From Spirochaetia bacterium (GTDB taxonomy: Bacteria; Spirochaetota; Spirochaetia; CADAEX01): a stretch of DNA of 40,171 nt. The stretch is taken from assembly GCA_017642445.1 (NCBI GenBank), contig JAGCPA010000009.1, forward strand, positions 1-40,171, in the 5' to 3' direction. Under the pieces are notes generated by a model. The model made no database searches. It was not told where the DNA came from and saw only the letters and a list, made by a program, of their open reading frames with translations. This document shows, piece after piece, positions 1 through 40,171 of this stretch. The position numbers and the translations under genes are program-made. The first letter of the stretch is position 1. Each line of letters starts with the position of its first letter.

Positions 1-64
1 AATCGAAGAACCGGTCCTCTGAGTCGCCGGTGAACATAGTCTCGTCAAAATCGTAAACTTTCAT
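1..64 (-). CDS. HAD-superfamily phosphatase, N-terminal fragment
   Basis: Only the first 21 codons are inside the window; the gene runs off the left edge. Read from 64 downwards they give MKVYDFDETMFTGDSEDRFF, with the DxDxT motif (D5, D7, T9) of HAD-superfamily hydrolases, in which the first Asp is the phosphorylated nucleophile. The placing of the motif within ten residues of the start, followed by a GDS triplet, resembles the HAD-IB group (phosphoserine phosphatase-like and lipid phosphate phosphatases). The substrate cannot be told from this fragment. It is divergent from pheS, with its own sigma70-type promoter. Confidence 0.6.
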   Translation of the reverse strand, partial: MKVYDFDETMFTGDSEDRFFD

Positions 65-86
65 GGTGATAAACCCCCGAGAGAGA

Positions 87-115
87 ATAGTATCATAACC
101 TTTAATATAAAACAA
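87..115 (-). promoter_or_regulatory. sigma70-type promoter of the HAD phosphatase gene
   Basis: On the minus strand TTGTTT (110-115) is separated by 17 bases from TACTAT (87-92), pointing at the start codon at 64. Motif match only. Confidence 0.45.
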
Positions 116-158
116 TTATTTTATTATTAAATCTCTTCTATAAACCACTGTTTTTTTC

Positions 159-164
159 TATAAT
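159..164 (+). promoter_or_regulatory. -10 element of the pheST promoter
   Basis: A perfect TATAAT lies 20 bases before the pheS start. The -35 at the right distance (TTCTAT, 136-141) is weak. The predicted leader is only about 14 bases and begins at the Shine-Dalgarno sequence (AGGAGA, 174-179). Confidence 0.45.
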
Positions 165-184
165 GGAGGGACAGGAGATAAAAA

Positions 185-1711
185 ATGGACATTGACATAA
201 AGAATCTTCATCCATTGGAAATCAAAGTTCTTCTCAACTATAAGGGAGACGAGATCACTGCAGAGCAGATTGGATCCCAGCTGGGCTTCGAGAGCCAGAG
301 CAACCAGATCTTCAGCTGGCTGTCGGGCAAGGAGCTTATCAAGGAGAAGAGCAGGACATTAAGGACTATCTACGAGCTTACTGAGCTTGGAGCTGAATAT
401 AAGGCAAAGGGAACCCCTGCCGAGCGCATCCTGAACCTGGTGAAGGAGAAGGGGGCTATGAGCCTTCCTGAGATCGCACAGGCGCTGGGACTTGAGAACA
501 AGGATGTGGGAACTGCATTCGGTCAGCTTTCCAAAGAGGGAATTCTGGCTATGGATGCCGAGAAGAAGGCTTCTGTGAAAAACGGCGAGCTTTCCACCTC
601 CATGAAGGCTGTGAGAGCACTCCTTGATAAAGGAAACCAGATTCTGGACTCAGACCTCTCTGACGAGGAGAAGAAGGCTATGGCCGGCATCAGCAAGAAG
701 CGTGGTGCTGCAGCCGCTCCGTTCAAGGTTATCGAAAGGGAGGACCTGGTCTACGAGTTCACCCCTGCCGGCCTTGAGGCAAAGAAGATGCTCCAGGACA
801 AGGGCGTTACAGGCGACGAGATCGGCGTTCTTACCCCGGAGATGCTCAAGAAGGGCGACTGGAAAGGCAAGACTTTCCGCAGCTACAATGTCAACACACC
901 TCCTGCACGGCTTATCATAGGCCGCCACAACCCATACACCGTATTCCTTGACAGCATCAAGGACAAGCTGGTATCCCTGGGCTTTGAAGAGTACGACGGA
1001 CCGCTGGTTGAGGCCGAGTTCTGGAACTGCGATGCCCTCTTCATGCCACAGTTCCACGCAGCCCGCGATATCCATGACGTATATCAGGTAAAATCGCCGA
1101 CAATGGCAAAAGAGATAGAGCAGCCATACCTGGACCGTGTGGCAGAAGTGCACAAGAACGGCTGGAAGACAGGAAGCCGTGGCTGGGGCTACGAGTTCGA
1201 CCGTAACTTCACCCGCCGCCTTATCCTGCGGAGCCAGGGAACAGTGCTCTCTGCGAAGCAGCTCCACAAGGCCAACATACCGGGCAAATACTTCGGAATC
1301 GCACGGTGCTTCCGCTACGACAAAGTGGATGCCACACACCTTTCCGACTTCTACCAGACCGAGGGAATTGTGCTGGGCAAGGATGTGAACATGAAGACGC
1401 TTCTGGGACTTCTGAAGATGTTCGCAGTCGAGTTTGCCGGAGCCACCGAGGTTATGTATGTGCCGGGCTACTTCCCGTTCACCGAGCCATCGGTGGAGAT
1501 CCATGTGAAGCACCCTGTGCTTGGCTGGATCGAGCTGGGCGGCGCCGGAATCTTCCGGCCGGAGGTGACCAAGCCGATGAATGTGGATGTGCCTGTTCTG
1601 GCATGGGGTATCGGAATCGACAGAATGGCCCTGATGTCACTTGGACTCAACGACCTGCGGGAGCTCTTCTCCCCTGATATCGAGAATGTCCGCTTAAGAA
1701 GGAGTAAATAA
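185..1711 (+). CDS. pheS: phenylalanyl-tRNA synthetase alpha subunit, archaeal/eukaryotic type
   Basis: Class II aminoacyl-tRNA synthetase subunit that charges tRNA-Phe as an alpha2beta2 enzyme with PheT. At 508 aa it is far longer than ordinary bacterial PheS (about 330 aa). The N-terminal 200 or so residues look like the repeated winged-helix modules of archaeal/eukaryotic PheRS alpha. The catalytic half follows, with motif 2-like RFDATHLSDFYQTEG-type residues (here RYDKVDATHLSDFYQTEG, about residue 380-397) and the motif 3 region GWGIGIDR-like (AWGIGIDRMAL, about 475-485). Spirochaetes are known to carry this archaeal-type enzyme, which supports the assignment of the whole window. The start is fixed by the Shine-Dalgarno AGGAGA six bases upstream. 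pheT begins one base after the stop, so the two subunits are surely co-transcribed. Confidence 0.96.
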   Translation: MDIDIKNLHPLEIKVLLNYKGDEITAEQIGSQLGFESQSNQIFSWLSGKELIKEKSRTLRTIYELTELGAEYKAKGTPAERILNLVKEKGAMSLPEIAQALGLENKDVGTAFGQLSKEGILAMDAEKKASVKNGELSTSMKAVRALLDKGNQILDSDLSDEEKKAMAGISKKRGAAAAPFKVIEREDLVYEFTPAGLEAKKMLQDKGVTGDEIGVLTPEMLKKGDWKGKTFRSYNVNTPPARLIIGRHNPYTVFLDSIKDKLVSLGFEEYDGPLVEAEFWNCDALFMPQFHAARDIHDVYQVKSPTMAKEIEQPYLDRVAEVHKNGWKTGSRGWGYEFDRNFTRRLILRSQGTVLSAKQLHKANIPGKYFGIARCFRYDKVDATHLSDFYQTEGIVLGKDVNMKTLLGLLKMFAVEFAGATEVMYVPGYFPFTEPSVEIHVKHPVLGWIELGGAGIFRPEVTKPMNVDVPVLAWGIGIDRMALMSLGLNDLRELFSPDIENVRLRRSK

Positions 1712-1712
1712 G

Positions 1713-3419
1713 ATGCCAAAGATTGAAGTTTCTGCAAACGCTCTTTACAAATATATGGGAAAAAAGGTCACAGGACAGGAGTTCATAGACCTGATCCAGT
1801 GTGCCAAGGCCGAGCTTGACGAGGAGGATGGAGATATCCTCAAGATCGAGCTTAACGATACAAACCGCCCTGACCTTTGGTCTACAGCCGGTTTCGGCCG
1901 TCTTCTGAAGCTGTATCTCGGCGGAAAGATCCCGGAGTATCCGTTCTTCTCCAGAAAGGGAGATATCAAGGACAATGGCGGAAGGGAAGTCCACGTGGAT
2001 CCATCCATCAAGGATTACCGCCCGTACGAGGTCTGCTTCATGGCAAAGGGCAAGGAAGGTATTTCTGACGAAGGGCTCAAGGATATTATCCAGACCCAGG
2101 AGAAGCTGTGCTGGAACTACGGACGCAAGAGAAAGTCCATAGCAATGGGCGTTTTCCGCAGCGATATGCTCAAATTCCCTCTCAAGTACTATGCCGCAGA
2201 TCCTGACAAGACCAAGTTTGCACCATTGGGATTCACCGAGAAGATGACACTCCGCGAGATTCTGGAGAAGCACCCCAAGGGAGTGGAGTTCGGCCATATA
2301 ATCAAGGATTTCCCAGGCTATCCATACATCACCGACTGCGAGGGCAACACCCTGAGTATGCCTCCTGTCATCAACTCAAACGAGAGCGGCGCAGTGGAGG
2401 TTGGAGACAAGAATCTGGTGGTCGAGATCACCGGTACAGACATGCCATCCCTGGTCCTCTCAGCATCTATCGTGGCATGTGACCTGTATGACTCCGGCTT
2501 CGAGATCCTCCCTGTAAAGGTTGTATATCCTTATGACACACCGCTTGGAAGAGAGATGACTATTCCATATTACTTCCAGGAACCTGTGACTGTGGATGTA
2601 GCCTATGTGAACAAGCTTTTGGGCGAGAAGTTCACAGCTGATGAGGCTGCAAAGTACTGCCAGAAGATGGGAAGCAAGACAAAGGTTGACGGCGACATCA
2701 TCACAGTTTATCCGCCTGAATACAGAAACGACTTCCTCCACTCTGTGGATGCTATCGAAGACATCATGATAGGAAGGAACCTCAAGAACTTTGTCCCAGA
2801 GATGCCTTCTGACTTCACAAAGGGAAAGATCTCTGACGAATCTCAGTTCGGCCGCCAGGTCAAGAATATCATGGTGGGACTGGGGTATCAGGAGATGACA
2901 TACTGCTATCTGGGCTCTGCAAAGGACTTCATCCAGAAGATGAACATAACTCCGGAGAAGGTTGTTCAGATCGCAAACCCGATGAGCGAGAACTTCGAGT
3001 TTGTGCGGCCCTCTGTACTGCCATGCCTCCTGGATTCCGAATCGATTTCCAGCAACGCAGTGTATCCGCATAACATTTTCGAGATCGGAAAGATAGCGCT
3101 CATCAACCCGGAGGAGAACTACGGCGTAAGCACCATAAATGCGCTGGGCCTGCTCTCTGCCGACAAGGATACAACATTCAACTCCCTGAACTCCCAGATC
3201 ACAGCGCTGTTCTACTACATCGGAGCAGAATATTCACTTAAGGAGGCCGAGGATCCGCGGTTCATAACAGGCCGCTGTGCAAAGGTCATCTCAGGTGGAA
3301 AAGAGGTTGGAATCATGGGCGAGATAAACCCTGTTGTCCTTGAGAACTGGGGCATCCAGGTGCCATGTGCAGCCTGCGAGCTTAACCTTGACATTATCCT
3401 TGCTGACAAGCAGAAGTGA
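1713..3419 (+). CDS. pheT: phenylalanyl-tRNA synthetase beta subunit, archaeal/eukaryotic type
   Basis: Beta subunit of PheRS, 568 aa, against roughly 800 aa for the standard bacterial form. It lacks the N-terminal EMAP/OB tRNA-binding domain and the C-terminal ferredoxin-fold anticodon-binding domain, as archaeal and eukaryotic beta subunits do. Visible in order are an N-terminal B1-like region, a B3/B4 editing-type region (residues about 90-260), a B5 domain (about 280-360, including the stretch YPPEYRNDFLHSVDAIED) and a C-terminal class II-like core (about 370-560). The start codon is one base after the pheS stop and the Shine-Dalgarno (AGGAG, 1699-1704) lies inside the pheS end, which indicates translational coupling. 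Confidence 0.96.
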   Translation: MPKIEVSANALYKYMGKKVTGQEFIDLIQCAKAELDEEDGDILKIELNDTNRPDLWSTAGFGRLLKLYLGGKIPEYPFFSRKGDIKDNGGREVHVDPSIKDYRPYEVCFMAKGKEGISDEGLKDIIQTQEKLCWNYGRKRKSIAMGVFRSDMLKFPLKYYAADPDKTKFAPLGFTEKMTLREILEKHPKGVEFGHIIKDFPGYPYITDCEGNTLSMPPVINSNESGAVEVGDKNLVVEITGTDMPSLVLSASIVACDLYDSGFEILPVKVVYPYDTPLGREMTIPYYFQEPVTVDVAYVNKLLGEKFTADEAAKYCQKMGSKTKVDGDIITVYPPEYRNDFLHSVDAIEDIMIGRNLKNFVPEMPSDFTKGKISDESQFGRQVKNIMVGLGYQEMTYCYLGSAKDFIQKMNITPEKVVQIANPMSENFEFVRPSVLPCLLDSESISSNAVYPHNIFEIGKIALINPEENYGVSTINALGLLSADKDTTFNSLNSQITALFYYIGAEYSLKEAEDPRFITGRCAKVISGGKEVGIMGEINPVVLENWGIQVPCAACELNLDIILADKQK

Positions 3420-3426
3420 GGTGAGT

Positions 3427-3915
3427 ATGGAGATCAAAATCAAGGCTGTTCAGGCAGTGATCCCTGAGGATTCAAATATTATCGTGAGGCAGTCCCACTT
3501 TATTAAGACAGTGGAAGACCTTGAGGAGATCATTGTCTCCGCAGTGCCCGGCATCCAGTACGGCCTGGCTTTCAACGAGGCCTCAGGCCCATGCCTTGTC
3601 CGCACCGGCGGCAACGAGCCGGCTCTTGTAGAGGCTGCCAAGGAGAATGCCCTGGCAACCGGCGCAGGCCACACCTTCTATCTTCTTATAAAGAAGGCGT
3701 TCCCTATCAATATCCTTAAGCAGATCCAGGCCTGCGGCGAGGTGGTCAACATCTTTGCCGCAACTGCCAATCCGCTGCAGATTATACTTGCAGAATCGGA
3801 GCAGGGCAGAGGCATCCTGGGCGTTATCGACGGATTCTCGCCGAAGGGTGTAGAGGGCGATGCCGATAAGAAAGACAGGAAAGACATGCTCCGCCTATTT
3901 GGGTATAAGTTCTGA
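3427..3915 (+). CDS. adenosine-specific kinase (PF04008-type)
   Basis: A 162-aa protein of the small family named after the archaeal adenosine-specific kinase. The family hallmark is clear at about residues 36-58: GIQYGLAFNEASGPCLVRTGG. The remainder (GAGHTFYLLIKKAFPINIL, then CGEVVNIFAATANPLQIILAE) also matches the family pattern. The kinase activity is known for archaeal relatives only; the physiological role in bacteria is unclear. Its start lies 7 bases after the pheT stop, with GAGGTGAG just ahead, so it is the third gene of the pheST operon. An in-frame GTG at 3421 is possible but sits inside the Shine-Dalgarno. It ends 5 bases before the convergent symporter gene. Confidence 0.85.
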   Translation: MEIKIKAVQAVIPEDSNIIVRQSHFIKTVEDLEEIIVSAVPGIQYGLAFNEASGPCLVRTGGNEPALVEAAKENALATGAGHTFYLLIKKAFPINILKQIQACGEVVNIFAATANPLQIILAESEQGRGILGVIDGFSPKGVEGDADKKDRKDMLRLFGYKF

Positions 3916-3920
3916 GCCTT

Positions 3921-5375
3921 TCAATCTTCCTTTCTGCTGAAAAGCAGCAGGCCGGCGAAGGCCAGCAGCGCATTCAAGAGAAGAATCTCAAAACCGAAGG
4001 TGTATCCGAACAGAAGCTCCTTTGAGTAGCGGTTTATCAGATAGCTTGCGACAGGCGAAATGACTGCGATGAATGGAACAGCCTTATCAAATACTCTCCG
4101 CTTTTTAAGCATCATGCCGAAGCAGAAAAGGGCGAGGAGCGGACCATAGGTGTAGCCTGCTATGACAAAGATTGTGGAGATAAGGGAATCGGAATGGAAC
4201 GGCCTGAAACCTACTATTATGATAAAGAAACAGGTTGTGAAAACCACATGCATAATCTTGCGCAGCCTGACCTTCTTCTCCTCGGAGAGGTCGGAGCGCT
4301 TCTCGAAGCCGATGACATCGACACAGAATGATGTGGTGAGGGCTGCGATTGTGCCATCTGCGCTGGAATAACCTGCCGCCACCAGACCCAGCATGAAGAG
4401 GACGGCAGAGACCGGCCCGGCCGACAGCGCGATAGTCGAGAAAATAGCATCAGACTTCTGCGGCAGGACAATATGGTTGTTCTCCGCATAGGAGAGGAGC
4501 AGTATTCCGAGTCCGAGGAAGAGGACATTGATCAAGACAAACAGCGTGGCGGTGAAAGACATGTTCTTCTGGGATTCCCGCAGGCTCCGGCAGGAGAGGT
4601 TCTTCTGCATCATATCCTGATCAAGTCCAGTCATAGTGATGCTGATGCAGATACCTGATGCAATCTGCTTCCAGAAGAAGGTGGCAGATCTCCAGTCGCT
4701 GTCAAATATTCTCATCATCCCCGCCTCGCCTGCTTTCTTGAAGGCTGCGGAGAAAGTTGATCCAAGCCCTGTCTTAAGAACGTATAGGATTCCTGCTATG
4801 GCAAGGAGCATGCAGGTTGTCTGGAGGACATCGGTCCACACCACAGTCTTGATTCCGCCCCTGAAGGTATAGAGAAGTATTAGGAACAGGATGATTGCCG
4901 CCAGAACCCAGAAGGGAAGGCCCGATTTTTTGAAGGCCGCCTCGTAGAGGACAAACACCACGATATAGAGCCTCAGCGCAGAGCCGATAAGCCTTGAGAG
5001 CATGAATAGGAATGCCCCTGTGGTCTGAGTCCTTACTCCGAACCTGTTCCCGAGATAGCTGTAGATAGAGGTGAGGTTCAGCCTGTAATACAGAGGAAGA
5101 AGGATGAATGCGATTATGAAGAATCCGATGAAATTCCCGGCCACCACGCCGAGATAGGTGAACTGGCTCTGCCGGACATATCCCGGGACAGACATGAATG
5201 TGACACCCGAAAGGAGAGTCCCGATCATTCCATAGGCGACAGCGATCCATGGAGACCTGCGGTTCCCGCGGAAATAAGCCTCGTTTGAGCTCTCTTTCCT
5301 GGACACCAGCCGCGATACTGTAAGCAGCAGGAGAAAGTAGGAAAGCATAAGCACACTTACAAACAGAATAGACAA
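3921..5375 (-). CDS. sodium:solute symporter family transporter
   Basis: A 484-aa integral membrane protein of the SSS family (LeuT fold), importing a solute with sodium. About 12-13 hydrophobic helices are visible. The N-terminal part GMIGTLLSGVTFMSVPGYVRQ (about residues 50-70) and the following NFIGFFIIAFILLPLYYRLN are typical of the family's first helices, with later motifs such as GLVAAGYSSADGTIAALTTS (about 330-350). The substrate is not predictable; sugar, sialic acid, amino acid and ethanolamine-like solutes are all known in the family. The start codon is TTG, chosen because an AGGAGG (5384-5389) lies 8 bases upstream; an ATG two bases after the Shine-Dalgarno is in another frame. It is convergent with the adenosine-specific kinase. 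Confidence 0.9.
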   Translation of the reverse strand: MSILFVSVLMLSYFLLLLTVSRLVSRKESSNEAYFRGNRRSPWIAVAYGMIGTLLSGVTFMSVPGYVRQSQFTYLGVVAGNFIGFFIIAFILLPLYYRLNLTSIYSYLGNRFGVRTQTTGAFLFMLSRLIGSALRLYIVVFVLYEAAFKKSGLPFWVLAAIILFLILLYTFRGGIKTVVWTDVLQTTCMLLAIAGILYVLKTGLGSTFSAAFKKAGEAGMMRIFDSDWRSATFFWKQIASGICISITMTGLDQDMMQKNLSCRSLRESQKNMSFTATLFVLINVLFLGLGILLLSYAENNHIVLPQKSDAIFSTIALSAGPVSAVLFMLGLVAAGYSSADGTIAALTTSFCVDVIGFEKRSDLSEEKKVRLRKIMHVVFTTCFFIIIVGFRPFHSDSLISTIFVIAGYTYGPLLALFCFGMMLKKRRVFDKAVPFIAVISPVASYLINRYSKELLFGYTFGFEILLLNALLAFAGLLLFSRKED

Positions 5376-5396
5376 ATGACATTCCTCCTTTAACCA

Positions 5397-5425
5397 ATAA
5401 TAGTATACCTCTTTTTATTTGTCAA
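5397..5425 (-). promoter_or_regulatory. sigma70 promoter of the symporter gene
   Basis: TTGACA (5420-5425) and TATTAT (5397-5402) on the minus strand with a 17-base spacer. The -35 is only 10 bases from the -35 of the divergent promoter at 5436-5465. The spacer contains AAAAGAGGTATACTAT-type sequence that recurs at the higBA promoter. Confidence 0.6.
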
Positions 5426-5435
5426 AAAAAAGGTG

Positions 5436-5465
5436 TTGACTTTATATAGAAATTTGCCGTATATT
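5436..5465 (+). promoter_or_regulatory. sigma70 promoter of the small membrane-peptide gene
   Basis: TTGACT (5436-5441), 18-base spacer, TATATT (5460-5465). It drives a transcript of roughly 200 bases that ends at the terminator at 5649-5674. Confidence 0.6.
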
Positions 5466-5519
5466 AATAGTGTATTGAGTTTTTTGAAAAATATCCTTAG
5501 ACAAAAGGAGGTAAAGCGA

Positions 5520-5636
5520 ATGATGTATGCATTCCTTGTACCAGCTCCTGAAATGATGAAGATTACAGGACGCGCAGTATTAGTGATGGCAGCAGTGCTC
5601 GCAGTTGCGGTAGCAGCTCACTGCTTGGGATTCTGA
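5520..5636 (+). CDS. short single-helix membrane peptide (38 aa), unknown function
   Basis: Not a family I recognise. The peptide begins MMYAFLVPAPEMMKITGR and continues with a hydrophobic Ala/Val-rich stretch (residues about 18-33) that could form one transmembrane helix, ending HCLGF. Reasons to believe it: a near-perfect Shine-Dalgarno AAAGGAGGT (5504-5512) sits 7 bases before the ATG, a sigma70 promoter lies upstream, and a GNRA-loop terminator follows 12 bases after the stop, making a self-contained monocistronic unit. A longer reading from 5433 would start within the promoter and is unlikely. A second ATG directly follows the first. It could alternatively be a small RNA whose reading frame is incidental, but the ribosome-binding site argues for translation. 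Confidence 0.6.
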   Translation: MMYAFLVPAPEMMKITGRAVLVMAAVLAVAVAAHCLGF

Positions 5637-5648
5637 AAACTGGGAAGA

Positions 5649-5674
5649 CGAACCGAAAGGTTCGCTTTTTTTTT
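5649..5674 (+). terminator. intrinsic terminator of the small peptide gene
   Basis: CGAACC-GAAA-GGTTCG hairpin (5649-5664) followed by C and nine T. The GAAA loop is a stable GNRA tetraloop. Strong on the plus strand; no T run serves the minus strand. Confidence 0.85.
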
Positions 5675-5687
5675 GCCTATTCGCCTT

Positions 5688-6299
5688 TCAGCGGCACTGA
5701 TCGATAGTCTTTCTTATTCCAGCTAAAAGTTCATCGTAATTGTGGGCCACACCGATGGTGGGGTTCTCGTCCACAATCCGCTGTGGAGGGCAGAAGAGCA
5801 TTCCTCCGTCAGCCTCTTTTATCATGGAAAGGTCGTTGTAGGAATCGCCGGATGCGAACACCTTGAGGTTCATGGAGTGGAAGCCCTCCACCGCATGCTT
5901 CTTTCCATCCTTCTGCCGCAGTTTGTAGCCGGTTATCATATTCTTGTCGTCAACAATCAGCGTGTTGCAGAAAATGGTAGGCCATGCCAGCTGCTTCATA
6001 AGGGGCTGTGCGAACTGGTCAAAGGTGTCGGAAAGAATCACTGCCTGGGTGAATGTCCTGAGCTCATCCATAAAAGCCTTGGCGCCGTCCAGCGGCTTCA
6101 TTGTGGCGATAACATCCTGGATATCCTTAAGTGTAAGGCCATGCTCCTTGAGAATCTCGATTCTTCCCTTCATAAGGACATCGTAATCGGGGATGTCGCG
6201 GGTGGTGAGCCTGAGCTTCTCTATCCCGGTCTTCTCGGCCACATTGATCCAGATTTCAGGTACTAAGACTCCCTCGAGGTCAAGGCAAACAACAAACAT
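5688..6299 (-). CDS. thrH: bifunctional phosphoserine phosphatase/homoserine phosphotransferase
   Basis: HAD-superfamily enzyme of the ThrH group, which hydrolyses phosphoserine and can move its phosphate to homoserine. The 203-aa protein starts MFVVCLDLEGVLVPEIWI, with the variant nucleophile motif DLEG (D7, E9) characteristic of ThrH rather than the DxDGT of SerB. It continues with TTRDIPDYDVLM (about 31-42), a motif II region VILSDTFDQF (about 88-97), and motif IV SGDSYNDLSM (about 147-156). The longer open frame begins at 6446, but the upstream 49 codons are AT-rich and lie in the divergent promoter region. The ATG at 6299 has GGAGAGAG nearby and gives the family N-terminus. No serine or threonine biosynthesis genes are adjacent. 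Confidence 0.92.
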   Translation of the reverse strand: MFVVCLDLEGVLVPEIWINVAEKTGIEKLRLTTRDIPDYDVLMKGRIEILKEHGLTLKDIQDVIATMKPLDGAKAFMDELRTFTQAVILSDTFDQFAQPLMKQLAWPTIFCNTLIVDDKNMITGYKLRQKDGKKHAVEGFHSMNLKVFASGDSYNDLSMIKEADGGMLFCPPQRIVDENPTIGVAHNYDELLAGIRKTIDQCR

Positions 6300-6322
6300 A
6301 TTCTCTCTCCGTCGTAAAAGTG

Positions 6323-6358
6323 TATAGTCACTATATTTTTTGTTATTAAAAATATCAA
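6323..6358 (-). promoter_or_regulatory. thrH promoter with a perfect dyad over the -10
   Basis: On the minus strand TTGATA (6353-6358), 17 bases, TATAGT (6330-6335). The -10 is one arm of a perfect inverted repeat TATAGT-C-ACTATA (6323-6335), a possible repressor site. Confidence 0.5.
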
Positions 6359-6366
6359 TATATGTA

Positions 6367-6395
6367 TTGAAAAAACCTTGCAGAATTTGTATTAT
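6367..6395 (+). promoter_or_regulatory. sigma70 promoter of fusA
   Basis: TTGAAA (6367-6372), 17 bases, TATTAT (6390-6395), followed by AAAGGAAA and the ATG at 6418. Confidence 0.55.
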
Positions 6396-6417
6396 TTTGC
6401 GAATAAAGGAAATAATT

Positions 6418-8502
6418 ATGGATCTTGAGAAAAAATTAAGAAACATCGGTATCAGCGCGCATATCGATTCCGGAAAGACAACTCTTTCTGAGCGTATCCT
6501 CTTCTATTGCAACAAGATACACGCTATCCACGAGGTGCATGGAAAAGACGGCGTAGGCGCCACCATGGACTCAATGGAGCTGGAGCGTGAGAGAGGAATC
6601 ACCATTGCATCTGCAGCGACAAATGTAGTATGGAAAGGTACCCCTATCAACGTAATCGACACCCCGGGCCACGTAGACTTCACTGTAGAAGTTGAGCGTT
6701 CCCTCAGAGTACTGGATGGAGCTATCCTGGTCCTCTGTTCTGTCGGCGGTGTCCAGTCACAGTCTATAACAGTAGACCGTCAGCTCAAGCGGTACAAGGT
6801 TCCACGCCTGGCATTTGTCAACAAGTGCGACAGAACCGGTGCAAACCCATACAAGGTAAAGGAGCAGCTCCACGACAAGCTGGGTCTGAACTCTGTGCTC
6901 ATGCAGATTCCTATAGGACTCGAGGACAAACTTGAGGGCGTAGTCGACCTGGTGAAGATGAAGGCTATCTACTTCCGCGGCGACAACGGTCTTGATGTTG
7001 TGGAGGAAGATATCCCTGCAGACCTCAAGGACGAGGCAGAGGAGAAGAGGGAGCTTATGCTTGATGCTGCATCCATGTTCTCCGACGAGCTTGCAGAAGC
7101 ATACCTGAACGGCGAAGAGATTCCTCAGGAGATGATCCACGAGGCAGTGCGCAAAGGTGTTCTGGCACGGGAACTGGTTCCTGTATTCATGGGATCCGCA
7201 TATAAGAACAAAGGTATCCAGCCTCTTCTGGACGCAGTAGTGCGCTATCTGCCTGCACCTGAGGATGTTGAGAACACAGCCCTTGATCTGGATGACGGCG
7301 AGAAGGAGATAATCCTCAAGTCAGATCCGAGAATGCCTACTGTGGCCCTTGCGTTCAAGCTTGAGGACGGACAGTACGGTCAGCTCACATACATCAGAAT
7401 CTATCAGGGCGTGATTAAGAAAGGCGACGAGCTTTATAACACAAGATCCAAGAAAAAATTCAAGGTCGGACGTCTTATCAGGATGCATGCCTCCACAATG
7501 GAAGATATAAGCGAAGGCGGCTGCGGAGATATCGTGGCTCTGTTCGGCGTTGACTGTGCCTCAGGCGACACATTCTGTAATCCATCCCTCAACTACTCAA
7601 TGACATCCATGTATGTTCCTGATGCAGTTATCTCGCTCTCCATCAAGCCGGTGGACAAGAAGGCTGCAGACAACATGGCAAAGGCTATAAACCGGTTCAC
7701 AAAAGAGGACCCGACATTCCGCTGCTATGTGGATGAGGAATCCAACGAGACTATCATCTCCGGAATGGGCGAGCTCCACCTGGATGTTTATGTGGAGAGA
7801 ATGAAGAGAGAGTACAAGGCCGAGGTTACCACAGGTGCACCTCAGGTTGCATACCGCGAGACCATAACCAAGAGGGCAGACTTCGAGTACACACACAAGA
7901 AGCAGTCTGGCGGTTCAGGTCAGTATGGTAAGGTATGCGGATTCATCGAGCCGCTTAACGAAGAGGGCAAGAACTACGAGTTCGTAAACGAGGTCAAGGG
8001 TGGAAAGATTCCTACCGAGTATATCCCTGCTGTCGACAAAGGTTTCCAGGCTTCCCTTGCCAAAGGTCAGCTGATCAAGTTCCCTGTTGTAGGGGTAAAG
8101 GTTACAGTAAACGACGGTCAGTCCCACCCGGTCGACTCCTCCGATATGGCATTCCAGCTGGCAGCTATGGGCGCATTCAAGGAAGCTTATATGAAGGCCG
8201 CACCGGAGATCATGGAGCCTATCATGAAGGTCTCTGTAGAGGGTCCTACCGAGTTCCAGGGCAATATCTTCGCCAGCATCAACCAGCGGCGTGGTATGAT
8301 TGTCTCCTCAGTTGAGGACGGCGCGATCTGTCATGTCGAGGCAGAGGTTCCGCTCTCTGAGATGTTCGGATATTCAACAGTTCTCCGTTCCCTTACCCAG
8401 GGAAAGGCTGAGTTCACCATGGAATTCCAGAAGTATGGAAAAGTTCCAAAGTCTGTTTCTGAAGAGCTTATCAAGAAGTATCAGGAACAGAATAAAAAAT
8501 AA
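6418..8502 (+). CDS. fusA: elongation factor G, spirochaete/mitochondrial EF-G1 type
   Basis: Translational GTPase of 694 aa. G1 is [18 protein letters not shown] (residues about 9-26), with Ser before GKT and Leu after TT as in mitochondrial EF-G1, where ordinary bacterial EF-G has AHIDAGKTTTTER. The stretches [24 protein letters not shown] and [19 protein letters not shown] also follow the mtEFG1 pattern. G3 is [10 protein letters not shown]4 is NKCD. From family knowledge, spirochaetes carry two EF-Gs, spdEFG1 (translocation) and spdEFG2 (ribosome recycling). This one resembles spdEFG1, so a second paralogue should exist elsewhere. The longer frame from 6340 was rejected: its first codons are the promoter, and AAAGGAAA precedes 6418. 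Confidence 0.95.
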
Positions 8503-8513
8503 GGAGAAGAGCT

Positions 8514-9218
8514 ATGGATAAATCAATACTTACAAGCAAAAGCCCGCTGCGTGTTCTTGAGGAGAGCGTGAAGGGCGGACTTGACAAGGGCAAGGTTACT
8601 GTGATCGCATCCAAGAAGGGTGTGGGAAAGACAGCATGTCTTGTTCATATCGCCATCGAGAAGCTGCTTGAGGGAAAGCAGGTGCTCCATGTCTCATTCT
8701 CCAAGCGGACTGACTACATAATCAGCTGGTACGAGGATCTTTTCAACGAGCTGGCAGCGGCCAAGAAGGTTGAGAACGTTGCGGAGCTCAAGGAAGAGAC
8801 CATGAAGAACCGCGTGATCATGAGCTTTGTTCAGGACGGCATTGTTGACAGGCAGATCCTGGCAAGCCTCGAGGCAATGATCGGACCGGGCAACTTCAAG
8901 GCCGACACAATCATCGTAGACGGCTACAACTTCCAGAAGGCAACCAAGGCAGACCTGGACCTCCTTAAGGATTTTGCGAAGAAGATGAATGTGGAGATCT
9001 GGATCAGCGCATCGCTCAAGGCAGACGACGTTATCTTCGATGCAAACGACTTCCCTGTGGAGCTTACAAAGTTCAAGGACGATGTTGATATCATCATCTC
9101 CCTGCGGTTCAAGAACGATGTCATCCAGATGAAGGTTGTCAAGGACGAGGGCGGCGATGTGGAGGGCGACATCAAGCTTATGCTGGATGCAAAGACTCTG
9201 CTGATTGCCGAGAAATAA
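8514..9218 (+). CDS. RecA/KaiC-like P-loop ATPase, unknown function
   Basis: A 234-aa soluble protein without signal or membrane segments. A P-loop is visible at residues 33-40 (SKKGVGKT), a variant of GxxxxGKT with Ser first. A Walker B-like strand follows at 131-137 (DTIIVDGYN). The layout (beta-strand VTVIAS before the P-loop, an arginine/serine-rich strand HVSFSKR after it, and WISASLK at about 162-168) resembles the RecA/DnaB/KaiC core, but no DNA-binding or oligomerisation module is present. It begins 11 bases after fusA with AAGGAGA ahead, so it is probably the second gene of that transcript, and it ends in a strong terminator. I cannot assign a substrate or partner; co-transcription suggests, but does not show, a link to translation. 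Confidence 0.8.
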   Translation: MDKSILTSKSPLRVLEESVKGGLDKGKVTVIASKKGVGKTACLVHIAIEKLLEGKQVLHVSFSKRTDYIISWYEDLFNELAAAKKVENVAELKEETMKNRVIMSFVQDGIVDRQILASLEAMIGPGNFKADTIIVDGYNFQKATKADLDLLKDFAKKMNVEIWISASLKADDVIFDANDFPVELTKFKDDVDIIISLRFKNDVIQMKVVKDEGGDVEGDIKLMLDAKTLLIAEK

Positions 9219-9242
9219 GTTCAATACTAAGGTATTATAGAG

Positions 9243-9272
9243 AGGCACTCCGAAATGGAGTGCCTTTCTTTT
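9243..9272 (+). terminator. intrinsic terminator of the fusA operon
   Basis: AGGCACTCC (9243-9251) pairs with GGAGTGCCT (9257-9265) around a GAAAT loop, followed by TTCTTTT. The next 210 bases to 9483 are AT-rich, and I see no convincing gene or RNA in them. Confidence 0.85.
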
Positions 9273-9483
9273 GTGGAGAAGCTATGAAGAAGTTTTTATG
9301 CAATTCCTGCATATTTATAAATATAGCTTTTTTTGCATTTTCTGACGGAAATTTCTACAAAAAAGAGATAATTTCTGCAATTTTTAGCAAAATCAAGGGA
9401 AAATCGAATAAAGTCAATTGTACAGTACCCCTTGAAGAGTTCTATTTTATGCATATTCTGCATATTGGCGTGGAGAGATGTGT

Positions 9484-9780
9484 TTAAGCCAGAGCGAAAG
9501 TCTGGATCTTTGCTATCTCATCTTCAAGCTCATATTTGGCGTTGCGGATATCAATATCGTTCTGAATGTTGAGAAAATAGCTGTCAGATACTCCGAAGTA
9601 CTTAGCAAGTCGCAGTGATGTGTCAACAGTTATCTTGCGCCGGTCATGGAGTATGTCCTGCACCCTTGATACTGGAACATTTATTCCCTGCGCCAGTTTA
9701 TATGCTGAGAGCTTGAACGGCTTCATGAACTCTTCTTTTAAGATCTCTCCCATTTTAGGTGTTTCAATATGTTTCTTCAT
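9484..9780 (-). CDS. higA: HigA-type antitoxin, XRE-family helix-turn-helix
   Basis: A 98-aa DNA-binding antitoxin that neutralises HigB and represses the operon. It begins MKKHIETPKMGEILKEEFMKP, the typical HigA lead-in ("HPGEILKEEFLKP" in the family), followed by the HTH at about residues 25-70 (SAYKLAQGINVPVSRVQDIL, then SLRLAKYFGVSDSYFLNIQ). The C-terminal tail NAKYELEDEIAKI is also usual. It lies 9 bases downstream of the toxin gene, toxin first, as is normal for higBA modules and opposite to most other type II systems. Confidence 0.92.
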   Translation of the reverse strand: MKKHIETPKMGEILKEEFMKPFKLSAYKLAQGINVPVSRVQDILHDRRKITVDTSLRLAKYFGVSDSYFLNIQNDIDIRNAKYELEDEIAKIQTFALA

Positions 9781-9789
9781 CTTTTTCTC

Positions 9790-10071
9790 CTAATGATAAT
9801 CGACAATCTCCAGGTCATAAAAATCACCTAGATGTTCTCGGAAACATATACGGAATTTGTCATTTATCCGTATGCTGTACTGTCCCGTTCTATTTCCATG
9901 TAACAGCTCCAGGTGATTGCCTGGAGGAATCCTTAGGTCATCCAGCTTCTCCGCATTGTCAATCATTATCAGTTTTCTCAATGCAATCTTCTGAATAGAA
10001 TCTGGAAACTTAAGAGATTTCTCCTGATAATATATCCTTTGTGTTTCTCTATCAGCAAAGCTCTTTATCAT
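9790..10071 (-). CDS. higB: HigB-type toxin, RelE superfamily
   Basis: A 93-aa mRNA interferase expected to cut mRNA at the ribosome when free of HigA. It starts MIKSFADRETQRIYYQ and ends FRICFREHLGDFYDLEIVDYH, both strongly typical of HigB. The middle motif LDDLRIPPGNHLELLHGNRTGQYSIRIND-type residues contain the conserved Arg/His-rich strand. The start codon is the family one, yet it abuts the -10 box of a consensus promoter (see findings), and no Shine-Dalgarno is visible. The pair is complete and looks intact. Confidence 0.92.
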   Translation of the reverse strand: MIKSFADRETQRIYYQEKSLKFPDSIQKIALRKLIMIDNAEKLDDLRIPPGNHLELLHGNRTGQYSIRINDKFRICFREHLGDFYDLEIVDYH

Positions 10072-10109
10072 AGTATACCTCTTTTACGTGTATATGTCAA
10101 CCAGGTATA
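10072..10109 (-). promoter_or_regulatory. higBA promoter with candidate HigA operator
   Basis: On the minus strand TTGACA (10095-10100) and TATACT (10072-10077) with exactly 17 bases between, a full consensus -35. Inverted half-sites TATACCT (10074-10080) and AGGTATA (10103-10109), centres 29 bases apart, flank the -35 and overlap the -10, as expected for an autorepressor. The start codon (10071-10069) lies immediately after the -10. Confidence 0.6.
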
Positions 10110-10230
10110 TTGCTGCTTTTACCTGCTTGCGTTTTACCAATATAGACAACAAAATTGTTCATTTTGCTTCAATTTTTGAGAAAAAAATTTTGAAAAAGTT
10201 TTTGTTGTGGTCTTTTCTTATATTTTTTGA

Positions 10231-10236
10231 TATAAC
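10231..10236 (+). promoter_or_regulatory. -10 element of the M16C protease gene
   Basis: TATAAC ends 6 bases before the ATG at 10243, so transcription would begin at or next to the start codon. The -35 is poor (TTGTGG at 10205-10210 gives a 20-base spacer). There is no Shine-Dalgarno. Confidence 0.35.
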
Positions 10237-10242
10237 TAATAC

Positions 10243-13101
10243 ATGAACATTTCTGAGATATTCAGCCTTATTTCGACAACTGACCTGCCGGAGTACAACT
10301 CTACCGGCTTTTTCTATAAACATAAAAGGACAGGGTGCCAGATCTTCCATGTCAAGAACTCGGACCCCGAGAACCTGTTTGCATTCATATTCCAGACTCC
10401 GTCGGAGAACAACTGCGGCACAGCCCATATAATGGAGCATTCTGTGCTGGCCGGGTCTGAGCACTTTCCAGTGAAGGATCCTTTCCTCCAGCTTCTGAAG
10501 GGGAGTGTCTACACATTCCTGAACGCAATGACCTACCCAGACCGCACCGTGTATCCTGCATCCACTGTGGTGGAGAAGGACTACTTCAACCTGATGAAGG
10601 TGTACGGGGATTCGGTATTCTTCCCGCTGCTCCGCAAGGAGACTTTCATGCAGGAGGGGATACGCCTTGAGAAGAACCCCGATGGAAAGCTTGAGTGGCA
10701 GGGTATTGTCTACAACGAGATGAAGGGGAGTTACAGCGACCAGGCTGCCATACTGGATGAGTATTCCCGGCGCACCCTGTTCCCCGACACAGCCTACAGA
10801 TACGATTCAGGCGGTGTGCCCGATGCCATAACAGAGCTGACATACGAGCAGTTCCTGGCTTTCCACAAGAAGTATTACAGCCCATCCAACTGCCGCATCT
10901 TCCTTTATGGAAACATTGATACCGAGAAGCAGCTTGAGTTCCTGGAAAACGAGTTCTTGTACCGCTTTGATTCCGACACAGGGCAGAGCCCCTGCGTGCC
11001 GCTGCAGAAAAAATATGAAAAGCCTTTCAGATTCGATACCACATGTCCTGCCTCTGAGGATGCAGATGGTGGCAGTGCTTCCTTAAGCTGGCTCTGCAGG
11101 GAGACAGTTGATGTCGACTACAATATCAAGGCCCGGATTCTTTCCGATATACTTCTAGATAATCCGTCATCCCTTTTATACAGGCGCATTGTGGAATCTG
11201 ACATAGCCGAGGATGTTGCCTCTGTCACCGGAGTCTATTCCGGCATACGGCAGACTGTGTTCTGTGTCGGAGTGCGCGGGATAGAGAAGGAACGGGTAGG
11301 AGAGTTTGAGACTTTTATAGAGGAGCAGCTTAAGGATATAGCCGCGGGGCCGATAGACAGCGCTCTGGTAGAGGCAGCCCTGAGCAAGGCAGACTTCAGG
11401 CGCAAGGAGCTTAAGGTGCGGTTCGGCATGGTGCTCCTGGGACGCATAATGCCGGGCTGGCTCTACGCCGGAAGCCCCACAGCAACGCTGTGCACAGAGG
11501 CGGCTTTCGGGCGGCTCAAGGCGGCATACCAAGCCGACAGCACTCTCTTCAACAAGTTCATACAGAGCGAGCTTATAGCAAACCGCCACCAAAGCCTTGT
11601 CTCTGTGTTCCCGGGGCCCGAGCCCCAGGAACGGCTTCCGGGCGGGGAGGCATCGGATGCAGACAGCACACTTTTCGAGGAATATAAGAAAAGCTCTGAC
11701 AGCCCAGAAGAGCTGAAAAAAATTCCGGTTCTGCATAAGGCCGATATCCCTTACGACATAGAGAACCCCACCTTTGTGAAATCGGTTTTGGGCAGCGACA
11801 TCATCTATAAGAACCATCTCTTTACCGGCGGCATTGTATACACCGACCTTTTCTTCGACGCCTCTGCTTTGGGCGACGGGCAACTCATCTATATGCCGCT
11901 CCTGAACGGGCTTCTTGAGGAGGTGGGCCTCCCTGGGATGCCATACTATGATGTGACATCCCGTATGGATACTCTTGCCGGCAGCTGGTTTATAACCACT
12001 TTCTGCGAGCCATGTCTGGATGCTCCTGTCCTTAAGCGTCTTATGATCCACTTCGCCTCTCTGGAGGAGAAGACTTATGATGCGGCAAAGTTCATGATGC
12101 AGATGGCGCAGCAGGGGCAGGTGACCGACCTTGAGCGCCTCAAGAATGTGATAATCAGCCTTAGGAATGACCTTAAGGAGGAGATCTTTGACAACGGCAA
12201 CAACATAGCCATGATGGCTGCCACAGGAAAGCTCTCTGAATCTTCCCACATGACTGATATCTGGAGCGGCCTGCCGCAGCTTAAGTTCCTTGAGGGTCTT
12301 GATACCGATGATGAGAAGCAGATGAAGCAGGTGGCAGAGATCCTTTCCGATCTTCAGAAATTCATCTTCAGCCAGAGCCGGATAATCAGCGTTGCAGCCT
12401 CTTCGGACTGGGATATTGATGGATATGTGTCATACCTTGAGACACTGTTCAATTCTGCTCCTTCCGATTTAGTTCCATCAGCAAAGCCTTTTGTTTCCGA
12501 ACTTGATTTGGAATGCTTCTCCACCAGCGCACTGGTGAACTACAATGCCATGGCCTTCCGGGTTCAGGAGAAGCAGGAGAATCTTGATATGGTGGCAGAG
12601 GCAGTCCTCTCCCACATCCTTACCACAGGGCGGCTATGGGAGACTGTGCGTATGGAGGGAGGCGCCTATGGAGTCTCTGCAATGTCAGATTTCATAGACA
12701 GGCTTTTCATCTTCACATCCTATCGTGATCCATCATTGGAAAAGACATTCAAGAATTTCATCAAGTCCCTTGATTACGCCGCAGAGCATGGTATCCCTGA
12801 ATCTGCCCTGGAGCAGGCTGTGATAACTCTGGTTGGACGGGATCTGAGGCCGAAGACACCTGGAGCCCGTGCCCTTGAGGAATGTATACGTGATATAAAG
12901 GGGCTGACAAGTGAACTCAAGAAAAAACGGCGCAAGATACTTTTAAATCTTACAGTCCATGATATAATCAAGTCAGCAGCTTCGCTGAGAACTGTATCTG
13001 ACAGTGCTGTCCTGGTCTCGATAGCAGGCCGGCAGACTGTGGAGAAAGAGAAGAGATTCCTGGGGAAGAAAGGCTTCAGGATAACTGATATTTCAATCTG
13101 A
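10243..13101 (+). CDS. M16C-family zinc metalloprotease (presequence protease-like)
   Basis: A 952-aa insulinase-superfamily peptidase of the PreP/M16C type, degrading peptides inside a closed clam-shell chamber. The inverted zinc motif HxxEH is at residues 62-66 (HIMEH), and a third ligand is likely E159 in YNEMKGSYSD, a spacing like that of PreP. The flanking GTAHIMEHSVLAGSEHFPVKDPF is the family signature. The M16C-associated middle region and an inactive C-terminal half (for example RLWETVRMEGGAYG, about residues 798-811, the Arg-Tyr type motif of the partner domain) complete the enzyme. There is no signal peptide, so it should be cytoplasmic. The ATG has no ribosome-binding site. ettA follows after 15 bases and is probably co-transcribed. 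Confidence 0.92.
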   Translation: MNISEIFSLISTTDLPEYNSTGFFYKHKRTGCQIFHVKNSDPENLFAFIFQTPSENNCGTAHIMEHSVLAGSEHFPVKDPFLQLLKGSVYTFLNAMTYPDRTVYPASTVVEKDYFNLMKVYGDSVFFPLLRKETFMQEGIRLEKNPDGKLEWQGIVYNEMKGSYSDQAAILDEYSRRTLFPDTAYRYDSGGVPDAITELTYEQFLAFHKKYYSPSNCRIFLYGNIDTEKQLEFLENEFLYRFDSDTGQSPCVPLQKKYEKPFRFDTTCPASEDADGGSASLSWLCRETVDVDYNIKARILSDILLDNPSSLLYRRIVESDIAEDVASVTGVYSGIRQTVFCVGVRGIEKERVGEFETFIEEQLKDIAAGPIDSALVEAALSKADFRRKELKVRFGMVLLGRIMPGWLYAGSPTATLCTEAAFGRLKAAYQADSTLFNKFIQSELIANRHQSLVSVFPGPEPQERLPGGEASDADSTLFEEYKKSSDSPEELKKIPVLHKADIPYDIENPTFVKSVLGSDIIYKNHLFTGGIVYTDLFFDASALGDGQLIYMPLLNGLLEEVGLPGMPYYDVTSRMDTLAGSWFITTFCEPCLDAPVLKRLMIHFASLEEKTYDAAKFMMQMAQQGQVTDLERLKNVIISLRNDLKEEIFDNGNNIAMMAATGKLSESSHMTDIWSGLPQLKFLEGLDTDDEKQMKQVAEILSDLQKFIFSQSRIISVAASSDWDIDGYVSYLETLFNSAPSDLVPSAKPFVSELDLECFSTSALVNYNAMAFRVQEKQENLDMVAEAVLSHILTTGRLWETVRMEGGAYGVSAMSDFIDRLFIFTSYRDPSLEKTFKNFIKSLDYAAEHGIPESALEQAVITLVGRDLRPKTPGARALEECIRDIKGLTSELKKKRRKILLNLTVHDIIKSAASLRTVSDSAVLVSIAGRQTVEKEKRFLGKKGFRITDISI

Positions 13102-13116
13102 CCAAAAGGAGAAACT

Positions 13117-14802
13117 ATGGCAACAGAAGAGAACAAAATTATCTACTCGATGATCAGGGTGAGCAAATCATACAACCAGAAAAAGATTCTTGAGGATATC
13201 TATCTTTCCTACTTCTATGGAGCAAAAATCGGAGTCCTGGGTCTGAACGGCGCAGGTAAATCTTCCCTTCTGAAGATTCTTGCCGGAGTGGACAAGGAGT
13301 TCAACGGCGAGACTGTTGTAGCGCCTGGATACACCATCGGATACCTTGAGCAGGAGCCTAAGCTGGATCCTGAGAAGACTGTGAAGGAAGTGGTTCAGGA
13401 GGGTGTCGCTGAGACAGTTGCGCTCCTTAAGGAATATGATGAGATAAACGAGTCATTCGGCAAGGAGATGACTGACGACGAGATGGACAAGCTCCTGGCA
13501 AGACAGGGAGAGGTTCAGGAGAAGCTGGACAGCATTGGCGCCTGGGACCTTGATTCCAAGCTGGAGCTGGCTATGGATGCACTCCGGTGTCCTCCTGAGG
13601 ATACCAAGATTGCAGTCCTCTCCGGAGGTGAGAAGCGCCGTGTTGCACTGTGCCGCCTCCTTCTGCAGAAACCCGATATCCTCCTGCTGGACGAGCCTAC
13701 AAACCATCTGGATGCTGAGACTGTAGCATGGCTAGAGCACCATCTGCAGCAGTACGAAGGCACTGTTATTGCAGTAACCCACGACCGGTACTTCCTGGAC
13801 AATGTGGCAGGCTGGATTCTTGAGCTTGACCGCGGCAAGGGGATTCCATGGAAGGGCAACTACTCATCCTGGCTCGAGCAGAAGGAGAAGCGCTTAGCTC
13901 AGGAGGAGAAGCAGGAGACTGAACGTCAGAAGACCCTTAAGAGAGAGCTTGAGTGGATCCACATGAGCCCTAAGGGAAGACACGATAAATCCAAGGCAAG
14001 AATCAATGCCTATGAGAACCTTCTTAAGCAGGAGAGCGCGCAGCGTGACAAGGATCTCCAGATCTACATTCCTGCAGGGCCACGGCTTGGTGACAAGGTA
14101 ATTGTGGCAGACAATGTGACCAAAAGCTATGGCGACAGAGTGCTGGTTGAGAACATGAGCTTCAACCTGCCGGCCGGCGGAATCATAGGTGTGATCGGCC
14201 CTAACGGTGCAGGTAAGACCACACTCTTCAAGATGATAACAGGGCAGGAGAAGCCAGATTCCGGCACCATCACCCTTGGTGAGACAGTTAAACTGGCATA
14301 TGTGGAGCAGACCCGCGAGAAGGTTGATCCGAAGAAATCAATATACGATGTGATCTCCGGAGGAAACGAGATTATCAAGCTTGGAAACAGGGAGATCAAT
14401 GCCCGTGCCTATGTGGCGCGCTTCAATTTCTCCGGCGCAGACCAGCAGAAGCTTACCGGTGTTCTTTCGGGCGGTGAGCGGAACCGTGTCCAGCTGGCCA
14501 TGATGCTTAAGGAGGGAGCCAATGTGCTGCTTCTGGACGAGCCTACCAACGACCTGGATGTAAACACCATGCGGGCTCTGGAGGAGGGTATCCTGAACTT
14601 TGCCGGCTGTGTAATAGTAATAAGCCACGACCGGTGGTTCCTGGACCGTATCTGTACCCATATACTGGCATTCGAGGGAGACAGCAAGGTGTTCTGGTTC
14701 GAGGGCAACTTCTCAGAGTACGAGGAGAATAAGAAGAAGCGTCTTGGAATCGATGCAGATCAGCCGCATCGGATCAAGTACCACAGTCTTACAAGAGACT
14801 GA
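13117..14802 (+). CDS. ettA: energy-dependent translational throttle protein EttA, ABC-F
   Basis: Cytoplasmic ABC-F ATPase that binds the ribosomal E site and gates the first translation steps according to ATP/ADP ratio. The 561 aa contain two ABC domains and no membrane part. First domain: GLNGAGKSS (residues about 43-51), signature LSGGEKRRV (about 168-176), Walker [12 protein letters not shown]. Linker: charged residues about 245-320, including [15 protein letters not shown]. Second domain: GPNGAGKTT (about 361-369), LSGGERNRV and [11 protein letters not shown]. Length and linker fit EttA rather than Uup or antibiotic-resistance ABC-Fs. AAAGGAGA precedes the ATG. Its last 14 bases overlap the convergent Nudix gene. 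Confidence 0.94.
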
Positions 14803-15400
14803 TAAGCTCGTATAGGATTGCGGCGGTAAGACCCCAGATGACTTTATCGCCGTATTTATAGACATAGATATTCCGCTTCCCGTTTGCCCATGAGCCGTAG
14901 TAGCGCTTGGGCAGACCCAGTTCCTTGACAGGGAAGCTGCCGGTCTCGGTGTAGGATTCCACCTGGTATATCTCTGGTTTTGTCTCTGTGAAGAATGGGG
15001 CAGGCACTGCGAAAATCTCTGCCACCTCTTTTTTATTGGGTGATGTCTCTGCCAGGCTTTCTATGTGCAGCACCCCGATAAAGACATGGATTATGGCATC
15101 TCTGTGGGAGACGATACAGCCTGCTTTTGCGGTAATCTCAACCTGGGAACGCTCTATTCCCAGCTCCTCCACAGTCTCCCGGATGGCACACTCCTCGGGA
15201 GTCTCTCCATTTTCCACCATACCGCCCGGAAAGCATATCTCCCCAGACTGGCGGATACCTTTTGCCCTGAGCTCGAAGAGCAGTGATTCTTTATTGCTGC
15301 CGATGAATGGGACTAATACCGAGAAATGTTTTTTGAGCCTTTTCCCCAAGAGAAAAGGCTCATCTGGCAGTGAATCTATAAGTGAATTGTAGAAGTTCAA
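14789..15400 (-). CDS. Nudix hydrolase, coenzyme A pyrophosphatase-like
   Basis: A 203-aa Nudix enzyme. The Nudix box GxxxxxExxxxxxxREUxEExGU is intact: [20 protein letters not shown] followed by ELGI (about residues 58-81). The preceding [20 protein letters not shown] matches the NuCoA motif region of CoA pyrophosphatases such as NudL/YeaB, so hydrolysis of CoA to phosphopantetheine and 3',5'-ADP is the best guess. The start is uncertain. The longest form begins with TTG one base after the stop of the upstream gene and lacks a Shine-Dalgarno, which would require translational coupling; a later in-frame TTG at about residue 18 is possible. The 3' end overlaps ettA by 14 bases, convergent. Confidence 0.85.
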
Positions 15401-15401
15401 A

Positions 15402-15695
15402 TCAGTTGCTGAATTCTTTCTTTGCGTCGTTTACATCTTTCTTGGCTTTAGCTTCGCCTTTCTTTTCCTCTGACTTAGCCTTGTCGCCGATCTGCTTGCC
15501 AGCGTCCTTGCTGCCTTCCTTGATCTCTTTGCCAGCTTTCTTGGTACCTTCTTTGATGTCCTGGCCAGCTTCCTTTACGCTCTGCTTGGTCTGAAGCCAG
15601 AATTTTTTTGCCTTACCTTCCTCTGAGAATGCAAAAGTTGGTGCAAGAATAGAAAATGTAAAGATTACAGTAATAAATATGATTAATTTTTTCAT
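15402..15695 (-). CDS. lysine-rich exported protein with 11-residue repeats
   Basis: A 97-aa protein of unknown function. A clear signal peptide (MKKLIIFITVIFTFSILAPT, cleavage likely after FAFS or nearby) precedes a mature part made mostly of Lys, Glu, Ala and Gly. Three 11-residue units are visible: VKEAGQDIKEG, TKKAGKEIKEG and SKDAGKQIGDK, a periodicity found in LEA group 3 and apolipoprotein-like amphipathic helices. It would be a periplasmic or surface, helical, possibly partly disordered protein. AGGAGA lies seven bases before the ATG. It follows two tRNA genes on the same strand and precedes the Nudix gene with a one-base gap. Repeats are too imperfect to be recent. Confidence 0.75.
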   Translation of the reverse strand: MKKLIIFITVIFTFSILAPTFAFSEEGKAKKFWLQTKQSVKEAGQDIKEGTKKAGKEIKEGSKDAGKQIGDKAKSEEKKGEAKAKKDVNDAKKEFSN

Positions 15696-15727
15696 GATAT
15701 TCTCCTTTGACGAGAAATAAAAAAAGA

Positions 15728-15799
15728 TAGTCCCCAGGGGAGTCGAACCCCTCTTTTAAGAATGAGAATCTCATGTCCTAACCAATAGACGAGGGGACC
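15728..15799 (-). tRNA. tRNA-Glu (anticodon CTC)
   Basis: Read on the minus strand, 72 bases fold as a cloverleaf: acceptor GGTCCCC/GGGGACT with discriminator A (first pair G-U), D arm GTCTATTGGTTAGGAC, anticodon stem TGAGA/TCTTA with loop TTCTCAT and anticodon CTC, and T arm AGGGG-TTCGACT-CCCCT. CCA is not encoded. It reads GAG. Confidence 0.95.
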
Positions 15800-15811
15800 A
15801 TCAATTTCTAC

Positions 15812-15883
15812 CTGCCCGGTAGGGACTTGAACCCCAAATGCAAGAGCCAGAATCTCGTGTGTTGCCAATTACACCACCGGGCA
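15812..15883 (-). tRNA. tRNA-Gln (anticodon CTG)
   Basis: Read on the minus strand: acceptor TGCCCGG/CCGGGCA with discriminator G, D arm GTGTAATTGGCAACAC, anticodon stem CGAGA/TCTTG with loop TTCTGGC and anticodon CTG, T arm TGGGG-TTCAAGT-CCCTA. Length 72, no encoded CCA. The U-A first pair and G73 are usual tRNA-Gln identity marks. It lies 12 bases upstream of tRNA-Glu. Confidence 0.95.
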
Positions 15884-15893
15884 AAGACAATTA

Positions 15894-15922
15894 ACATTAC
15901 ATAATTGACAGATAATTGTCAA
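15894..15922 (-). promoter_or_regulatory. promoter of the tRNA-Gln/tRNA-Glu unit
   Basis: TTGACA (15917-15922), 17 bases, TAATGT (15894-15899) on the minus strand, about 10 bases before the tRNA-Gln 5' end. The -35 overlaps the last codons of cimA and is also one arm of the dyad TTGACA-N6-TGTCAA (15905-15922). Confidence 0.55.
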
Positions 15923-17493
15923 CTGTCTTTATCTTTTAAAAAATTATAATAATAATCCAGGCTGTCCACCATTGCCTCCCAGGAAGCCTCGATTATGTTC
16001 TCTGATACGCCTATTGTATCCCATTCCTGCTTCTTGTCGGAAGACCGGATAAGTACCCTTACCTTTGCTGCTGTCGCTGACTGAGGGTCGTAGATTCTTA
16101 CCTTATAGTCGATAAGGGAGATGCTCTTGAGGAACGGGTAGAGCGGCTGCAATGCTCCCTGCAGCGCCACATTCAGGGCATCCACAGGACCTACGCTGAT
16201 TCCTGCTCCCATGACATTCTTGGTGGCAGTGGTCATGAAGACCCGGGCTACAGTCTTGGCAGGTGCCTCGCCAGTCTTGAACGACTCAAGGTGATAGTTG
16301 TTGAGCTCCATGAAAGGCTTATATTTCTTGAGGCACTTTGCGATAAGGAGCATGAAGGAGGCCTCGGCAGCCTCGTATTCATAGCCGGCAGCCTCTTTGT
16401 TCTTGAGCAGCTTGAGCACTTTCTGCACCTCTGGGCTGTTCTTGTTGAAGTCACCGAATTTCTTCATCTTGGCAAGCACTGTCGATTTGCCCGAAAGCTC
16501 GGAAAGGAGGATCTGCCTGTAGTTGCCCACAGCAGATGATGACACATGCTCTATCAGGTTGCCTGACTTGAGGACAACATCGGTATGGAGTCCCGCCTTG
16601 TGGCTGAATGCTGCCTCGCCCACATAAGGCTGCCGCTTGTCTGGCAGTATGTTGGCCAGCTCGAAGAAATAGCGGGAAGTATGGGTCATAAGGTGGAGAG
16701 CGTCTGCCACATTCACAGTGTTCATGGTCTTAAGGCAGATGTCCGGCGCCAGAACACACAGGTTGGTGTTGCCGCACCGCTCGCCCCAGCCGTTTATGGT
16801 TCCCTGCACATGATCTATATTGTCAAACTCGATGGCAGTCAGGGAGTTTGCTACTGCAGTGCCGCAGTCGTTGTGGAAATGGACTCCGATAGGTGGATAT
16901 TTCTTAAGGTCGATGTTGGAGAGCGTCTTGTGCAGCTGCATAGGAAGTATACCTCCGTTTGTGTCGCACATCACAAGACGTACTGCACCAGCCTCTGCGG
17001 CTATATCCATGGTCCTGAGTGTATATTCCCTGTCCACCAGGAGACCGTCGAAGAAGTGCTCCAGGTCAAAGATGACTTTGCAGCCATGGTCAGCAAGGAA
17101 TTTCACCGACTCAAATATCATCTCCAGGTTCTTCTCCGGGTCTACCCCCAGGACTTTCTCGGCGTGGGCTCTGGAAGCTTTTCCAACCAAGGTCACATAC
17201 TCGGTCTCTGCCTTGAGAAGCGACTGCAGATGAGGATCTTTCTCAGTCTTATCCTTAGGATTCTTTGTAAAGCCGAATGCTACCACCTTGGCATGGTTCA
17301 GCTTCACCTTCTTTATCCGCTCGAAATAGAGGGCATCCTTCTTGTTGGAGGAGGGGAAACCGCCCTCGATGAAATCTATCATCAGGTCATCCAGCTTGCG
17401 TGTGGCCAGAATCTTGTCTGCCAGGCTGAAGTTGATATCTATTCCCTGGATTCCGTCCCGGAGTGTGGTGTCGAAAAGTTCTATCTTTTTCAT
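15919..17493 (-). CDS. cimA: (R)-citramalate synthase
   Basis: HMGL/DRE-TIM family enzyme condensing pyruvate and acetyl-CoA to citramalate, the first step of the threonine-independent isoleucine route. Of the 524 aa, residues 1-280 form the TIM barrel, with the DRE motif FDTTLRDGIQG (R12, D13) and the metal-binding HFHNDCGTA (about residues 204-212). GINGWGERCGN-type residues (TINGWGERCGNTNL) follow. The C-terminal about 130 residues form the LeuA-type allosteric domain. Features separating it from LeuA are DGIQGIDINFS in place of DGEQAPG, and the loop DLEHFFDG (about 142-149), both typical of the long bacterial CimA. Its ATG overlaps the leuA stop by 4 bases (17490-17493), so the two are translationally coupled. 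Confidence 0.92.
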   Translation of the reverse strand: MKKIELFDTTLRDGIQGIDINFSLADKILATRKLDDLMIDFIEGGFPSSNKKDALYFERIKKVKLNHAKVVAFGFTKNPKDKTEKDPHLQSLLKAETEYVTLVGKASRAHAEKVLGVDPEKNLEMIFESVKFLADHGCKVIFDLEHFFDGLLVDREYTLRTMDIAAEAGAVRLVMCDTNGGILPMQLHKTLSNIDLKKYPPIGVHFHNDCGTAVANSLTAIEFDNIDHVQGTINGWGERCGNTNLCVLAPDICLKTMNTVNVADALHLMTHTSRYFFELANILPDKRQPYVGEAAFSHKAGLHTDVVLKSGNLIEHVSSSAVGNYRQILLSELSGKSTVLAKMKKFGDFNKNSPEVQKVLKLLKNKEAAGYEYEAAEASFMLLIAKCLKKYKPFMELNNYHLESFKTGEAPAKTVARVFMTTATKNVMGAGISVGPVDALNVALQGALQPLYPFLKSISLIDYKVRIYDPQSATAAKVRVLIRSSDKKQEWDTIGVSENIIEASWEAMVDSLDYYYNFLKDKDS

Positions 17494-19010
17494 TCTGCCT
17501 CGCTCTCGCTGCTTATCTTGGATTTATTCAGCGCGTTCAGATATGCCTTGGCACTTGCCTCCAGAATGTTGGTGGAAGCACCTTTTCCAGAGAATTTCTT
17601 TCCATCCACATTGATGATGACCGAAGCCTCTCCGACTGCCAGACGGCTTGGGCTTACTGCCTGGATAAGGAACTCCTCAAGCACAGCGTGGAGTCCGGTC
17701 ACCCGGTCTATGGCGTTGAACACAGCAGAAATAGGTCCGTCGCCGATAGCTGCCTCCTGCTTTGTCCCGTTGGCATCCTCTATCTCAACAGTTGCGGTAG
17801 ATATTCCTGAGTTGCCTGACAGGATGCTGAAGTATTTCATCCGCATTGTGTCGGTCTTCTTTCCCAGCTCGTCGTTTACGATTGCTATGATATCCTCATC
17901 ATAGACCTCGGTCTTGCTGTCTGCTGTCTTGAGCAGGATAGGATAGATCTTCTTGAATTCGTCGGAGGTGAGCTTGAATCCCAGCTGCCGCACCCGTTTC
18001 TTGAATCCGCTTATGCCTGAGTGGCGTCCCAGGACTATATCGTTGTGGTCGCGGCCTATGCTTTCGGGGGACATGATCTCGTAAGTCTCGCGGTTCTTTA
18101 TAACTCCGTCCTGATGGATACCTGCCTCGTGGGCAAAGATGTTCTCGCCCACCACCGGCTTGTTCTTCGGAACAGGGTAGTTGATGGTGTTTGCCACCAG
18201 CCTTGAAGTGTTGTAGATCTGCTTTGTGTTGATTCCGGTCGAGAAGTGGAGCAGGTCCTTGCGCACGCTGAATACCATGGCCAGTTCTTCAAGAGAAGCA
18301 TTTCCGGCTCTTTCCCCGATTCCGTTCACTGTCACCTCGGCCTGACGTGCGCCTGCCTGGATGCCTGAAATTGTGTTTGCTATTGCCAGTCCCATGTCAT
18401 TGTGACAGTGGACTGAGAGGATAACCTTGTCGATGTTCGGCACATTGTTCTTTATAGCTTGGATAAGTGCATAGAATTCAGACGGGGTGGTGTAGCCCAC
18501 TGTGTCTGGGATATTGATGATCCTTGCTCCTGCGTTAATGACTTTTTCCAGTACTCTGAAGAGAAACTCCGGGTTGCTCCGTGTTGCATCTTCTGGGGAG
18601 AACTCCACCTGATCGGTGAATCTGCGGGCATAGCGGACCGCCTTGGCTGCCATGGAAAGGACTTCATCCTCCCTCTTCTTGAGCTTGTACATCATGTGGA
18701 TGGGGGAGGTTGCGATAAAGGTATGGATAAGTGGATTTGCCGCACCTTTGAGAGCCTCGACAGCGGCGTCTATATCGGCAGGGAGTGCCCTGGCAAGGGC
18801 AGAGACACCGGTAGTGCGCACATTCTCGGCAATCAGCTTGACTGCCTTCATCTGCACAGGTGATGAGACCGGAAAACCTGCCTCTATGTTGTCCACACCC
18901 AGCTTTGCCAGCTGCTCTGCAATGTCCAGTTTCTGCTCTGGGCTCATAGCTGCGCCGGGGGCCTGTTCGCCGTCCCTGAGTGTGGTGTCAAAAATCCTTA
19001 TTCTTTCCAT
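17490..19010 (-). CDS. leuA: 2-isopropylmalate synthase
   Basis: First committed enzyme of leucine synthesis, joining 2-ketoisovalerate and acetyl-CoA. The 506 aa hold the DRE motif IFDTTLRDGEQAPGAAM (residues about 6-22), the metal-binding HCHNDMGLA (about 201-209), NGIGERAGNASLEE (about 229-242), and a C-terminal LeuA allosteric domain ending AKAYLNALNKS. It heads a minus-strand transcript with cimA. GAGGATATT precedes the ATG. leuB, leuC and leuD are not in this window. There is no leader peptide or T-box ahead of it; the space to the divergent rlpA-like gene is only 56 bases. Confidence 0.94.
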   Translation of the reverse strand: MERIRIFDTTLRDGEQAPGAAMSPEQKLDIAEQLAKLGVDNIEAGFPVSSPVQMKAVKLIAENVRTTGVSALARALPADIDAAVEALKGAANPLIHTFIATSPIHMMYKLKKREDEVLSMAAKAVRYARRFTDQVEFSPEDATRSNPEFLFRVLEKVINAGARIINIPDTVGYTTPSEFYALIQAIKNNVPNIDKVILSVHCHNDMGLAIANTISGIQAGARQAEVTVNGIGERAGNASLEELAMVFSVRKDLLHFSTGINTKQIYNTSRLVANTINYPVPKNKPVVGENIFAHEAGIHQDGVIKNRETYEIMSPESIGRDHNDIVLGRHSGISGFKKRVRQLGFKLTSDEFKKIYPILLKTADSKTEVYDEDIIAIVNDELGKKTDTMRMKYFSILSGNSGISTATVEIEDANGTKQEAAIGDGPISAVFNAIDRVTGLHAVLEEFLIQAVSPSRLAVGEASVIINVDGKKFSGKGASTNILEASAKAYLNALNKSKISSESEAE

Positions 19011-19021
19011 AATATCCTCGC

Positions 19022-19050
19022 TTGTTAAAAAGCGGTTTTTGCTTTATACT
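19022..19050 (+). promoter_or_regulatory. promoter of the rlpA-ligA operon
   Basis: TTGTTA (19022-19027), 17 bases, TATACT (19045-19050), 16 bases ahead of the ATG at 19067. It overlaps the divergent leuA promoter region, so the two may compete. Confidence 0.55.
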
Positions 19051-19066
19051 ATTATCGGAGAGTTAT

Positions 19067-19079
<13 letters not shown>
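19051..19079 (-). promoter_or_regulatory. promoter of leuA-cimA
   Basis: On the minus strand TTGATT (19074-19079), 17 bases, GATAAT (19051-19056), about 40 bases ahead of leuA. The -35 lies inside the first codons of the rlpA-like gene. Confidence 0.45.
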
Positions 19080-21999
<2,920 letters not shown>

Positions 22000-22044
22000 A
22001 AATCTTTCTGTTAGGACTTACAATTCAATCAAGAGGATACTACT

Positions 22045-22776
22045 ATGGATGAACAGCTTTATCAGGAGATTAAAGGAAATATAGATCAGGTTCTGGAGCA
22101 GCTTGCCGCTTCTGCGGCACGGGCTGGCCGCAAGGAGAGCGATGTGCGCCTTATGTGTGTCACCAAGACCAAACCTTTTGAATATGTAGATGCTGCATAT
22201 AGGGCAGGGCAGCGTCTTTTCGGCGAGAACCGGGTGAACGAGCTTTCCGAGAAGTTTGCCAACTTCTACTCCGACGGCGAGGTGCACCTTATAGGACATC
22301 TGCAGCGGAACAAGGCCAAGGATGCGGTGAAATATGCATCTTCCATCGATTCCATCGACAAGTTCGAGACAGCTGCCGCAGTGAACAAATACTGCCAGGA
22401 ATTCAATAAGAAAATCGATATTCTCCTTGAGTACAATACAGCAGAAGAGGCCTCAAAAAGCGGATTCACATCCGAGGATGATTTCTTTGCGACAATCGAT
22501 AAAATCAGGGAGCTTCCAAATATCAACATCCGTGGTCTTATGACAGTAGGACCTCTCTATGCCGACCTTGCGACACAGGAAGGGCGCGATGCAGTACGCG
22601 GTGCTTTCCGCCATCTGGTCAAGCTTTTCAACGCAGTGGATGTACGTCACCCAGACCTTAAGATCAAGGAGCTTTCCATGGGAATGTCTTCCGATTTCGA
22701 CATTGCCATCGAAGAGGGATCCACTATAATCAGAATCGGAACCAAACTGTTTGGAGCGCGTCAGTACAATATATGA
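22045..22776 (+). CDS. YggS-family pyridoxal phosphate-binding protein (PLPBP)
   Basis: A 243-aa fold-type III PLP-binding protein involved in PLP homeostasis, with no proven catalytic activity in the family. The PLP lysine is K41 in MCVTKTKP. Further family marks are FGENRVNEL (about residues 60-68), HLIGHLQRNKAKDAV (about 84-98) and the C-terminal LSMGMSSDFDIAIEEGSTIIRIGTK-type block, whose Ser/Met loop binds the cofactor phosphate. GAGG lies ten bases ahead of the ATG. It overlaps the next gene by 4 bases. Confidence 0.94.
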   Translation: MDEQLYQEIKGNIDQVLEQLAASAARAGRKESDVRLMCVTKTKPFEYVDAAYRAGQRLFGENRVNELSEKFANFYSDGEVHLIGHLQRNKAKDAVKYASSIDSIDKFETAAAVNKYCQEFNKKIDILLEYNTAEEASKSGFTSEDDFFATIDKIRELPNINIRGLMTVGPLYADLATQEGRDAVRGAFRHLVKLFNAVDVRHPDLKIKELSMGMSSDFDIAIEEGSTIIRIGTKLFGARQYNI

Positions 22777-23246
22777 GAAGGACTCTGGCGCTGCTGCTTA
22801 TTCTTCTGTTATCTCTGCCTGCAGGTCTCTTCGGAGCCGACAGCAAGTCGGGAAGCAGTACGAAGGATGAGCTTGAGGATGTCTATCCAGACCTCCTGCC
22901 GGAACCCTATGACCCCGATGAATACCCGGCCTGGACCAAGAAGCTCCGCCGTGCCACAGTTGTATTTGTAGGAAGCTATCCGCTCTCTGTATTCTTCACT
23001 AAGCTGGGAATGGATTTCTACACCTGGGGATATCATGACTTCAGTTCTGAATATTCTCCCGCTATCTTGGGAGGTGGCGGCGACAAGAGCCGGAAGATGT
23101 CCACAAACGAGATCAAGAAGGTGACCCTGGCGGCCCTGGCTGTCTCCGGGTGTGTGACACTGGCTGACTTTATCATCCAGGAGATAAAGGAAAACAAGAA
23201 GGCCAAGGCAGCGAAAAGAAATGGAAAAAATCGAACTGACAGTTGA
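22773..23246 (+). CDS. conserved-looking exported protein, unknown function
   Basis: A 157-aa protein with an N-terminal signal peptide (residues 1-21, ending GLFG-AD). It continues with an acidic, proline-rich stretch (about 30-55), one hydrophobic segment (RATVVFVGSYPLSVFFTKLG, about 60-79) and a second (VTLAALAVSGCVTLADFIIQ, about 120-139), then a Lys-rich tail. This suggests an inner-membrane-anchored protein with two segments after the signal. I recognise no family. The ATG overlaps the yggS stop, and its 3' end overlaps rluD by 26 bases, so it is embedded in the operon. Confidence 0.75.
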   Translation: MRRTLALLLILLLSLPAGLFGADSKSGSSTKDELEDVYPDLLPEPYDPDEYPAWTKKLRRATVVFVGSYPLSVFFTKLGMDFYTWGYHDFSSEYSPAILGGGGDKSRKMSTNEIKKVTLAALAVSGCVTLADFIIQEIKENKKAKAAKRNGKNRTDS

Positions 23247-24144
23247 GCCCCTGGAATCTCCCATCAGGGCCGACCGCTATATAGCTGAACATGCCGGGAT
23301 AAGCCGCAGCCGTCTTAAAGGGGAGTGCACATTAAGAATCAATGGAAAGGAAGCCAAGCTCTCAAAAAATGTCTCCGAAGGAGATGTTATAAGCCTTGAG
23401 ATTGCCGAGGTCAGGGGGCCTGAGGATATCGAGCCCCAGAAGATGGATCTGGATATAATCTACGAGGATGACAATGTGATAGTGCTGAACAAGGTTCAGG
23501 GGATGGTTGTCCATCCTGCGGCCGGCAACTTTCAGGGAACCCTTGTGAACGGCCTTCTTGATTATGTCTCAGGCATCGAGGAGGAGTTTGATGATGATAC
23601 TGTGCGCCCCGGCATTGTCCACAGGCTGGACAAGGATACATCAGGGGTCATAATCATAGCCAAGAATCCAGAGACCCACGAGTTTCTCTCCAGACAGTTC
23701 CGGGACAAGGTGACCCGGAAAACCTATATAGCAATAGTGCGGGGCAGGATGCCTAAAAAGCATGACATAATCGACACCTACATAGTCCGTGACCGGCAGA
23801 ACAGGAAGAAGTTCACTGTCCCTTCCGGACCCAAGGGGAAGCAGGCTGTGACCGAATATCAGGTTGAGAAAGAGTTCGGCAGCTACACATTCTTAAGCCT
23901 TTTCCCACATACCGGGCGTACCCATCAGCTCCGGGTCCACATGCAGCACCTGAATGCCCCTATTCTGGGCGACCCTGTCTATTCCCGGGCCGACAGCAGG
24001 TTCCCCGATGCCACATTGATGCTCCATGCCTCAAGCCTTGAGATATTTATCCCCGGCGTCGAGACCAAGATGATGTTCTGCGCCCCTATGCCTGAGCGTT
24101 TCAGGCAGGTGCTGGAGCAGCTTTCAGATGGAGCGGCCTTATGA
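23221..24144 (+). CDS. RluD-family 23S rRNA pseudouridine synthase
   Basis: A 307-aa RluA/RluD-type enzyme. The N-terminal S4 RNA-binding domain (about residues 15-65, RADRYIAEHAGISRSRLKG) precedes the catalytic domain with HRLDKDTSGV at 134-143, whose D137 is the invariant catalytic Asp. HTGRTHQLRVHM (about 239-250) and DPVYS complete the family motifs. The S4 plus catalytic layout and length match RluD, which modifies 23S rRNA helix 69, but RluC/RluA-like specificity cannot be excluded. AAGAAATGG precedes the start. The start lies inside the previous gene and the stop overlaps the next ATG by 4 bases. Confidence 0.9.
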   Translation: MEKIELTVEPLESPIRADRYIAEHAGISRSRLKGECTLRINGKEAKLSKNVSEGDVISLEIAEVRGPEDIEPQKMDLDIIYEDDNVIVLNKVQGMVVHPAAGNFQGTLVNGLLDYVSGIEEEFDDDTVRPGIVHRLDKDTSGVIIIAKNPETHEFLSRQFRDKVTRKTYIAIVRGRMPKKHDIIDTYIVRDRQNRKKFTVPSGPKGKQAVTEYQVEKEFGSYTFLSLFPHTGRTHQLRVHMQHLNAPILGDPVYSRADSRFPDATLMLHASSLEIFIPGVETKMMFCAPMPERFRQVLEQLSDGAAL

Positions 24145-24704
24145 ACCTGTTCACCATATTCCAGCCCTACGAAGTGACCAACACCTACCTGCTGCATCAG
24201 GACGGAGAAAGGAATGCAGTTATAGTGGACCCGGGGCGCTTTGACCTGGATCTGCTTAACCTGGTGGAAGACCATAACCTCTACATCTCCCATGTCCTCC
24301 TGACCCATTCCCACATAAACCACACACATGGCATTCCGACCCTCATGAAGATTTATGATGCCGAGATCCACAGCATGAGAAGCCCGATCCTTGGCTTCAA
24401 GAGCACTCTTATAACCGGTGAGACCACTTTCAGCATCAGCGGCATGGAGGTGCGGGCTATCCCTGTACCCGGCCACTCCGACGACTCTGTCATCTATATA
24501 ATAGAAAACATGCTTTTCACGGGCGACACCCTTATGGCCGGCTACACAGGGCAGACTGCCGGGCTTTCTGAGCAGAAGGCCATGACAGCCCTTATCCGAC
24601 GGAAGATATTCGGCCTGGATGGAGAGTATCTCCTTCTGCCTGGTCATGGATCCCCGTCTACACTGAGTGCAGAAAAGAAGAGCAACCTCCTGCTTCAGGA
24701 ATAA
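24141..24704 (+). CDS. metallo-beta-lactamase-fold protein with altered metal motif
   Basis: A 187-aa glyoxalase II-like MBL-fold protein. The fold is recognisable from VDPG (about residues 28-31), THSHINHTHG (about 54-63), VPGHSDDSV (about 112-120), FTGDTLMAG (about 128-136) and LLPGHGSPST (about 169-178). The usual HxHxDH is here HSHINH: Asp is replaced by Asn (codon AAC), which removes the Asp that normally binds the second metal and activates water. The other His and Asp ligands seem present, so it could bind one metal, have a different activity, or be non-catalytic. It is the last gene of the rlpA-ligA-rluD operon. Confidence 0.82.
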   Translation: MNLFTIFQPYEVTNTYLLHQDGERNAVIVDPGRFDLDLLNLVEDHNLYISHVLLTHSHINHTHGIPTLMKIYDAEIHSMRSPILGFKSTLITGETTFSISGMEVRAIPVPGHSDDSVIYIIENMLFTGDTLMAGYTGQTAGLSEQKAMTALIRRKIFGLDGEYLLLPGHGSPSTLSAEKKSNLLLQE

Positions 24705-24850
24705 GAACTATAATTTTTTCTTATAGAAAAATCCCCATTTCACCTCATTTCTGTCGTAAATGTGTAAAATCTCCAACTTTTTTATAATGTTTTGTTATCA
24801 CTTTTTGCAGTTTTATCATAAGATTTTATTATGCAAACTATAAGTTTTCA

Positions 24851-24884
24851 TTGACAAAAGCTCCCCTTGGGTTGAAATTATAAT
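24851..24884 (+). promoter_or_regulatory. possible promoter of the TAXI receptor gene
   Basis: A full TTGACA (24851-24856) and a full TATAAT (24879-24884) lie upstream of the ATG, but 22 bases apart, too far for ordinary sigma70 use; a regulator or another pairing may be involved. The 203-base gap from 24705 is strongly AT-rich, with dyad CATAA-N7-TTATG (24817-24833). No riboswitch is recognised. Confidence 0.3.
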
Positions 24885-24907
24885 TAACAAATCTTTAGGA
24901 GGAAATT

Positions 24908-25909
24908 ATGAAAAAAACATTGGTTGTTCTCTTCCTTATCCTTTGTATTTTACTAGTTTCTGAGACAGCATTCGCCAAAGGAAAATCGGAAGGAGATTTC
25001 AAGGCAGTAATGGGAAGTTCCAGCTTGGGTGGAACTTGGTATTCCTGTGCTTGTAAGATCGGCGCAGTAGCAGAGCAGTATGAAGGTTTGAATATCACAG
25101 TTCAGGCTACAGGAGGTGGAGCAGAGAACATCCGCCTTATGGCTCAGAACGAGGCTCAGCTTGGACTGGCAGAGCCAAGTATCGCTTCATACGCATATAA
25201 TGCTACAAGCATTTTCGAGGGAGATCCGCACAAGGATATCCGCTTCATCACAGACTTGTATCCAAACGCACTCTGCGCTATGGTAATGAAGAGCGGCGAC
25301 ATCAAGACATTCGAGGACCTCAAGACCCCTGCAGGCGGAAAGAAGAAAGGTTTCTGCTTCGGATCACCAGGCTCCGGGGACGAGCTGGTATGGATCGAGG
25401 CTCTTTCCGGCTTCGGAATCACCAAGGATATGCTGGACTGGAGACCACTCTCACACTCCGAGCGTGTAACAGCTTTCAAGGACCGCCAGCTTGAGTGCTT
25501 GGGCTATGCAACTGCACAGCCATCAGGCTCAATCATGGAGGCATCTGCTCAGACACCTATCCGGCTGCTTGCTATCGGCGGCAAAGACCGGGAGAAGATT
25601 CTGAAAGACTATCCATGGTATGATCCGTATACAATCAAGGCTGGAATGTACAATGGCGTTGACGAGCCGGTTGAGACTATCAGTATCGGTGGCTACGTAA
25701 TCGTAAACAAAGATGTTCCAGAAGAATTTGTATACAAGATTCTCAAGGCTATGTACAGCCCAGAAGGTCTTGCTCAGGTACAGGGAGTTTCTGCAGGAAC
25801 AAAGGCTGTAAGCCTGGAGACTGCTCTTGGCGGAAACAAGGATGGAAAGATTCTTCCATTCCACCCAGGTGCTACAAAGTTCTATAAAGAAGTTGGCATG
25901 ATTAAGTGA
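24908..25909 (+). CDS. TRAP transporter solute receptor, TAXI family
   Basis: A 333-aa periplasmic binding protein. The signal peptide is residues 1-23 (ending SETAFA-KG). The mature protein begins with the TAXI pattern MGSSSLGGTWYSCACKIGAV, followed by ATGGGAENIRLMAQNEAQLG (about 62-81) and the later FGSPGSGDELVWIEALSGFG (about 158-177). TAXI receptors capture small acids, including glutamate-like and 2-oxo acids, and pass them to a fused DctQM permease; the ligand here is unknown. No permease gene is in the window, so this is an orphan or depends on a distant one. TTAGGAGG precedes the ATG. A hairpin separates it from the next gene, as is common after binding-protein genes. Confidence 0.9.
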   Translation: MKKTLVVLFLILCILLVSETAFAKGKSEGDFKAVMGSSSLGGTWYSCACKIGAVAEQYEGLNITVQATGGGAENIRLMAQNEAQLGLAEPSIASYAYNATSIFEGDPHKDIRFITDLYPNALCAMVMKSGDIKTFEDLKTPAGGKKKGFCFGSPGSGDELVWIEALSGFGITKDMLDWRPLSHSERVTAFKDRQLECLGYATAQPSGSIMEASAQTPIRLLAIGGKDREKILKDYPWYDPYTIKAGMYNGVDEPVETISIGGYVIVNKDVPEEFVYKILKAMYSPEGLAQVQGVSAGTKAVSLETALGGNKDGKILPFHPGATKFYKEVGMIK

Positions 25910-25913
25910 TAAG

Positions 25914-25939
25914 TCGCCTTATGGGAAACCATAAGGTGA
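25914..25939 (+). terminator. hairpin between receptor and dehydrogenase genes
   Basis: TCGCCTTATGG and CCATAAGGTGA pair over 11 bases (one G-U) around a GAAA loop. A weak TTTGAT follows, not a strong T run. It probably protects the receptor mRNA or partly terminates, lowering expression of the next gene. Confidence 0.6.
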
Positions 25940-25983
25940 TTTGATAAAATCTATAACGGAAGTTAATTAAGGAGGCAGAAAGA

Positions 25984-27180
25984 ATGGGAAAGAAATTATT
26001 TGTATTGGGAGCAGGTAATATTTGCGGCTGGTCTCTCAGAACTGTTTCAAAGCTTACAGATAATAGTCTTTTCGAAAAAATCACAATCGGCGACATCAAT
26101 GTGGAGGGTGCCAACAAGCTGAAGGATGAGCTTAAGGATCCGAGAATTGATGTAGTTAAAGTTGATATTGTCAATGACGAGGCTGGTGCTATTGAGAAGA
26201 TCAAAGGCTATGACCTGGTTATGGACGGCACCAAGATCAGTCTGAACGGAATCTCCACAAGAGTTATCCTCAAGGCAGGCTGTGATGGAATCAACCTGAA
26301 CGGAATCGGAGCTGAGTATCAGTACAGTGACGGTTTCAAGGAAATCGGAAAGATTATGGTTCCTGGCTTCGGAATGACCCCAGGTATGACAGACGCTATG
26401 GTACAGGCAGGATCTAAGCTGCTCGATAAGATCGACACAGTAAGAATCAGCCACTGTGCATACAGACCAATAGCTTATTCTCCATCCATCTTCGAGACAA
26501 CCTCAATGGAATATGACCCGGAGGATCCAGGAAGAATGGTATATGAGAATGGTGAATATAAACATGTTCCACCATTTGCAAGGGAAAGACTTATCCCGTC
26601 TCCTGCTCCTTATGGAGTGACTCCACAGTATATTATTCCTCATGCCGAGACCAGAACTGCAAAGCAGTGGCTCTGCAAGATCGGCAAGGAACCACGCCTT
26701 ATCGAGGTGCGCGGAACATGGCCACAGAAGAACATGCGGCTCATCAAGGCTCTCTATGAATGGGGCATCATGCAGAATGACACCTTTATCTGCGACGGCA
26801 AAGAGATGAAGATCATGGATGTTCTTGGCCAGTACCTGTATCAGAAGGAAGTTGGTCATACAACCGATTTCTACGGCTACTGCCTCTATATCCAGATGCT
26901 GGGCGAGCGGGACGGAAAGAAGTACGAGGAGGTATACTACCATACACACCCATCTTCTGACGGAAGCGTACCAGGATGGGAAGGACTCAATGCATACATC
27001 AGGAACGTAGGTACACCGATGGGTGCAGGTGCAATCCTCATTGCACAGGGCAAGAGCCATGGAACAGGCTGTGTAGTTCCAGAAGAGGCATTTGACTGCG
27101 AGGATGTATTCAGGATCTGTGAATCGACAGGCATCAAGGTACACCACACAGAAAGAGAGATTCCAGATTATAACTACTAA
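25984..27180 (+). CDS. saccharopine dehydrogenase-like NAD(P)-dependent oxidoreductase
   Basis: A 398-aa protein with an N-terminal Rossmann fold. The dinucleotide-binding motif is near the start (LFVLGAGNICGWSL, residues about 5-18; GxGxxG variant GAGNIC), followed by an acidic residue closing strand 2 (IGDIN, about 35-39). The arrangement, with DLVMDGTKISLN (about 76-87) and VPGFGMTPGMTDAM (about 121-134), matches the saccharopine/lysine/carboxynorspermidine dehydrogenase superfamily. The C-terminal half would form the substrate domain. The substrate is unknown; an amino acid or imino acid is likely. AAGGAGG precedes the ATG. It shares a transcript with the TAXI receptor and ends in a strong terminator, so it is not simply part of the eut operon. 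Confidence 0.8.
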   Translation: MGKKLFVLGAGNICGWSLRTVSKLTDNSLFEKITIGDINVEGANKLKDELKDPRIDVVKVDIVNDEAGAIEKIKGYDLVMDGTKISLNGISTRVILKAGCDGINLNGIGAEYQYSDGFKEIGKIMVPGFGMTPGMTDAMVQAGSKLLDKIDTVRISHCAYRPIAYSPSIFETTSMEYDPEDPGRMVYENGEYKHVPPFARERLIPSPAPYGVTPQYIIPHAETRTAKQWLCKIGKEPRLIEVRGTWPQKNMRLIKALYEWGIMQNDTFICDGKEMKIMDVLGQYLYQKEVGHTTDFYGYCLYIQMLGERDGKKYEEVYYHTHPSSDGSVPGWEGLNAYIRNVGTPMGAGAILIAQGKSHGTGCVVPEEAFDCEDVFRICESTGIKVHHTEREIPDYNY

Positions 27181-27202
27181 TTTTTCTCTCTAAAAAATAT
27201 CG

Positions 27203-27236
27203 GGCGGGTACAGCAAAAACTGTATCCGCCTTTTTT
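27203..27236 (+). terminator. strong terminator before the eut operon
   Basis: GGCGGGTACAG (27203-27213) pairs with CTGTATCCGCC (27220-27230) with one G-U, loop CAAAAA, then six T. It insulates eutA from the upstream pair. Confidence 0.9.
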
Positions 27237-27250
27237 CTTAAAAAAAGTAT

Positions 27251-27280
27251 TTGCAAAATATATATAAATAATGTTAATAT
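27251..27280 (+). promoter_or_regulatory. promoter of the eut operon
   Basis: TTGCAA (27251-27256), 17-18 bases, TTAATA or TAATAT (27274-27280). The Shine-Dalgarno GGGGAGGA (27287-27294) and ATG follow. The spacing leaves a leader of only about 12 bases, so there is no room for a riboswitch or an EutV-type antitermination hairpin. Confidence 0.55.
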
Positions 27281-27298
27281 ATCAGAAGGGGAGGAATA

Positions 27299-28726
27299 AT
27301 GTCTAAGATTCTGAGTGTCGGTATCGATATCGGCACTACTACAACTCAGGTTATTTTCAGCCGTATCACAATAGACAACACAGCCTCCTATTTCACTGTT
27401 CCCCGCATATCTGTCCTTGATAAGGAAATCATCTACCAGAGCCCTGTTTTCTTCACTCCCCTGAAACAGCAGGTGTTCATAGACGGTGACAAGGTCAGGG
27501 AGATAGTTGCAGCCGAGTTCCAGAAGGCTGGCTTTACGCCATCCCAGGTGGATACCGGCGCAGTGATAATCACAGGCGAGGCCGCCCGGAAGGAGAACTC
27601 CAAGACAGTGCTGGATACCCTCAGCGACTTTGCTGGGGATTTCGTGGTCTCCACCGCCGGACCCGACCTGGAATCGGTTATCTCGGGCAAGGGCAGCGGA
27701 GCGTATCAGTACAGCATCGACAACCTCTGCACAGTAGTCAACCTGGACATCGGCGGTGGGACCACCAACATAGCCCTCTTTGACAGCGGCAAGGTTACAG
27801 CCAAGACCTGCTACGACATCGGCGGCCGGCTTATCCGGCTGGACAGCGCCGGCACAATCCAGTACATAGCCCCCTCGGCCCAGCTTATTGCTGACAAGAT
27901 CGGGGTCAAGGTTGCAGTTGGAAGCCAGGGCAGCGAGGCAGAGCTTTCTAAGATAACCGATGCCATGGCTGATATTCTGGCCCAGTCGGTCGGTCTTAAG
28001 GAGTTTACTCCGCTGGCCGAGGCGGTGCGGACCAGGACCAGCAGCAAGGATATGCTGCGCCAGCCTATAGAGCGGATCTGCTTCTCCGGTGGAGTGGCAG
28101 ACTGTGTGAAGAGCACCTCGGATGATCTTTTCGCCTTCGGTGATATCGGAATTCTCCTGGGCCGCTCCATCCGCAGCAATCCGTACTTCGCAAAAGCCCG
28201 CCAGATAGAGGCCAGCCAGACTATCAGAGCCACTGTGGTGGGTGCCGGCACCTACACCATGAACCTGTCGGGCAGCACCATCTACTATTCCAGAGGTATC
28301 TTCCCACTCAAGAACACACCGGTCTACAAACTGCCGGCCGAGGTGGAGGATGCAATTTTCAAGGGAGATGCTGAGCCCCTTATGGAAGGGCTCAAGTGGT
28401 TCATCTCCCAGGCCAGCTCAAGCCAGATAATCCTGGCTGTGAAAGGGCCTCATAACCCGACATTCCAGACTTTGGAGCTGGCTGCCGGCTGTCTTATAAA
28501 GAGTGCCGATGCAGTGCTTCCACCAGAAGCGCCGCTTATTGTCATCTCGGAAGAGGATATTGCCAAAGCCCTTGGTATTGCTATGAGCAATGCCTCGGAT
28601 AAAAAACGGAAGATTGCCTCCATCGACAGCGTTAGCGTTGAGGATGGAGATTACTTAGATATCGGGAGCCCGCTTATGGACGGGCTTGTGGTTCCAGTCA
28701 TCGTTAAGACACTGCTTTTCGGATAA
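27299..28726 (+). CDS. eutA: ethanolamine ammonia-lyase reactivating factor
   Basis: ATPase-fold chaperone that removes damaged cobalamin from ethanolamine ammonia-lyase and lets intact adenosylcobalamin bind. The 475 aa have the actin/Hsp70-type phosphate loops: GIDIGTTTTQVIFS near the N-terminus (residues about 8-21) and NLDIGGGTTNIALFDSG (about 150-166), plus FSGGVADCV (about 263-271). Length and motif order agree with EutA. It is the first gene of the operon, 11 bases before eutB. Confidence 0.95.
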   Translation: MSKILSVGIDIGTTTTQVIFSRITIDNTASYFTVPRISVLDKEIIYQSPVFFTPLKQQVFIDGDKVREIVAAEFQKAGFTPSQVDTGAVIITGEAARKENSKTVLDTLSDFAGDFVVSTAGPDLESVISGKGSGAYQYSIDNLCTVVNLDIGGGTTNIALFDSGKVTAKTCYDIGGRLIRLDSAGTIQYIAPSAQLIADKIGVKVAVGSQGSEAELSKITDAMADILAQSVGLKEFTPLAEAVRTRTSSKDMLRQPIERICFSGGVADCVKSTSDDLFAFGDIGILLGRSIRSNPYFAKARQIEASQTIRATVVGAGTYTMNLSGSTIYYSRGIFPLKNTPVYKLPAEVEDAIFKGDAEPLMEGLKWFISQASSSQIILAVKGPHNPTFQTLELAAGCLIKSADAVLPPEAPLIVISEEDIAKALGIAMSNASDKKRKIASIDSVSVEDGDYLDIGSPLMDGLVVPVIVKTLLFG

Positions 28727-28736
28727 GGGGATAGAT

Positions 28737-30110
28737 GTGAGACTTAGTACTGTTTTAGCTGGAAAGAGCTTCGAGTTCAAATCTATCAAGGAAGTGCTGG
28801 CAAAGGCCAACGAGGCCAAGTCGGGCGACCAGCTGGCAGGCATTGCCGCAACTTCAGACCTTGAGCGGGTGGCTGCGAAGGCTGTTCTGAGCCGCCTTCT
28901 GGTGCGGGACCTGCGGGAAAACCCGGTGGTCTCCTACGAGGATGACGAGGTTACCCGTATCAATCAGGACTCCATAGTGCCGGAGGTTTACGACGGCATA
29001 AAGAACTGGAGCATTGCAGAGCTCCGGGAATACATACTGGACTACAAGACCACCGAGGACGATATCAGGCGGCTCTCGAACGGCCTTACCGCAGAGGTGG
29101 TGGCAGGTGTCTGCAAGCTTATGAGCAACCTGGATCTGGTCTACGGTGCCAACAAGGTGCGTGTTACAGCCACCTGCAACACCACCATAGGCAGACGGGG
29201 CTGCCTATCCACCCGCCTCCAGCCGAACCACTCCACCGACGATGTGGACGGCATAACAGCCTCCCTCTTCGAGGGGCTCTCCTACGGCTGCGGCGATGCC
29301 CTCCTGGGCCTGAACCCTGTGAACGACACTGTATCAAGCCTGGCTGCCATCCTGCAGCGGTTTGACGAGATAAAGAACAAGTTCGAGATTCCTACCCAGA
29401 TCTGTGTACTGGGTCATATCACCACTCAGATAGAAGCAGTTAAGCGTGGCGCCCCCTGCGACATGATATTCCAGTCTATTGCCGGCAGCCAGAAGGGAAA
29501 TAATGCCTTCGGCTTCAATGCCGACACTGTACGGGAGGCTCAGGCTCTCCTTAAGGAGAAGGGAACAGCCAAAGGTCCTAACGTTATGTACTTTGAGACA
29601 GGGCAGGGAAGCGAGCTCTCCTCCGACGCCCACTACGGCGCCGACCAGGTGACTATGGAATCCCGCTGCTACGCCTTTGCCCGGGAGTTCAAGCCTTTCA
29701 TGGTGAACACAGTAGTAGGCTTCATCGGTCCGGAATACCTGTACGACAGCCGCCAGGTCATCAGGGCAGGATTAGAGGACCACTTCATGGGCAAGCTTTC
29801 AGGAATCCCGATGGGCTGTGACTGCTGCTATACCAACCACATGATGGCAGACCAGAACGATATCGAGAATCTGGCTATCCTGCTTGCAGGTGCCGGAGTA
29901 AACTACATCCTTGGTGTACCGACCAGCGACGACGTGATGCTGAACTATCAGACCAACGCATATCACGATTCCCAGGCAGTGCGCGAGATCCTAGGCTTAA
30001 GACCTATCAAGGAATTCGAAGAGTGGCTTGAGAAGATGGGCATAATGGAAAATGGAAAACTTACTGACAGGGCAGGAGATCCTACAATTTTCTCCAACGC
30101 AAGGAGCTAG
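28737..30110 (+). CDS. eutB: ethanolamine ammonia-lyase large subunit
   Basis: Catalytic TIM-barrel subunit of the adenosylcobalamin-dependent lyase that turns ethanolamine into acetaldehyde and ammonia. The 457 aa agree closely with enterobacterial EutB over the whole length, for example EVLAKANEAKSGDQLAG near the N-terminus, TQIEAVKRGAP, VNTVVGFIGPEYLYDSRQ (about 321-338) and GKLSGIPMGCDCCYTNH (about 350-366). I set the start at GTG 28737, giving VRLSTVLAGKSFEFK as in homologues; AAGGGGA lies just ahead. The longer frame from 28686 would run into eutA. The stop is 2 bases before eutC. Confidence 0.97.
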   Translation: MRLSTVLAGKSFEFKSIKEVLAKANEAKSGDQLAGIAATSDLERVAAKAVLSRLLVRDLRENPVVSYEDDEVTRINQDSIVPEVYDGIKNWSIAELREYILDYKTTEDDIRRLSNGLTAEVVAGVCKLMSNLDLVYGANKVRVTATCNTTIGRRGCLSTRLQPNHSTDDVDGITASLFEGLSYGCGDALLGLNPVNDTVSSLAAILQRFDEIKNKFEIPTQICVLGHITTQIEAVKRGAPCDMIFQSIAGSQKGNNAFGFNADTVREAQALLKEKGTAKGPNVMYFETGQGSELSSDAHYGADQVTMESRCYAFAREFKPFMVNTVVGFIGPEYLYDSRQVIRAGLEDHFMGKLSGIPMGCDCCYTNHMMADQNDIENLAILLAGAGVNYILGVPTSDDVMLNYQTNAYHDSQAVREILGLRPIKEFEEWLEKMGIMENGKLTDRAGDPTIFSNARS

Positions 30111-30112
30111 GA

Positions 30113-31009
30113 ATGGATAGAGAAGAACTGGTTGCCCTGATCACAGAAGAAGTTATCGCACAGCTCAAGAAGGCAGGCTGGAAAGCTCCGGAGAAGCCGG
30201 TGCCGCCTCCGTTTGCGCCACAGGAGAAGCCAGAGAAAAAAGAGCTTCCGCCAGACTTCGACATAGCCTCTGAAGAAGTGAAGAAGATTCCTCTTCTTGA
30301 GAACCCTATAGATCCGACCGAGCTGGCTCATATGAAGAAGCGCACCACCGCCCGAATCGGAGTAGGCAAGTGCGGCGCACGGCTCAACACTCAGACCATG
30401 CTCACACTGCGTGCCGACCATGCGAAAGCCCGCGATGCTGTCATGAAGGATGTGGACGAGAACCTTCTTAAGAGCATGAATCTGTTCAGCGTGAAGACCC
30501 AGTGCGACACCAAAGATATATTCATCACCCGGCCCGACCTTGGGCGTAAGTTGTCGGAGGAGGGGGTTGCCACCCTCAAGGAAAAATGTGCCAAGAACCC
30601 CGATGTGCAGATATATGCTGCCGACGGCTTGAGCTCCACCGCCATCAACGCCAACCTGGACAAGATCATGCCGGTGCTTATGAAAGGGCTTGAGAGCAAG
30701 GGGCTTACAGTGGGGACTCCGTTCTTCATGAAGTATGGACGGGTGGCTGCCGAGGACCAGGTGGCAGAGATTGTAGGTGCCAAGGTTGTGTGTGTCCTTA
30801 TCGGAGAGCGGCCGGGCCTTGCCACATCTGAGAGCATGAGCGCATACATCGTGTACAATGCCCATGTGGGAATCCCTGAGTCCAAGCGTACAGTTGTGTC
30901 AAATATCCACAAGGACGGCCTTTCTGCTGTAGAGGCAGGAGCCTATATTGTGGAAGTTATAGAGAAGATACTGGCTGCCAAGGCCAGCGGTGTAGATCTG
31001 GTCAAGTGA
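30113..31009 (+). CDS. eutC: ethanolamine ammonia-lyase small subunit
   Basis: Cobalamin-binding partner of EutB, 298 aa. The N-terminal helix MDREELVALITEEVIAQLKK (1-20), followed by a Pro/Lys-rich linker (about 25-48), is a typical encapsulation peptide that takes the enzyme into the microcompartment. The core starts with TTARIGVGKCGARLNTQTML (about 77-96), with RADHAKARDAV next, and includes VLIGERPGLATSESMSAY (about 226-243), both standard EutC motifs. The length matches enterobacterial EutC. It starts 2 bases after eutB, consistent with equal subunit production. Confidence 0.96.
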   Translation: MDREELVALITEEVIAQLKKAGWKAPEKPVPPPFAPQEKPEKKELPPDFDIASEEVKKIPLLENPIDPTELAHMKKRTTARIGVGKCGARLNTQTMLTLRADHAKARDAVMKDVDENLLKSMNLFSVKTQCDTKDIFITRPDLGRKLSEEGVATLKEKCAKNPDVQIYAADGLSSTAINANLDKIMPVLMKGLESKGLTVGTPFFMKYGRVAAEDQVAEIVGAKVVCVLIGERPGLATSESMSAYIVYNAHVGIPESKRTVVSNIHKDGLSAVEAGAYIVEVIEKILAAKASGVDLVK

Positions 31010-31016
31010 GGAGAGA

Positions 31017-31670
31017 ATGAAGGGAGAACCGATTCAGACCAACATATTGAGCGTGAACATAATCCCAAACGTGAACCCGTATCTGGCGAAGGAGCTTAAG
31101 CTGCCCGAGGGACATATCAGCCTGGGACTTATCTCCACCGACTGCGATGATGTCTCCTATGTGGCGCTGGACGAGGCCACCAAGAAGGCACGGGTGGAAG
31201 TGGTTTACGCAAGAAGCCTCTACGCAGGTTCCTCCAACGCAAGCACCAAGCTGGCAGGAGAATTCCTTGGCATCATATCTGGGGACAGCCCATCCGAGGT
31301 CCGCAGCGGCCTTGAGGCTGCCGTGAACTTTATTAAGAACGAGGCTCATTTCTACACAGCCAACGACGATGGTTCCATTGTCTACTTTGCCCAGTGCATT
31401 TCCCGCACCGGAAGCTACCTCTCCAAGGGGGCAGGAGTACCGGAAGGGACAGCAATGGCATATCTGATCGCCCCTCCTATGGAGGCTATCATGGGACTGG
31501 ATGCGGCCATCAAGGTGGCAGAAGTGACAATGAATGCTTTTTACGGACCACCGACAGAGACCAACTTTGCCGGCGGACTTTTAACCGGTGACCAGGCGGC
31601 CTGCAAGGCAGCCTGCCAGGCATTTGCAGATGCAGTATGTGCAGTTGCCGAAAAACCGATACGATATTAG
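31017..31670 (+). CDS. eutL: microcompartment shell protein EutL, tandem-BMC trimer
   Basis: A 217-aa shell protein with two circularly permuted BMC domains forming pseudohexameric trimers with a gated central pore. VNPYLAKELKLPEGHISLGL near the N-terminus and GTAMAYLIAPPMEAIMGLDA (about 141-160) are characteristic of EutL. The pore is thought to pass ethanolamine or larger cofactors such as cobalamin. GAGGAGAG precedes the ATG and it starts 7 bases after eutC. Confidence 0.95.
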   Translation: MKGEPIQTNILSVNIIPNVNPYLAKELKLPEGHISLGLISTDCDDVSYVALDEATKKARVEVVYARSLYAGSSNASTKLAGEFLGIISGDSPSEVRSGLEAAVNFIKNEAHFYTANDDGSIVYFAQCISRTGSYLSKGAGVPEGTAMAYLIAPPMEAIMGLDAAIKVAEVTMNAFYGPPTETNFAGGLLTGDQAACKAACQAFADAVCAVAEKPIRY

Positions 31671-31680
31671 GGGGATGCAG

Positions 31681-33186
31681 ATGGACAGAGATTTACAGTC
31701 GATACAGGAAGTCAGAGATCTGGTTGCAAAAGCTAAGGCAGCCCAGGCCGAACTGGCCGAGTTCAGCCAGGAGAAGATAGACAAAATCTGCGAGGCTATC
31801 GCCATAGAAGGTGCCAAGAATGCAGAGCGCCTTGCAAAGATGGCTAGCGAAGAGACTGGTTTCGGAATCTGGCAGGACAAGATCCTCAAGAACATCCTGG
31901 GAAGCACCCTCACATGGGAGAGCATCAAGAACCTTAAGACTGTCGGAATACTCAAGGAGGACAAGGAGAAGCGCCTCTTGGAGGTGGCAGTCCCGATGGG
32001 TGTAGTTGCGGCACTTATCCCTTCAACAAACCCGACATCCACAGTCATGTACAAGAGCATGATCTCCATCAAGGCGGGGAACTCCATAGTTATAAGCCCG
32101 CACCCGAATGCAAAGAACTCTATTCTTGAGACATACAAAATTGTAGCTCAGGCTGCAAAGAGCGCCGGTGCCCCGGACGGAGTGGTGCAGTGTGTAACTA
32201 TTCCGTCCCCTGAGGGAACATCAGCACTCCTTAAGCACAAGGATGTAGGTATAATCCTGGCCACCGGCGGCGAGGCTATGGTGCGGGCTGCATACAGCTC
32301 CGGTCATCCCGCCCTGGGCGTTGGCCCTGGAAACGGCCCCTCCTACATCGAGAAGTCAGCCGACATAAAAGAGGCTGTGCGCCGGATCTTTGAGAGCAAG
32401 ACCTTTGACAACGGCACAATCTGCGCATCGGAGCAGAGCATAGTCACAGAAGAATGCATCAAGGATCAGGTTATCGCCGAAGTTAAGAGACAGGGCGGTT
32501 ACTTCCTCAATCCAGAGGAATCTGACAAGCTGGGCCGTTTCATAATGCGGGCCAACGGCACCATGAACCCGGCAATAGTAGGCCGCAGTGCCAAAGTTAT
32601 CGCCGAGAAGGTGGGGCTCTCTGTTCCAGAGGGAACCCGGATCCTTATATCACCTCAGACCACAGTTGGAAAGGACAACCCATACTCACGGGAAAAGCTG
32701 TGTCCTATCCTGGCATTCTATGTGGAGAAGGACTGGGAGAGCGCATGTGAGCGCTGCATAGAGATTCTGCACAACGAAGGTGTGGGACATACTATGACAA
32801 TCCACAGCCAGGACGAGAGCGTGATAAAAGAATTTGCACTCAAGAAGCCTGTATCAAGGCTTCTGGTGAATACAAACGGATCTCTGGGAGGCGTAGGTGC
32901 CACCACAGGTCTGGCTCCGGCGCTCACACTGGGATGCGGAGCAATGGGTGGCAGCGCCACATCGGACAACGTAGGACCTCTCAATCTGATCAACATCAAG
33001 CGGGTAGCCTATGGAATAAAAGAGCTTGCAGACCTGCGGGGCAACAGACCTGCACCTGAGGCGCCAAAAGCTGCGGCAGCACCGAAGGCTGCTCCGGAGC
33101 CGGCGGCGGAGGCAATGGGAGCAAGCATGTTGACTAGGGAAGATATCGAGCGGATTACCCGGTCGATCTTAGCAAAATTGCAATAA
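31681..33186 (+). CDS. eutE: CoA-acylating acetaldehyde dehydrogenase with C-terminal encapsulation peptide
   Basis: Oxidises acetaldehyde to acetyl-CoA with NAD+ and CoA inside the compartment. The 501 aa form an ALDH fold; the catalytic Cys lies in FDNGTICASEQ (about residues 242-252), with GGVGATTGLAPALTLGCGAMGG-type residues (about 400-421) near the end. An Ala/Pro-rich linker (about 450-480) leads to a C-terminal helix LTREDIERITRSILAKLQ. This resembles the helix that enterobacterial EutE has at its N-terminus, so the targeting module is at the other end here. Two ATGs are close together; 31681 was chosen because AGGGGG is 6 bases upstream, whereas 31675 abuts it. It starts 10 bases after eutL. 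Confidence 0.95.
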   Translation: MDRDLQSIQEVRDLVAKAKAAQAELAEFSQEKIDKICEAIAIEGAKNAERLAKMASEETGFGIWQDKILKNILGSTLTWESIKNLKTVGILKEDKEKRLLEVAVPMGVVAALIPSTNPTSTVMYKSMISIKAGNSIVISPHPNAKNSILETYKIVAQAAKSAGAPDGVVQCVTIPSPEGTSALLKHKDVGIILATGGEAMVRAAYSSGHPALGVGPGNGPSYIEKSADIKEAVRRIFESKTFDNGTICASEQSIVTEECIKDQVIAEVKRQGGYFLNPEESDKLGRFIMRANGTMNPAIVGRSAKVIAEKVGLSVPEGTRILISPQTTVGKDNPYSREKLCPILAFYVEKDWESACERCIEILHNEGVGHTMTIHSQDESVIKEFALKKPVSRLLVNTNGSLGGVGATTGLAPALTLGCGAMGGSATSDNVGPLNLINIKRVAYGIKELADLRGNRPAPEAPKAAAAPKAAPEPAAEAMGASMLTREDIERITRSILAKLQ

Positions 33187-33214
33187 AAAATGAATGTAAA
33201 TACAGGAGGAGAAG

Positions 33215-33499
33215 ATGGCAAATTTACAGGCATTGGGAATGGTTGAGACAAAAGGACTTGTAGGCTCAATCGAGGCAGCAGATGCAATGGTAAAGGCTGC
33301 TAATGTACGGCTTATCGGCAAGGTACATGTAGGCGGCGGACTTGTGACTGTAATGGTACGGGGCGATGTAGGTGCGGTAAAGTCAGCTACAGATGCAGGC
33401 GCAGCAGCAGCATCCAGAGTAGGAGAGCTGGTGAGTGTGCATGTAATCCCAAGACCACATGAGGAAGTTGAGTACATTCTTCCAAAACTTGAGATGTGA
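33215..33499 (+). CDS. eutM: microcompartment hexameric shell protein EutM, copy 1
   Basis: A 94-aa BMC-H protein forming the flat hexagonal facets. The canonical [20 protein letters not shown] (7-26) and [20 protein letters not shown] (about 61-80) are present. AGGAGGAGA (33204-33212) is a strong Shine-Dalgarno, in keeping with a major shell protein. The neighbouring copy 2 differs in only two residues. Confidence 0.96.
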
Positions 33500-33551
33500 T
33501 GAAGCTATGAGTACAACAACAAAAAAAGCAAAAGAATCAAAGGAGATTAAT

Positions 33552-33836
33552 ATGGCAAATTTACATGCATTGGTAATGGTTGAGACAAAAGGACTTGTAG
33601 GCTCAATCGAGGCAGCAGATGCAATGGTAAAAGCTGCTAATGTACGGCTTATCGGCAAGGTACATGTAGGCGGCGGACTTGTGACTGTAATGGTACGGGG
33701 CGATGTAGGTGCAGTAAAGTCAGCTACAGATGCAGGCGCAGCAGCAGCATCCAGAGTAGGAGAGCTGGTGAGCGTACATGTAATCCCAAGACCACACGAA
33801 GAAGTAGAATACATTCTTCCTAAGCTTGAGATGTAA
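33552..33836 (+). CDS. eutM: microcompartment hexameric shell protein EutM, copy 2
   Basis: Second BMC-H paralogue, identical to copy 1 except His at position 5 and Val at position 8. Residue 8 is almost always Gly in the [12 protein letters not shown] motif. The start at 33552 is set by AAAGGAGA (33538-33545); an in-frame ATG at 33507 would add 15 residues ([15 protein letters not shown]) and is less likely. Having two copies may raise dose, or give hexamers with a slightly different surface. Confidence 0.95.
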
Positions 33837-33851
33837 TCAAGGCGGTGACCT

Positions 33852-34604
33852 TTGAGACGCAAAGTGCTTTCAGATGTGGAGCTGCGTTCCCGCCATGCAG
33901 AGGATGAGAAGCTTATGGTGGAGGATGGTACTATCATCACTCCTGCCGCCATGGATTATATCCGCCAGCATGGGATAGAGCTTGAGACTGGGAAAAAGAA
34001 GCAGGAGACTATGACTGTATCCAAGATTCCTGTCAAGGAAGGTAAGGCCACCTATGTGGACTACGAGACAGGTGAGGAGCTTGATCATAAGCCGGAGGAG
34101 ATGACACATCTCCGGGGCAATAAGCTTGTTTCCAAGACCCATCCCCGCATAGCTTTCAGAGGAGCTTTGGATTCCCTGATGGCAGAGGTGATGTGGACCC
34201 AGACCATAGCTGTGGAGGAACACTATTCCGCTGTATGTGCAGACCTGGAAGAGGTGCTTATGCTGCTCCGCAAGGTTATGTCGGCCGAGGTGAGGGATGT
34301 CCCTTTGGAAAAGCTTGAACTTTTGGGGATGGACAGCGCAAGGCTGCGCCAGATAACCCATCATCTGAGGGACGAGCTCAAGATAGACCATCCTGTGCCA
34401 AGCTATAAATTTGGAAAGATGTGTACGGCGCTGAACCGGCTCAGGACCTGTGTGCGTGCTGCGGAATTGGCTGCGGCGAGAGCCTTCTACGAGGGCAAGA
34501 AGTGCACCAGGGTCGACATAGTCGAGACTATGAACCGGCTCTCAAGCTGTATCTATATCATGTACTGCAGGGTTATTGCAAAAATCTATCAGGTGGACGG
34601 ATGA
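33852..34604 (+). CDS. eutT: EutT-like cob(I)alamin adenosyltransferase
   Basis: Makes adenosylcobalamin, the cofactor of EutBC, from cobalamin and ATP. The 250 aa match EutT over the length: ITPAAMDYIRQHGIELE (about 29-45), MTHLRGNKLVSKTHPRIAFRG (about 78-98), and a C-terminal helical part with LNRLRTCVRAAELAA and ETMNRLSSCIYIMY (about 225-238). The HxnCCxxC metal site of enterobacterial EutT is missing; where E. coli EutT has ACCELCRQ, this protein has YVDYETGEE. The start is TTG at 33852, with AAGGCGGTGA ahead. The 3' end overlaps pduL by 4 bases. Confidence 0.88.
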   Translation: MRRKVLSDVELRSRHAEDEKLMVEDGTIITPAAMDYIRQHGIELETGKKKQETMTVSKIPVKEGKATYVDYETGEELDHKPEEMTHLRGNKLVSKTHPRIAFRGALDSLMAEVMWTQTIAVEEHYSAVCADLEEVLMLLRKVMSAEVRDVPLEKLELLGMDSARLRQITHHLRDELKIDHPVPSYKFGKMCTALNRLRTCVRAAELAAARAFYEGKKCTRVDIVETMNRLSSCIYIMYCRVIAKIYQVDG

Positions 34605-35284
34605 ATTACTACAGCGAGAAGGATATACGGGATATTGTAGCCAAGGTGGTCAACTCTTCCCTTGGTGAGGCACCTGCTGTCAAAGGCAATGCTTCAGGCG
34701 GCGGCGAGGGCATCCTGGTGGAGGTTTCCGCCCGGCATGTGCACCTTACCGTGGAAGATGTGGAGACACTGTTCGGCAAGGGCTATCGGCTTACTCCCAA
34801 GAAGATGCTGAGCCAGCCCGGGGAATTCCTTTCCAACGAGCGGGTGCGGCTGGTGACCGACAAGGGCTTTATGCAGAATGTGGCGGTGCTGGGACCTGAG
34901 CGGAAGCGTACTCAGGTTGAGCTTTCTGCTACCGACGCCAAGAGCCTTGGAATAAATGTGCCGGTGCGCCTTTCCGGAGACCTTGATGGCAGCGGCGATA
35001 TGCTGATCATAGGCAAAGAGGGGAGCATAAATGCAAAGGAGTGCGCCATCATTGCCCAGGCCCATATCCACATGACCACAGAGGATGCACAGACCTATCA
35101 GGTCAAGGATGGACAGCGCCTAAGCGTGCAGCTGGCGTCGGACCGACCCGTGGTGCTTGAGAACGTGATAGCCCGTGTAAAGGATAAGTCAAAGGCTTTC
35201 CTTGCCATGCACATCGATTTCGACGAGGCCAACGCAGCCTGTGTCAATGACGGCACAAAAGCGTTCATAGTAAAACGGTGGTGA
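34601..35284 (+). CDS. pduL: phosphotransacylase PduL type
   Basis: Converts acetyl-CoA to acetyl phosphate and regenerates CoA inside the shell. It replaces the unrelated EutD/Pta enzyme of enterobacterial eut operons. The 227 aa start with an encapsulation-type helix (MNYYSEKDIRDIVAKVVNSS, 1-20) and a linker. Two PduL beta-barrel halves follow: VEVSARHVHLTVEDVETLFG (about 40-59) with metal-binding His, and AIIAQAHIHMTTEDAQ (about 150-165) with the second His pair. The longer open frame from 34421 lies inside eutT and was not used; the ATG overlaps the eutT stop (ATGA). Confidence 0.94.
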   Translation: MNYYSEKDIRDIVAKVVNSSLGEAPAVKGNASGGGEGILVEVSARHVHLTVEDVETLFGKGYRLTPKKMLSQPGEFLSNERVRLVTDKGFMQNVAVLGPERKRTQVELSATDAKSLGINVPVRLSGDLDGSGDMLIIGKEGSINAKECAIIAQAHIHMTTEDAQTYQVKDGQRLSVQLASDRPVVLENVIARVKDKSKAFLAMHIDFDEANAACVNDGTKAFIVKRW

Positions 35285-35286
35285 AT

Positions 35287-35985
35287 ATGTCAGAAATGAG
35301 TATTGACGATATTGTTACATTGATCACCAAGCAAGTCATGGACACAATTGCCCAGAAAAAGCAGGGAGAGTGCCCAGCTGACAGCCCGGTTGAATCAGTG
35401 CGTAAGAAAGTGCTGCTTGTCGGCCCCAAGGATCCGCTTCCAGAGGGGATTCTGACCGGCGCCGCAGTATACGACATAGAGGATTTCAAGGCAGAGCGGA
35501 ATGTGCTCAAGTACGACCAGGTCATCATAACCAAGATTTCCCTGGCCCAGCTTTCCGACGCTGCAAACGGCAGGACAGGCGACCCGGTTGCCAACGCCAT
35601 AATCTATGCGCTCCTCGAGGGAGTGGATGTGCTTATGACAGGCTGTGCGCTGTGCTACCGCAAGTTTGCAGGAAAGGGGAGCAGCGCGTTCTACAATATG
35701 TATGAAGGCTTTGCAAAGAAGCTCCAGATCTACGGCGTAAAACTTTTAGACAGCAATCTGCAGCTTAAGGTGCAGGAGGCAGTTCCTCCTAAGTATCCTT
35801 CAAAGCCTGCAGCTGCCCACATGCCTGTGTTCCCGCAGCAGGACAGCCGGCTCATAACAGAGGCCGATGCCCTTAAGCTGGCAGCCGGAGCAAAGGATCA
35901 GGTGACACTCCCGGCAGGGTCTATCCTTACCCCGCTGGCCAAGGATGTGTTTACCCGGGCTAAGCTCAAGGTGGTTCTGGAATGA
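35287..35985 (+). CDS. uncharacterised microcompartment-associated protein
   Basis: A 232-aa protein resembling the unnamed eut operon proteins of Firmicutes (possibly TIGR02536). Function unknown. The N-terminal helix SIDDIVTLITKQVMDTIAQK (about 4-23) looks like an encapsulation peptide. The middle (about 38-165) may be a flavoprotein-like fold, with KVLLVGPKDPLPEGILTGA at its start and MTGCALCYRKFAGKGSSAFY holding two Cys. The end, GSILTPLAKDVFTRAKLKVV, resembles the N-terminal ITPAAMDYIRQHGIEL of EutT. The ATG at 35287 is preferred over GTG at 35278 and 35281, since GGTGGTGA sits at the right distance. It overlaps eutN by 4 bases. Confidence 0.75.
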   Translation: MSEMSIDDIVTLITKQVMDTIAQKKQGECPADSPVESVRKKVLLVGPKDPLPEGILTGAAVYDIEDFKAERNVLKYDQVIITKISLAQLSDAANGRTGDPVANAIIYALLEGVDVLMTGCALCYRKFAGKGSSAFYNMYEGFAKKLQIYGVKLLDSNLQLKVQEAVPPKYPSKPAAAHMPVFPQQDSRLITEADALKLAAGAKDQVTLPAGSILTPLAKDVFTRAKLKVVLE

Positions 35986-36257
35986 AGATCTGCAGAGTTA
36001 TAGGCCATGTATGGGCCACAAAGAAAGAGGAGCGGCTTGAGGGCCTCAAGCTCATGGTAGTCCAGGAGGATGAGCCGGGAAAGAGCAAAAAAGAGGTCTT
36101 TGTGGCGGCTGACACAGTATGTGCAGGAATCGGCGACCAGATCATAGTGGTCTCCGGCTCTACAGCGCGCAAGGTGTTTGGACGGGACGATATGCCTGTT
36201 GACGAGGCTATTGTCGCTATTATTGATAATCTTGAGATTGGACAGGAAGCTAAATGA
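35982..36257 (+). CDS. eutN: microcompartment vertex protein EutN
   Basis: A 91-aa BMC-P (EutN/CcmL) protein whose pentamers cap the shell vertices. MKICRVIGHVWATKKEERLEG and VAADTVCAGIGDQIIVVSGSTAR (about 41-63) are the family pattern, with the GDxVLVxxGSxAR-like segment intact. Both ends overlap neighbours by 4 bases. Confidence 0.95.
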   Translation: MKICRVIGHVWATKKEERLEGLKLMVVQEDEPGKSKKEVFVAADTVCAGIGDQIIVVSGSTARKVFGRDDMPVDEAIVAIIDNLEIGQEAK

Positions 36258-37597
36258 GTCTTAAGGATAAAGTGAGAGATGCTGGTGTCGCCGGCTGTGG
36301 CGGCGCTGGATTCCCGACTGCGGTAAAACTTGGCGGTACCTATGAGTATCTTATAGTGAACGGTGTTGAATGCGAGCCTCTTCTCCGCACCGACCGCTAT
36401 ATCATGCGTACCTTTGCAGACCGTGTTGTCTCTGCCGTGAGCGCTGTGCAGAAGGAGCTGGCTATTCCCAATGCAGTCATTGCTCTTAAGCACAACTATA
36501 CCGAGGAGATCGAGAGTCTTAAGAAAGCCATAAAGGCAGCGGGTGCATCCATCACAATCCATCAGCTTGAGAGCTTCTACCCGGCAGGGGACGAGCAGAC
36601 CCTGGTCTACGAAGTGACCGGCCGGATTGTTCCGCCAGGCGGCATCCCGGGCAAAGTGGGTGCTGTTGTGGACAATGTGGGAACCATGCTGGCTATCCAG
36701 GATGCTCTTGAGGATATTCCGTTCACCCAGAAATACCTGACAGTGAACGGCGATGTTGCAAAGCCGACTGTGCTCAAGGTGCCGGTGGGAACCAGCTTCA
36801 GAAAATGCCTTGAGCTGGCAGGGGGAACCCTGAACGACAAGTTCGTCCTGATATCAGGCGGCCCTGCTATGGGAAGGATAATCAAACAGGAGAATCTGGA
36901 CAAAGAGTTTGTAACCAAGACAACATCCGGAATTCTTGTGCTCCCGGCCGACGGCTACCATGCAGGCTACCAGGATATGAATCCGCGCCACATGCTCAGT
37001 CGGGCAAGGTCGGCCTGCATCCAGTGCTCCTTCTGTTCCCAGCTGTGCCCCCGCGCGCTTCTGGGGCATCCTCTCAGACCTCATAAGATCATGCGCCGCA
37101 TGGCGGTAACCGCCGATATAAAAACAGTTCTGGATGACCCAGAAATTCAGGCGGCACAGCTGTGCTGCGAGTGCGGCGTCTGCGAGATATACGCCTGTCC
37201 GATGGGGCTCCAGCCCCGCCGGATCAACGGCCTTATCAAGCGGGAGCTTGCCGCGAATAAGATTAAGTACAACGCCGGCGACATCGCTCTGGCCGCAGAC
37301 GCCGAGCGGGAGAACCGCAAGGCTCCTTCCAAGAAGCTGGCCGGCCGGATGGGGCTTGCCCCTTACTACGATGCCGATATCAAAGCCTTTATCGAGTACC
37401 AGGCTGACGAGGTCAGCATACCTCTAAAGATGACAGTTGGTGTCCCATGCGTTCCATGTGTCAAGAAAGGGGATAAGGTGAAGGCAGGCGATATCATAGC
37501 CAAGGTGCCCGATAACACCCTTGGTGCCCAGATCCACGCCAGCATAGATGGCAAGGTTGCCTCTATAGATGATAAAATTACTATTGTAAAGGAATGA
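36254..37597 (+). CDS. pduS: RnfC/PduS-like flavin and iron-sulfur reductase
   Basis: A 447-aa homologue of PduS, the microcompartment cobalamin reductase. It begins with GVAGCGGAGFPTAVK (about 11-25) and the NVE/NGVECEPLL flavin-binding region (about 36-44). Two 4Fe-4S motifs follow: CIQCSFCSQLCP (about 256-267) and CCECGVCEIYACP (about 299-311). A C-terminal lipoyl-like barrel (about 395-447) resembles RnfC. It could reduce cob(III/II)alamin for EutT, or reoxidise NADH and pass electrons through PduT. PduS is normally found in propanediol loci, which makes its presence here notable. Confidence 0.9.
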   Translation: MSLKDKVRDAGVAGCGGAGFPTAVKLGGTYEYLIVNGVECEPLLRTDRYIMRTFADRVVSAVSAVQKELAIPNAVIALKHNYTEEIESLKKAIKAAGASITIHQLESFYPAGDEQTLVYEVTGRIVPPGGIPGKVGAVVDNVGTMLAIQDALEDIPFTQKYLTVNGDVAKPTVLKVPVGTSFRKCLELAGGTLNDKFVLISGGPAMGRIIKQENLDKEFVTKTTSGILVLPADGYHAGYQDMNPRHMLSRARSACIQCSFCSQLCPRALLGHPLRPHKIMRRMAVTADIKTVLDDPEIQAAQLCCECGVCEIYACPMGLQPRRINGLIKRELAANKIKYNAGDIALAADAERENRKAPSKKLAGRMGLAPYYDADIKAFIEYQADEVSIPLKMTVGVPCVPCVKKGDKVKAGDIIAKVPDNTLGAQIHASIDGKVASIDDKITIVKE

Positions 37598-37601
37598 CGA
37601 T

Positions 37602-38150
37602 ATGAACGATGCAGTTGGTTTTCTTGAGCTTAACAGTATAGCAAGAGGGGTGGAGGCCACCGATATCCTCCTTAAGACTGCAGATGTGCGCCTTGTATTC
37701 GCCAAGGCCAGCTGCCCTGGAAAATACTATATCCTCTTCACCGGCGAGGTTGCAGCAGTGCGCTCCTCCATGGAGGCCGGGGTTGCAAAGGGGGGCGAGA
37801 ATGTGGTGGATACCTGCGTCATTCCGAACATACACCCACAGGTGGTCAAGGCAGTCAACATGACAGCCTACCCCGAGGTTATGGAGGCAGTTGGTGTCAT
37901 GGAGTTCTATTCCGTGACTGCCTCGGTCTACAGCGCCGATGCTGCAGTCAAGGCTGCCGACGTAGACCTGGTAGATGTACGGCTGGGTACAGGAATCGGA
38001 GGAAAGTCCTTTGTAGTGGTCACAGGAGATGTGGCAGCAGTCCGCTCTGCAGTGGACGCAGGTATCCACACTCCGAATGCCGAGGGGATGCTTATCTCCC
38101 ATGTAGTTATCCCTCATCCACACCCAGAGCTGATACAGAGTCTATATTAA
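37602..38150 (+). CDS. pduT: PduT-like tandem BMC shell protein with iron-sulfur Cys
   Basis: A 182-aa trimeric shell protein with two canonical BMC domains (about 3-85 and 93-175; AVGFLELNSIARGVEATDIL and AVGVMEFYSVTASVYSADAA). Cys38 in ASCPGKYY aligns with the Cys that gives PduT its 4Fe-4S cluster at the pore on the trimer axis. It directly follows the pduS-like gene (4-base gap), so together they would make an electron path across the shell. Confidence 0.93.
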   Translation: MNDAVGFLELNSIARGVEATDILLKTADVRLVFAKASCPGKYYILFTGEVAAVRSSMEAGVAKGGENVVDTCVIPNIHPQVVKAVNMTAYPEVMEAVGVMEFYSVTASVYSADAAVKAADVDLVDVRLGTGIGGKSFVVVTGDVAAVRSAVDAGIHTPNAEGMLISHVVIPHPHPELIQSLY

Positions 38151-38151
38151 T

Positions 38152-38514
38152 ATGGAAAAGAACATAGAATTTAAGGACAAACAGAGGATAATCCAGGAAT
38201 TTGTCCCTGGAAAGCAGATAACTCTGGCCCATATCATAGCCAACCCGGACCCGGCCCTCTTCAAGAAGCTGGGTGTGCTGGGGGAGCGGAGCGGCGCCCT
38301 GGGGATCATGACCATCACCCCCAGCGAGGGAGCCATAATCGGAGCAGATGTGGCATCCAAGCACGGCAGCATCGAGGTTGTGTTCGTGGACCGGTTCAAC
38401 GGCTCCCTCATCATAAACGGCGATGTGGCCGATGTTGAGTCTGCCATCCGGGCTGTCATGAGCGTACTGTGCGACAGCATGCACTTCGCCGGAGTAAACA
38501 TCACCAAGACATGA
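38152..38514 (+). CDS. eutS: microcompartment shell protein EutS
   Basis: A 120-aa circularly permuted BMC-H protein of the EutS/PduU type, forming bent hexamers. RIIQEFVPGKQITLAHIIAN (about 12-31) and GALGIMTITPSEGAIIGADV (about 48-67) are diagnostic. It lies 1 base after pduT and overlaps eutP by 4 bases. In most eut operons eutS comes first; here it is near the end. Confidence 0.95.
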   Translation: MEKNIEFKDKQRIIQEFVPGKQITLAHIIANPDPALFKKLGVLGERSGALGIMTITPSEGAIIGADVASKHGSIEVVFVDRFNGSLIINGDVADVESAIRAVMSVLCDSMHFAGVNITKT

Positions 38515-38936
38515 AAAAAATCCTCCTTATAGGTACAGTCTCCTGCGGCAAGACCACTTTAAGCCAATACTTGAGCGGCATGGAGCTGGTCTACAGGAAG
38601 ACCCAGGCCCTGGATGTCATAGGGACAGCCATCGACACCCCGGGGGAATACCTGGAGCACCGGGCCTATATGCGTAACCTCATGGTCCTCTCTGCCGACG
38701 TGGACTATGTCCTTTTCCTCATGGACCCTACCCAGGAGCGCTTTATGTACTCCCCGGGCCACGCCGCCTCCTTCCCGGTTCCGGTCATCGGGGTGGTTAC
38801 CAAGATAGACATAGCGACACCCAAGCAGATAAAAGATGCCCGTGAGATGCTGGAGATAACCGGGGCAGAACCCATATTCAACATCAGCTCCTACACCGGC
38901 GAGGGAATCCCTGAGCTCCTCAAATACATGGGCTGA
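38511..38936 (+). CDS. eutP: EutP/PduV-family small GTPase-like protein
   Basis: A 141-aa P-loop protein with G1 GTVSCGKTT (about 8-16), G3-like DTPGEY (about 43-48), and TKID (about 98-101) in place of NKxD. EutP of Salmonella has been reported to act as an acetate kinase; PduV is linked to compartment positioning. If it has the kinase role here, it completes acetyl phosphate to acetate with ATP. The ATG at 38511 overlaps the eutS stop. Last gene of the operon; no clear terminator precedes the LysR gene. Confidence 0.9.
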   Translation: MKKILLIGTVSCGKTTLSQYLSGMELVYRKTQALDVIGTAIDTPGEYLEHRAYMRNLMVLSADVDYVLFLMDPTQERFMYSPGHAASFPVPVIGVVTKIDIATPKQIKDAREMLEITGAEPIFNISSYTGEGIPELLKYMG

Positions 38937-38946
38937 AAAATTTTCC

Positions 38947-38975
38947 TTGCATTTTCTATAACTATACCTTATAAT
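38947..38975 (+). promoter_or_regulatory. promoter of the LysR regulator gene
   Basis: TTGCAT (38947-38952), 17 bases, perfect TATAAT (38970-38975). The ATG begins 7 bases after the -10, which is the usual distance to the transcription start. Confidence 0.7.
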
Positions 38976-38982
38976 TTTTATT

Positions 38983-39885
38983 ATGAATCTTTATCATCTC
39001 AAGACTTTCTACTATATAGCTAAATTCAAGAGCTATACCAGGGCCGCACAGGAACTGTGTGTCACCCAGCCGGCGGTGACCCGTCAGATCCAGGAGCTGG
39101 AGAACACCCACAATCTGGTGCTCTTCAACAAGATCGGCAAAAAGATTGTCCTTACCGATGCAGGGGAGGCCCTCTATTCCCTGGCCGAGAAGATTTTTGA
39201 CCTTGAGACCCAGGTGGAGGAGAGCATTAGGGATTTCCAGTCCCAGAACAAAGGGAGGATCGACATAGTCTCCTGCGAGACTTTTGCCGCCTACTACCTT
39301 CCATCACTTTTGGAGCTGTTCTATAAGAAGTTCCCCGACATTTTCCTGTCGGTGATGACCAAGCTGGACGGCAAGGTGATAGAGAGCACAGCCAGCCTGG
39401 ACAGCGACATAGGCTTCACATCCAGGCAGATTCCACACCCCAAGCTGACAACCAAGGAGTTCCTGACCGAGGAGCTCATCTTCATAGCAAGCCCGGAAAA
39501 CCCACTGGCAAAGAAGGGGACCATCGATATCTGGGAGCTGAACCATATCCCTGTGATCCTGCACGAGCCTGGCTGCGGAACCTGGAAGATATTCAAGGAG
39601 TTCATCCAGCGTCACCACCTGCATACCAAGGATGTGGGAGAATTCACCAACAACTCGGCTATAGTCAACCTGGTCAAGCGGAACCTGGGCTTCTCCCTCA
39701 TCTCCAAGAATGTAGTGCGCGAAGAGCTTAAGAACGGCACTCTGGCAGAGGTTACAGTGGCAGGGGAATCCTTCCACCGGCGGTATTACATCAACTACTA
39801 CAACGAAAAGTACTTCACCAAGACACTGGCCGATTTTGTGGCTATGGCCACCAGCTGGGCAGCCGATTATATGAACGAACTATAA
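38983..39885 (+). CDS. LysR-family transcriptional regulator
   Basis: A 300-aa DNA-binding regulator. The N-terminal winged HTH (about 1-60) reads NLYHLKTFYYIAKFKSYTRA then AQELCVTQPAVTRQIQELEN. A linker helix and a periplasmic-binding-like effector domain (about 90-295) follow. Its position right behind the eut operon suggests that it controls this operon, or the receptor/dehydrogenase pair, in place of EutR or EutVW; the inducer is not predictable. It has no Shine-Dalgarno, and the promoter spacing predicts leaderless mRNA. An 8-base AT-only dyad (ATAAAATA 39882-39889, TATTTTAT 39903-39910) overlaps the stop. Confidence 0.92.
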   Translation: MNLYHLKTFYYIAKFKSYTRAAQELCVTQPAVTRQIQELENTHNLVLFNKIGKKIVLTDAGEALYSLAEKIFDLETQVEESIRDFQSQNKGRIDIVSCETFAAYYLPSLLELFYKKFPDIFLSVMTKLDGKVIESTASLDSDIGFTSRQIPHPKLTTKEFLTEELIFIASPENPLAKKGTIDIWELNHIPVILHEPGCGTWKIFKEFIQRHHLHTKDVGEFTNNSAIVNLVKRNLGFSLISKNVVREELKNGTLAEVTVAGESFHRRYYINYYNEKYFTKTLADFVAMATSWAADYMNEL

Positions 39886-39918
39886 AATATTGTAATTATA
39901 AGTATTTTATAATATCTA

Positions 39919-39947
39919 TTGCCTTTTTCCCCTTAATAATATAAAAT
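39919..39947 (+). promoter_or_regulatory. promoter of the V-type ATPase operon
   Basis: TTGCCT (39919-39924), 17 bases, TAAAAT (39942-39947); GAGAGG and the ATG at 39984 follow. Confidence 0.5.
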
Positions 39948-39983
39948 TTTACCCAAATAATTACGCTGCGAGAGGTTCTATTT

Positions 39984-40171
39984 ATGGAAGTTCAAGTAAA
40001 GGAATTGATTGATAAGATCAAGACAGACGGTATTAAAAGTGCCGAAGACAAAGCTGCGCAGATTATAAAGGAAGCGCAGGCTAAGGCGGAAACCATTCTT
40101 GCAAATGCCAAGAAAGAAGCTTCAGCTATCGTTGCAGATGCAGAGGACAAAGCTGCAAAGAGCAAGATTTC
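39984..40171 (+). CDS. atpE: V-type ATP synthase subunit E, N-terminal fragment
   Basis: Only the first 62 codons are present; the gene runs off the right edge. The sequence MEVQVKELIDKIKTDGIKSA, followed by Ala/Lys/Glu-rich coiled-coil residues, is typical of subunit E, the peripheral stalk of V-type ATPases. Treponemes and Borrelia carry such V-type complexes. GAGAGG lies ahead of the ATG. Confidence 0.85.
   Translation, partial: MEVQVKELIDKIKTDGIKSAEDKAAQIIKEAQAKAETILANAKKEASAIVADAEDKAAKSKI

Follow-up and report, generated by a model that had tools for sequence, protein, structure and literature searches.

Two reports on the catabolism of 2-aminoethylphosphonate (AEP) describe ancillary enzymes of three kinds, namely amine oxidoreductases that use FAD, a lyase that uses PLP and a racemase of pfam02826 (PMC10590968, PMC12366243). 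Among them, PbfB, PbfC and PbfD are FAD enzymes that oxidize N-methyl-AEP and are encoded in AEP gene clusters (PMC10590968), and PbfF is an NAD-dependent hydroxy-AEP racemase of the D-hydroxyacid dehydrogenase family, pfam02826 (PMC12366243). For uptake, three AEP carriers are described, AepXVW, AepP and AepSTU, in a paper whose main text does not contain the words TRAP and TAXI (PMC8316502). TAXI receptors can pair with GltS instead of DctQM, as reported for Bordetella pertussis (PMC12344293). In the literature, we found no publication that assigns the saccharopine-dehydrogenase-fold enzyme studied here or a TAXI receptor to phosphonate catabolism.

The window analyzed here, the whole stretch of 40,171 nucleotides from a rumen spirochaete, encodes on its plus strand a TAXI-family periplasmic receptor of 333 aa (24908 to 25909), followed by a saccharopine-dehydrogenase-fold oxidoreductase of 398 aa (25984 to 27180, plus strand), here called SDH, which is of the NAD type by sequence. 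A preliminary description had proposed this tandem, and it proved real, with both ORFs at these positions and domain matches over the cut-offs. It had also seen no transporter in the adjacent eut locus, in agreement with the ORF list and with Pfam searches of ten of the eut genes. We lean toward the view that receptor and enzyme together take up and oxidize an aminophosphonate, be it AEP, hydroxy-AEP or an N-alkyl-AEP, and the pair probably serves aminophosphonate feeding rather than the neighboring ethanolamine genes.

The SDH enzyme and its gene neighborhoods

Alignment, a structure model and Foldseek, together with the saccharopine dehydrogenase NADP-binding domain PF03435 (32.5 bits) and the C-terminal domain PF16653 (40.3 bits), both over cut-off, give SDH the saccharopine-dehydrogenase fold, while the gene context would point elsewhere than to a true lysine-pathway enzyme. 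Identity with PbfF was ruled out, PbfF being pfam02826 and SDH PF03435/PF16653. The closest solved sequence, also among the closest folds, is carboxyspermidine dehydrogenase (8DEB, 8H4Z); judged by the description of that enzyme, SDH retains the catalytic His (H220) and the outer Glu (E222) but lacks the NADPH-type loop and the middle active-site Glu (PMC10413350). Where that enzyme has Ser-Arg, an acidic residue ends strand 2 in 17/17 SDH rows, as expected of the NAD type. The middle Glu is replaced by Ala, Ser or Pro in the SDH family, and the window protein reads H-A-E instead of the His-Glu-Glu run of carboxy(nor)spermidine dehydrogenases; with the carboxynorspermidine synthase model NF043000 it scores 23.6 bits against a cut-off of 800.

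To place the enzyme in context, 22 SDH loci were collected without any phosphonate criterion. Nine of them include, within the fetched stretch, at least one of phnW, phnX, pbfA and a phnX-like gene (L018, L022, L024, L025, L027, L028, L030, L031 and L032), where L028 is counted on a PhnX-like protein under the cut-off (141.7 versus 220) and the PhnW gene of L032 is cut by the locus end, the whole gene being over cut-off (430.3). Without the six loci of the window's own genus, the proportion is 9/16, in four phyla, assigned from record titles except for that of Desulfovibrio. The other seven non-genus loci (L019, L020, L021, L023, L026, L029 and L033), several of them short, have no phosphonate gene in their stretches. 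Rows were dropped where two loci share one genome (L034 and L013) and where only an SDH fragment is present (L033); G068, a weak partial SDH match, and the genome of L023 were left out. Pfam and NCBIfam models were applied to chosen neighbors, and visual inspection of the first 70-120 residues served for the others, the labels racemase-like, cyclodeaminase-like, formate-lyase-like and corrinoid methyltransferase resting partly on the eye. In GC-rich loci, ORFs of the wrong strand were sometimes selected, as observed for L095 and suspected for L027, which makes absences there weak.

In Bacilli, SDH homologs lie in phnS-T-U-X-W clusters, and in a spirochaete of another family (G315) phnT-U-X-W-S-SDH forms a single run, with PhnU2, PhnX, PhnW and PhnS2 over cut-off and PhnT2 under it (415.4 versus 457.7). 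phnW overlaps or abuts SDH in L022, L024, L025 and L027; SDH occurs with phnW and phnX in L022, L024, L025, L031 and G315, with phnW and phnS2 in L027, and near PbfA in L018 and L030. Desulfovibrio G400 carries MFS-PhnW-SDH plus PhnX-like-MFS-SDH (L028). The best matches of the L028 carrier are PgtP/GlpT types, all under cut-off, and AepP, a proven AEP carrier, is taken to belong to the PgtP/GlpT group (PMC8316502). The SDH family thus recurs in phnWX-type clusters in the manner of the Pbf-type ancillary enzymes, although the window itself does not follow this pattern; in its own genus no phosphonate gene was seen beside SDH, which has eut neighbors instead. The preliminary description had named a conserved association of the pair with an unrelated pathway as an outcome that would refute it, and the enzyme does show a conserved association with another pathway, AEP catabolism. 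Its suggestion of an amino-acid-like compound, perhaps unrelated to ethanolamine, also agrees with our data, as an aminophosphonate fits and the wider distribution of the pair does not tie it to ethanolamine.

Like PbfB, PbfC and PbfD, SDH would be an ancillary oxidoreductase of amines, found repeatedly in clusters of the phnWX type and supplying them with phosphonoacetaldehyde. It would differ from them in cofactor and fold, as a Rossmann NAD enzyme, and it is seen above all in Bacillota, spirochaetes and Desulfovibrio, unlike PbfB, PbfC and PbfD. As the single likeliest reaction we tentatively propose an oxygen-independent counterpart of these N-methyl-AEP-oxidizing FAD enzymes; direct AEP dehydrogenation ranks next. 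SDH resembles PbfF in its NAD dependence and in having been recognized by its gene context, AEP clusters that also encode PbfA, and PbfF shows that an NAD enzyme can racemize hydroxy-AEP (PMC12366243). SDH might accordingly be an other-fold counterpart of PbfF, a racemase/dehydrogenase on 1-hydroxy-2-aminoethylphosphonate that gives R-HAEP to PbfA, and besides lying near SDH in two loci PbfA is found in 7/10 SDH genomes searched. However, no PbfA was seen among the ORFs of the fetched Bacilli clusters, nor in G315 with its SDH, PhnW and PhnX, and the oxidations known for the saccharopine-dehydrogenase fold are of C-N, not C-O, bonds, so that we regard this role as improbable.

Relation of the pair to the eut genes

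In the window, as in relatives L014-L017, the pair immediately precedes eutA, and the LysR-type regulator that closes the eut block on its other side (38983 to 39885, plus strand, assigned by Pfam) is 48-49% identical to the LysR adjoining SDH and two TAXI genes in L019 and L021, two termite-type spirochaete MAGs. With a fold that performs C-N oxidation, the pair could import an ethanolamine with a substituted nitrogen, or some similar secondary amine, from which SDH and NAD+ would yield ethanolamine and an aldehyde, the ethanolamine being used by the eut microcompartment. We consider this unlikely, because homologs in four phyla sit with phosphonate genes, and L018, L019 and L021 have SDH and TAXI, whereas none of the ORFs in the stretches examined matched a eut gene of the window. 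In Neobacillus L031, genes for shell, EutE-like and PduL-like proteins are present, but together with phnX and phnW, and neither EutB nor EutC was matched in its stretch. Both adjacency and related LysR, the two elements of the eut link, were seen only in one rumen genus, and even there a strong predicted terminator parts the pair from eut.

This predicted rho-independent terminator (27202 to 27231, plus strand) has 12 pairs, a T tail and a folding energy of -20.9 kcal/mol (z -7.0 versus shuffles), and it is recognizable by eye in all four aligned relatives; its conservation between SDH and eutA would set the pair outside the eut transcription unit. The pattern scan gave 3 terminator-like and 7 promoter-like sites versus 2.6 and 4.3 in shuffles, so it is stem length and energy that back the terminator, not the count. 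The hairpin between the two genes (25910 to 25943, plus strand), which the preliminary description had reported along with the terminator, was recovered as well, with a 15-bp stem, a GAAA loop and -21.0 kcal/mol (z -7.6 versus shuffles). In an alignment of the window with five relatives, six sequences in all, pairing is preserved in 96.4% of its pair cells, and two-sided changes occur at 2/14 pairs, as many as are reached in 10/500 shuffles. Since it has no U-run, it is not a classical terminator; it may affect the stability or the processing of the mRNA between the two genes. G+C contents (receptor 0.48, enzyme 0.47, eut 0.54, flanks 0.50-0.51) were not decisive for a recent arrival of the pair.

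The receptor clade and its permease

The receptor scores 214.2 bits with TIGR02122 (cut-off 84.35) and 234.4 bits with Pfam NMT1_3, and is a clear TAXI member, but it has no adjoining permease, whereas the related C57 receptor of the same genome has one. For the receptor tree, 60 matches were reduced to 53 rows; G392:C5 and G000:C100 (in-frame TGA) were left out, as were five more receptors outside 250-420 aa (three GltS-fused or long ORFs, one contig-end fragment and the stop-broken SDH-side receptor of G395). The window receptor falls in a clade of 12 with support 99/98, nine of which adjoin SDH (one of these also PbfA), one PbfA only and two neither. No permease was seen near any of the 12 in the stretches read, a contig end lying close on one side of G392 C18, G392 C112 and G393 C13, where a permease beyond is possible.

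The term "orphan" in the preliminary description holds in that no DctQM adjoins the pair; yet the genome has six DctM permeases over the Pfam cut-off and five TAXI receptors, so that the term means only the lack of an adjacent permease. The neighboring receptor clade adjoins one DctQM type, which diverges from a PhnW-type gene in 4/6 cases, and therefore the window receptor is probably served in trans by a permease encoded elsewhere. The second refuting outcome named in the preliminary description was a permease gene elsewhere that is clearly partnered with another receptor, and the closest-matching DctQM of the genome, the only one of its close type, does sit beside another, related receptor, C57. 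In G297, a termite-type spirochaete, DctQM of the C57 type occurs once, divergent from PhnW and lacking an adjacent receptor, and a clade receptor sits between SDH and PbfA. The Bordetella pertussis receptor likewise has no adjoining TRAP membrane component, but its partner there is gltS, and none lies beside the window pair (PMC12344293). With service in trans possible and TAXI-GltS pairing known, a missing permease would not by itself make the receptor a sensor, one of the roles suggested in the preliminary description; the other parts of that interpretation, a real pair with no tie to ethanolamine in the wider distribution, stand.

TAXI receptor BP0403 is reported to bind L-glutamate (PMC12344293), and the solved-structure match of the window receptor, 1us4/1us5, is named a putative GluR0 ligand-binding core. 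The pair could thus be an ordinary amino-acid module, its receptor binding glutamate or similar and its SDH being an uncharacterized amino-acid dehydrogenase, with the phn-linked homologs differing in specificity; the divergent PhnW type of the window's genome and the gene neighbors of its paralog, described below, would suit it too. We give this little credence, as the window SDH shares 50-55% identity with family members encoded within canonical phn clusters and the motif RGTWPQKN is kept in 17/17 SDH rows. Moreover, 10/12 clade receptors carry Glu where C87-type receptors carry Gln (two are without Glu), which suggests that the clade ligand may differ from that of C87-type receptors. Naming the ligand from these pocket letters was rejected, the exchange being a hint only.

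Phosphonate genes of the genome and the proposed route

The window's genome encodes, on other contigs, PbfA (687.6 bits, cut-off 525) and a PhnW-AepZ protein that passes TIGR03301 marginally, by 5 bits (365.7 versus 360.8). The latter is under the stricter PhnW model TIGR02326 (268.7 versus 400.8) and 27-30% identical to the two canonical PhnW compared. In G316 and G395, a paralog 94-95% identical to it is accompanied by a racemase-like and a cyclodeaminase-like gene, and this context suggests another amino substrate. PhnW-AepZ was found in 12/16 SDH genomes searched (none in G149, G394, G396 and G401); PbfA was found neither in G316 nor in G315, and it also occurs in G238, where the SDH search gave none. 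G394, the genome of L020, has SDH with no TAXI, PbfA, PhnW or DctQM match at the limits used.

No PhnX over cut-off was found in the 98.7% complete window genome (best 36.9 bits versus 220), nor any match to the PhnX-like protein of L032 or to PhnA, and hence no known C-P cleavage enzyme was found there; the missing PhnX is the main gap of the aminophosphonate reading. A HAD gene near PhnW at C57 was rejected as the missing phosphonatase because it encodes a HAD-IIB protein and was not seen among the genes surrounding PhnW in the G238 stretch (L091). Phosphonoacetate hydrolase was likewise set aside, having no match in the genome. Nor is there a match to PEP mutase, which makes AEP synthesis by that route unlikely, and AEP biosynthesis was discarded as an explanation.

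From the observed gene arrangement, family membership, co-occurrence and receptor clade, we infer the substrate, the direction of the reaction and the pairing in trans as follows. The TAXI receptor would bind an aminophosphonate in the periplasm and pass it to the DctQM encoded elsewhere beside the PhnW-type aminotransferase (C57). The cytoplasmic SDH would then oxidize a C-N bond with NAD+, in a chemistry like that of lysine 6-dehydrogenase, or of carboxyspermidine dehydrogenase in reverse, and the product would be phosphonoacetaldehyde, or else AEP, on which PhnW would act.

Ciliates of the rumen contain abundant AEP. AEP (ciliatine) is also listed among sheep rumen metabolites in a preprint (PMC11839056). 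A wider picture, which we offer as speculation, is that anaerobes widely use SDH as a new NAD+ dehydrogenase acting on N-methyl-AEP or AEP without oxygen, that the TAXI clade is the first TRAP-type aminophosphonate uptake, and that rumen and termite-gut spirochaetes eat the phosphonolipid head groups of co-living protists, the rumen genus handling acetaldehyde in the neighboring eut microcompartment. If the proposed function is true, the use of phosphonates by anaerobes would gain a missing piece in an NAD enzyme of saccharopine-dehydrogenase fold whose genes accompany phn genes in Bacillota, Spirochaetota and Desulfovibrio, the annotation "saccharopine dehydrogenase" would be corrected for this subfamily, and SDH would be a ready assay target.

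In a plasmid collection, no plasmid-borne copy was found at E 1e-40. A divergent SDH (41%, L062) adjoins genes judged by eye to be corrinoid-methyltransferase-like, which counts against the aminophosphonate reading.

Receptor, enzyme and the adjoining eut locus

By reading the ORFs of the window, which is one entire contig (C56, 40171 bases) of a 1.70-Mb genome in 103 contigs, we found the receptor gene (24908-25909) and the enzyme gene (25984-27180), both on the plus strand, where the preliminary description had placed them. Its family assignments also held: the receptor matches the curated TAXI profile, and both fold domains of the saccharopine dehydrogenase type are present in the enzyme (SDH; Pfam). 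The strong hairpin described between the two genes is there, lacks a U-run and is also kept in five relatives, and the terminator described 3' of SDH is recognizable in four. Because of this hairpin and the terminator after the pair, the two genes probably form one transcription unit ending upstream of eutA; an ordinary role of such a hairpin would be to keep receptor mRNA more abundant than enzyme mRNA. The pair is real and conserved, and its current naming is probably wrong. In the yak MAG (L013:8925-9926, contig C57 of G395), the window-type receptor is split by an in-frame TAG and SDH is intact.

Downstream of the pair, Pfam identifies EutA, EutB, EutC, an aldehyde dehydrogenase, a cobalamin adenosyltransferase, a PduL-type PTAC, an RnfC-like protein, a BMC shell protein and EutP, followed by a LysR regulator at the far end of the block. 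As stated earlier, no ethanolamine permease is seen in the window. Translations of 33215-33836 reveal two near-identical short tandem genes resembling shell proteins (33215-33499 and within 33459-33836).

The nearest SDH loci from the search of species genomes (L013 to L017; 98 to 100% identical) come from spirochete MAGs of yak omasum, sheep rumen, water buffalo and goat reticulum and from MAG RUG13243. The order TAXI-SDH-eutA is the same in L014 to L017, L016 beginning inside the receptor gene; the pair adjoins eut in one rumen genus. In G238 of the same genus, the genome search gave no SDH match, and neither it nor the 53-receptor tree gave a receptor of the window's clade; therefore, receptor and enzyme are jointly absent there. 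The genes preceding the pair in the window instead precede pyruvate formate-lyase-like and activase-like genes and then PbfA, an ancillary enzyme of 2-aminoethylphosphonate (AEP) gene clusters, in G238 (L098, contig C52), so that these replace the TAXI-SDH-eut arrangement. The nearest kin of the window LysR among those compared (48 to 49%) adjoin SDH and two TAXI genes in L019 and L021, which, together with the adjacency of the pair to eut, suggests that eut and the pair are co-regulated in this rumen genus. AEP, like ethanolamine, is a lipid head group, and acetaldehyde, which EutE would use, can arise from both routes.

Aminophosphonate genes around SDH homologues and in the own genome

When the pair's wider partners were followed, as the preliminary description had proposed, SDH homologues recurred among AEP genes. 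Searching species genomes with the enzyme alone and then reading the neighbors gave 22 loci, six of them from the window's own genus; phosphonate genes occur in 9 of the 22, or 9 of 16 after leaving out those six. In five Bacilli loci, SDH sits among AEP genes over curated cut-offs: PhnS2, PhnU2, PhnX and PhnW in L022, PhnW and PhnX in L024 and L025, PhnW and PhnS2 in L027, and PhnW, PhnX and PhnS2 in L031. PhnX-like proteins under the PhnX cut-off of 220 accompany SDH, with an MFS carrier alongside, in Anaerovorax (L032; 159.4 bits) and Desulfovibrio (L028; 141.7 bits); L032 has, in addition, a PhnW-type gene whose full-length form scores over cut-off (430.3), and a second SDH copy in Desulfovibrio directly follows MFS and PhnW genes. 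PbfA is present in L030 and L018. No phosphonate gene lies in the stretches read of L019, L020, L021, L023, L026, L029 and L033; the L026 genome has PhnW-AepZ elsewhere, and a search of the L020 genome gave no TAXI, PbfA, PhnW or DctQM match. SDH is rare in Spirochaetota (7 of 392 genomes at E 1e-30), and in a spirochete of another family (G315) it closes a phnT-U-X-W-S run. A more divergent SDH (41%; L062:348-4922, G047) lies by genes that by eye resemble trimethylamine-type corrinoid methyltransferases, a hint that other SDH members may act on methylated amines.

In Neobacillus mesonae (L031:7152-15268), PhnW, SDH and PhnX are followed by BMC-shell-like, EutE-like aldehyde dehydrogenase and PduL-like genes; the best shell-model matches are under cut-off, and the EutE-like and PduL-like proteins are 49% and 44% identical to those of the window. 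This cluster is possibly a microcompartment for acetaldehyde from AEP. Because these genes follow phnX, AEP breakdown could conceivably be coupled to a microcompartment; for the window's genome this is speculation. Judged by title, we found no publication on such coupling.

It seems most likely that the pair belongs to aminophosphonate catabolism. The literature search, covering few subscription papers and judged on titles and abstracts among the matches listed, found no report of this enzyme or of a TAXI receptor in phosphonate catabolism. The own genome has PbfA on C75 (687.6 bits versus a cut-off of 525) and a PhnW-AepZ aminotransferase on C57 (365.7 versus 360.8), and since both are found, it holds, by family, the parts for converting AEP and R-hydroxy-AEP to phosphonoacetaldehyde. 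It gave no PEP mutase or PhnA match and no PhnX over cut-off; the C-P cleaving enzyme was not recognized, and this gap is the strongest argument against the phosphonate reading. The second is that the aminotransferase is divergent, 27 to 30% identical to canonical PhnW and 48 to 50% to the types of L032, L095 and L096, and has a near-identical paralogue (94 to 95%) in another TRAP cluster in G316 and G395. In this uptake cluster (L092:6709-15688, G316:C12; L094, G395:C116), a LysR gene diverges from TAXI, racemase-like, DctQM and cyclodeaminase-like genes and the second PhnW-type gene, with a serine-dehydratase-like gene alongside.

Enzyme architecture and candidate substrate

The predicted structure of SDH, which has a mean pLDDT of 82.5 and some weakly modeled stretches, matches carboxyspermidine dehydrogenase, L-lysine dehydrogenase and saccharopine dehydrogenase. 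The Bacteroides carboxyspermidine dehydrogenase, according to the excerpt of PMC10413350, has active-site residues His228, Glu229, Glu230 and Glu188. In the profile alignment, its His and outer Glu correspond to H220 and E222, conserved in 17 of 17 SDH rows, and the Glu229 position is Ala, Ser or Pro. All 17 also keep RGTWPQKN, with Arg and Lys where the Bacteroides enzyme has Trp and Glu, and end strand 2 in Asp or Glu, where that NADPH enzyme has Ser-Arg. An acidic residue at this position is the usual mark of NAD use; judged by sequence, SDH would thus use NAD, fitting oxidation and hence catabolism. SDH would probably oxidize an AEP-type amine. N-methyl-AEP would be the favored substrate, because SDH accompanies PhnW in Bacilli and G315 and so need not replace it.

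Receptor clades and a candidate permease

The preliminary description had called for a search for a DctQM fusion elsewhere in the own genome; searching that genome gave three permeases related to the DctQM of C57, one only of close type (100%, then 37% and 34%), and the genome search gave five TAXI receptors. A tree built from 53 receptors of nine genomes places the window receptor in a 12-row clade (support 99/98), in which nine adjoin SDH, one adjoins PbfA only and two adjoin neither. The stretches read around these twelve, some of them ending a short way from the receptor, showed no permease. A six-row clade joins the twelve with weaker support (94/86). Its receptors all adjoin a C57-type DctQM, and a PhnW-type gene diverges from the receptor in four of the six, in one cut by the contig end. 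In G297, PhnW and a C57-type DctQM point away from each other, and the 19 kb read there (L089) show no receptor between the two or next to either; a clade receptor lies between SDH and PbfA (L018). The simplest account would be a split TRAP system, its receptor encoded beside the enzyme and its membrane component beside the aminotransferase.

GltS is another partner that TAXI receptors can have, and PMC12344293 describes a TAXI-GltS class. In a close relative (G149; L126:271-2325, minus strand), one ORF joins a TAXI receptor domain to a GltS sodium/glutamate symporter, each scoring over the cut-off of its model, and long TAXI ORFs also occur in G316 (C13) and G238 (C5). One TAXI receptor match of the own genome (G000:C100:2912-3874, L172) has an in-frame TGA.
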